A stretch of DNA of 64,000 nt from Archangium primigenium (GTDB taxonomy: Bacteria > Myxococcota > Myxococcia > Myxococcales > Myxococcaceae): positions 2,604,001-2,668,000 of the forward strand of contig NZ_JADWYI010000001.1 of assembly GCF_016904885.1 (NCBI RefSeq). Direction: 5' to 3'. The notes beneath the pieces are model-generated. The model was not told the origin of the DNA and made no database searches. It saw only the letters and a list, made by a program, of their open reading frames with translations. Shown piece by piece: positions 1-64,000 of the stretch; within the stretch, counting starts at the first letter, position 1; the number at the start of each line of letters is the position of its first letter. The position numbers and the translations under genes are program-made.

Positions 1-8002: not shown

Positions 8003-8683
8003 TCAGCCCTGCTCGGAGCCGCCGGTGTTCTTCTTGTCCTGGGCGTCGAGCTTCTTCTCGAGCTCCTCCAGGCGCTGGGAGAGCGTCTGCATGTCGCGGC
8101 CGAGCGCCGGCAGGTTGCCCGCCAGGTTCTCCACCACCTGCTTGACCCGCTCGTCCACCCGGCGCTGCCACTCCTCCAGGGCGCGCTGGCTCGCCTTGAG
8201 CAGGTCCGCCGGGCCACCGGCCGCCGCCGCCGCCGCGCTGGCCTCGTCGGGGCTGACCGGGGCCTCGCCCGCGGGGGCCTCGGCGCCCTCCTCGCGCTTG
8301 TCCTCGCGCCGCAGCAGGGTGTTGATGCGCGACTCGGCCTCCTCGCGGATGGAGGCGACGCGCGGGGTCACCGCCTTCTGGATGAAGTCGGTGAGCGAGT
8401 CACCCGGGTGCCGGATGATCTCCCGGAGCACCGTGAGGGGCATGCGGTTACGCTTCTTCTCCTCCTCGAAGATGATCTGCGCGAGCGTGACCGAGGTGAG
8501 ATCCTCTTTTGTCTTGTTGTCGACAATCTGGACCTCGACCCCGTCCTTGATCATCGCGGCGATCTCGTCAAGGGTGACGTACCGGCTCTCCACGGTGTCG
8601 TAGAGCTTCCGGTTCGTGTAGCGCTTGATGATCTTGGGGTCCTTGGCTGGACCGGGCACGCCTGCCTGCTCTGGCTCGCTCAT
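8003..8683 (-). CDS. phaR: Polyhydroxyalkanoate synthesis regulator, PhaR-like
   Basis: A 226-residue protein with the PHB/PHA accumulation-regulator DNA-binding domain at residues 17-65: IIKRYTNRKLYDTVESRYVT, followed by LDEIAAMIKDGVEVQIVDNKTKEDLT. The next section (LAQIIFEEEKKRN, then MPLTVLREIIRHPGDSL) matches the PHB_acc region. The C-terminal half is acidic, Ala-rich and ends in a coiled coil (LSQRLEELEKKLDAQDKKN). PhaR proteins repress phasin genes and bind PHA granules, sensing polymer accumulation. The start has a good ribosome site (GGAG, 8 bases upstream). It is transcribed divergently from the zinc-ribbon gene. No PHA synthase is in the window, so its actual targets are unknown. 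Confidence 0.85.
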   Translation of the reverse strand: MSEPEQAGVPGPAKDPKIIKRYTNRKLYDTVESRYVTLDEIAAMIKDGVEVQIVDNKTKEDLTSVTLAQIIFEEEKKRNRMPLTVLREIIRHPGDSLTDFIQKAVTPRVASIREEAESRINTLLRREDKREEGAEAPAGEAPVSPDEASAAAAAAGGPADLLKASQRALEEWQRRVDERVKQVVENLAGNLPALGRDMQTLSQRLEELEKKLDAQDKKNTGGSEQG

Positions 8684-8837
8684 GTCATTGTCTCCGCCAC
8701 ATTAGAGGCGCTCGCGCACATGGGTGTGGATGGGCAGCCTGTAGCAAGAGGGCGGGGGGGCGGGCAAGCCATGCGAAGGCAAGCTCGCGGTGGGTGTGGA
8801 CCTGGGCCTATACTGCCGGACTGGTCGAGCCTCCCGA

Positions 8838-11078
8838 ATGATTGTCAACTGTGAGCGGTGTCAGACGCGGTTCAAGATCCCCGACGAGAAGGTGACGGAA
8901 AGGGGAGTCAAGGTCCGCTGCACCAAGTGTCAGCATACCTTCCGGGTCGTGCGCGAGGGGGCCCCCTCCGTCGCCGCCGACCCGGGTGCGCCCATCGCCG
9001 AGCCGGCGCCCGCCGCGCGGCCTCCCGCTGTGGCGCGTCCGGTGACGCCTCCCCCGGAAGGACCCCGCGCCGTCGCGCCCGTGTCCGTGCCGCCGGTCTC
9101 CTTCAGCAAGGCGGCTCCGCCCGGCGTCAAGCCGGCGGGGCCGGGCGCGGCCTCCGCGCTCGACTCGCTGTTCGGCGCGCCGGGAGTCCCCTCGGCGCCG
9201 CCCGGCGTGGCCGCGTCGCGCAACCCCCGCCCCCCCGGGGTGGTGCCGCGCGTGCCTCCGGGCACGGACTTCCCCAAGACGCCGGCGACCATCGACCTGG
9301 ACCCCTTGATGGAGTTCATGGGCGAGGCGCCGCCGCCGCCCTCGCCCGTGGAGTCGCTCCGGCAGGCGGCCCGGAGCCCAGTGCCCCAGGCCCCCGCGGG
9401 CGCGCTCGCGCTCGGCGGGGTGCAGGAGTCGGCGCGTCCCCTGACGCCCGCGCTGTCCCTGTCCTTCGACGAGAGCAACCCCTTCGCCCAGGAAGAGGCG
9501 CCCAAGGCCGCCGCCCCCCGGCCGATGCCGGCGCCCAAGCCCGCCGCGGCGCCGCCCGCTCAGGCCCGTGCCCCCGCGCCGGTGGCCCCCCCTCGGGGCC
9601 CGCCGCCCGCGAGCGCCGCGCCCGCGCCCCGGCCCACCCCGGCGCCCGTGCCCCGGCCCGCCCCGGCGCCGCGCGCTCCCGCTCCCGCTCCCGCCCCGGT
9701 GTTCCAGGCGTTCGACCCGGCCCCCGCGGCGCTTGGCGCGGAGGATCCGTTCTCGCTGCCGCCCGAGCCGGCCCCCGCGCCCGCGTCCCTGTTCGGGGCT
9801 CCGGCCTCGTTCGACGCGGACGATCCCTTCTCGCTGCCGTCCACGCCCGCTCCGGCCCCCGCGCCCGTGTTCGCGGCGCCGGCCCCGGCGCCGGTGTTCT
9901 CGGCCCCCGCGCCCGTCTACGAGGAGATGGAGGGCCTGGAGGGCAACAACCCGTTCGTCTCCTTCGAGCCGCCCCCGCCGCCCGCGCCCAAGCCGGTCCC
10001 CGCGCCCGCGCCCCGGCCGGCTCCCGCGCCCGCGCCGCCCGCGGCCCGGATCGCGGCGCCTCAGCCGGCGCCCGTGCCCGCGCCCGCGCCCGCGGCGTTC
10101 GAGGACAACCCCTTCGACGCGTTCGATCCCACGGCCGCGCTGCCTCCGCCGGATGCCGCCGAGGCGATGCCCTCGGGCATCCCGGACTGGGGCGCGCCCG
10201 CTCCAGCGCCCGCCGCCGAGGCGATGCCCTCGGGCATCCCGGACTGGGGCGCGCCCGCTCAAGCACAGGGGCTGCCCTCGGGCATCCCGGATTGGGGCGC
10301 GCCCGCTCAAGCGCCTCCCGCGGGCGCCGCGCCCACGCCCTTCCCCGACTTCCGCGAGGGAGATGGGGGCGCGCCCACGCGTGAGCTGCTGCCGGATCTG
10401 CCGGCGCTCGCGCCCGAGGCGCCCGCCGCGCCGCCCGCGTCGGAGCCCGCCGCGCCCGTGGTGCGCAAGGACGCCGGGGAGCGCCGGGGCGCGCGGCTCG
10501 TGCAGCGGCTCGCCGCGGCGGCCGTGCAGGCCGTGGTGGTGACGATCCTCATGGTCGCCCTGGCCGCCGTGGCCCTGGCCTCGATGAACGAGGGCCGCTT
10601 CCAGTGGTCCGACCTGTCGCCCGAGCAGCTGCGCGAGGTGGTGGCCCCCACGATGCCCCTGGTGGCCAAGGAGGTGTCCAACGGCCTCTACGAGACGCGC
10701 GCCGCCCAGCCCCTGTTCTTCGTGCGGGGCGAGGTGGAGAACCGCGGCGCCTCGCCCATCCGGGTGAAGGTGGATGTCGCCCTGTATGACGGGGAGACGC
10801 GGGTGAAGAGCGCGGAGGGCCTGGCCGGCGCCGTGCCCAACCCCGAGGAGTTCAACGCGCTGGGCTCCGCCGAGGACGCCCAGGCGCTGCGCTCCCGGCT
10901 GGACGCCTCCGCGCGCGAGGTGGCACCCAACGCGCGAGTCCCCTTCGTCGTCTTCTTCACCGACTACCCCTCGCAGGAGCTGGGGCGTCTGCGGCTCGAG
11001 GTCTCGCTCTCCGCCCAGGATGGGTCGCGCGCCGCGGGAGGGCCTCGGCAGGAACGTGTCGGCGATGCCCAGCCGTGA
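8838..11078 (+). CDS. Zinc-ribbon (MJ0042) membrane protein with Pro-rich linker and DUF3426 domain
   Basis: A 746-residue protein. It opens MIVNCERCQTRFKIPDEKV and CTKCQHTFRV, a CxxC...CxxC zinc ribbon of the MJ0042 kind. About 500 low-complexity Pro/Ala residues follow, carrying repeated acidic NPF/DPF motifs (SNPFAQE, EDPFSLP, DDPFSLP, NNPFVSF, DNPFDAF) and a tandem PSGIPDWGAP repeat. One transmembrane helix lies at about residues 560-582, and the last 140 residues form an immunoglobulin-like DUF3426 domain, predicted periplasmic. The layout resembles GltJ/AgmX-type myxobacterial proteins, in which a cytoplasmic zinc ribbon and long linker connect to an envelope domain. The start is set by the zinc ribbon. 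TATACT at 8809-8814 could be its -10 box. It overlaps the next gene by 14 bases. Confidence 0.8.
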   Translation: MIVNCERCQTRFKIPDEKVTERGVKVRCTKCQHTFRVVREGAPSVAADPGAPIAEPAPAARPPAVARPVTPPPEGPRAVAPVSVPPVSFSKAAPPGVKPAGPGAASALDSLFGAPGVPSAPPGVAASRNPRPPGVVPRVPPGTDFPKTPATIDLDPLMEFMGEAPPPPSPVESLRQAARSPVPQAPAGALALGGVQESARPLTPALSLSFDESNPFAQEEAPKAAAPRPMPAPKPAAAPPAQARAPAPVAPPRGPPPASAAPAPRPTPAPVPRPAPAPRAPAPAPAPVFQAFDPAPAALGAEDPFSLPPEPAPAPASLFGAPASFDADDPFSLPSTPAPAPAPVFAAPAPAPVFSAPAPVYEEMEGLEGNNPFVSFEPPPPPAPKPVPAPAPRPAPAPAPPAARIAAPQPAPVPAPAPAAFEDNPFDAFDPTAALPPPDAAEAMPSGIPDWGAPAPAPAAEAMPSGIPDWGAPAQAQGLPSGIPDWGAPAQAPPAGAAPTPFPDFREGDGGAPTRELLPDLPALAPEAPAAPPASEPAAPVVRKDAGERRGARLVQRLAAAAVQAVVVTILMVALAAVALASMNEGRFQWSDLSPEQLREVVAPTMPLVAKEVSNGLYETRAAQPLFFVRGEVENRGASPIRVKVDVALYDGETRVKSAEGLAGAVPNPEEFNALGSAEDAQALRSRLDASAREVAPNARVPFVVFFTDYPSQELGRLRLEVSLSAQDGSRAAGGPRQERVGDAQP
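10155..10313 (+). repeat. In-frame tandem repeat encoding PSGIPDWGAP units
   Basis: Three near-identical copies inside the zinc-ribbon gene; copies 1 and 2 are 57 bases apart and copies 2 and 3 are 48 bases apart. Each encodes (A)MPSGIPDWGAPA plus a short Ala/Pro spacer. Near-identity at DNA level indicates recent duplication and possible length variation between strains. Confidence 0.85.
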
Positions 11079-11805
11079 GGAGGCCAAGAGTGTCGTGCGC
11101 CGGCTCCACGCCCTGAGCGGGAGCCCGGAGATCGTCCGCAAGGCGGCCGCGCGCGAGCTGGCCCGGTGGGATCCGCTCGACACCAACGAGCTGCTCCACC
11201 ACATCCTCCTGCTGGCGCGCGGGGGCTGGGAGCCCGCCACGTGCGTGCTCGGCTCGGTGGTGGCTGCCCTGGGCCTGGAGGCCGCGAGCCTTCCCTACGC
11301 GGACTCGATGCGCCGCATGGCGGAGGTGCAGTCGCTCACGTCCGTGGCGGATCTCTTCGAGACGGGCCCGGCGCAGAAGGAGTTCGACGAGGGGGCCGCG
11401 GCCCGCGCCGACGCCAAGGCCTTCAGCCAGTCCCTGGGTCACGTCAAGCAGCAGGCCCGGCTCACGCGCGACCCGGACGTGCTGGCGCGGCTGGCCGCGG
11501 TGAGCGATCCCTCCGTGGTGCGCAACGCCCTGCTCAACCCCCGGCTCACCGAGCCGCTCGTGGTGCGCATGGCGGCGCGCCGTCCCGCCCGGCCCGAGCC
11601 CCTGGTGGAGATCTGGAAGGCCACGCGCTGGTCCTCGCGCCACGCGGTGCGCCGCGCGCTCGCCTTCAACCCGTACCTGCCGCCCGAGGTGGGCGTGAAG
11701 ATCGTCCCCCTGCTCAACGCGAACGACCTGGCGGAGCTCGCTGGGGACGCGTCCGTGCACCCGTCCCTGCGCGAGCAGGCGGCGCGGCTGTTGTCCAAGG
11801 GGTAG
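11065..11805 (+). CDS. HEAT-like helical repeat protein of unknown function
   Basis: A 246-residue, cytoplasmic, all-helical protein. No signal peptide is present. Repeated helix pairs such as DPDVLARLAAVSDPSVVRNALLNP and NPYLPPEVGVKIVPLLNANDLAELAGD resemble DUF2336/HEAT-like alpha-solenoids used as protein-binding surfaces. The ATG at 11065 lies 14 bases inside the end of the zinc-ribbon membrane gene, so the two are probably translated together and may act together. No catalytic motif is recognised. A start 45 bases further upstream is possible in frame, but its peptide reads as the shadow of the previous gene. Confidence 0.75.
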   Translation: MPSREEAKSVVRRLHALSGSPEIVRKAAARELARWDPLDTNELLHHILLLARGGWEPATCVLGSVVAALGLEAASLPYADSMRRMAEVQSLTSVADLFETGPAQKEFDEGAAARADAKAFSQSLGHVKQQARLTRDPDVLARLAAVSDPSVVRNALLNPRLTEPLVVRMAARRPARPEPLVEIWKATRWSSRHAVRRALAFNPYLPPEVGVKIVPLLNANDLAELAGDASVHPSLREQAARLLSKG

Positions 11806-11826
11806 GGGAGGGCGGGCGCCCGGGAC

Positions 11827-12057
11827 TCAGCCGCGCTTGGGGCCGGAGTCCGTGTAGTCGGCGTCGGTGACGTCCGCGCCGCGCCGGGCCCGGGGCAGCG
11901 TCTTGGCGTCCACCAGGTCTCCGCCCTTGGAGGCCTTCTTGAACGAATAGACGAACCGGCCCACGGCGTTGCCGAGCTGGCCCATCCGGGCGGCGGAGAA
12001 CACCACCACCAGGATGAAGCCGATGAAGAGGAGTTCTCCGGGCCGCAGTCCCAACAT
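11827..12057 (-). CDS. tatA: TatA/TatB-like twin-arginine translocase subunit
   Basis: A 76-residue protein, MLGLRPGELLFIGFILVVVF, with a single N-terminal membrane helix, a short hinge (SAARMGQLGNAVGRFVYSFKKA) that matches the amphipathic helix of TatA (the LPELGRSLGKAIREFKKA region), and a charged hydrophilic tail. TatA oligomers form the passage for folded, RR-signal proteins across the inner membrane. The usual FGPKKLP hinge is replaced by FSAARMG, so it may be a divergent TatA/TatE copy rather than the main one; tatB and tatC are not here. It faces away from the GDPD gene and ends 21 bases after the helical-repeat gene. Confidence 0.8.
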   Translation of the reverse strand: MLGLRPGELLFIGFILVVVFSAARMGQLGNAVGRFVYSFKKASKGGDLVDAKTLPRARRGADVTDADYTDSGPKRG

Positions 12058-12166
12058 GCGGCGCACAATGCGGCAACGGCCGGAGGGAGGCAAGCCGCGT
12101 GTCGGCCCCTGGACGGGGGCCGCCGGGACGCTCGCTCCCGCGCCCGCGCTGTCGCACACTGGCTTC

Positions 12167-12883
12167 ATGCTCCTGCTCGCCCACCGTGGTGCCAGCGCCC
12201 ATGCCCCCGAGAACACCCTCGCCGCCTTCCAGGAGGCCGTGGCGCAAGGCGCCGACGGCGTGGAGCTGGACGCCATGGTGTGTGGCTCGGGCGAGGTGGT
12301 GGTGTGCCACGACGACTTCCTGGACCGGCTCGCGGGCGAGCCCTGGGAGGTGCGCCGCACGCCGTGGGGGCGCTTGCAGCGCGCGGACGTGGGCACCCGG
12401 CTCGGCTTCGCCCCAGCGCGCATCCCCCTGCTCGCGGACGTGCTCGACGCGCTGCCCACGCACTTCCTCGTCAACATCGAGCTCAAGTGCGACCACTTCG
12501 AGGACCTGGGCCTCGCGCGCAAGGTGGCGCGGCTCGTGGAGGAGCGGGACATGGCGGACCGGGTGGTCATCTCCAGCTTCAACCCCCTGTGCCTCTTTCG
12601 CATGGCCGCCGCCGCGCCCACGCTGCGCCGGGGCTTTCTCATCGACCCGGACAAGGGCTGGGGGCTCCAGGCCCACGCGGTGACGCCGCTCGTCTCCTCG
12701 CACTCGGTGCACCCCTACCACGCGCAGTGCACCCCCGAGCGCGTGGAGGGCTGGCGCGAGCGGGGGCTGCGCGTGGCGGTGTGGACGGTGGATGACGTCC
12801 AGCGCGCGCGCGCGCTGCGGGAGATGGGCGTGTCCTACCTCATCACCAACACGCCCCGCGCCGTGCGCGAGGCCCTGGCCTAG
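12167..12883 (+). CDS. Glycerophosphodiester phosphodiesterase (GDPD family)
   Basis: A 238-residue enzyme with the complete GDPD signature: LLAHRGASAHAPENTLAAF at the start, GADGVELDAMV and VVVCHDDFLDRLAG (the metal-binding E-D-H set), VNIELKC in the middle and AVWTVDD plus YLITNTPRAV at the end. It hydrolyses glycerophosphodiesters to glycerol-3-phosphate and an alcohol, using a divalent metal. There is no signal peptide, so it is cytoplasmic (UgpQ-like), probably for lipid turnover. Its stop and that of the convergent barrel gene share the same CTAG, overlapping by 4 bases. CACACT lies 6 bases before the ATG and no Shine-Dalgarno sequence is evident. Confidence 0.9.
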   Translation: MLLLAHRGASAHAPENTLAAFQEAVAQGADGVELDAMVCGSGEVVVCHDDFLDRLAGEPWEVRRTPWGRLQRADVGTRLGFAPARIPLLADVLDALPTHFLVNIELKCDHFEDLGLARKVARLVEERDMADRVVISSFNPLCLFRMAAAAPTLRRGFLIDPDKGWGLQAHAVTPLVSSHSVHPYHAQCTPERVEGWRERGLRVAVWTVDDVQRARALREMGVSYLITNTPRAVREALA

Positions 12884-13734
12884 AAGTCCAGGCCGAGCGT
12901 GGCGTTGAAGGCCAGCACCGAGGACAGCGCGCCCGCCGGCTCGGTCGAGCCCGTGGCGACGCCGCGGCGCGGGCCATCCACGGAGCCCAGGGTGGCCATG
13001 GACACCTCGGCGCCGAGCTGCAGCGCGCCGCCGATGAAACGGCCGCCCGCGTAGAAGCGCGTGTTGATGTTCGAGAAGCCCTTGAGCTCCTCGTAGGTAA
13101 CGACCGCGTTGTCCGCCAGGCGCACGGCGTCCGCGCGCGAGCGCACGCCCGTCAGATCGATGCCGCCATAGGGGGTGAGGGTGACCATGCCGCCGATGGG
13201 GAACTGCTTGCCCACGCTCGCGTCCAGGCCGGTGGCCGTCAGGTGCATGTTGCGCGTGTTGAGCAGCTGCGTGGCGTGCAGGCGCAGCGCGATGTCCGGC
13301 AGCCACGCGATGAAGCCCTCGTTGACGGCCCAGCGGATCTCCCCCGTGGCGGCGAACAGGCTGCTGCGATCCAACCAGCCCACGCGCGCGCCCAGGTCGA
13401 TGGAGAAGGGCAGGCCCTTGCGCACGTGGATGGAGGGCACGAGCACCGAGCCCGTCTGCTCGCGCTCGGTGGGCAGATAGGTGTCGGAGGGCAGGCCCAC
13501 CACGCCCAGCTCCGCGTTGACGGCGAAGCCCGCGTGGCCCAGGGACTTCGGGGGGGTGAGCGTCGCCGAGGTCACCACCGCCGCGAGCGTGCGCGAGAAC
13601 GCCTGGAAGTCCGCGTTCGCGGTGCTGCCGTTGCCGAGCTGTGACAGCACGATGTCATTGCGATCCGCGTATGCGGTGGGACCTCCCACCAGCACCGCGA
13701 GAGCCATCCACCGGCTGAACGTCCGCATCCTCAC
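12880..13734 (-). CDS. Outer-membrane beta-barrel protein
   Basis: A 284-residue exported protein with a signal peptide (FSRWMALAVLVGGPTAYA) and a mature part made of alternating amphipathic strands ending in F (SVLAFNATLGLDF), the usual last strand of an outer-membrane barrel. Strand-like blocks include AGFAVNAELGVVGLP, IDLGARVGWLDRSSLFAAT, VTLTPYGGIDLTGV and NTRFYAGGRFIGGALQLGAEVSM, giving an estimated 12 or more strands. The start is GTG at 13734, preceded by GGGAGG at 5 bases, or the ATG two codons later. No family beyond generic OM barrel is recognised. It is convergent with the GDPD gene. Confidence 0.7.
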   Translation of the reverse strand: MRMRTFSRWMALAVLVGGPTAYADRNDIVLSQLGNGSTANADFQAFSRTLAAVVTSATLTPPKSLGHAGFAVNAELGVVGLPSDTYLPTEREQTGSVLVPSIHVRKGLPFSIDLGARVGWLDRSSLFAATGEIRWAVNEGFIAWLPDIALRLHATQLLNTRNMHLTATGLDASVGKQFPIGGMVTLTPYGGIDLTGVRSRADAVRLADNAVVTYEELKGFSNINTRFYAGGRFIGGALQLGAEVSMATLGSVDGPRRGVATGSTEPAGALSSVLAFNATLGLDF

Positions 13735-13810
13735 GACCGCCTCCCGAGGCGCACGCCCTTGGCGACGGCGCCAAACGGGGGGGACGCTAGCGTGGGCGTG
13801 CGAGGAGCGT

Positions 13811-13890
13811 CAATAAAACGGGCGGCTTCCGAGGGGTCCTGGATGGACCCGACGAAAGCCGCCCGGGAACAGGCCTCAGGGGGCCTGTTC
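13811..13890 (-). terminator. Double Rho-independent terminator of the S41 protease gene
   Basis: Directly after the stop codon, 13867-13875 pairs with 13882-13890 (9 bp, perfect). Next, 13819-13828 pairs with 13856-13865 (10 bp, perfect) enclosing a second stem, 13834-13839 with 13845-13850. The minus strand then reads TTTTATTG. It is one of the two clearest terminators in the window. Confidence 0.9.
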
Positions 13891-13896
13891 AGTGCC

Positions 13897-16800
13897 TCAC
13901 GGCGTGACGGTCTTGGCCGGCTTGGTGGCCTGGCCCGGCGCGGTGAGCTTCTGGGCCATCTCGGCCGGACGGCGGCGGATGACCAGGGTGCGGCGGCTGG
14001 CGAAGTCGGTGCTCTCGCGCGCCACCACCAGCACGCTGTTGTTGCCCTCCTTGAGCGCGAACTCGGTGGAGAACTTGAGCCGCTGGGGCGCGTTGCCCTT
14101 GACCTTGGTGGGGTCCACGGCCTGGAAGTACACCTTCTGGTCGTTCACCAGGACGTACATGTCCAGGAGGCCCTGGGCGTCCTCCACCACCCCGCTCAGG
14201 GTGAAGCGGTCGCCGTTGGCCACGAGGCCGCCCTGGCTCGGGTCCACGTCGAGCTTGATGTCCGGCGGCGAGCGGCGCGCCACGTAGGTGAGCTCCTGGG
14301 ACGTGTTGGGCTTGCCCCGCGTCTCGCTGGCGTCCTGGGCCTTCACGAAGGCGAAGCGACCCTTGTCCAGCTCCACCCGGTAGAAGCCCTTGGTGCTGGC
14401 CTCCACGGTCATCGTCGCCGGGCGCGGCAGCCGGGCGATGACGGTCGCGTCGGCGCGCGGCTCGGCGAGCAGCTCCGCCTTCTCGGCCACCTTCACCAGG
14501 CCCTTCTTGGCCTCGAGCTTCACCGCGGGCGCGTCCGTCACCGGCAGCTCCAGCTTCTCCACGGCGAACTCCTCGAGCGGCTCGTCGATGATGTTGAGCT
14601 TGAGCGCGAAGTGGTCCTCCTTGAGGCCCTTCTTCACCGCGAGCTGGAAGCGCGCCGTCTTGGTCTCGCCCGGGCCAATCTCACCCAGTTTGAAGCGGCC
14701 CTTCTCGATGAAGATGTTCGGCTCGCCCACGTTCTTGATCTGCGCGAACGAGTCGAGCGCCTTGCCCTTGCCGGTGTTCGTCACGTCCAGCACCACGCTC
14801 ACGTCCTCGCCGCGCTGGGCGATGCCGTCGCCGTTGCACGCGGCGCAGTCATCCACCACCTGCCAGTTGAAGGCGAACGCGGGGCGGGGCAGCTCGGTGA
14901 AGATGAGCTCGCTCACGACCGTGCCGGGCAGCGGCCCATTGTCGTCCAGCACCTTCACCGTCACGTCGTCGCGGCGCGACACCAAGTCCTTGGGCAGGCG
15001 CACCTTCACCTTCCAGGTCTTCTTCTCGCCCGGCGCCAGGCTGCCGATGAGGAACTCGCGGCGATCCAGGTAGTAGTTGTCGCTCTCGGTCCAGGCGCGC
15101 ACGCGCTTGAGGGCCTCGGCCCCCTTGTTCTCCACCGTGACGGCCATGTCGAAGGTCTCGCCCGCGGCGATCTTCTGATCCTGGGTCGGCGAGAACGTGG
15201 CGGCGAGCTTCACGTCCTTGGGGGTCGCGCCCGGGCTCCAGTCCACGCCCAGGGCGGTGATGGCCGCGTCGATGCGCTGCTGCTCCTCGGCCATCTTCTT
15301 CTCCACGAAGTCCTTGCCCTTGTCGAGCATCTGCTTGCGCGTGGTGAAGGGCACCTGGAGGACGTAGTCGCGGGCGAACTGCACCTCGAAGTCCTCCTTC
15401 ACGTCGTCCTGGCTCTCCGCGTCCAGCTGGTCGTCCAGCTCCTCGCTGGAGCCCACCGAGTTCACGTCCAACAGGTGGCTGCCCGCGTGCTGCTTGGGGT
15501 CCTCCTTGACGGCGGTGCCCTTGCTGGCCTCCTCCTGCTTCTTGGCGACGGCCTGCAGGTCCTTCTGGTCCACCTTGAGGTAGCGCACCGTCTCCAGGGG
15601 CTTCTCGCGGCCGAGCACGTCCTCGCGCTTCTTGGCCACCGAGTCCGAGTTGGGGTTGCCGAAGTGCTGATCCAGGTCCGCCTCGCCAATGGTCTTGCGG
15701 GGGGCGAACACCACCACGCGCTCGTCGGTGACGGCGGACGGCACGAGCTCGATGTCCGGCACGATGCCCACCTCCTGGATGGAGACGTCACCGGGGGTGA
15801 GGTACTTGGCGATGGTGAGCTTGAGCGCGCTGTCGTCCGGGAAGTCGTAGAGCACCTGCACGCTGCCCTTGCCGAACGTCTGCCGGCCGATGATGACCGC
15901 GCGGTTGAGGTTCTTGAGCGCGCCGGCGACGATCTCCGAGGCCGAGGCGCTGCCCGCGTTCACCAGCACCGCCACCGGGTAGGACTCCTCGCCCGGATCG
16001 GCGTGGGCGCGCTTCTCCTCGCGCAGCTTGTCCGACAGGCCCACGGTGGAGACGATGGTGCCCTCGGACACGAAGGTGTCGGACACCTGGATGGCCTGCT
16101 CGAGCAGACCGCCCGGGTTGCCGCGCATGTCGAGCACCAGGCCCTTGAAGCCGCCCTTGCCCTCGGCCTGCTTGCGCATCTCCGCGAGCGACGCCTGCAG
16201 GTCACGCGTGGTGTTGCCCTGGAAGTTCTTGAGCCGCACGTAGCCCACGTTGCCGGCCAGGAGCTTGGACTGCACGCTGTCGATGGAGATCATCCCACGC
16301 GCGAGCGTCAGGGCGCGCGGCTTGTCCCAGCCCTTGCGCTCCACGGTGATGGTGATGCGGCTGTCCACGGGGCCGCGCAGCTTGGACACCGCCTCGTTGA
16401 GGTCCATGCTGACGGTGGACTCCTCGCCGATCTTCTTGATCTGATCGTCCTTGAGGATGCCCGCGCGGTGCGCCGGCGTCTTGGGCAGCACCTTCATGAC
16501 GGTGAGGTTGCCCTCGCGCATCTGGATGACGAAGCCCAGGCCGCCGAACTCGCCCTTGGTGGACAGCTTCATCTCCCGGTAGACCTCGGGGCGCAAGAGC
16601 ACCGAGTGCGGGTCCAGCGTGGAGAGCATGCCGTTGACGGCCGCGTACTCGATGTCCCGCGTGTCATCCATGGGCCGCATGTTCTTGCCGATGAAGTCGA
16701 ACACGTCCTTGAGCGTGAAGGACATCTTCCAGAGCGAGTCCACGTGGGAGATGTCGAACTCGCGCGGCTTGCCGTTCACGTTGACGTTGAGCTTGCCCGA

Positions 16801-17112
16801 CTCGGCGTTGCCGTCCACGAGCACGTCCGGCACGCTCTTCTCCACGTACTCCAGCGCGGCGATCATCATCTCCTTGGGCCGCACGCGCTTGGGGTCGACG
16901 TAGTTCTCCTTCACGTAGAGGATGACCTTGGTGAAGACGCGCAGGGAGGACAGGTCGTTCTTCTTGTCCCCCGGGCTGGCGGAGTCCGGGGCCGTCTGAC
17001 CGGCCTCCGCGGCTCCAAGCGTCAGGGGCATGGGTGCCCGGTTGTTGCCCACGAGGGCCCAGGCGCCCAGCAGGACGGCGACGGCGGTGATCCGGCGAAA
17101 GATTCGCGGCAT
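13897..17112 (-). CDS. Giant S41 C-terminal processing peptidase with CARDB-like and SH3-like extension
   Basis: A 1071-residue exported protease, over twice the usual CtpA/Prc length. An N-terminal signal/anchor (ITAVAVLLGAWALVG) precedes the S41 N-terminal helices (VILYVKENYVDP), a PDZ domain (FGGLGFVIQMREGNLTVMKV) and the S41 core: VLDMRGNPGGLL, then the serine in NAGSASASE and the lysine in RQTFGKGSVQ, forming the Ser/Lys dyad. After about residue 560 come immunoglobulin/CARDB-like blocks (VENKGAEALKRV, VLDVTNTGKGKALDSF), an SH3-like segment (LLAEPRADATVIARLPR) and a further beta domain. It probably trims or degrades envelope proteins in the periplasm. Its promoter is at 17222-17250 and a double terminator follows. 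Confidence 0.92.
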   Translation of the reverse strand: MPRIFRRITAVAVLLGAWALVGNNRAPMPLTLGAAEAGQTAPDSASPGDKKNDLSSLRVFTKVILYVKENYVDPKRVRPKEMMIAALEYVEKSVPDVLVDGNAESGKLNVNVNGKPREFDISHVDSLWKMSFTLKDVFDFIGKNMRPMDDTRDIEYAAVNGMLSTLDPHSVLLRPEVYREMKLSTKGEFGGLGFVIQMREGNLTVMKVLPKTPAHRAGILKDDQIKKIGEESTVSMDLNEAVSKLRGPVDSRITITVERKGWDKPRALTLARGMISIDSVQSKLLAGNVGYVRLKNFQGNTTRDLQASLAEMRKQAEGKGGFKGLVLDMRGNPGGLLEQAIQVSDTFVSEGTIVSTVGLSDKLREEKRAHADPGEESYPVAVLVNAGSASASEIVAGALKNLNRAVIIGRQTFGKGSVQVLYDFPDDSALKLTIAKYLTPGDVSIQEVGIVPDIELVPSAVTDERVVVFAPRKTIGEADLDQHFGNPNSDSVAKKREDVLGREKPLETVRYLKVDQKDLQAVAKKQEEASKGTAVKEDPKQHAGSHLLDVNSVGSSEELDDQLDAESQDDVKEDFEVQFARDYVLQVPFTTRKQMLDKGKDFVEKKMAEEQQRIDAAITALGVDWSPGATPKDVKLAATFSPTQDQKIAAGETFDMAVTVENKGAEALKRVRAWTESDNYYLDRREFLIGSLAPGEKKTWKVKVRLPKDLVSRRDDVTVKVLDDNGPLPGTVVSELIFTELPRPAFAFNWQVVDDCAACNGDGIAQRGEDVSVVLDVTNTGKGKALDSFAQIKNVGEPNIFIEKGRFKLGEIGPGETKTARFQLAVKKGLKEDHFALKLNIIDEPLEEFAVEKLELPVTDAPAVKLEAKKGLVKVAEKAELLAEPRADATVIARLPRPATMTVEASTKGFYRVELDKGRFAFVKAQDASETRGKPNTSQELTYVARRSPPDIKLDVDPSQGGLVANGDRFTLSGVVEDAQGLLDMYVLVNDQKVYFQAVDPTKVKGNAPQRLKFSTEFALKEGNNSVLVVARESTDFASRRTLVIRRRPAEMAQKLTAPGQATKPAKTVTP

Positions 17113-17124
17113 GGTCCATCCAGG

Positions 17125-17144
17125 TCGGAGCCCGCGGGCTCCGA
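17125..17144. repeat. Perfect 20-bp palindrome in the S41 leader
   Basis: TCGGAGCCCG followed directly by its exact reverse complement, 13 bases before the ATG of the S41 protease. In RNA it would form a stem next to the ribosome-binding region (GGATGG), so it could modulate translation; in DNA it could be an operator. Confidence 0.55.
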
Positions 17145-17221
17145 GGGGGGGTGATGCGTGAAAACCCGAGTCAAATCGAGGAGTTGGAAGAAACGACAAA
17201 GATGCCGGAAGCAGCCGGGCA

Positions 17222-17250
17222 AGCCTAATCACGGACCCCCGGTGCTTCAA
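17222..17250 (-). promoter_or_regulatory. Candidate promoter of the S41 protease gene
   Basis: On the minus strand, TTGAAG (17250-17245), a 17-base spacer and TAGGCT (17227-17222). The predicted start is near 17215, giving a leader of about 100 bases that includes the 20-bp palindrome. Confidence 0.4.
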
Positions 17251-17267
17251 GCGCACGTCCTCGCGCA

Positions 17268-17281
17268 GTGTTGGACAACAC
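17268..17281. promoter_or_regulatory. Operator-like dyad GTGTTGgaCAACAC
   Basis: A perfect 6+2+6 inverted repeat 18 bases upstream of the predicted -35 box of the S41 gene (about -60), a position suited to an activator or upstream-acting regulator. No regulator gene adjoins it. Confidence 0.4.
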
Positions 17282-17345
17282 CACGGCGGCGTGCTGCGTT
17301 CCCGCGCCGGGGTCCGAATGAACCCCAGACAGTCGGCGGGGACGA

Positions 17346-18146
17346 TTATTTCCCGTCGGGCGGAGGCGGCACGCCGCCCACGGCGCGCAGGCCCCGGTAG
17401 AGCAGGGTGCCCCCCACCACGGCCACCGGGAGGAAGAGACTGTTGAGAATCGGGATCCACAACAGCACGTAGACGCCCGCGCCGAAGCCCAGGCACAGGG
17501 GCCAGCGCGCGCGCAACGTGCGGCGGATTTGCGCGAAGGGGTAGAGGTGGCGCGTCATGGGGGCCGCCAAGTGCTCCCCGGCGAGCCAGAGCATGGTCCA
17601 CGACGTCGCGAGCACCGCCCAGGCCACGCTGCCCACGCCCGGCAGCAGGTTCAGGGGCAGGAGGAGCGCCAGGCCCAAGAGCAGGAGCAGCACGCGGGCC
17701 AGGGTGTGCGCCACGCTCACGCCCAGGCCCGTGAGGAACGCCCCGGGCCGGAAGGGCGGGGAGACGTAGTCCCCGCACAATTCCTCGGTGATCTCCGACA
17801 GGGGATCCTGCAGCGGCGCCAGCACGATCGGCAGGCCGACATTGGCGCCCACCACGAAGCCCAGCACGCCGAGCACGAGCAGCACCCCGGTCCAGAGGGC
17901 GCGTGCCCACCAGGGGTCCGGCCGGGGCCACACCGCCCCGAGCCAGCCGGGCGCCTGGGTCCAGAGCAGCACGAGCAGCGCCGCCAGGGCCACCAGGGTG
18001 ACGAGGGCGCACAGGGCCGACAGGCGGAGCAGCCGGGGGGTGCGGAAGATGAGGCCCCAGGCCCGGAAGATGAGCCCCACCCCCTGGAAGAAGTCCGAGA
18101 TCGAGGAGCGCGCGGAGAAGGGCGGCACCGGCGAGGAGGGCGTCAT
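17346..18146 (-). CDS. EI24/CysZ-family inner-membrane protein
   Basis: A 266-residue polytopic protein with an EI24-domain layout. An N-terminal amphipathic segment (SISDFFQGVGLIFRAWGLIF) is followed by about five hydrophobic helices: LSALCALVTLVALAALLVLL, ALWTGVLLVLGVLGFVVGAN, ARVLLLLLGLALLLPLNLLP, VLATSWTMLWLAGEHLA and GAGVYVLLWIPILNSLFLPV. The family signatures GLPIVLAPLQDPLSEITEEL and the NLLPGVG turn are present. CysZ in this family imports sulfate; many EI24 members have no known function. It diverges from the glutamate-cysteine ligase gene across only 57 bases, so a sulfur/glutathione link is thinkable. The ATG at 18146 begins MTPSSPVPPF. Confidence 0.82.
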   Translation of the reverse strand: MTPSSPVPPFSARSSISDFFQGVGLIFRAWGLIFRTPRLLRLSALCALVTLVALAALLVLLWTQAPGWLGAVWPRPDPWWARALWTGVLLVLGVLGFVVGANVGLPIVLAPLQDPLSEITEELCGDYVSPPFRPGAFLTGLGVSVAHTLARVLLLLLGLALLLPLNLLPGVGSVAWAVLATSWTMLWLAGEHLAAPMTRHLYPFAQIRRTLRARWPLCLGFGAGVYVLLWIPILNSLFLPVAVVGGTLLYRGLRAVGGVPPPPDGK

Positions 18147-18189
18147 GCCGGGACGATGCGCAAATGGCAGCGGCCGGGTCAACGACCGT

Positions 18190-18195
18190 TATATA
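18190..18195 (+). promoter_or_regulatory. -10-like TATATA directly before gshA
   Basis: TATATA ends 8 bases before the gshA ATG with no Shine-Dalgarno sequence between; transcription would start at or next to the A of the ATG, implying a leaderless message. No convincing -35 box. Confidence 0.35.
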
Positions 18196-18203
18196 GGGCC
18201 GCC

Positions 18204-19541
18204 ATGTCCCTCGACCTCAAGCGGACCGACTCCGCGCCCATCACCTCCGTCGACATGCTCCTGGAGGGCTTCCGGTCCGCGGAAAAACCCCGAGCCCAAC
18301 ACCGCCTGGGTCTCGAGCACGAGAAATTCGTCTACCCCGTTGGGGGTGCACGGTCCGTGCCCTACGAGGGCTCCTCGGGCATCGGCGCCCTGCTGGAACG
18401 GCTCGCGCCGGGCGGCTACACGCCCTTCCGGGAGACGCCCGACTCGCCCATCATCGCCCTGCAGAAGGGCATGCTCACCATCTCCCTGGAGCCCGGGGGC
18501 CAGTTCGAACTGTCCGGCTCGCCCTTCGTCACCGCCCGCGAGGCCCACGCGGAGAACCTGGCCCACCTGGCCGAGGTGAAGGCCGCCGCCGCCCCGCTGG
18601 GGCTCCAACTGGTGGCCATGGGCTACCGGCCCTTCGGCACGACCGACGCCGTGTCGTGGATGCCCAAGACGCGCTATGTCGCCATGCGTCAGTCCCTGCC
18701 CGAGCGCGGCGCGCTGGCCCACCACATGATGCTGATGACGTCCACCGTGCAGGTGTCGATGGACTGGGAGGACGAGGCGGACTGTGTGCGCAAGACCGTG
18801 CTCATCGCCCGGCTCACCCCGCTGCTCGTGGCCCTCTACGCCAACAGCCCGCTGCGCGACGGCAAGCCCTCGGGCTACTTGTCCTTCCGCAGCCGCGTCT
18901 GGGACGAGGTGGACCCCACGCGCTGTGGCTACCTGCCGGCCTTCTTCGACGGCTCCTTCTCCTACCGCGCCTATGTGGAGTGGGCCCTGGACGCCCCCAT
19001 CCTCTTCCTGCGCCGCAACGGCCAGTACCTGCGGCCGAAGATGACCTTCCGGCGCTTCATGCAGGAGGGCTACGAGGGCAGCCCGGCGGACCTGTCGGAC
19101 TGGACGGACCACCTGTCCACGCTCTTCCCCGAGGCGCGGCTCAAGAAGATCGTCGAGGTGCGGGGCGCGGACTGCGTGCCCGCCGACATGACGGGGGCGC
19201 TCGCGGCGCTGTGGCGGGGCCTCTTGTATGACCGCACCGCCCTGGACGAGGCCGAGCGGCTGCTGCCGCGGCTGACGCTGGAGCAGCAGCGCGCCTTCCA
19301 CGACACCGGCCGCCGCGAGGGTCTGGCCGGGCGGTTGGAGGGGCAGGAGTTGCACCGGCTCGCCGGGGAGATGGTGGCCATCGCCCGCCGGGGCCTGGAG
19401 CGGCTGGATCCCGCCGACGCGCCCCTGCTCGACGTGCTCGCCGAGGTGGCCGCGTCCGGCAAGTCTCCGGCGCAGCGGGTGCTCGAGGCGTGGGAGAAGA
19501 ACCCCAACCCCGAGACCCTGCTGGCGCGCTGCGCGCTGTGA
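18204..19541 (+). CDS. gshA: Glutamate-cysteine ligase
   Basis: A 445-residue ATP-dependent ligase that joins glutamate to cysteine, the first step of glutathione (or related thiol) synthesis. It matches the plant/proteobacterial GCS2 type: LGLEHEKFVYP near the start carries the metal/ATP glutamates, followed by LTISLEPGGQFELSGSP, YRPFGTTDAVSWMPKTRY, MMLMTSTVQVSMDW and PLLVALYANSPLRDGK (substrate-binding core). SFRSRVWDEVDPTRCG and EVRGADCVP are also typical. It is soluble and full length. No gshB lies in the window. It diverges from the EI24 gene and is convergent with a barrel gene 18 bases beyond its stop. Confidence 0.93.
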   Translation: MSLDLKRTDSAPITSVDMLLEGFRSAEKPRAQHRLGLEHEKFVYPVGGARSVPYEGSSGIGALLERLAPGGYTPFRETPDSPIIALQKGMLTISLEPGGQFELSGSPFVTAREAHAENLAHLAEVKAAAAPLGLQLVAMGYRPFGTTDAVSWMPKTRYVAMRQSLPERGALAHHMMLMTSTVQVSMDWEDEADCVRKTVLIARLTPLLVALYANSPLRDGKPSGYLSFRSRVWDEVDPTRCGYLPAFFDGSFSYRAYVEWALDAPILFLRRNGQYLRPKMTFRRFMQEGYEGSPADLSDWTDHLSTLFPEARLKKIVEVRGADCVPADMTGALAALWRGLLYDRTALDEAERLLPRLTLEQQRAFHDTGRREGLAGRLEGQELHRLAGEMVAIARRGLERLDPADAPLLDVLAEVAASGKSPAQRVLEAWEKNPNPETLLARCAL

Positions 19542-19559
19542 CGCGCGCCGACCGGGTGG

Positions 19560-20198
19560 CTAGAAACGGCCACCCAGCGTCGCGGCGAAGTTGAGCAGGC
19601 CGCCGCTGGTGTCGCCCGTGGTGAAGGCGTTGGCGCCATCGGCGAACTCCTGGCCGACGAGCACGCGGTAGGAGGCCCGCGCTCCCGCGAAGATGCTCGG
19701 GGTGAAGCGGTAGTCCAGGCCGGCGGCGAGGGGGACCTCGGCGACGAAGTCGTTGCTGTAGAGGCCCGTGGCGCCGTTGGTGATGTTGTAGTAGCTCATG
19801 CCCGCGCCCACGCCCACGTAGGGCCGCATCTTCTCCTGGGCGATGAGCGGTCCCGCCTTGGCCATCAGGCCGGCGTTGTAGCGGTACAGGGCCTCGCCCG
19901 AGCCGATGCGCACGTCGTCAATCGCCAGGCGCTGGCCTTCCACCCCCGCCTCCACGCCGAAGTTGCGCCACGGCTGGGCTCCAGCGGTGACGCCCACCAG
20001 GGGGCCCACCTTGGTCCGATCACCCGCGCTGCCCGTCAGACCGCCCACGCCCAGGCGCACGTCCACGCCCACCTTGGTGCGGTCCGCGTCGTAGTTGAGC
20101 CGTCCCGCCATCCGCGATGCGTCGATCGCGGCCGTCGCCGCCCCCGCCGTGCACAGAGACACCAGCGCGAGCCCACCCATCCAGGAACGAGCCTTCAT
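19560..20198 (-). CDS. Small outer-membrane beta-barrel (OmpA/OmpW-like) protein
   Basis: A 212-residue exported protein with signal peptide MKARSWMGGLALVSLCTAGAA. The mature part has alternating strands (VGVDVRLGVGGLTG, MRPYVGVGAGMSYYNI, VAEVPLAAGLDYRFTPSIFAGARASYRV) and ends LNFAATLGGRF, an outer-membrane C-terminal signature with a final Phe. An 8-stranded OmpA-like or OmpW-like barrel is likely, as found in generic outer_membrane_beta-barrel families. It has a twofold echo, DRTKVGVDV and DRTKVGPLV, near residues 39 and 60. It is a single gene; function unknown. Confidence 0.75.
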   Translation of the reverse strand: MKARSWMGGLALVSLCTAGAATAAIDASRMAGRLNYDADRTKVGVDVRLGVGGLTGSAGDRTKVGPLVGVTAGAQPWRNFGVEAGVEGQRLAIDDVRIGSGEALYRYNAGLMAKAGPLIAQEKMRPYVGVGAGMSYYNITNGATGLYSNDFVAEVPLAAGLDYRFTPSIFAGARASYRVLVGQEFADGANAFTTGDTSGGLLNFAATLGGRF

Positions 20199-20353
20199 TT
20201 CGTTCTCCCGTCATGTCGGCCTTGACCGACTTCGTGTGTACGGACGGAATCTGGCCATGCGTGCGGCGGGAACACGGACACGGGCCGCCTGCCCTCCCGA
20301 GGTCGGGCCCTGCACCGTCGGGATGGGTGGGGCTCGCCTGGCCGCCTGTTCCC

Positions 20354-22513
20354 CTAGCGGCGCCCGAAGAGTTTCTTCAACCCCTTGAACAGTCCGCCGG
20401 GCTTCGCGCCCGCGTCGCCTTCCAGCGGCGAGCGCGCGAGGAGCGCCTCCAGGTCGGCCTCCTCGGGCAGGGCGGTGGCGAGGGTGACGGCATGGCGGCG
20501 CGCGGAGGGCAGGGTCGCGGCGAGCGAGAGCGTGCCGTCCTGGGACAGGCTCAGGTGCACCTCGGCCTCGCCGGGGCGGTCGATCTCGAAGGTGAGCGCG
20601 CCGAGGTACTCGTTGTCCAGGGCCAGGGCGGAGGGCCCCTGGAAGAGCGCGAGCGAGAGCGGCCCAGGCGTCACGGGAATCACGAGCGTCTTCTCCGCGG
20701 GCAGCCGGGTGTTGCGCTCGAGCACGCGCCGCAGCGTGCCGCCGCGCTCGGCCACGCCCAGGGGCACGGACAGCACATCGGACACGGTGGCGCCGGGCTT
20801 GCCCGTGGCGGCGTCCAGGAGCCCCTGGCCCAGCAGCGCCGCGCCGAGCGCCGCCCAGTGCGAGGTGTCCGGCTCCAGGCGCACGGGCACGCCGAGGCTC
20901 TCCTCCAGCCGGCGACGCACGAGCGGCATGCGGCCCTGGCCCCCGAGCAGCAGCACCGCGTCGAGCCCCTGGGGCGTGAGCGCGCTGGACTCCAGCACCT
21001 GCCGCACGCCGAGGGTGACGCGCTGCACGAGATCCGCGGTGAGCGCCTCCAGCCGCTCGCGCCGCAGCACGAGGGGCGCGGCGCCTCCGGGCAAGGGCAG
21101 GGTGACCTCGTCGCGCTCGCTCAGGGCGAGCTTGGCGGACTCGGCGGCGAGCCGCAGGGGCACCCACTCGGCGGGCGTCTGGGGCCGGGGCAGCCCCTGC
21201 TCCTGCAGGGCGCTGGCGAGCGCCTCGGCGAGGCGCGCATCGAAGTCCTGGCCGCCCAGGCCCGGCTCGCTCCCGGTGGAGATGACCTCCAGGTCGTCCC
21301 CGGTGAGCTGCACCACGGACACGTCCAGGCCGCCGCCGCCGATGTCCACCACGAGCAGGCGCTTGCGGGCCAGTCCCCGCTCATGGCCGAAGGCGAGCGC
21401 CGCGGCCGAGGAGGCGTTGAGGATGCGCAGGACCTCGAGCCCCGCGAGTCCGGCCGCCTCGCGCAGGGCGGCGCGCTGGCGGTCGTCGAAGTGGGCGGGC
21501 ACGCACAGCACGGCGCGCGCCACGTCATGGCCGAGGAAGGTGGTGGCGGCGGTGCGCAGCTCGCGCAGGAGCCGGGCCGCGAGGCGCGCCTCGCCCTCGG
21601 GCCCCTCGCGGGGAAGAGGGGGCGGCGCGGTGGGCGCGCGCGACGGGAGCGAGCGCGTCCGCCGTCCGAGCAGTCGCTGCCACTCGAGCACGGCCTGGGC
21701 CGGCCGGAGCTCCGCCGCCTCGCGGGCCCGCTCGCCCACGAGCACCTCGCCCGCCTCGTCCACGGCGAGCAGCGAGGACAAGGTGTCCCCGGGCCCCACC
21801 GGAATGCGCCGCAGCGAGCCCTGGTGGTGCACGGCGGCGCGCGTCCACGTGCTGCCCAGATCGATGCCGAGCACCACGTCCCGGGGCGCGGCGACCACGG
21901 TGGGCGTGACGGGCACGTCGAGGATGGAGCGGCGGCGCCCCCGGGGCTCGAGGGGCTCGGTCACGGGCGCGGGCGCCGGAGCGGGCGGGGGTGGCTCGGG
22001 AGGTGGGGGTTGGGGAGTCGGGGGCGGGGGCGGTTCGGGGGCGGGCGGCGGCGCGGGCTTGGGGGCGCCCCCGCCGGGGATGGGCACCCGCTCGGCCTGC
22101 TTGCGCAGGGCCTCCGCGGTGATGACGGGCCGGGCGCGCCGGGGCGGCTCGGGCGGGGGGGCCACCTCCGCCACGGGCGCGGGGGCGGGCGGCGCGGGGG
22201 CGGGCGCGCGCAGCTCCAGGATGCGGTCGATGAGGGCCTTGCTGTGCGCGTCCAGGCGGGTGAAGCGCACGGTCATCCCGGCGCGGGCGCCCTCGGTGAC
22301 GGCCTTCACCACCACGCCCTCACCGCGCAGCAGGCGGCCGCCCTCGGCCAGCACGAGCTCGAAGGCCAGGCCCGTGCCCTCGGGCTTGGGCGCGCGGGTG
22401 GCCAGGAAGAGGCCTCCCCGCGCGACGTGGGGGCCGTACTTCGCGATGAACTCCTCCTCCGTGGCGTACGGGAGGCGGATGCGCATCGGGAGCAGTTTGG
22501 ACTCGGCCGTCAC
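20354..22513 (-). CDS. PilZ domain-Hsp70 (DnaK-like) fusion protein
   Basis: A 719-residue two-part protein. Residues 1-85 (MRIRLPYATEEEFIAKYGPH, then VARGGLFLATRAPKPEGTGL and GVVVKAVTEG...GMTVRFTRLD) look like the PilZ-related domain common in myxobacteria, with the xxxGGLF motif. A Pro-rich linker to about residue 205 precedes an Hsp70 ATPase: VLGIDLGSTWTRAAVHHQG (phosphate 1), SLLAVDEAGEVLVGERAREAAEL, VPAHFDDRQRAALREAAGLAG, LLVVDIGGGGLDVSVVQL (phosphate 2) and VLLLGGQGRMPLVRRRLEE (adenosine). A shortened substrate-binding beta domain closes it. The start is GTG. It could be a chaperone-like protein regulated through its N domain, but binding of c-di-GMP is unproven as the RxxxR motif is not clear. 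It is downstream of alaS and a lipoprotein. Confidence 0.85.
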   Translation of the reverse strand: MTAESKLLPMRIRLPYATEEEFIAKYGPHVARGGLFLATRAPKPEGTGLAFELVLAEGGRLLRGEGVVVKAVTEGARAGMTVRFTRLDAHSKALIDRILELRAPAPAPPAPAPVAEVAPPPEPPRRARPVITAEALRKQAERVPIPGGGAPKPAPPPAPEPPPPPTPQPPPPEPPPPAPAPAPVTEPLEPRGRRRSILDVPVTPTVVAAPRDVVLGIDLGSTWTRAAVHHQGSLRRIPVGPGDTLSSLLAVDEAGEVLVGERAREAAELRPAQAVLEWQRLLGRRTRSLPSRAPTAPPPLPREGPEGEARLAARLLRELRTAATTFLGHDVARAVLCVPAHFDDRQRAALREAAGLAGLEVLRILNASSAAALAFGHERGLARKRLLVVDIGGGGLDVSVVQLTGDDLEVISTGSEPGLGGQDFDARLAEALASALQEQGLPRPQTPAEWVPLRLAAESAKLALSERDEVTLPLPGGAAPLVLRRERLEALTADLVQRVTLGVRQVLESSALTPQGLDAVLLLGGQGRMPLVRRRLEESLGVPVRLEPDTSHWAALGAALLGQGLLDAATGKPGATVSDVLSVPLGVAERGGTLRRVLERNTRLPAEKTLVIPVTPGPLSLALFQGPSALALDNEYLGALTFEIDRPGEAEVHLSLSQDGTLSLAATLPSARRHAVTLATALPEEADLEALLARSPLEGDAGAKPGGLFKGLKKLFGRR

Positions 22514-22539
22514 CGCGCGTCACCGCCTCCGGGGGTCCG

Positions 22540-23183
22540 TCATTGCAGCGGCACGCGGGCGTCCGCGTCGCCAGCATGGGGGAGCACGAGGCTCAGTCCC
22601 GGCTCCAGGGCGGTGGCGGGCACCTCGAAGAGCAACACGAGCGCCTGCGGCTCGCCGGGGGGCGCGGTGAAGCCCAGCTGCCGGGTGCCGGCCACGGTCT
22701 GGGCATCCCGGGCGATGGGATGGCGCTGGCCCGTGGCGTCCTCGAGCACCGCGCCCTCCACCGACTGGGTGGCGGGCACCTGGCCCTTGTTGAGGGTCTC
22801 GAGCGTCAGGCGCACGAAGTACTCGTCGGTGGTGAGCGACAGGCGGCCCGTGCCGCTCACCGTGTGCATCGCCTCCAGGCTGACGGCGCGCACCTCGAAG
22901 CCGTCGTGCACGGGCACGGCCTTGCGCGACACGGGGCGCAGGCGAAGGGGCGCGTCGTCCTCGCTTCCGGCGGCCAGCTGGGCCAGCCGATCGTGAGGCG
23001 ACTCGGGCGCGGTGGGCGCGGCGGGAGGCCCGCTGGGGGCGCCTCCCTTGTTCATCCGCTCCACTTCCAGGCGCAGCTGCTCCAGCGTGCGGTCCGTGGT
23101 CGGTTCGGGCTCGGACTTGTCCTTGCAGCCGCCCACGAGGGCCGACACGCACAGGAGCGAGGCGAGCACCCGGAAGTGGCGGC

Positions 23184-23187
<4 letters not shown>
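22540..23187 (-). CDS. Lipoprotein of unknown function
   Basis: A 215-residue lipoprotein: MSRHFRVLASLLCVSALVGGC with lipobox LVGGC predicts a lipidated Cys21. A charged, Pro-rich spacer follows (TDRTLEQLRLEVERMNKG), then a beta-rich domain from about residue 75 (DGFEVRAVSLEAMHTVSG, DEYFVRLTLETLNKGQ, ALVLLFEVPATALEPG) that looks immunoglobulin-like (DUF4352/TRF2-like). The ATG overlaps the alaS stop by 4 bases (ATGA), so it is translationally coupled to alaS. No binding or catalytic residues are recognised. Confidence 0.75.
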
Positions 23188-25883
<2,696 letters not shown>

Positions 25884-25954
25884 GGTGAGGGTATATGCCA
25901 CAAGAGAGGGGGATGCTGCCTTTCTTGTAGACCGGGCTAGGCTCTCCACCTGAC

Positions 25955-26698
25955 ATGCGCTCTCCCACCCACCTTGTCGCCGCCCTGCTGCTCGCCTGTC
26001 CCACCCTCGCCCTGGCCCAGGCGGATGCCCGGACCGCGTCGCTGGCCCGGACGCTCAAACAGGGCGCGCTCGCGACCCAGAAGGTCCAGGCCGCGCGGGT
26101 CCTGGGAGAATCGGAGGACCCCGAGGCCCTGGCGCCCCTGTGCGCCGGGCTCGCGGACGAGGCGCCCGAGGTGCGCGCGGCGGCGGCCAAGGCCCTGGAG
26201 GCGCTGGCCGAGCCCGGGGCCCTGGAGTGTCTGGAGGCGCGCAAGGACGAGCCGGACGCCACCGTGCAACAGGCGTTGGCCTCGGCGGTGAAGGCCACCC
26301 AGGCGCTCCGGGCGCGGCCCCCCCGCATGGTCGTGATGCTCGGCGCGCTCAAGGACACCACGGGCACGCTGTCCCCGGAGATGGTGAAGCTCACCGAGGC
26401 CCGCATGCGGCGCAAGCTCTTCCAGCTCGGCGCGGACCTGGCGCCCGCGGGCCAGAGCGAGGCCGAGGCCAAGGCCCAGCTCGCCCAGGGCAAGCTGCCT
26501 GGCTACCGGCTGCTCTCTGAAATTCGTCCGGGGAGCGCGGGAGGACTCAAGCTCTCGGTGATGTGTCTGCGCTATCCTGGCAAGCACCAGCTCCTCGGGA
26601 ACGTGGAGGTCCAAGGGTCCGACGAGGAGCCGGGCGAGCTGCTCGCGGCGCTGGCGCCTCGGGCCGTCGAGGACGCACTGGCCTCGATGAAGAAGTAG
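25955..26698 (+). CDS. Exported HEAT-repeat protein (tandem paralogue 1)
   Basis: A 247-residue secreted/periplasmic protein with signal peptide MRSPTHLVAALLLACPTLALA. Residues 25-110 form HEAT/ARM-like repeats (SEDPEALAPLCAGLADEAPE, VRAAAAKALEALAEPGALEC). The second half is a separate alpha/beta domain (MVVMLGALKDTTGTLSPEMV, EARMRRKLFQLGADLAP, GYRLLSEIRPGSAGGLKLSV) that probably binds something unknown. It diverges from alaS (71 bases) and is followed by a gene encoding a related protein of almost equal length, a tandem duplication. Confidence 0.78.
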   Translation: MRSPTHLVAALLLACPTLALAQADARTASLARTLKQGALATQKVQAARVLGESEDPEALAPLCAGLADEAPEVRAAAAKALEALAEPGALECLEARKDEPDATVQQALASAVKATQALRARPPRMVVMLGALKDTTGTLSPEMVKLTEARMRRKLFQLGADLAPAGQSEAEAKAQLAQGKLPGYRLLSEIRPGSAGGLKLSVMCLRYPGKHQLLGNVEVQGSDEEPGELLAALAPRAVEDALASMKK

Positions 26699-26765
26699 GG
26701 GGCGGGCCGGTGTGGGGGGCGAATGGGTTTCGCCGGGTACGCGCGCTAGGATGGAATGACCTGAC

Positions 26766-27512
26766 ATGCGGTGTTCGTCTTTCCTGCTCCTCGTCTCGAT
26801 GTGTGTCGTTGTTTCCCCCGCCGCGGCCCAGGTGGACGTGCGGATCGCCGCGCTGAGCCGACAGCTCGGGCAGGGGGAGGATCCCCAGGCGCGCTCCAAG
26901 GCGGCGTCGACCCTGGGCGCCTCGGATGACCCCGAGGCCCTGCCGCCCCTGTGCGAGGCCCTGAAGGACCCCAGCGAGGCGGTGCGGGCCGCGTCGGCGC
27001 GGGCGCTGGGCACGCTCCAGGAACTGGCGGGCCTGGAGTGCCTCAAGGGGCGCAAGGGCGAGACGGACGCCGCGACGAAGACGGCCATCCAGGCCTCGCT
27101 CAAGACGCTGCAGGGGCTCAAGGATCAGACGCCCAAGGTCTACGTGTCGCTGCTGGAGCTCAAGGACAAGTCGGGGCAGGTGAAGGCCGAGGTCCTGCGG
27201 GTCACCGAGGCGCGCATGCGGCGCAAGCTCACGAAGCTGGGCGCGGCGCTGGCCCCGGCGCGCGAGAGCAAGGCCGCGGCGCAGGGCGTCTTGCGCAAGC
27301 TCGGCGTGCGGGGCTACCGGTTGCAGGGGGAGATCCACGAGACCGAGTCCGGGGGCCTGCGCGTGACGATGGTGTGCATCGGCTACCCGGACCAGGCGCT
27401 GCTCGGCGACGTGGAGCTCCAGGCGTCGGGGGCGAAGCCGGAGGAGCTGCTCAAGGCGCTCGCGCCGCGCATCATCGACGAGGCCGCGGACACGTTCGAG
27501 TGGGAGCTGTGA
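26766..27512 (+). CDS. Exported HEAT-repeat protein (tandem paralogue 2)
   Basis: A 248-residue protein with signal peptide MRCSSFLLLVSMCVVVSPAAA. It shares the whole layout with its upstream neighbour: HEAT repeats (SDDPEALPPLCEALKDPSEA, VRAASARALGTLQELAGLEC), then VYVSLLELKDKSGQVKAEVL, TEARMRRKLTKLGAALAPA and GYRLQGEIHETESGGLRVT. The EARMRRKL and GYRL motifs are the best-conserved. The copies have diverged enough to be old, yet remain adjacent. Partner and role are unknown. The TAGGAT about 20 bases before the ATG may be a -10 element. The pirin gene begins 13 bases after the stop. Confidence 0.78.
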   Translation: MRCSSFLLLVSMCVVVSPAAAQVDVRIAALSRQLGQGEDPQARSKAASTLGASDDPEALPPLCEALKDPSEAVRAASARALGTLQELAGLECLKGRKGETDAATKTAIQASLKTLQGLKDQTPKVYVSLLELKDKSGQVKAEVLRVTEARMRRKLTKLGAALAPARESKAAAQGVLRKLGVRGYRLQGEIHETESGGLRVTMVCIGYPDQALLGDVELQASGAKPEELLKALAPRIIDEAADTFEWEL

Positions 27513-27525
27513 CAGACTCGGCCGC

Positions 27526-28473
27526 ATGACGACGACGCGCCGGCGCTTCCTCCTCGACTCCCTGCTGATCACGGCGGCCCTGGCGGCGGGGTGCTCGCGC
27601 GCTCCCGCGTACCACGCCACGTCGGACCGCAAGGTGCTCGACACCTTGAGCGGCGTGCCCACGAGCGACGGCGCGGGCGTGCGGCTCACGCGTGTCATCG
27701 GCCAGTCGGCGCTGCGCCACCTGGATCCGTTCCTGATGCTGGACCACTTCCACTCGGACGATCCGGGCGCGTACCTGGCGGGCTTTCCCGACCACCCGCA
27801 CCGGGGCTTCGAGACGGTGACGGTGATGCTGGACGGGCACATGCGCCACCGCGACAGCCAGGGCAACTCGGGGCTCATCCTGGGGGCGGGCTCGCAGTGG
27901 ATGACGGCGGGGCGGGGCATCATCCACTCGGAGATGCCCGAGCAGGAGCGGGGGCTGATGTCGGGCTTCCAGTTGTGGGTCAACCTGCCCGCGCGCGAGA
28001 AGCTGTGCGCGCCGCACTACCAGGACCTGCAACCCGACCGCCTGAGCGAGGCGAAGCTGTCGGCGGCGGGCAGCCACGTGCGGCTCATCGCGGGCGGTCT
28101 GGAGGGCCTCCAGGGCCCCGTGCGCGAGCGCCCGACCGAGCCCGTGCTCTTCACGTTGCGGCTGGAGGACGACACGCCGGCCCGGTGGGAGGTGCCCGAG
28201 GGCCACACGGCGTTCGCGTTCGTGCACGAGGGCGAGGTGCACATCGGGCCCGAGGACACGCCGAGGACGGTGCGGGCGGGGAGCCTCGCGCTGTTGGGGC
28301 CGGGCAAGCGGCTGCGCATCCGGGCGACGAACCAGCGCAGCGCGGTGCTGGTGGCGGCGGGCAGGCCCCTGCGCGAGCCCATCGTCCAGCGCGGCCCCTT
28401 CGTGATGAACACGGAGGCGGAGATCCGCCAGGCGATCCAGGACTACCAGAACGGCGTGCTGGACAAGGCGTGA
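27526..28473 (+). CDS. Exported pirin-family protein (Tat-type signal)
   Basis: A 315-residue bicupin of the pirin family. The metal-binding motif HPHRGFETVTVMLDGHMRHR and the following GQGNSG-like QGNSGLILGAGSQWMTAGRG, IIHSEMPEQE match pirin domain 1, including the His/His/His/Glu iron ligands. The C-terminal cupin spans about residues 200-295. Most pirins are cytoplasmic (quercetinase-like or regulatory). This one starts MTTTRRRFLLDSLLITAALA then AGC, a twin-arginine motif with a lipobox, predicting a folded, metal-loaded protein exported by Tat and lipidated. A TatA-like gene occurs in the window but not beside it. Activity is unknown. Confidence 0.88.
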   Translation: MTTTRRRFLLDSLLITAALAAGCSRAPAYHATSDRKVLDTLSGVPTSDGAGVRLTRVIGQSALRHLDPFLMLDHFHSDDPGAYLAGFPDHPHRGFETVTVMLDGHMRHRDSQGNSGLILGAGSQWMTAGRGIIHSEMPEQERGLMSGFQLWVNLPAREKLCAPHYQDLQPDRLSEAKLSAAGSHVRLIAGGLEGLQGPVRERPTEPVLFTLRLEDDTPARWEVPEGHTAFAFVHEGEVHIGPEDTPRTVRAGSLALLGPGKRLRIRATNQRSAVLVAAGRPLREPIVQRGPFVMNTEAEIRQAIQDYQNGVLDKA

Positions 28474-28498
28474 GCGCGGAACTCATCCGGAGGTCATC

Positions 28499-28757
28499 GT
28501 GCTTTCGCTCTTGTGGGTGCTCCTGACCCAGGTGCCGTGCGCGCCGAACGACCTGACGGTCGTGTGTCATGGCAAGCAGGGGAGGGTGAGCGCCTGCGCG
28601 GTGCTGCGAGAGACCGATCCAAAACCGGGAACTGGACAAGGAGATCATCACCTGGCTGAGGCGCTACCGTCAGGCGACACCGGGTCAGTTCGAGGCTTTC
28701 CTGCGCGAGGTCTACAATCGGCCCGTGATGCGCATGCGCTTTCCCCGTGGGTTCTGA
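28499..28757 (+). pseudogene. Remnant of a Sit/AHH-type polymorphic toxin gene
   Basis: Two pieces in different frames. From the GTG at 28499, about 40 residues read LSLLWVLLTQVPCAPNDLTV then VCHGKQGRVSACAVLRETDP, like the N terminus of myxobacterial wall-associated/Sit polymorphic toxins. From about 28620, in another frame, the last 44 residues (ELDKEIITWLRRYRQATPGQ, FEAFLREVYNRPVMRMRFPR, GF) match the C terminus of the same kind of protein. The middle, which in intact homologues carries the His-rich nuclease core, is missing; a deletion with frame change at about 28615-28628 explains this. The toxin should be inactive. Its stop lies 1 base before the immunity gene. Confidence 0.65.
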
Positions 28758-28758
28758 C

Positions 28759-29412
28759 GTGTCCGAGCGCTTCTTCGTTCTAGAGGAAGGCGAGTCCGGC
28801 TCCCGGTACGACACGGAGGTCGATACCGTCGAGCCCATCAATCGAGAGGACGGGGCGCGTTGTCCGCGTTGTGGTGTCGGGGTGGGCATGCGGACGTGGC
28901 TGCCGCCCTACCGATGTGACCTGGTCCTGCATGGGGAGGCGTGGGGCGATTTCCTCCAGGGGTCGGGGGATGACCTCCTGGTGTCCGAGCGCTTCGCGCG
29001 GGCCTTCCAAGAGGAAGGGCTCACGGGGCTCGAGGGCTTCCATCCCGTCGAGGTCCGCCGGGTACGTGGCAAGCGCCGGAACTCCACGCTCTCTACGCCA
29101 CCTCCGTACCTGTTCACCAAGGCCTGCTTCGGCCGAGGGGCCTTGGACCTGACGCGCGGTCGCCTCCGCTTCCCGGCGCCTCCCACGTGTCCGGAGTGCC
29201 TGTCCGTCCATCTGGATACCATTCACGGCTTCTCGCTGGAGCCCGGCACCTGGCGGAGGGAGGACATCTTCCGGCCGAGGGGCCTGCACGGTTGGCTGAC
29301 CGTCTCCGAGCGCTTCGCGCGCTTCGTCGCGCGGCATGGCTTCACGAACCTGCGCCTGACGCCCAGCGAGGAGTACCTCTGGGATCCAACGGCGCCTGCG
29401 GACTCGGCCTGA
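28759..29412 (+). CDS. SitI6-like double-CXXCG immunity protein
   Basis: A 217-residue cytoplasmic protein with two CxxC knuckles, CPRCGVGVGMRTWLPP near residue 36 and CPECLSVHLDTIHGF near residue 140, in the arrangement of the myxobacterial double-CXXCG family (TIGR02264), whose members are immunity proteins for Sit-type lipoprotein toxins exchanged by outer-membrane contact. Two similar segments, DDLLVSERFARAFQEEGLTG and HGWLTVSERFARFVARHGFT, suggest an internal duplication. GTG at 28759 was chosen: it begins VSERFFVLEEGE as the family does and follows the toxin stop by 1 base. The gene is intact although its toxin is broken, so it may protect against toxins delivered by kin. Confidence 0.82.
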   Translation: MSERFFVLEEGESGSRYDTEVDTVEPINREDGARCPRCGVGVGMRTWLPPYRCDLVLHGEAWGDFLQGSGDDLLVSERFARAFQEEGLTGLEGFHPVEVRRVRGKRRNSTLSTPPPYLFTKACFGRGALDLTRGRLRFPAPPTCPECLSVHLDTIHGFSLEPGTWRREDIFRPRGLHGWLTVSERFARFVARHGFTNLRLTPSEEYLWDPTAPADSA

Positions 29413-29416
29413 CGGC

Positions 29417-32368
29417 TCACGCCCGGCGGATGAGGCCCATCTCGTCGAGCGTGGAGAACAGGCGCACGCGCGCCTCGCTCCAGGGCATGAGCACCACGCG
29501 GTAGCCCGCGAGCGCGTCGAGCAGGGCCTGGCGGTAGCTCGGGTGGCCCGGGTCGGCGATGATGACCACGCCCCGGTCCTCGGTCGAGCGGATGAGCCGG
29601 CCCACGCCCTGGCGCAGCATGAGCAGCGAGCGCGGCAGCCGGTACTGGAGGAAGCCCAGGTGCGCGTGCACGCCCCGGGCGAGCGCCTCCTCGCGCGAGG
29701 CCACGAGCGGGCGGCTCGCGGGTTCCAGGGGCAGCTTGTCGATGAACACGCACCCCACGCCCCGGCCGGGGATGTCCACGCCCTGCCAGAAGCTCTTGGT
29801 GCCCATGAGCACCGTGCCAGTGTCCTTCTCCTGCCGGGCCGCCAGCGAGCGGCCATGGCCCCGCGACTGCCGCATCACCTCGATGCCCTGGGGCTCCAGC
29901 TTCGTGCGGAGCTGATCCGCCACGCGCTCCATGCGCCGCGTGGAGGCGAACAAGCCCAGGAGCCGTCCGCCCATCACCTGCGCCAGGCCCGACATGCGCT
30001 GCGCCGCCCAGTCGATGAACGCCGGCTCGTGCGCGCGAGGCGCGTCCGTCACCAGCACCACGAGCGCCTGCTGCTTCAAGTCGAAGGGCGTGGGCGCGCG
30101 CAACAGCCGGGGCGGGGGGATGCCCTCGTTGCGCCCGTCCAGTCCGAGCCGGTTGAGCACGTAGGGCATGCGCTCGGTGCCGGTGCTCAGCGTGGCCGAG
30201 GCCAGCACGAGCGAGCGCTTGTTCTGGGCGAAGTCGCGCGACACGTACGCCGCCACGTTCACCGGCTGGGCGATGAGCGTCCAGCGCTGCTTGCGCGGCA
30301 CCGCCGTGGCCGCGTAGCACCGCCCCTCGGACGGGTCGTCGGACAGCTCCGTGGCGAGCACCGCCAACTCCTGCACCTCGGCCACGCCGCCCGCCAGCTC
30401 CCGCTCCAGGGGCGGCATGCGCACCGCCAGGTCCGGCAGCACCTCGGCCACGCCCACGGTGAGCCGCTTGTGCAGGGTCTGCAGGCACTCGCGCACGTCC
30501 AGCAGGCCCTCGCGCACGGGGCTCCACGGGGCCGAGCGCCGCACCTCGGGGGTGATGCGCAGCTCGGGGGCGTAGGCGGCCTCGTCGTCGGACTCGGAGG
30601 CGCTCGCCGCGGCGGGCTCGCACAGGGCCATCACGCGCTCGCCCAGGTCCGAGACGCTCGTGCCCACGTCGTGCAGCGCGCCCTCGATCTCGCTCATGAG
30701 CACGCGGGCCTCGGCGCGCCGCGAGGCGAACAGGGCCCGGCGCAGCTCGGCGAACAGGCCCCGGCGGCCATCGCGCCCGTGCAGCCGCTCGGACAGCCGC
30801 GAGAAGGCATGGTCCGACAGCTCCGAGGACAGGGCGGTGGTGGCCACGTCCTCCACCTCGTGCGCCTCGTCGAGCACCAGGTGATCCAGCTTCGGGTAGC
30901 GCGCGGGCCAGGCGAAGGCGAGCGACTGGTTGATGACGAGCACGTCGGCCTCGCGCGCCTGGGCGACGGCCGAGTGGTAGTAGCAGCGGTGGTAGTGCGG
31001 GCAGCGCTCGCCGAGCGTGGTGGCCGCCTCGGAGCGCACGGCCGGCGCGAGCGCGTGCAGCACGGGGAAGCGGTCGCGGAACCAGTGGCTGAGCCGGTCC
31101 AGGTCGCCGTCCGGGCCCCGGCGCATGAGCGCGCGCAGGTAGGCGCGGGGGGCGCGCGCGGCGTGGCTCATGCCGGGCTCCACGCGCGTGACGTCCAGGG
31201 CGCGGCGGCGGCACAGGTAGTTCGTCTGGCCCTTGAGCAGCGCGTAGGAGAAGGCCCCCTGGGTGGCGCGGTGCAGCCGGGGCAGATCCTTCTCGATGAG
31301 CTGATCCTGGAGCGTCTTGGTGTGCGGCGCCACGCCCACCTTGCGGCCGTTGCGCACGGTGAAGAGGGCGGCGGGCGTGAGGTACGCGAGCGACTTGCCC
31401 GTGCCGGTGCCGGCCTCCACCGCGAGCTGGCCTCCGTCGGACAGGGAGCGCGCCACGGCCTGGGCCATCTCGAGCTGGGCGGGGCGCACGGCGAAGGACT
31501 CGTGGGCCCCGGCCAGGGCGCCGCCCGCGCCGAGCAGGGCGGAGACCTCCTCGGGGCGCACGGGCACGATGGGCACGTCCTCGCCCGGGGGCTCGTCCGG
31601 GGGCCGGGTGCCGTTGGCGCGCTGGCGCTCGGGGCGGCCGGGGAGGAAGCCCGAGGCCGAGAGTTTCAGGGGACTCGGGCGCGCGCGGCATATCTTCCAC
31701 GCGCCCGTGAGCAGCGTCACCAGGGGCGCCGCGTCCGACTCCAGCGCGCCCTCCAGCTCCACGCCTTCCTCGCCCGCCTCGATCTGCGCGAGCCTGAGCC
31801 CGGCGCGCGGATCGAGCGTCTCCAGCAGGTCCGCGAGATCCTCGGCGCGCCCCTCGGCGATGCAGCCCTCCAGCGCGTGCAGCAGCACGGCGTGGGTGGC
31901 CTCGCAGTCCGTCATGGCGCGGTGGCGCTCGCGGGGGCCCTTGCCGGCCCAGCGCAGCAGCGACTCCAGGGAGTGGCTGGGCAGCTCCGGGTGCAGGTAG
32001 TGCATCACCTCGCACGAATCGAGCACCGGCGCGCGCAGGGGGCCGAGGATGTCCGGGAGGAAGCCCTTCTCGAAGGACGCGTTGTGGGCCACCACCGTCC
32101 AGCCCGCGAGCTTGTCGCGCAGCTCGGCCGCCTTCTGCGCGAGCCGGGGCTGGCCGACGAGCTGCGCGTCCTCGATGCCCGTGAGCCGGCGGATGGTGAG
32201 GGGCAGGGGACGCGAGGCGGAGAAGAAGCGGGCGTAGCGCTCGGTGACGCGGCCGTTCTCGATGAACAGGGCCCCGAGTTCGATGACCTCGTCGACGCGC
32301 GGATCCAACCCCGTTGTCTCGAGGTCGAGGAACACGTGCCGGGTGAAGAGCTCCGCCGCGCCGCCCAT
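29417..32368 (-). CDS. dinG: DinG-family helicase fused to DnaQ-like exonuclease
   Basis: A 983-residue fusion. Residues 7-170 are a DEDDh 3'-5' exonuclease: HVFLDLETTGLDPRVDEVIE (Exo I), VVAHNASFEKGFL (Exo II) and RHRAMTDCEATHAV (Exo III). From about 310 a superfamily 2 XPD/DinG helicase follows: AVEAGTGTGKSLAYL (Walker A), VLDEAHEVED (DEAH box), SLVLASATLSTG (III) and LLMLRQGVGRLIRS (VI). Cysteines suited to an iron-sulfur cluster are NYLC and ERCPHYHRC; only three of the usual four are obvious. Such proteins unwind D-loops, R-loops or damaged DNA. ATG at 32368 leads straight into the exonuclease domain. It stands alone, with its stop 4 bases from the convergent immunity gene. Confidence 0.93.
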   Translation of the reverse strand: MGGAAELFTRHVFLDLETTGLDPRVDEVIELGALFIENGRVTERYARFFSASRPLPLTIRRLTGIEDAQLVGQPRLAQKAAELRDKLAGWTVVAHNASFEKGFLPDILGPLRAPVLDSCEVMHYLHPELPSHSLESLLRWAGKGPRERHRAMTDCEATHAVLLHALEGCIAEGRAEDLADLLETLDPRAGLRLAQIEAGEEGVELEGALESDAAPLVTLLTGAWKICRARPSPLKLSASGFLPGRPERQRANGTRPPDEPPGEDVPIVPVRPEEVSALLGAGGALAGAHESFAVRPAQLEMAQAVARSLSDGGQLAVEAGTGTGKSLAYLTPAALFTVRNGRKVGVAPHTKTLQDQLIEKDLPRLHRATQGAFSYALLKGQTNYLCRRRALDVTRVEPGMSHAARAPRAYLRALMRRGPDGDLDRLSHWFRDRFPVLHALAPAVRSEAATTLGERCPHYHRCYYHSAVAQAREADVLVINQSLAFAWPARYPKLDHLVLDEAHEVEDVATTALSSELSDHAFSRLSERLHGRDGRRGLFAELRRALFASRRAEARVLMSEIEGALHDVGTSVSDLGERVMALCEPAAASASESDDEAAYAPELRITPEVRRSAPWSPVREGLLDVRECLQTLHKRLTVGVAEVLPDLAVRMPPLERELAGGVAEVQELAVLATELSDDPSEGRCYAATAVPRKQRWTLIAQPVNVAAYVSRDFAQNKRSLVLASATLSTGTERMPYVLNRLGLDGRNEGIPPPRLLRAPTPFDLKQQALVVLVTDAPRAHEPAFIDWAAQRMSGLAQVMGGRLLGLFASTRRMERVADQLRTKLEPQGIEVMRQSRGHGRSLAARQEKDTGTVLMGTKSFWQGVDIPGRGVGCVFIDKLPLEPASRPLVASREEALARGVHAHLGFLQYRLPRSLLMLRQGVGRLIRSTEDRGVVIIADPGHPSYRQALLDALAGYRVVLMPWSEARVRLFSTLDEMGLIRRA

Positions 32369-32542
32369 GGGAAGGAATGCACAGCCTACCCGCCTTCGGG
32401 CGTCATGCCGAGAAACCGGCCGTGTGGGATCCGGGACGGGAATTGCCGGGACTTCCCGCGCGACCGCTCGCCCGGGGGTTTCGACCGTTCGCCCGCACGG
32501 CGCCCTCCGAGCGGCCAGGCGGGTCCATGTTCCCGGGCAGCC

Positions 32543-34111
32543 ATGACCCCTCCTTCCCCTGCTCTCCCCTCGCCGTTCCGTCCCAACCACCCGAGGGCCA
32601 CCCTGGGGGCGGCGCTCGCCCTGGGCCTGTGCGCCGAGGTGCTGTTCGACGGGCCCGACCTGGGCATCTCCGTGCCGCTCTTCTGTGGGCTGTTCGTGGG
32701 GGCCCTGCTCGCGCTGGGCGGCCGCGAGGGCTGGCAGCGGGCGCGCCCCAACGCCTGGCTGCTGGGTCCGCTGCTGTTCTTCTCGGGCATGGTGTTCGTG
32801 CGCGCCAGCCCCCTGCTCACGCTGCTCAACCTGGCCTGCGCGCTGGGCTGCTGCCTGCTGCTCACGCACTTCTGGGCGGCGGGGCGCGTGGAGCGGCTGG
32901 GATTGTGGGGCTATGCCTCCACGGCGCTGGGCAGCCTGTGGCTGGCCTTGTCCACGCCCGGCGGGGTGGTGCGCGCGGAGGCGGCGCGCTGGCCCGTGCG
33001 GGAGCAGGTGTCGCGCGGGGTGCCCGTGCTTCGGGGCGTGCTGCTCGCGCTGCCCATCCTGCTCGTGTTCACCGCGCTGCTGGTGTCGGCGGACGCCGTG
33101 TTCGCGTCGGTGGTGGATGGGGTGTGGCTCGGGCTGGGCGAGGCGCTGTCGCCAGGCACGCTCTGGGGCGCGGGGTTCACGGGCGTGAGCGCCCTGGGAC
33201 TGCTGGGCCTGCTCGTGAGCGCGCTGCGGCGGCGGCGGGCCGAGGAGGCGGGGGAGACGGAGGTGGCGCCCGTGCCGCCCCGTCTGGGCTTCGCCGAGAG
33301 CCTCACCGTGGTGGGCCTGGTGGACGTGCTCTTCCTGGGCTTCGCCTCCATCCAGTTCGCCTTCCTGTCGGGCGCGGCGCGGCTGCCCGCGGAGTTCACC
33401 TACTCGGCGTATGCCCGGCGGGGCTTCTTCGAGCTGCTCGAGGTGTCGGTGCTGACGCTGGGGCTGAGCCTGGCGCTGACGCGCTGGACGCGGCCGCGCG
33501 AGGGCGCGCAGCTGCGAGCCTTCCGGGTGGCGTGCTCGGTGATGGTGGGGCTGGTGCTGGTGCTGCTCGCGTCGGCCATGAAGCGCATGGCGCTGTACGA
33601 GGCGGCCTATGGCTACACGCACCTGCGCGTCTACACGCAGGTCTTCATGGCGGTGCTGGCCGGGGTGCTCGTCTGGCGCGGGGTGACGCTGTGGTGGCGG
33701 CCCGAGCGCTTCGCCCTCGGCGCGTTCGTGGGGGGCCTGGCCTTCGTCGCGGTGCTGGACGTGCTCAACCCCGATGCCTTCATCGCGCGCGGAAACCTGG
33801 AGCGCGCGGAGGCGGGCCTGCCGTGGGACGCGGCCTATTTCCAGGAGTTGTCCGAGGATGCCGCGCCGGTGCTCGCCGCGCGGCTGGGGCCGGGGGACGC
33901 GGACCGCACCGACCTCACGCCGCTCGACCGCGTGCTGTGCGCTCGGGGCGAGCCGATGCGGGGCGGCTGGCCCGCCTTCCACCTGGCCCGTCACCGGGCG
34001 GCGGCCCTGCCGCGCACGTGCGTGTTCCAGACCGTCTACATGCCGCCGATGTCCGCGCGGGCGCTCCCGGTGGGGGAGGCGCGCGCGGAGGGGGACGTCA
34101 CTCGACCATGA
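32543..34111 (+). CDS. DUF4173 polytopic membrane protein
   Basis: A 522-residue inner-membrane protein with about ten to twelve hydrophobic helices (for example ATLGAALALGLCAEVLF, ACALGCCLLLTHFWAAG, GVLLALPILLVFTALLVSAD, LTLGLSLALTRW, VACSVMVGLVLVLLASAMKR). The segments SADAVFASVVDG, FTYSAYARRGFFELLEVSVL and YEAAYGYTHLRVYTQVFM are the signature blocks of the DUF4173/DUF4153 family. A soluble tail of about 110 residues (NPDAFIARGNLERAEAGLPW onward) faces one side. Some relatives sit beside two-component or LytTR genes, but none is here and the function is unknown. It ends overlapping the convergent cupredoxin gene by 14 bases. Confidence 0.85.
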   Translation: MTPPSPALPSPFRPNHPRATLGAALALGLCAEVLFDGPDLGISVPLFCGLFVGALLALGGREGWQRARPNAWLLGPLLFFSGMVFVRASPLLTLLNLACALGCCLLLTHFWAAGRVERLGLWGYASTALGSLWLALSTPGGVVRAEAARWPVREQVSRGVPVLRGVLLALPILLVFTALLVSADAVFASVVDGVWLGLGEALSPGTLWGAGFTGVSALGLLGLLVSALRRRRAEEAGETEVAPVPPRLGFAESLTVVGLVDVLFLGFASIQFAFLSGAARLPAEFTYSAYARRGFFELLEVSVLTLGLSLALTRWTRPREGAQLRAFRVACSVMVGLVLVLLASAMKRMALYEAAYGYTHLRVYTQVFMAVLAGVLVWRGVTLWWRPERFALGAFVGGLAFVAVLDVLNPDAFIARGNLERAEAGLPWDAAYFQELSEDAAPVLAARLGPGDADRTDLTPLDRVLCARGEPMRGGWPAFHLARHRAAALPRTCVFQTVYMPPMSARALPVGEARAEGDVTRP

Positions 34112-34499
34112 ACACGCCGCTGATCATCTTCCCCATGGCGCAGCCGTAGACGAGCTTTCCCGTCTGGGTGGGGGTGAAGCTCACCTCCACCGGCTGGTTG
34201 AGGGGCAGCGGGGTGTTGATGTTGTGCTCGTCGAGCACGATCTCCGTGGCGCACGTGTGCTCCGTGGTCCGCGTGAGCACGAGCTTGACGGGCTGACCCT
34301 GGCGCAGGGTGACGGGGCTCGGCTCGTAGCCCTTCTCCGTGATGCTGAGCGCGATCGTGCGCGGCTCGCCGGGCTTGCCCTCGGGCACGGCCGGGGCGGT
34401 GGGCGTCCCCTGGGTGCAGCCCTGCTCGGCGGCGAGCATCGCCGCGGCCAGGGTGAGCGCGAGCAGGGGCTTGATGAGCCGGGCGAAGTAGGTCCTCAC
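34098..34499 (-). CDS. Cupredoxin-domain lipoprotein
   Basis: A 133-residue lipoprotein (LIKPLLALTLAAAMLAAEQG then C, lipidated at about residue 28) with a single cupredoxin domain. ITEKGYEPSPVTLRQGQPVK, LVLTRTTEHTCATEIVLDEH and VEVSFTPTQTGKLVYGCAMG then KMISG match type-I copper proteins of the plastocyanin/EfeO-like group. Potential copper ligands are the C-terminal Cys and Met (GCAMGKM) and upstream His/Cys in TEHTC; the usual second His after the Cys is replaced. It is probably a periplasmic electron carrier or metal binder. The GTG start overlaps the upstream stop by 4 bases (GTGA), so it is coupled to the Sm-like protein. Confidence 0.85.
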   Translation of the reverse strand: MRTYFARLIKPLLALTLAAAMLAAEQGCTQGTPTAPAVPEGKPGEPRTIALSITEKGYEPSPVTLRQGQPVKLVLTRTTEHTCATEIVLDEHNINTPLPLNQPVEVSFTPTQTGKLVYGCAMGKMISGVFMVE

Positions 34500-35686
34500 G
34501 CGTCCTCCTCCATGGGGCTGTCCAGCTCGGAGTCCGTCCCTTCCTCGGCGGCGAAGCGCACCAGGGCGTGCAGGGGCACGAACACCTCGTGGCCGTCCTC
34601 GCCGACGATGAGGTCGAAGCGGCCCACCACGCGCAGACGCATGACGAGCTGGATGCCGTTGCGCAGCGTGAGCCGCACGAGCTTGCCCTGGTGGACGAGG
34701 AACGGGCGGGGGTCGGAGAAGGGCCGCTTGTCGGGCTGACGCGCGACGCTGGCGGGCTTCTGGGTGAGCTTGGGGTCGCGCTCCAGGTGGGGCATGAGCT
34801 GCTCCCAGTCCGAGCGGCGCGTGAGCAGCACCACCTGGAGCTTCTCCTGCCGGCCGCTGCGTCCGAGCACGAAGGAGATGGGCTCCACGCTGGCCAGGGT
34901 GTCGAGCACGGTGCGCTCGCCGAGCACCACGGACAGCTCCGTCTTGCCTTCCATGCGCTCCTGGATGAAGGCGCTCACCGCGGTGTCATCCACCTCGCCG
35001 CGCGCCGTCTTCACGGCCGCCTTGCGCTGGGTGCGCTCCTTGCGCGCGAGGAACTCGGCCACCGTCAGGCCGCTCTGCAGCACGCCGAAGCCGTCCGGCA
35101 GGGACAGGCCGGGGTTCTGGGTCATCAGCGCGTACACCTGGTCGAAGCGCTTGGCCTCCTCGGCGTGCAGCTTGCGCCAGATGCGGCACTTCATCTTCCC
35201 CTCGAGCTCGCCCTTGGCGATGCGCGCGGGCACGTGCTCCTTGGTCGCCAGCGCGAGGATCTGCTCGGCGGTGGGCGGGGGCCGGGGCGTGCGGGGACGG
35301 CTGAAGGCGCCTCCGGGACGCGCGCCCATGCCACCCGGCGCGGAGGGCCGCGGACCCGGGGACACCGACCGGGGCGCCACCGGCACCGCGGTCGCGGGAC
35401 GGGGCACGGCGGCCTCGACGACGGGACGCGGAGGCTCTGCGGAGGCGGGCGCCACGGCAGGCCGAGGCGCCGGGGCCACCGCGCTGGGCGCGGGCGCGGG
35501 TGTGGGCGTTGGCGCGGGCCGGGGCGCGGGCGCCGGGGCCGCCGCGCTGGGCGTGGGGGTGGGCCGGGGCGTGGGCCTCGGGCTCACCGCGGGGGCTGGC
35601 GTGGGCGCGGCCGTCCCGGGGGCGGACGCCGGGCGCCGGATGACTTCGACCGTGGGCAGGACCCGCCGTGTCTTCCGATCATTCAC
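34496..35686 (-). CDS. Pro-rich protein with C-terminal Hfq/Sm-like domain (putative RNA binding)
   Basis: A 396-residue cytoplasmic protein with three parts. Residues 1-135 are a disordered Pro/Ala/Thr linker. Residues 136-240 are a helical, basic domain (ILALATKEHVPARIAKGELE, CRIWRKLHAEEAKRFDQVYA). The C terminus has two beta-rich stretches. The last, about 336-378 (LVRLTLRNGIQLVMRLRVVG, RFDLIVGEDGHEVFVPLHAL, VRF), lines up with Hfq/Sm: an Sm1-like NGIxL, then V-x-RFDLIV and a final HAL like the KHAI of Hfq. An earlier stretch (TELSVVLGERTVLDTLASVE) may be a degenerate second copy. I know of no function for it. An RNA-binding role is inferred from this alignment by eye. It is coupled to a cupredoxin lipoprotein. 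Confidence 0.7.
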   Translation of the reverse strand: MNDRKTRRVLPTVEVIRRPASAPGTAAPTPAPAVSPRPTPRPTPTPSAAAPAPAPRPAPTPTPAPAPSAVAPAPRPAVAPASAEPPRPVVEAAVPRPATAVPVAPRSVSPGPRPSAPGGMGARPGGAFSRPRTPRPPPTAEQILALATKEHVPARIAKGELEGKMKCRIWRKLHAEEAKRFDQVYALMTQNPGLSLPDGFGVLQSGLTVAEFLARKERTQRKAAVKTARGEVDDTAVSAFIQERMEGKTELSVVLGERTVLDTLASVEPISFVLGRSGRQEKLQVVLLTRRSDWEQLMPHLERDPKLTQKPASVARQPDKRPFSDPRPFLVHQGKLVRLTLRNGIQLVMRLRVVGRFDLIVGEDGHEVFVPLHALVRFAAEEGTDSELDSPMEEDA

Positions 35687-35731
35687 GTTCGTAGGCTACC
35701 TGTGCGCGAGCGGCCTGGGGGAGGTCCATGC

Positions 35732-36148
35732 TCACGGCTGCTGGAGGGACTGCGTAAGGTCAATCTTCCATCCGGATGGCTCACGGACCATCTGGACCTG
35801 TCTTGTGACACCCGAGGAAACCACGCTCACCTTGGCCGTGTCCCCACTCTCGCCCGCCAGCGTGACCTCCGCAACATCCGCCGGGGGTGGAATATTCGAT
35901 AGAAAGAACGCCAGGGGGTCGGCCTTCACGGCGCCCGAGGAGGCCTGGGCCACGGCCTGGGCCCGGGCGAGCAGGGCGTCCTGGGAGGCCTGGGAGAGGG
36001 TGGCGTAGGCGGTCTTCTCATCGCCGCGCTGCACCGAGCGCAGGAAGGTCTGGTAGGCCCGCACCGGGGTCTCGTAGCTGGGCCGGTTGCAGCCCGCGAG
36101 GGTCGGCATGGTCAGCAGGAGCAGCAGGGAGGCGAGCTTCAGGCGCAT
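35732..36148 (-). CDS. Small NTF2/DUF4878-like lipoprotein
   Basis: A 138-residue lipoprotein: MRLKLASLLLLLTMPTLAGC, lipobox LAGC, lipidated Cys20. The mature part begins with helices (PVRAYQTFLRSVQRGDEKTA, YATLSQASQDALLARAQAVA) and ends in strands (AEVTLAGESGDTAKVSVVSS, GVTRQVQMVREPSGWKIDLT), as in DUF4878/NTF2-like lipoproteins where a cone-shaped domain binds unknown ligands. It is likely anchored in the outer membrane. It lies between the Sm-like gene and the diguanylate cyclase gene, all reading the same way, with 45-base gaps, so it could share their transcript. Confidence 0.8.
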   Translation of the reverse strand: MRLKLASLLLLLTMPTLAGCNRPSYETPVRAYQTFLRSVQRGDEKTAYATLSQASQDALLARAQAVAQASSGAVKADPLAFFLSNIPPPADVAEVTLAGESGDTAKVSVVSSGVTRQVQMVREPSGWKIDLTQSLQQP

Positions 36149-36193
36149 GATCCTCTGATGTAGGCCAAAGCGCCGCGCTCGCCAAGAGGCTCC

Positions 36194-37270
36194 TCACTCG
36201 GGGGCATCCCCGGTGTACTGACGGACGCAATTGCGGCCGGCGGCCTTGGCGGCGTAGAGGCAGTTGTCGGCCTCGCGCAGCAGGTCCTCGGTGGCCAGCA
36301 GCGTCCGGTCGGGCACACTGGCCACGCCCAACGAGGCGGTGCAGCGCACGTCCTGGCGCGTGCCGTCCGAGGTGCGGTGCTCCAGGACCACCGAGGCGAT
36401 GGCGTCGCGGATGCGCTCGCACGCCCCGAGCGCCTCGCGGGGGCCTGTCTCCGGCAGGAGGGCGATGAACTCCTCGCCGCCGTAGCGCGCCACGAAGTCC
36501 ACCTCGCGCAGCCGACCGCGCACCGCCTTGGCCACCCGGCGCAGCACCTCGTCGCCGAAGGGGTGGCCGTAGGTGTCGTTGAGCCGCTTGAAGTGATCGA
36601 TGTCCATCATCACCAGCGACAGGGGCGAGCGGTAGCGCGAGGAGCGGGCGAACTCCTCGCCCAGGCGCTCCTCGAAGTAGCGCCGGTTGTAGAGCCCGGT
36701 GAGCGCGTCGATGCGCGTGAGGTTGAGCAGCTCCTCGCGCTTCTGGGCCAGCTCCTTGTTGGCCCGGTCCAGCTCCCGGTTCTTGAAGTCCAGCTCCCGG
36801 TTCTTCTCCACCAGGGCGTCCTGGAGCACCTTGAGCCGCAGCATGGACTTCACGCGCGCGGACAGCTCCAGCATGTCGAAGGGCTTGACCAGGTAGTCGT
36901 CCGCGCCCAGCTCCAGGCCCTCCACCTTGCCGGCCGCCTGGCGCGCCGTCACGAGGATGATGGGGATGAAGCCGAAGCCGCCCTCGCCGCTGTTGGCCTT
37001 GATGATGCGGCACACCTCCACGCCGCCCAGCCGGGGCATCTCCACGTCCATGATGATGAGGTCCGGCCGCGACTCGCGCAGCGAGCGCAGGGCCTCGGTG
37101 CCGTCGTGCGCCTCGCGGAAGCGGTAGCCGGGGCCCGTGAGCCCCTCGCGCACGTGCTGGATGTTGGCCGGATCATCGTCGACGAGCAGGATGGTGCGAT
37201 CGGCGAGGGGATGCGGGACCGGGGCCCGGCGTGTGTCCTCCGCCCTCTTTGTCGTCATTGCTTCCGCCAT
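36194..37270 (-). CDS. Response regulator-GGDEF diguanylate cyclase
   Basis: A 358-residue PleD-like protein. Residues 25-145 are a receiver domain: TILLVDDDPANIQHV (acidic pocket), DLIIMDVEMPRLGG (phospho-acceptor Asp), ILVTAR (Thr) and DYLVKPFD (Lys). A coiled coil (LVEKNRELDFKNRELDRANK) links it to a GGDEF domain: LTRIDALTGLYNRRYFEERL, MMDIDHFKRLNDTYGHPFGD and RYGGEEF as the active A-site. REVD five residues before GGEEF is an intact RxxD inhibitory site, so c-di-GMP feedback is likely. Phosphorylation should drive dimerisation and c-di-GMP synthesis. No kinase is adjacent. c-di-GMP controls motility, pili and development in myxobacteria. ATG at 37270 was chosen over an upstream in-frame start for domain fit. 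Confidence 0.93.
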   Translation of the reverse strand: MAEAMTTKRAEDTRRAPVPHPLADRTILLVDDDPANIQHVREGLTGPGYRFREAHDGTEALRSLRESRPDLIIMDVEMPRLGGVEVCRIIKANSGEGGFGFIPIILVTARQAAGKVEGLELGADDYLVKPFDMLELSARVKSMLRLKVLQDALVEKNRELDFKNRELDRANKELAQKREELLNLTRIDALTGLYNRRYFEERLGEEFARSSRYRSPLSLVMMDIDHFKRLNDTYGHPFGDEVLRRVAKAVRGRLREVDFVARYGGEEFIALLPETGPREALGACERIRDAIASVVLEHRTSDGTRQDVRCTASLGVASVPDRTLLATEDLLREADNCLYAAKAAGRNCVRQYTGDAPE

Positions 37271-37436
37271 GTCGCAGCCACCTGTCCCCCGAAGTCCGAG
37301 CGAACCGCGTGGTGGCTGGATTCTTCCCTGATCCCGGCGTGCTGCCAAGTCGCCGCCCCGGCTTCCCGCCGGACGGGCCCCACCCGGAGTCTCTCCAGGG
37401 TCTCCCCGGACGGACCCCGGGCGGAACTGGCACGTG

Positions 37437-38057
37437 TCAGGACGGCTTGCGCAGGCGGGCCCGGTAGACGGGCTCGCCGCTCACGAGGTAGCGCCGCTCG
37501 CGCGTGGAGGGGGCCTCCTCGGGATCGTACGGGTGGAAGACGCCCGCGCCCAGCGGGTTGACGAAGCCGGCCCCCTCGAGGATGGAGAGCATGTTGACGG
37601 CGCGGTCCTGCACGTCGGTGCGCATGTCGAACAGGCCCCCGGGCTTCATCTTCTCGAGCATGAGCCGCGCGAAGTCCGGCTGCACCACGGCGCGCTTGAA
37701 GTGGGCGCGCTTCCACCAGGGGTCGGGAAACTGCAGGTGGATGGCGTCGAGCGAGCCCGCGGCGAAGAGGCGCGGCACCACCGAGCGCGCATCGGCCTCC
37801 AGCACGCGCAGGTTGCGCAGGCCCTGCTTCTGGGCGCGGTCCTGGGTGTCGCGCGCGTACTTCTTGCGCCACTCGAAGGCCACGAAGCGCACGCCGGGGT
37901 TGCGGCGGCAGTACTCCAGGGCATGGCCTCCGGCGCCCGAGCCGATCTCCAGCTCCAGGGGTCCGGAGAAGCCGAACTCGGCGTCCCAGTCGGGCGGGGT
38001 GTCCAGGTTGGCCAGGTGCAGGCCCACGGGGTCGGGGAGCAGGGGAGGACGGGGCAT
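37437..38057 (-). CDS. trmB: tRNA (guanine-N7-)-methyltransferase
   Basis: A 206-residue SAM-dependent enzyme that makes m7G46 in tRNA variable loops. LELEIGSGAGGHALEYCRRN is motif I (SAM binding), VRFVAFEWRKKYARDTQDRA carries the acidic ribose contact, RVLEADARSVVPRLFAAGSL follows, and LQFPDPWWKRAHFKRAVVQP is the PDPW-K-H-RR tRNA-binding signature. It ends with TRERRYLVSGEPVYRARLRK, where T-x-R/ExRYL is also diagnostic. ATG at 38057 (MPRPPLLPDPVG) gives the family length; an in-frame extension upstream looks non-coding. It diverges from ribF across 94 bases. Confidence 0.92.
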   Translation of the reverse strand: MPRPPLLPDPVGLHLANLDTPPDWDAEFGFSGPLELEIGSGAGGHALEYCRRNPGVRFVAFEWRKKYARDTQDRAQKQGLRNLRVLEADARSVVPRLFAAGSLDAIHLQFPDPWWKRAHFKRAVVQPDFARLMLEKMKPGGLFDMRTDVQDRAVNMLSILEGAGFVNPLGAGVFHPYDPEEAPSTRERRYLVSGEPVYRARLRKPS

Positions 38058-38138
38058 GTCGCTCAAGGAACGGGGAACGGGGGGCCTCTTCTCACGGGGC
38101 GAGGCGCTCTGGCCAGGGCAAAGCGACGCCATTGGCGC

Positions 38139-38144
38139 TATACC
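38139..38144 (+). promoter_or_regulatory. -10-like TATACC directly before ribF
   Basis: TATACC ends 7 bases before the ribF ATG, so transcription would start at or beside the start codon (leaderless message). A GC-rich tract, not a clear Shine-Dalgarno sequence, separates them. Confidence 0.3.
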
Positions 38145-38151
38145 GGGGCGC

Positions 38152-39078
38152 ATGAAGCTCTTTCACGGACTGGCCGAGGCCCGGCAGCTCGCCGGGTGCG
38201 CGCTCGCGCTGGGCAACTTCGATGGTGTCCACCTGGGCCACCAGGCGCTCTTCGCCGAGGCGCGGCGGCACGGCGTGCCCGTGGCCGTGCTCACCTTCCA
38301 GCCCCACCCGGGCAAGGTGCTGCAGCCGGACCTGGCGCCCAAGCTCATCACGCTCTTGCCGCGCAAGCTGGAGCTCCTCGCCGAGCAGGGCCTGGACGCC
38401 GCCGTGGTGCAGCCCTTCACCCGCGACTACGCCCGGCTCACCCCGGAGGCCTTCGAGGCGTCGCTCCTGGACGCCCTGGGCGCGCGCCACCTCGTGGTGG
38501 GCTACGACTTCACCTACGGCGCCGCGCGCGCGGGCAGCGTGGACACCCTGCGCGAGGCCGCGGCGGCCCGCGGCGCCCAGGTCCACCGCGTGGCGCCCGT
38601 CACCGTGGACGGGCTCATCGCCTCCTCCTCCAAGGTGCGCGAGTACATCCTCGAGGGCCGGGTGGGCGCGGCGGAGCGGCTGCTCGGGCGGCCCTTCGAT
38701 CTGGACGGCACCGTCGTCACCGGCCATGGCCGCGGGCGGGGCATCGGCTTTCCCACCGCCAACGTGGACACCCAGAACGAGCTGCGGCCCGCGCCGGGCG
38801 TGTACGCCATCCGTGTCCGGCTGGGGGACACTCCCCCGGGCACCTGGCTGCCAGGCGTGGCCAATATCGGTGTCAAACCCACCTTCGGGGTCAACGAGGT
38901 CACCATCGAGGCGCACCTCCTGGACTTCAACGCGGACCTGTACGGGAGGGACTTGCGCGTGCAGTTCCTGGACCGGCTGCGTCCCGAGCGGCGTTTTGGC
39001 TCGGTGGCCGAACTCGTGGGACAAATCAAGCGGGACGTCGAGGCCGCCCGGGCGGTCATCGCCCGGGCGTCCGGGTGA
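38152..39078 (+). CDS. ribF: Bifunctional riboflavin kinase/FAD synthetase
   Basis: A 308-residue enzyme converting riboflavin to FMN and FMN to FAD. The N-terminal nucleotidyltransferase has LALGNFDGVHLGHQALFAEA (the HxGH-type motif GVHLGHQ), VLTFQPHPGKVL and VVGYDFTYGAARAG, IASSSKVREYILEGRVGAAE (ISSTxVR-type). The C-terminal kinase has VVTGHGRGRGIGFPTANVDT, the PTAN motif, and GVANIGVKPTFGVNEVTIEA. Length and motif spacing are complete. It precedes the pilus cluster but is separated from pilB by a promoter, so it is probably its own unit. Confidence 0.96.
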   Translation: MKLFHGLAEARQLAGCALALGNFDGVHLGHQALFAEARRHGVPVAVLTFQPHPGKVLQPDLAPKLITLLPRKLELLAEQGLDAAVVQPFTRDYARLTPEAFEASLLDALGARHLVVGYDFTYGAARAGSVDTLREAAAARGAQVHRVAPVTVDGLIASSSKVREYILEGRVGAAERLLGRPFDLDGTVVTGHGRGRGIGFPTANVDTQNELRPAPGVYAIRVRLGDTPPGTWLPGVANIGVKPTFGVNEVTIEAHLLDFNADLYGRDLRVQFLDRLRPERRFGSVAELVGQIKRDVEAARAVIARASG

Positions 39079-39133
39079 ACTTTTCCCGAGTGGATTCAAT
39101 GGCTTGCTGGGAGGAGGGGGCCGCCTGGACGCC

Positions 39134-39163
39134 TTGACAGGCCCGCGTCTCCCTCTCTTTAAT
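39134..39163 (+). promoter_or_regulatory. Promoter of the pilB operon
   Basis: Perfect TTGACA (39134-39139), an 18-base spacer and TTTAAT (39158-39163, 5 of 6 to TATAAT): the best sigma-70 match in the window. The predicted start near 39170 gives a leader of about 90 bases before pilB. Confidence 0.65.
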
Positions 39164-39261
39164 CCCGGTGCTCATGCGCTGATGTCTTCGCGCATCCGTG
39201 GCCGTGCTCCGTGACATCCCACGGGCGCGGTCACTTCATCCCCACGCTTCGAGGCTTCTGA

Positions 39262-40965
<1,704 letters not shown>

Positions 40966-41014
40966 CGCCCCCCGCGCAGTCCGCCTCCCCCCAACTCCCC
41001 GAAGGACGGTTTTC

Positions 41015-42122
<1,108 letters not shown>

Positions 42123-42124
<2 letters not shown>

Positions 42125-42134
42125 TTCGCGAATT
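42123..42134. repeat. 12-bp perfect palindrome AATTCGCGAATT between pilT and pilC
   Basis: It starts at the pilT stop codon, 41 bases upstream of pilC, in a locally AT-richer patch that also contains TAGAAT at about 42148. It could be an operator for an internal pilC promoter; no -35 box is evident. Confidence 0.35.
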
Positions 42135-42174
42135 TCAACCGCGGCGATAGAATGCGGTCCCTCTCGGAGGCCTG

Positions 42175-43431
42175 ATGGCTGCAACGGCAACCACGAAATC
42201 CACTGCTCAGAAGTCGAAGAACACGGCCCAGTTTCTCTGGGAGGCCAAGACCAAGTCTGGCGAGACCAAGAAGGGCGAAATGGAGGCCTCGGATCTCGAG
42301 GCCGTCAACGCCCGGCTCAAGTCGCTCGGTCTCAATCCGGTCAAGGTCCGCCGCAAGGGCCTGCTCGACTCCGACCTGAACCTCTCGCTCGGCACGGGCG
42401 TGACGGGCAAGGACATCCTCATCTTCACCCGGCAGTTCGCCACGATGATCGACGCCGGCCTGCCGCTGGTGCAGTGCCTCGACATCCTCGGCAGCCAGAT
42501 GGACAACCCGGCCTTCCGCAAGGTCGTGTTCGCCATCAAGAACAAGGTGGAGCAGGGCTCCACCTTCGCCGACGCCCTGGGAGACCATCCCAAGGTGTTC
42601 GACGAGCTCTTCGTGCAGCTGTGCGCGGCGGGTGAGGTCGGCGGTATTCTCGACAACATCCTCAACCGGCTCGCGGCCTACCGCGAGAAGAACGAGAAGC
42701 TCAAGCGCAAGGTCAAGAGCGCCATGACCTACCCGGTCATCGTTCTGTGCGTGGCCTTCGGCGTGACGGCGCTGCTGCTCCTCAAGGTGACGCCGGTGTT
42801 CGCCAAGATGTTCTCGGACTTCGGTCAGGCGCTGCCGGCGCCCACCCAGTTCGTGGTGGACATGTCGGCGTGGGCCCAGGCCTATGCCCTCTACGTCTTC
42901 ATCGGCGTGGGCATCTTCGTGGGTCTGTTCTCCTGGACCTACAACCAGCCCCAGGGCCGGCGCTTCCTCGACAAGGCCTTCCTGCTGGCGCCCATCTTCG
43001 GGCCCGTCATCCGCAAGGTGGCCGTGGCGCGCTTCACCCGCACGCTCGGCACGATGATCTCCTCGGGCGTGCCCATCCTGGACGCCCTGGACGTGACGGC
43101 GAAGACGGCCGGCAACCGCTCGGTGGAAGAGGCCATCTACTACGTGCGTGGGAAGATCGCCGAGGGCAAGAACATCGCGGGTCCGCTCTTGGAGACCAAG
43201 GTGTTCCCCCCCATGGTGGTGCAGATGATCGGCGTGGGTGAGGCCACGGGCGCCATGGACACCATGCTCAACAAGATCGCCGACTTCTACGACGACGAGG
43301 TCGACACGGCCGTGGCGGGTCTCACGGCGATGATCGAACCGTTGATGATGGTGTTCCTCGGCGGCGTGGTCGGTGGCTTCCTCATCTCCATGTACCTGCC
43401 CATCTTCCAGATCGCCGGTGCCGTTAAGTAG
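42175..43431 (+). CDS. pilC: Type IV pilus inner-membrane platform protein PilC
   Basis: A 418-residue polytopic protein of the GspF/PilC family that couples PilB/PilT to the growing pilus. Two repeated cytoplasmic GspF domains carry FTRQFATMIDAGLPLVQCLD and FTRTLGTMISSGVPILDALD, each followed by membrane helices (YPVIVLCVAFGVTALLLLKV, YALYVFIGVGIFVGLFSWTY, MVFLGGVVGGFLISMYLPIF). The N terminus (FLWEAKTKSGETKKGEMEAS) matches other PilC proteins. The gene begins with a good ribosome site (GGAGG) and its 3' end overlaps the start of pilS by 14 bases. Confidence 0.98.
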   Translation: MAATATTKSTAQKSKNTAQFLWEAKTKSGETKKGEMEASDLEAVNARLKSLGLNPVKVRRKGLLDSDLNLSLGTGVTGKDILIFTRQFATMIDAGLPLVQCLDILGSQMDNPAFRKVVFAIKNKVEQGSTFADALGDHPKVFDELFVQLCAAGEVGGILDNILNRLAAYREKNEKLKRKVKSAMTYPVIVLCVAFGVTALLLLKVTPVFAKMFSDFGQALPAPTQFVVDMSAWAQAYALYVFIGVGIFVGLFSWTYNQPQGRRFLDKAFLLAPIFGPVIRKVAVARFTRTLGTMISSGVPILDALDVTAKTAGNRSVEEAIYYVRGKIAEGKNIAGPLLETKVFPPMVVQMIGVGEATGAMDTMLNKIADFYDDEVDTAVAGLTAMIEPLMMVFLGGVVGGFLISMYLPIFQIAGAVK

Positions 43432-45046
43432 CAACGTCGGTCGTTTCCTCGCCGCGCCTCCGCAGCCTCACACGCTGCGGAAGCGCCTGGTGTGGCTCGC
43501 CGTGTTCCGCACGGTGGCCGTCAGCCTGTCGCTGGTCGCCGTCGCGGTGCGCCTGTTCCTGCAGCCGCTGGCGGAGCCCAGCGGCGCGGACAAGCTGACC
43601 TTCACCGTCATCGGGCTCGTCTACCTCTTCACGCTCGTCTGCGGCCTGATGCTGCGCGGCGGCTGGGCGGTGCGCCTCGCGGCGGTGGTGCAGGTGGTGG
43701 GCGACCTGCTCGTCGCCTCGGTGCTCGTCCTGCTCACGGGCGTGGGCGACAGTCCCCTGACCTTCCTCTACCTGCTGGCCGTCATCGGCGCGAGCATCGT
43801 GCTCGATGGCCGCGGTGCCCTGGTGGCCGCCGGCGCGAGCGCGCTCGCCTATTCCCTCCTGCTGGTGGCCGTGCGGGCGCGTTGGCTCGAGGCCCCCTCG
43901 GGCATGGGCAACCTCAGCCAGCAGCGGCTGCTCTTCCTGGTGGGCAGCAACCTCTTGGCGCTCGTGCTCATCGCGGTGCTGGCGGGCTACCTGACCCGGC
44001 AGCTCTCGGACACGGGCGGCCGGCTGTCCGAGCGCGAGGCGGACCTCAAGAACCTGGACCTGTTGCAGCGGCAGATCCTCGCCTGCATGCCCTCGGGGCT
44101 CATCACCTGCGATGCCCGGGGCCGCGTCACCTTCGTCAACCGCGCCGCCCACGCCATCCTCGGCCTGGAGGGCGCGGCGCCCTTCCTCGACACCCCCGTG
44201 GAGTCCCTGCTGCCCGGGGCCCTGGGCACGGATGTCCACCAGCGCCGCCGCGAGCTGTCCGTGCAGACGCGCGCGGGCCCCCGCACGCTCGGGCTGACGG
44301 TGACGGGCCTGGAGGGCACCGGGGGCGGCACGCTCGTCGTCTTCCAGGACCTGACCGAGCTGCGCCGCATCGAGAATGACCTGCGGCGCGCGGACCAGCT
44401 CGCCTCGCTCGGGACGCTGTCCGCGCAGCTCGCGCATGAAATCCGCAACCCCCTGGCCGCCATGCGGGGCTCGGCGCAACTGCTCGTCCAGGCGCCGGAC
44501 GTGGACCCCACCTCGGCGCGGCTCGTGGACATCCTGCTGCGCGAGTCGGATCGGCTCTCCAAGCTGGTGGACGACTTCCTGCGCTTCGCCCGTCCGCCCC
44601 CGCCGCTCAAGCGGGAGCTGGACCTGGCGGTCCTCGCGCGGGAGACGGTGGAGATGCTGCGGGCGGATCCGCTCGCCGGCCAGGTCCGCCTGGAGCAGGC
44701 CCTGACGCCCCTGCGGGTGAGCGTGGACGCGGATCAGATCCGCCAGGTGCTCATCAACCTCTTGCGCAATGCCTTCCAGGCCGCGGGGCCCGGGGGGCGC
44801 GTGCGGGTGGAGCTGCGCGAGGCGGACGGGCAGGGGCGGCTGAGCGTCTGGGACTCGGCGGGGAGCATCCCCGAGGCTCATTTGTCGCGCATCTTCGAGC
44901 CGTTCTTCAGCACGCGCGAGGGAGGGACCGGGTTAGGGTTGTCCACGGCGCATTCCCTCGTGCGCGCGCATGGCGGAACCCTTCGGGTCTCGTCCTCGCC
45001 GCGGGACGGGACGGAGTTCCTCATCCATCTGCCCCCGCGGGGATGA
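43418..45046 (+). CDS. pilS: Sensor histidine kinase PilS
   Basis: A 542-residue membrane kinase. GTG at 43418, inside the end of pilC, gives VPLSSNVGRFLAAPPQPHTL before six transmembrane helices (residues 25-190; for instance VQVVGDLLVASVLVLLTGVG and NLLALVLIAVLAGYLTRQLS). A PAS domain follows (ILACMPSGLITCDARGRVTF), then HisKA with the phospho-accepting His in LAHEIRNPLAAMRGSAQ and an HATPase with INLLRNAFQAA (N box), WDSAGSIPEAHLSRIFEPFF and GGTGLGLSTAHSLV (G2). The usual DNGxG G1 motif reads DSAGSIP, which may affect ATP binding. By homology it signals to PilR to control pilA. It overlaps pilC and precedes pilR by 21 bases. Confidence 0.95.
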   Translation: MPLSSNVGRFLAAPPQPHTLRKRLVWLAVFRTVAVSLSLVAVAVRLFLQPLAEPSGADKLTFTVIGLVYLFTLVCGLMLRGGWAVRLAAVVQVVGDLLVASVLVLLTGVGDSPLTFLYLLAVIGASIVLDGRGALVAAGASALAYSLLLVAVRARWLEAPSGMGNLSQQRLLFLVGSNLLALVLIAVLAGYLTRQLSDTGGRLSEREADLKNLDLLQRQILACMPSGLITCDARGRVTFVNRAAHAILGLEGAAPFLDTPVESLLPGALGTDVHQRRRELSVQTRAGPRTLGLTVTGLEGTGGGTLVVFQDLTELRRIENDLRRADQLASLGTLSAQLAHEIRNPLAAMRGSAQLLVQAPDVDPTSARLVDILLRESDRLSKLVDDFLRFARPPPPLKRELDLAVLARETVEMLRADPLAGQVRLEQALTPLRVSVDADQIRQVLINLLRNAFQAAGPGGRVRVELREADGQGRLSVWDSAGSIPEAHLSRIFEPFFSTREGGTGLGLSTAHSLVRAHGGTLRVSSSPRDGTEFLIHLPPRG

Positions 45047-45067
45047 GGAAGAAGGAGAGCGAGAGCC

Positions 45068-46456
45068 GTGCACATCCTGGTGGTGGACGACGAGCGCTCG
45101 ATGCGCGACGTCCTGGAGATCATGCTCAGCCGCGCGGGTCACCAGGTGACATGCGCGGAGGGCGTGCGCAAGGCGAACGAGGTGCTGGGCGCGACGCCGG
45201 TGGACCTGGTCATCACGGACATGAAGCTGGGCGCGTCCCAGAGCGGCATGGACGTGCTGCGCACGGCGCGCTCCCTGGCCGAGCCTCCCGAGGTCATCGT
45301 CGTCACCGCCTTCGGCACGGCCGTCTCGGCGATGGAGGCCATGCGCGAGGGGGCGTACGACTACATCGGCAAGCCCTTCGACACCGAGGAGCTGCTCCTG
45401 CTCGTGCACAAGGCGCTGGAGAAGCGCGCGCTGCGCCGGGAGAACCTGTCGCTGCGCGCGCACCTGCTGCCGGGCGCGGGGCTGATGGCGGTGGGCCGGG
45501 GCGAGCGGATGCGCGCGGTGCGCACGCTCGTGGACAAGGTGGCGCCCACGCGCTCCACGGTGCTCATCCACGGCGAGAGCGGCACGGGCAAGGAGGTCAT
45601 CGCCAAGGAAATCCACTTCAAGAGCCCCCGCGCCAGCCACCCCTTCCTCCCCATCAACTGCGCCGCGGTCAACGAGGGGGTGCTGGAGAGCGAGCTGTTC
45701 GGCCACGTGAAGGGCTCGTTCACCGGGGCCACGCACGATCGCGCGGGCCTGCTGGTGCACGCGGGCGAGGGGACGGTGTTCCTCGACGAGATTGGCGACG
45801 TGCCGCTGGCGACCCAGGTGAAGCTCCTGCGCGTGCTGCAGGAGCGCAAGGTGAAGCCCGTGGGCAGCTCGGCGGAGGTGCCCTTCCAGGCCCGTATCCT
45901 GGCGGCCACCCACCGCGGCCTGGAGGCCGAGGTGAAGGCGGGACGCTTCCGGGAGGACCTCTTCTACCGGCTCAACGTCATCCTCATCGAGCTGCCGCCC
46001 CTGCGCGAGCGGGCGGAGGACATCGCGCCCCTGGCCGAGCACTTCCTGTCCCTGCAGCGCAAGGCGCTCGAGCGCCCCGGCCTGCGCTTCTCGCCCGAGG
46101 CGCTGGCGATCCTCTCGTCCTATTCCTTTCCGGGCAACGTGCGGCAACTGGAGAACGTCGTCGAGCGCGCGGCCACGCTCGCCGACGGCGACATCCTGAC
46201 GCCCGCGTCCCTGCCGCCCTCGCTCCGGGGCGAGGCCATGCCCGGCGCGGCCGCGACCGCCGCGGACATCATGCTCGGAGGGGGCTTCTCCCTGGAGCGG
46301 CACATGGACGAGGCCGAGCGGCGCTACCTGGTGGCGGCGCTGACCCAGGCGGGTGGGGTGAAGACGCGGGCGGCGGAGCTGCTCGGGCTCACGTTCCGCT
46401 CGTTCCGCTACCGCCTGGCCAAGCACGGCCTGTCCGAGCGCGAGGACGAGGCCTGA
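45068..46456 (+). CDS. pilR: Sigma-54 activator PilR
   Basis: A 462-residue NtrC-type regulator. The receiver (ILVVDDERSMRDVLEIMLSR, VITDMKLG, VVTAFGTAVSA and YDYIGKPFD) is followed by an AAA+ domain with Walker A GESGTGKEVIAKE, GSFTGATHDRAG (the sigma-54-contacting loop, GSFTGA), Walker B GTVFLDEIGDV and the arginine-finger region FREDLFYRLNV. A Fis-type helix-turn-helix (VKTRAAELLGLTFRSFRYRL) ends it. Phosphorylated PilR should activate pilA, whose promoter here has a -24/-12 element. The start is GTG. Its stop is within a hairpin shared with convergent pilI. Confidence 0.97.
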   Translation: MHILVVDDERSMRDVLEIMLSRAGHQVTCAEGVRKANEVLGATPVDLVITDMKLGASQSGMDVLRTARSLAEPPEVIVVTAFGTAVSAMEAMREGAYDYIGKPFDTEELLLLVHKALEKRALRRENLSLRAHLLPGAGLMAVGRGERMRAVRTLVDKVAPTRSTVLIHGESGTGKEVIAKEIHFKSPRASHPFLPINCAAVNEGVLESELFGHVKGSFTGATHDRAGLLVHAGEGTVFLDEIGDVPLATQVKLLRVLQERKVKPVGSSAEVPFQARILAATHRGLEAEVKAGRFREDLFYRLNVILIELPPLRERAEDIAPLAEHFLSLQRKALERPGLRFSPEALAILSSYSFPGNVRQLENVVERAATLADGDILTPASLPPSLRGEAMPGAAATAADIMLGGGFSLERHMDEAERRYLVAALTQAGGVKTRAAELLGLTFRSFRYRLAKHGLSEREDEA

Positions 46457-46484
46457 GGGCCCCGCCTCCCGCGCGCGGGCCTCA
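46454..46484. terminator. Bidirectional hairpin between pilR and pilI
   Basis: TGAGGGCCC (46454-46462) pairs with GGGCCTCA (46477-46484) with one bulged base; the stem contains the stop codons of both convergent genes. No T tract on either side, so efficiency is uncertain. Confidence 0.5.
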
Positions 46485-47252
46485 GCGGAAGTCGCGCCGG
46501 TTGAAGAGCAGGATGGCCAGCGCCACCAGCACGCAGGTGTAGGCCACCCCGTAGCCCATGCCCGGCAACAGCTCCGCGAAGGACACGGGCGTGGCATAGG
46601 CGGCCTGGGGCCGGTAGTTGAAGCGCGACAGGTCCGGCAGCACGTAATAGACGGCCTTGCCCAACCCCTCGAGCGCGTTGCTCTGGGATCGGGTCGCCAG
46701 CTTGTAGATGTCCGAGGACAGACTGCCCGCCACGTAGACGCTGACGCTCACGAAGGCGGACACCATCTGGCTGGAGAAGCTGGACATCAGGAAGCCCACG
46801 CCGCTGAGCACCCACAGCTCGAACCACAGCATGCCCATGGCCGCCAGGTGCGCGGACGTGAGGGGCGCGCCGTAGAAGGCGAGCAGTCCGCAGAAGAGCG
46901 CCGCCATGGCCAACTGCAGCACCGTCACGGTGAGCATGTTGCCAAACAGCCGGCCCACCAGGAACGCGCCCCGGGACAGGGGCTTGGACACCATGAGGAA
47001 GATGGTGCGCCGTTCGATCTCCCGCGAGATGAGCCCGCTGGACAGGAAGATGCTGAGCAGCACGAGCATGAGGCTCATGGCGCCCAGGCCCACGTCGGTG
47101 AGAACCCGGTCGAACGTGCCGACGGTGACCTCCAACACGAGCGAGGTGGACAGGAGCATGGCGAGGGCGAAGAGGCCCACCAGCAGGGTGACGCGGTTGC
47201 GCCGGGCTTCCCGGAAGCCGTTGAGCGCCAGGGCGATGAACGGACCCATCAC
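46482..47252 (-). CDS. pilI: ABC transporter permease PilI
   Basis: A 256-residue ABC-2-type permease with about six membrane helices: RVTLLVGLFALAMLLSTSLV, GAMSLMLVLLSIFLSSGLIS, MLTVTVLQLAMAALFCGLLA, LAAMGMLWFELWVLSGVGFL, MVSAFVSVSVYVAGSLSSDI and GYGVAYTCVLVALAILLFNR. EIERRTIFLMVSKPLSRGAF is the typical ABC-2 cytoplasmic element. In M. xanthus, PilGHI is an ABC-transporter system required for pili and S-motility; its substrate is not known. The GTG start overlaps the pilH stop by 4 bases. It is the last gene of the reverse-oriented pilG-pilH-pilI run. Confidence 0.92.
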   Translation of the reverse strand: MMGPFIALALNGFREARRNRVTLLVGLFALAMLLSTSLVLEVTVGTFDRVLTDVGLGAMSLMLVLLSIFLSSGLISREIERRTIFLMVSKPLSRGAFLVGRLFGNMLTVTVLQLAMAALFCGLLAFYGAPLTSAHLAAMGMLWFELWVLSGVGFLMSSFSSQMVSAFVSVSVYVAGSLSSDIYKLATRSQSNALEGLGKAVYYVLPDLSRFNYRPQAAYATPVSFAELLPGMGYGVAYTCVLVALAILLFNRRDFR

Positions 47253-48217
47253 GAAATCTCTCCTCCCACGGGTCCCTGGCGGGCCTCCTCGAGCGCGCGC
47301 AGGAACAGGTCTTCCAACGAGAACCGGGCGGGCTGCAGCTGGGTGACGCGTCCGCCTCGCTCCAGCACCTGCTTGAGCAGGGGTTGGGCTTCCGCGTCCC
47401 GCACCCGGACGAGCACCCGGTTCTCCAGGGCCCGCACCTGCTCCAGCGCGAAGCCCAGGGCCTCGAGCTGCTCCACGCCCAGGCCCTCCACCGTCAGCTC
47501 CACGTGCGTGGCCTGGGCGCTCACGAGCTCCGCCACGCTGCCCTCGCGCACCCGGCGACCGCCCACGAGCACCACCGCCCGGTCACACAGCGCCTCCACG
47601 TCCGGGATGATGTGCGTGCAGAAGAGGATGGTGGTGCCCCGCTGCCGCTCCTCGAGGATGAGGTCGCGGATCTGCCGCCGGCCCACGGGATCCAGGCCCG
47701 AGGTGGGCTCGTCCAGGATGAGCAGCTCCGGCTTGGACACCAGCGCCTGGGCGAGCGCCACGCGCTGCACCATGCCCTTGCTGTAGCGGCGAATCTGCAG
47801 GTGGGCCGCGCGTGTCATCTGCACCATGCCCAGCACCTCGGACACCCGCGCATCCAGCTCCTTGCCGCTCATGCCCATGAGCCGACCCGCGAGCGTCACG
47901 AACTCGCGGCCCGTCAGGTACTCGTAGGGCGCGGGATTCTCCGGCACGTAACCCACCCGGCGGCGCGCCTCCCGGTCCGCGGGCGACAGGCCGAACAGCC
48001 GCGCCGTGCCCCCCGAGGGCTGCACCAGGTTGAGGAGGATCTTGATGGTCGTGGACTTGCCCGCGCCATTGGGCCCCAACAGGCCGTAGACCTGGCCCGG
48101 CTGCAGGGCCAGGTCCAGCGACTGCAGCGCGCGCACCCGCCGGTTCATGAGGAAGCCGAGCCGGTAGGTCTTGGACAGGTCCCGGATCTCGATCGGGAGC
48201 GGAACATCCTTGGACAT
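47249..48217 (-). CDS. pilH: ABC transporter ATPase PilH
   Basis: A 322-residue ATPase of the ABC-2/DRR type. Walker A reads LLGPNGAGKSTTIKILLNLV, the Q loop GYVPENP, the signature RRYSKGMVQRVALAQ (SKGM in place of LSGG), Walker B PELLILDEPTSGLDP and the switch FCTHIIPD. A C-terminal DUF4162-like domain (THVELTVEGLGVEQLEALGF, EALEEARQG) ends it. It energises the PilI permease. ATG at 48217 is preferred over the GTG one codon earlier because AGGAG then lies 5 bases upstream; it overlaps the pilG stop by one base (TGATG). The SKGM signature is common in this subfamily. Confidence 0.95.
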   Translation of the reverse strand: MSKDVPLPIEIRDLSKTYRLGFLMNRRVRALQSLDLALQPGQVYGLLGPNGAGKSTTIKILLNLVQPSGGTARLFGLSPADREARRRVGYVPENPAPYEYLTGREFVTLAGRLMGMSGKELDARVSEVLGMVQMTRAAHLQIRRYSKGMVQRVALAQALVSKPELLILDEPTSGLDPVGRRQIRDLILEERQRGTTILFCTHIIPDVEALCDRAVVLVGGRRVREGSVAELVSAQATHVELTVEGLGVEQLEALGFALEQVRALENRVLVRVRDAEAQPLLKQVLERGGRVTQLQPARFSLEDLFLRALEEARQGPVGGEIS

Positions 48218-49125
48218 CACTGCTCCTCGGGCGGGGGCATGACGAAGTTCATGCCCCGTTGGTCAGGGGTGAAGAGCTCCAGGCGGCGCTGCTGGGTGAC
48301 CGAGTACGTTCGTCCATCGCTCCCGATGAAGAAGCCTCCGCCCTTGGGATCCCGCGGCGGCACGCGCAGATAGCCCAGCCACGTCAGGGTGCGCACGTTG
48401 GGCGGCGCCGTGCCGAAGGTCTGACGGAAGCGGTCGACCGCGGCATCCACCCGCCGCAACTCGCGCTCCATCTTCAAGTCCTGCACGCGCTGCTTGAAGG
48501 TCTCGCGCGTGGCGTCGTCCTCGGCCGAGTCCACCAGCGACTGCGCCAGGGCGAGTCCCGCGTCCACCTGCCCGGATTGGGCATACAGGCGCGTGGCGAG
48601 CGCGGACAGGTAGGCCGGGGCGCCGGGCAGCTTCGAGGCCTTCTCCGCCACCGCGGCGGCCTGCGTGTAGTCCCGCTCGTAGGTGCTCAGGTTATAGGCG
48701 AGCAGCATGTTCAGCTTGAGATCGTCGGGAAACAGCGCGAGCCCCTTGCGCAGCAGCCGCGTGGACTCTTCGGTGTTCACCCACGTCTCGCGACCCAGGT
48801 TCGTGGGAATCACTCCGGCGGCGAACCCGTAGACGATCTGGAACATCGGATCCAGATCCGTGATGAGGTTGGCGTAGGGAAAGACATCCCGGTATTCGGC
48901 CGCGCTGTTGGCCCGGCCCGTGGTCTGCGCGAGCTGGATCCAGAAGTAGTCCGCCATCAACTGCAGGTAGCCCCGACCCACGAGCCTCAGGACGTCCTGC
49001 CGCGGCAGGAGGGGCTCTTCATGTGGACCGCGGGCCCGCTTGGCCGGGGGCGCGGCGAGCAGCACGAGCAGCACGAGGCCGCCCAGCAAGGTCACCAGGG
49101 GAGGCCAGGACGAACGCACCTTCAT
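48217..49125 (-). CDS. pilG: Pilus-associated protein PilG
   Basis: A 302-residue protein with one N-terminal membrane anchor (WPPLVTLLGGLVLLVLLAAP) and a largely helical body containing TPR-like pairs (STRLLRKGLALFPDDLKLNM, LLAYNLSTYERDYTQAAAVA). It matches by position and type the myxobacterial PilG, an accessory protein encoded with the PilH/PilI transporter and needed for pilus formation and S-motility. The last part (GGGFFIGSDGRTYSVTQQRR) resembles a small beta domain near other transporter partners. ATG at 49125 lies just after the pilA terminator; the in-frame extension upstream runs through that hairpin and is excluded. Confidence 0.9.
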   Translation of the reverse strand: MKVRSSWPPLVTLLGGLVLLVLLAAPPAKRARGPHEEPLLPRQDVLRLVGRGYLQLMADYFWIQLAQTTGRANSAAEYRDVFPYANLITDLDPMFQIVYGFAAGVIPTNLGRETWVNTEESTRLLRKGLALFPDDLKLNMLLAYNLSTYERDYTQAAAVAEKASKLPGAPAYLSALATRLYAQSGQVDAGLALAQSLVDSAEDDATRETFKQRVQDLKMERELRRVDAAVDRFRQTFGTAPPNVRTLTWLGYLRVPPRDPKGGGFFIGSDGRTYSVTQQRRLELFTPDQRGMNFVMPPPEEQ

Positions 49126-49130
49126 AGCGG

Positions 49131-49176
49131 GACCGATAAAAAGGAAAAGGACACCCGGAGATGATTCCGGGTGTCC
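49131..49176 (-). terminator. Rho-independent terminator of pilA
   Basis: GGACACCCGG and CCGGGTGTCC (49149-49158 with 49167-49176) form a perfect 10-bp stem with an 8-base loop. On the pilA-sense strand it is followed by TTTTCCTTTTTAT. It lies 65 bases after the pilA stop and just before pilG, so only read-through would reach pilGHI unless they have their own promoter. Confidence 0.93.
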
Positions 49177-49241
49177 TGGTTCTGTCAACACTGCTCACCC
49201 AAGAGAGCCGGTGCGTCTGGCTCCCGGGCGAGTCATGTGAA

Positions 49242-49889
49242 TCAGGTGTCGCAGTCGACGTCGTTGTAGCTCAGCGTCGGGGAGCCGGCGACGGCGGCCT
49301 GCTCATCCGCGTTGCCGCAGACGTGCACGAAGCTCTTCACGTCCTTGGTCGAGATGAACCAGGTGTCGATGCCTTCCTTCTCGTTGTCGATGTTGCCCGA
49401 GGCCAGACCCGAGATGTTGCAGCCGGGGCAGGCGCCGGAGATGCCGACGGGGGTCACCGGGTCGTCACCGCCGCCCGTGACGAAGGTCACGTTCGGGGCC
49501 TTGCCCTTGCCGGGGTTCGGCTCGGTGTCGGCGAACTTGCCCTGGTCCACGTAGATGCAGTTGTAGGTGGTCGCGGTGCCCAGGCCGTCCGCGGTGCGGG
49601 TCTCGCACGCGTCGGTCGCGGCGAAGTAGTAGGCGTAGCGGTTGCCACGCTCGGGCGAGAAGCCGAGGATCTTGATGTCGTCGACGTACTTGTCCTTCTC
49701 CTGAAGGAACGCACGCTGGGAGGTGAACCAGGCCTTGAGGTTGGCCTTGGCCTCGCCCTGCTTGGAACGCGCCTGGAACTTGATGAAGTTCGGGATGGCG
49801 ATGGCGGCGAGGATGCCGATGATGGCCACGACGATCATCAGCTCGATCAGCGTGAAGCCGCGGTTCTTGCGAACAAACAGACGGTTCAT
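49242..49889 (-). CDS. pilA: Major type IV pilin PilA
   Basis: A 215-residue type IVa pilin precursor. The leader MNRLFVRKNRG is cut before FTLIELMIVVAIIGILAAIA, with Glu5 of the mature N-terminal helix conserved; PilD should cleave and N-methylate it. The globular part (EAKANLKAWFTSQRAFLQEK, then a Gly-rich loop region) includes six cysteines (ACETR, NCIY, ACPGC, VCGN, DCDT), more than the usual pair, so several disulfides are possible. It forms the pilus fibre for S-motility and exopolysaccharide contact. A sigma-54-type promoter and an upstream palindrome precede it, and a strong terminator follows. It reads opposite to pilBTCSR. Confidence 0.98.
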   Translation of the reverse strand: MNRLFVRKNRGFTLIELMIVVAIIGILAAIAIPNFIKFQARSKQGEAKANLKAWFTSQRAFLQEKDKYVDDIKILGFSPERGNRYAYYFAATDACETRTADGLGTATTYNCIYVDQGKFADTEPNPGKGKAPNVTFVTGGGDDPVTPVGISGACPGCNISGLASGNIDNEKEGIDTWFISTKDVKSFVHVCGNADEQAAVAGSPTLSYNDVDCDT

Positions 49890-49946
49890 GGGGGATTCCT
49901 TGACGGCGGGACGCGAGGGGTTGCGGCCGAAGCCGACGGAAGCAAT

Positions 49947-49962
49947 AGCACGAACGGTGCCA
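49947..49962 (-). promoter_or_regulatory. Sigma-54 (-24/-12) promoter of pilA
   Basis: On the minus strand TGGCACCGTTCGTGCT: -24 GG and -12 GC are separated by exactly 10 bases as sigma-54 requires, and TGGCAC is perfect. The predicted start is about 45 bases before the pilA ATG. PilR, encoded nearby, is the expected activator. Confidence 0.8.
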
Positions 49963-50040
49963 GCGTCAAATGGCCCCCGCCGCGTCCTTTCTCCAGGGAG
50001 TTGCGCCGGGATGGGGGGCATCCAGGCGAAGAAAGAGTGC

Positions 50041-50070
50041 CCATTTTTGTCACCCCAGTGACAGGAATGG
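50041..50070. promoter_or_regulatory. Palindrome TGTCAC-CCCA-GTGACA upstream of pilA (candidate PilR site)
   Basis: TGTCAC (50049-50054) and GTGACA (50059-50064) form a perfect dyad, extended by CCATT (50041-50045) and AATGG (50066-50070). It is centred about 120 bases upstream of the predicted pilA start, the usual range for a sigma-54 activator, and contains two TGTC cores, which also mark PilR sites in Pseudomonas. It is also about 90 bases before pilD. Confidence 0.6.
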
Positions 50071-50146
50071 TCTGCCCGCCCGCCTTCCCCGGGCCCTATG
50101 CTGCGCGCCGGCGGATTGGACTGACAAAGAAGGGACGCGGCGGACT

Positions 50147-51067
50147 GTGACTCCTCAGGCGGTGGAAGGCGCGGCCATGGTGTTGGTGGTCGTCATGGGC
50201 CTGCTCTTCGGTAGTTTCCTGAATGTCGTGATCGCGCGGGTGCCCGCGGGGGAAAGCATCGTGCGGCCCCGCTCGCGCTGTCCCCACTGCGGCCGTCAGC
50301 TCACCTGGTACGAGAACATTCCGGTTCTCTCCTGGCTCGTCCAGCGCGCGCGCTGCCGCGGCTGCCAGGCGCCCATCTCCTGGCGCTATCCGCTCATCGA
50401 GGTGCTCACCGCGGCGCTCTTCTTCGCGTGTCAGCGCCGCTTCGGGTGGACCCCCGAGCTCGTCCTGGCCCTGGTCTTCGTCCTGTTGCTCGTGCCGCTC
50501 GCCTTCATTGATCTCGAGCATTGGATCCTCCCCACGGAGCTGACGTGGCCGGGCATCGCCGCCGGTGTGGCCCTGTCGGTGCCGCTCGGCATGCCGCGGC
50601 TCATCGACGCGGTCCTCGGCGCGCTGGCCGGCTTCTTCGTCTTCTGGGCCCTGGAGTGGGTGGGCGAGAAGATCTTCAAGAAGGAGGCGCTGGGGGCGGG
50701 GGACAAGGATCTGCTCGCGCTCATCGGGGCCTTCTTGTCCTGGAAGGCCCTGCTCGGGGTCATCTTCCTGTCGTCCCTCCAGGGCGCCGTGGTGGGCTCG
50801 GTGATGCTGCTCCTCTATGGGCGGGCGGGACCCGCGCCGGACGCGTCGCCCGAGCCCGATGCGCGGACCCCCGCCGAGCCGGCCCCCGCGGACGGGGCGG
50901 GGGAGGGGACGGCGGAGGACGAGGAGGATGACTGGGTGCCGGGTCCCACCAACATTCCCTTCGGCCCCTGGCTGTCGGTCGCGGCGCTCGAGGTGATGCT
51001 GCTCGGACCCTGGCTGCGCGACGTGCTGCCCGTGCCCATGGACGTGCTGCTCACGGGCCTGCGGTGA
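50147..51067 (+). CDS. pilD: Prepilin peptidase PilD
   Basis: A 306-residue inner-membrane aspartic peptidase/N-methyltransferase that processes PilA and minor pilins. It has LLFGSFLNVVIARVPAGESI, a tetracysteine site (CPHCGRQL and CRGCQAPISWRYPLIE) and the two catalytic aspartates in FIDLEHWILP and GAGDKDLLALIGAFLSW (GxGD motif). About eight membrane helices are expected. A hydrophilic, acidic insert of about 45 residues (GPAPDASPEPDARTPAEPAP onward) sits between the last two helices, which is unusual. The GTG at 50147 gives a short N-terminal segment; ATG at 50177 is an alternative with GGAAGG 7 bases upstream. Confidence 0.93.
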   Translation: MTPQAVEGAAMVLVVVMGLLFGSFLNVVIARVPAGESIVRPRSRCPHCGRQLTWYENIPVLSWLVQRARCRGCQAPISWRYPLIEVLTAALFFACQRRFGWTPELVLALVFVLLLVPLAFIDLEHWILPTELTWPGIAAGVALSVPLGMPRLIDAVLGALAGFFVFWALEWVGEKIFKKEALGAGDKDLLALIGAFLSWKALLGVIFLSSLQGAVVGSVMLLLYGRAGPAPDASPEPDARTPAEPAPADGAGEGTAEDEEDDWVPGPTNIPFGPWLSVAALEVMLLGPWLRDVLPVPMDVLLTGLR

Positions 51068-51083
51068 GCCGGGACGCGGTGCG

Positions 51084-52205
51084 ATGAAGGGCCGGATCGC
51101 CAGTGTCGCCTTCCTGTTGAGCGCGGTGGGGACGGGACTGGCCTGGCTGACGCTGCAGCGGCCCCTGCTGTCCTTGATGGATCTGGTGCGGCAGTGTGGC
51201 GCCCAGGGCGCGCTGCGAGGCGTGTCGCTGTCGCGCACGCTCGGCTCGCTGCCCTTCCTGCTGGGCCTGGACCTGGTGCTGCTCACGGCGGTGTCCTATG
51301 GCGTCCTGGACTTCATGGTGGGGCGGCCCCTGCGGCGGACCGAGAAGGTGGTGGAGCACCTCGGGCGGCTGGAACTGGACGTGTCCCTGCCGGAGAGCCC
51401 GGGCCCGTTGCTCTCGCGGGTCCAGCGCGCGCTGTCTCGCCTGCGGGGAGCGCTCCAGGAGGAGCAGCAGACCACCCGCCATCAATTGGAGGCGCTCCGG
51501 GCCGCCAACGCGCGCTTGAGCCAGGCGCGCACGGAACTGGTCGCCGCGGAGCGCCTGGCGACCGTGGGGCGGCTCGCGGCGGGCGTGGCCCACGAGGTGG
51601 GCAACCCCCTGGCTGGCATCCTCGGCTACCTGTCCCTGGCGCAGGCCCGGACCCGCGAGCCCGAGGTGCTCGAGTACCTCGGGCGCATCGATCACGAGGT
51701 GCAGCGCATCGACGGCATCGTGCGGGGCCTCTTGGAGATCGGCCGCCCGGCCCAGGTGAACCTGGGGCCCGTGGACGTGGGGCGGGTGGCGGAGACGTGT
51801 GTCCGGCTCGTCAAGGCCGGGCGGGATTTTCCCGACGTGCGCTGGGAGTGCGCCTTCGCGCCCGGCCTGTTGGCGTGGGCGGACGCGGGACCGGTGTCAC
51901 AGATCGTGATCAACCTGTTGCTCAACGCGGTGCAGGCCATGGAAGGGCACGGCGTCGTGCGGTTGTCCACGCGCGCGGAGACGAGGGGCGTGGTGCTGCG
52001 CGTGGAGGACACGGGGCCGGGCATCGCGGCCGAGGCGATGACCCGGCTCTTCGAGCCCTTCTTCACCACGCGGCCGCCTGGAGAGGGCACCGGCATGGGC
52101 CTGGCGGTCTCGCTGCATCTGGCGGAGTCGATGGCGGGGCGACTGACGGCGGAGAACCTCCCCGGGGGCGGGGCCTGTTTCACCCTGTTGCTTCCCGGGA
52201 GTTGA
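51084..52205 (+). CDS. pilS2: Second pilus sensor kinase PilS2
   Basis: A 373-residue histidine kinase with two membrane helices (IASVAFLLSAVGTGLAWLTL and LGSLPFLLGLDLVLLTAVSY), a HAMP-like linker and coiled coil, HisKA with the phospho-acceptor in VAHEVGNPLAGILGYLS, and an intact HATPase: INLLLNAVQAM (N), VEDTGPGI (G1), LFEPFFTT (F) and GTGMGLAVSL (G2). It has no PAS domain, unlike PilS upstream. Its position between pilD and pilM with a cognate NtrC-type regulator matches the PilS2-PilR2 pair of M. xanthus. The input signal is unknown. It begins 16 bases after pilD and precedes pilR2 by 60. Confidence 0.92.
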   Translation: MKGRIASVAFLLSAVGTGLAWLTLQRPLLSLMDLVRQCGAQGALRGVSLSRTLGSLPFLLGLDLVLLTAVSYGVLDFMVGRPLRRTEKVVEHLGRLELDVSLPESPGPLLSRVQRALSRLRGALQEEQQTTRHQLEALRAANARLSQARTELVAAERLATVGRLAAGVAHEVGNPLAGILGYLSLAQARTREPEVLEYLGRIDHEVQRIDGIVRGLLEIGRPAQVNLGPVDVGRVAETCVRLVKAGRDFPDVRWECAFAPGLLAWADAGPVSQIVINLLLNAVQAMEGHGVVRLSTRAETRGVVLRVEDTGPGIAAEAMTRLFEPFFTTRPPGEGTGMGLAVSLHLAESMAGRLTAENLPGGGACFTLLLPGS

Positions 52206-52265
52206 GGCGACCCCCCTGGCCGAGTCCCCCCGGGGTGCGCTACTTCTCCAGGTACGCCCCCCCCC

Positions 52266-53693
<1,428 letters not shown>

Positions 53694-53734
53694 CGGCCCG
53701 CTCCACGACAGGGGAGGCGGGCCTGCCGGGGGAT

Positions 53735-53763
53735 TTGACGAAACACGCCGGAGGCCGGAAAAT
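53735..53763 (+). promoter_or_regulatory. Candidate promoter of pilMNOPQ
   Basis: TTGACG (53735-53740), 17 bases, GAAAAT (53758-53763). The 215-base gap before pilM is long for this locus and fits a transcription start here, with a leader of about 140 bases. A short dyad GGCCG...CGGCC overlaps the -10 box. Confidence 0.45.
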
Positions 53764-53908
53764 CGGCCCTTGGAGAGCGGTGAGGTATTCGCCGCGAGAT
53801 TTCCGGGGTCAGAGCGGCCGCCTGCTGAGCGGGCTGTCGTGAAGCACTTTTTAGGAGGGCTTGCCAGCCGATGCTACCCTGGCGGCCTCTCCACGGAGCG
53901 ACGACTGT

Positions 53909-64000: not shown

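Follow-up and report, generated by a model that had tools for sequence, protein, structure and literature searches.

A conserved myxobacterial protein with a C-terminal Hfq-like domain and a second predicted Sm-like barrel

Sm barrels form rings by edge-strand pairing, as is established for Hfq, and eukaryotes arrived at an asymmetric Sm ring with seven separate proteins. In myxobacteria, one report describes Hfq homologues as undetected in the sequenced genomes, considers that an alternative protein might chaperone the sRNA Pxr, and places the origin of Pxr at the base of the suborder Cystobacterineae (PMC5568312). Another paper agrees that myxobacteria are without an Hfq homologue and that another protein is possible as Pxr chaperone (PMC5684412), and a third suggests that processed Pxr may require a stabilising partner (PMC10217877). 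Among unusual members of the superfamily, ORF137 of Pyrobaculum spherical virus (2x4j) is called a variant Hfq-like protein in PMC3543421. Here we describe a gene that provides the search for a non-Hfq chaperone of M. xanthus Pxr with a specific candidate; a tandem Hfq, if true, would show a way in which bacteria, too, could build an asymmetric ring of Sm barrels. No tandem Hfq-like protein of myxobacteria was found in the literature searched (subscription papers lie outside it, and a description elsewhere is possible). The Sm/Hfq kind is already known; new, as far as we have seen, are its architecture here and its occurrence in this lineage.

The gene lies on the minus strand at 34496..35686 of the window, i.e. 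the whole stretch of 64,000 nucleotides of Archangium primigenium DNA that was analysed. It starts with GTG and encodes 396 aa, as judged from the list of open reading frames, the relatives and dN/dS. The latter was low (0.09-0.55) in 20/20 region comparisons of the gene with five near relatives, and this supports the minus-strand frame 34496-35686 as the selected one, long ORFs on the opposite strand notwithstanding. By these computations the gene is conserved and under purifying selection, in a family without recognisable Hfq. From N to C terminus the protein consists of a Pro/Ala-rich basic tail, a helical domain, a first predicted barrel (D1), a conserved basic linker and a second predicted barrel (D2). 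At 396 aa and with these several parts it differs from the small single-domain Hfq. An AlphaFold2 model made from 31 aligned sequences (mean pLDDT 84.9, pTM 0.72) contains two barrel domains with pLDDT 92-96; model residues are numbered in a 259-aa segment, whose residues 98-153 are protein residues 235-290. In the model, both D1 and D2 are predicted to show the N-terminal helix and five-stranded bent barrel of the Sm/Hfq superfamily. The three sequence strings on which the initial annotation had based an Hfq/Sm-like fold are all located in this ORF, and the span it gave, 34553-34681, corresponds to residues 336-378, inside strands beta1-beta5 of the predicted D2. It had also placed a basic helical domain and a disordered linker ahead of this fold. 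The Pro/Ala-rich tail (1-137) and a helical domain (138-231) are indeed present; the part called basic helical, at 240-295, turned out otherwise, as a second Sm-like barrel is predicted there (235-290), followed by the linker. Searches with the single protein (Pfam, NCBIfam, PHROGs, PDB) gave nothing useful. The tandem protein reached none of the cut-offs of Pfam, NCBIfam and PHROGs, and even with E allowed to rise to 1 the 396-aa sequence matched none of the Pfam families, PF17209 and PF04352 included; under this limit PF17209 (gathering cut-off 27 bits) was likewise listed for none of the 49 sequences of the family.

For D2 (residues 325-380; 34547..34714, minus strand), which carries LRNG and PLHA motifs, sequence profiles, profile-profile comparison and the predicted structure all support the Sm/Hfq fold proposed for the C terminus. 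A profile of the whole family, searched blind against 177,635 PDB sequences with E allowed to reach 10, gave 11 matches. Ten were Hfq (best E 0.0029; about six proteins, as several entries duplicate one protein or are mutants of it) and the other was Vav2. In an overlapping search with a D2-only profile, 10/11 matches were Hfq or Hfq-like, the best being the M. jannaschii Hfq-like protein (E 7.4e-4). The profile-profile comparison and structure prediction that had been suggested as checks agree with this. Compared by hhalign with 13 aligned Hfqs (that of E. coli and 12 others taken from plasmid-collection records), D2 reached 82% probability and a score of 30.1 over 48 columns; the highest score was 17.0 among 200 column shuffles of D2 and 24.9 among 300 of Hfq, and the reversed profile gave 9.8. 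For the last ~55 residues the model predicts an Sm/Hfq-like domain of five strands, at pLDDT 93-96, and a short helix H190-193 (segment numbering). Neither a different fold nor a clear match to an unrelated family, the two outcomes named beforehand as counter-evidence, was found.

Residues of D2 are given in the usual Hfq numbering, which is consistent with the hhalign alignment of D2 and Hfq. In all 49 sequences D2 keeps the counterparts of Leu26, Asn28 and Gly29 (N206 and G207 in segment numbering), an aromatic residue at Hfq position 42 (D2 residue 220; F in 44, Y in 5) and the counterpart of His57 (H236), which is followed by alanine in 48/49. The Sm1 signature of Hfq (Asn-Gly turn, aromatic 42) is present in D2; the Sm2 signature Y/F-K-H-A (Lys56, His57) is not, PLHA standing in place of YKHA. 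Tyr55 is replaced by Pro and Asp40 by Gly in 49/49, and K56, invariant among the 13 reference Hfqs, by Leu in 48/49 and Phe in 1. From the six columns invariant in these 13 Hfqs, D2 has lost D40 and K56 (49/49) as well as G34 (at least 46/49). Its net charge is almost neutral (+1), that of D1 being -3. Both the sequence and the predicted fold of D2 are Hfq-like; its Sm2 motif is altered, and it is not a Pfam Hfq.

D1 (residues ~235-290; 34817..34984, minus strand) was recognised as a putative first Sm/Hfq-like barrel with AlphaFold2, VIA-align and, weakly, hhalign. It is predicted as a helix (H98-109) and five strands in Sm order (segment 98-153, pLDDT 92-96), and its sequence is more degenerate as an Hfq-like barrel than that of D2. 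In VIA-align, 49/50 rows listed were Hfq. Forty of the 50 rows covered only D1 (for instance 3rer_A, with Z 8.7 and an rmsd of 1.3 across 57 residues), a single row, the archaeal Sm 1m5q (Z 8.1), covered only D2, seven span from the helix before D1 into D2, and two were mixed. The best Z of 8.8 is little over the 7-8 that, according to the tool, models often reach even when nothing clearly matches them, and these matches to Hfq back the predicted fold and do not decide it. With the model of the tandem protein, Foldseek returned Hfq in 40 of the top 50 rows, with no match at E below 0.001, and the D1 profile gave no match among the PDB sequences. By hhalign, D1 and Hfq scored 19.5 (11% probability), with the Hfq helix and first strand in register. 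This score was reached by 0/200 and 1/500 D1 shuffles (21.2) and by 0/500 Hfq shuffles, i.e. in 1/1,200 overall; the larger control suggests a weaker sequence support for D1 than the first 200 shuffles alone indicated. A shuffled unrelated profile scored 20.7 with D1, above D1's own 19.5 with Hfq. On the predicted structure D1 may be assigned to the Sm/Hfq fold, to which its sequence points weakly. An internal duplication leading from D1 to D2 was considered and finds no support in the sequences, as the two profiles do not resemble each other (hhalign, 0.2% probability).

Two genomes of the window's own myxobacterial family (f1), both of one genus, contain paralogues in which D1 and D2 stand behind an unrelated N-terminal part (L110:3372-4631, plus strand; L111:3589-4854, minus strand), without the VPxRIAKGELEGKMKC domain. 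Because these paralogues join D1 and D2 to a different N-terminal part, they suggest that the two barrels are a unit. Four further loci (L112, L113, L114 and L062:4942-5220) resemble remnants or partial copies.

The N-terminal region comprises a short conserved peptide (PxVEVIRRP) and the Pro/Ala-rich basic tail (residues 1-137; 35276..35686, minus strand). With 51% Pro+Ala and a net charge of +14 over these 137 residues, it is by its composition probably disordered. The start region VNDRK..PxVEVIRRP (window 35627-35686) recurs in relatives: of 21 frames read from stop to stop, 19 carry a V(E/Q)(V/I)(I/V/L)R(R/K) peptide among their first 75 residues, many of them after VNDRK, and in the other two the 75 residues compared comprise upstream frame alone. 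The conserved peptide may be a docking motif. The predicted helical domain (residues 138-231; 34994..35275, minus strand) is marked by the near-invariant basic motif VPxRIAKGELEGKMKCRIWxKLH. Modelled alone (mean pLDDT 74.5), it found no convincing counterpart among PDB structures (best Foldseek E 1.5; best Z 4.3), and its sequence profile gave four PDB matches with E 0.45 or worse, all Vav2; these comparisons detected no relative of the domain, and it might have a known fold. Between the barrels lies the conserved basic linker (ERDxKLxQKPxxVARQPxxRP, residues 291-324; 34715..34816, minus strand), in which L170, P174, R179, P181 and R184 (segment numbering) are invariant in the alignment of 49. 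It is partly of low confidence (pLDDT 52 in block 171-180), and a conserved, basic, low-confidence linker would fit a contact to RNA or to a neighbouring subunit. An acidic C-terminal tail (34499..34546, minus strand; net -8 in the window) is unconserved over the family. We rejected an Hfq-like acidic tip as a family feature, since this end is net negative in 36/49 sequences, yet only 1-2 residues long in many relatives.

Downstream lies a cupredoxin-like gene (34098..34499, minus strand), whose initial GTG and the stop codon of the Hfq-like gene overlap at window 34496-34499; this suggests translational coupling. The two genes are close in near relatives and 1.4-3.1 kb apart in others. Upstream neighbours were assessed in 21/30 named-genome loci that carry enough upstream DNA, the other nine beginning <200 bases from the match. 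A small protein with a lipoprotein-like N terminus, as judged by eye (35732..36148, minus strand), occurs in 18/21 of these informative loci and a response regulator-GGDEF protein (36194..37348, minus strand) in 17/21. The conserved partner in 21/21 is a gene for what we take to be a TrmB-like tRNA methyltransferase (37437..38153, minus strand), which is found even where the other upstream neighbours are not (L060, L061). The classical hfq lies beside miaA in 3/12 plasmid-collection records, two being without annotation there.

The tandem gene was found in 34/59 genomes searched, its own included. Short conserved peptides, scanned over 84,980 species genomes, pick up only close relatives; they located 30 loci, of which 28 bear a myxobacterial label. 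In a record titled Comamonas sp. KCTC 72670 (L042) the gene sits in a full myxobacterial neighbourhood, and for this reason the label is probably wrong. From these searches 49 distinct sequences were kept for the family alignment. The family profile matched 93/195 phylum genomes, all of them in f1 (93/96), with no match at E up to 0.001 in the 99 phylum genomes outside it. The gene is also kept by three genomes of only 2.1-2.7 Mb, and this retention suggests a core role. Three f1 genomes were listed without a match (79%, 98% and 85% complete); the 98% complete one (G007) gave no match to the gene, to D2 or, within the 59 genomes, to Hfq, reflecting either a true loss or an assembly gap. Matches of the D2 profile outside f1 were weak (best E 0.02) and taken as chance, and in 20 chosen genomes of other families the full-length profile, searched to an E of 10, gave two weak matches (E 0.24 and 2.1). 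The range of the gene presumably approximates the Cystobacterineae and may overlap with that of Pxr.

That classical Hfq is absent or unrecognised in this lineage, as the initial annotation put it for Myxococcus, is borne out by the genomes. PF17209 reached its cut-off in 0 of the 59 genomes and in 0/195 phylum genomes, the latter with three sub-threshold matches; the same search detected Hfq over the cut-off in 5/14 control genomes, including E. coli and B. subtilis. The best PF17209 score in the window's own genome (14.1 bits) belongs to a 657-aa ORF, by eye a large unrelated protein, and was taken as chance; ProQ (PF04352) was not found over cut-off in this genome. The three sub-threshold matches lead to a sister myxobacterial family and, in it, a cyclic-nucleotide-binding protein that carries an Hfq-like domain at its C terminus. 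Such fusions (L122:4933-6066 and L134:1057-1731, plus strand; L123:5851-6513 and L124:708-2015, minus strand) end in VPYHA or IPYHA, and their C-terminal part matches 9/195 genomes, i.e. seven of one genus, one distant (E 1e-7) and one weakly (E 0.008). The Hfq-like domain of the fusion scored 29.4 with Hfq (60 shuffles at most 16.7) and 25.3 with D2 (60 shuffles at most 14.5); with D1 there was no match (13.1, shuffles up to 20.7). The fusion is possibly a cNMP-controlled Hfq-like protein.

On balance we think it probable, with some reserve, that the product of the tandem gene is an RNA-binding member of the Sm/Hfq superfamily, specific to this lineage and with a pair of Hfq-like barrels per chain, that forms rings and stabilises sRNAs such as Pxr. 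Its chains would assemble by Sm-type edge-strand pairing, the simplest ring being three chains that contribute six barrels with D1 and D2 alternating. RNA would be held in the D2 pocket by Phe220 and His236 (259-aa segment; residues 357 and 373 in the full protein; Phe42 and His57 of Hfq) and also by the basic linker, the helical domain and the tail; the protein would stabilise sRNAs such as Pxr and aid their pairing with mRNAs. We infer RNA binding, ring assembly and chaperone activity from these features, and a chaperone filling an Hfq role, as the initial annotation had proposed, would fit the findings. The altered Sm2 motif and the near-neutral barrels count against a plain copy of Hfq uridine binding, and the basic flanks may supply RNA contacts instead. 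Only tentatively, and with more doubt than conviction, do we put forward the fuller picture, in which this protein is the long-missing Hfq of the fruiting myxobacteria, a two-barrel Hfq whose three chains close a heterogeneous six-barrel ring in which D1 and D2 alternate. Every chain would add a new helical domain that binds RNA or a partner, and the ring would serve as chaperone for Pxr and for other sRNAs by which multicellular development is gated.

The main rival to an RNA-binding Sm protein is a structural or protein-binding scaffold, whose Sm-like barrels would dock a partner, e.g. via the N-terminal peptide and the helical domain. Such a role would suit the replacement of K56, Y55 and D40 in D2 and the low net charges of both barrels, and the Foldseek list includes the Sm pair Gemin6/7, which is protein-binding, and FXR2 Tudor domains. 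However, the pocket aromatic and His are retained in 49/49, tail, helical domain and linker are all basic, and the lineage is without recognisable Hfq; we consider a scaffold unlikely. More improbable, in our estimate, is a factor linked to translation or tRNA, i.e. an Sm-like protein whose partners are tRNA or ribosomes and not regulatory sRNAs; the constant TrmB-like gene upstream (L060 and L061 included) and the retention in genomes of 2.1-2.7 Mb would agree with it, but gene order alone is weak evidence, given that classical hfq itself adjoins the tRNA-modification gene miaA in the three records noted above. An unrelated small beta-barrel (SH3-like or OB-like) that resembles Hfq by chance might explain the modest E-values and the failure to pass any curated family cut-off. 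This reading is already disfavoured and we hold it to be very improbable, as the D2 sequence profile, the shuffle-controlled profile-profile comparison and the predicted structure point to the same family, and the second myxobacterial Hfq-like domain matches D2 above its shuffles.

Compared with known systems, the RNA-binding Sm protein that we favour shares with Hfq (PF17209) the predicted five-stranded Sm barrel and the beta1-NG-beta2 motif, and in D2 the aromatic at 42, the His at 57 with its following alanine, and an equal spacing from Asn-Gly to the aromatic. It differs in having two barrels in a 396-aa chain together with a helical domain and a long basic tail, in the replacement of K56, Y55, D40 and G34, in staying under the Pfam cut-off, and in a gene that follows trmB and not miaA. 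The closest single protein is the Hfq-like MJ1435 of Methanocaldococcus jannaschii (2qtx, 5dy9), which is the best sequence-profile match of D2 (E 7e-4) and heads the VIA-align rows (Z 8.8 and an rmsd of 2.4 across 58, with 89..243 as the range in the model); unlike the tandem protein, it is a single 71-aa domain that has kept the KHAI lysine. ORF137 (2x4j), at Foldseek rank 4, aligns over 138 columns, which exceeds one barrel, and from this length it is perhaps a two-barrel precedent, although it is an archaeal virus protein with 13% identity and an rmsd of 14.0 across the whole alignment. Finally, the zinc finger-Hfq-like fusions of Thermococcus plasmids, as presented in PMC3543421, likewise carry a C-terminal Hfq-like domain in a larger protein, but combine one such domain with a zinc finger and belong to archaeal plasmids.
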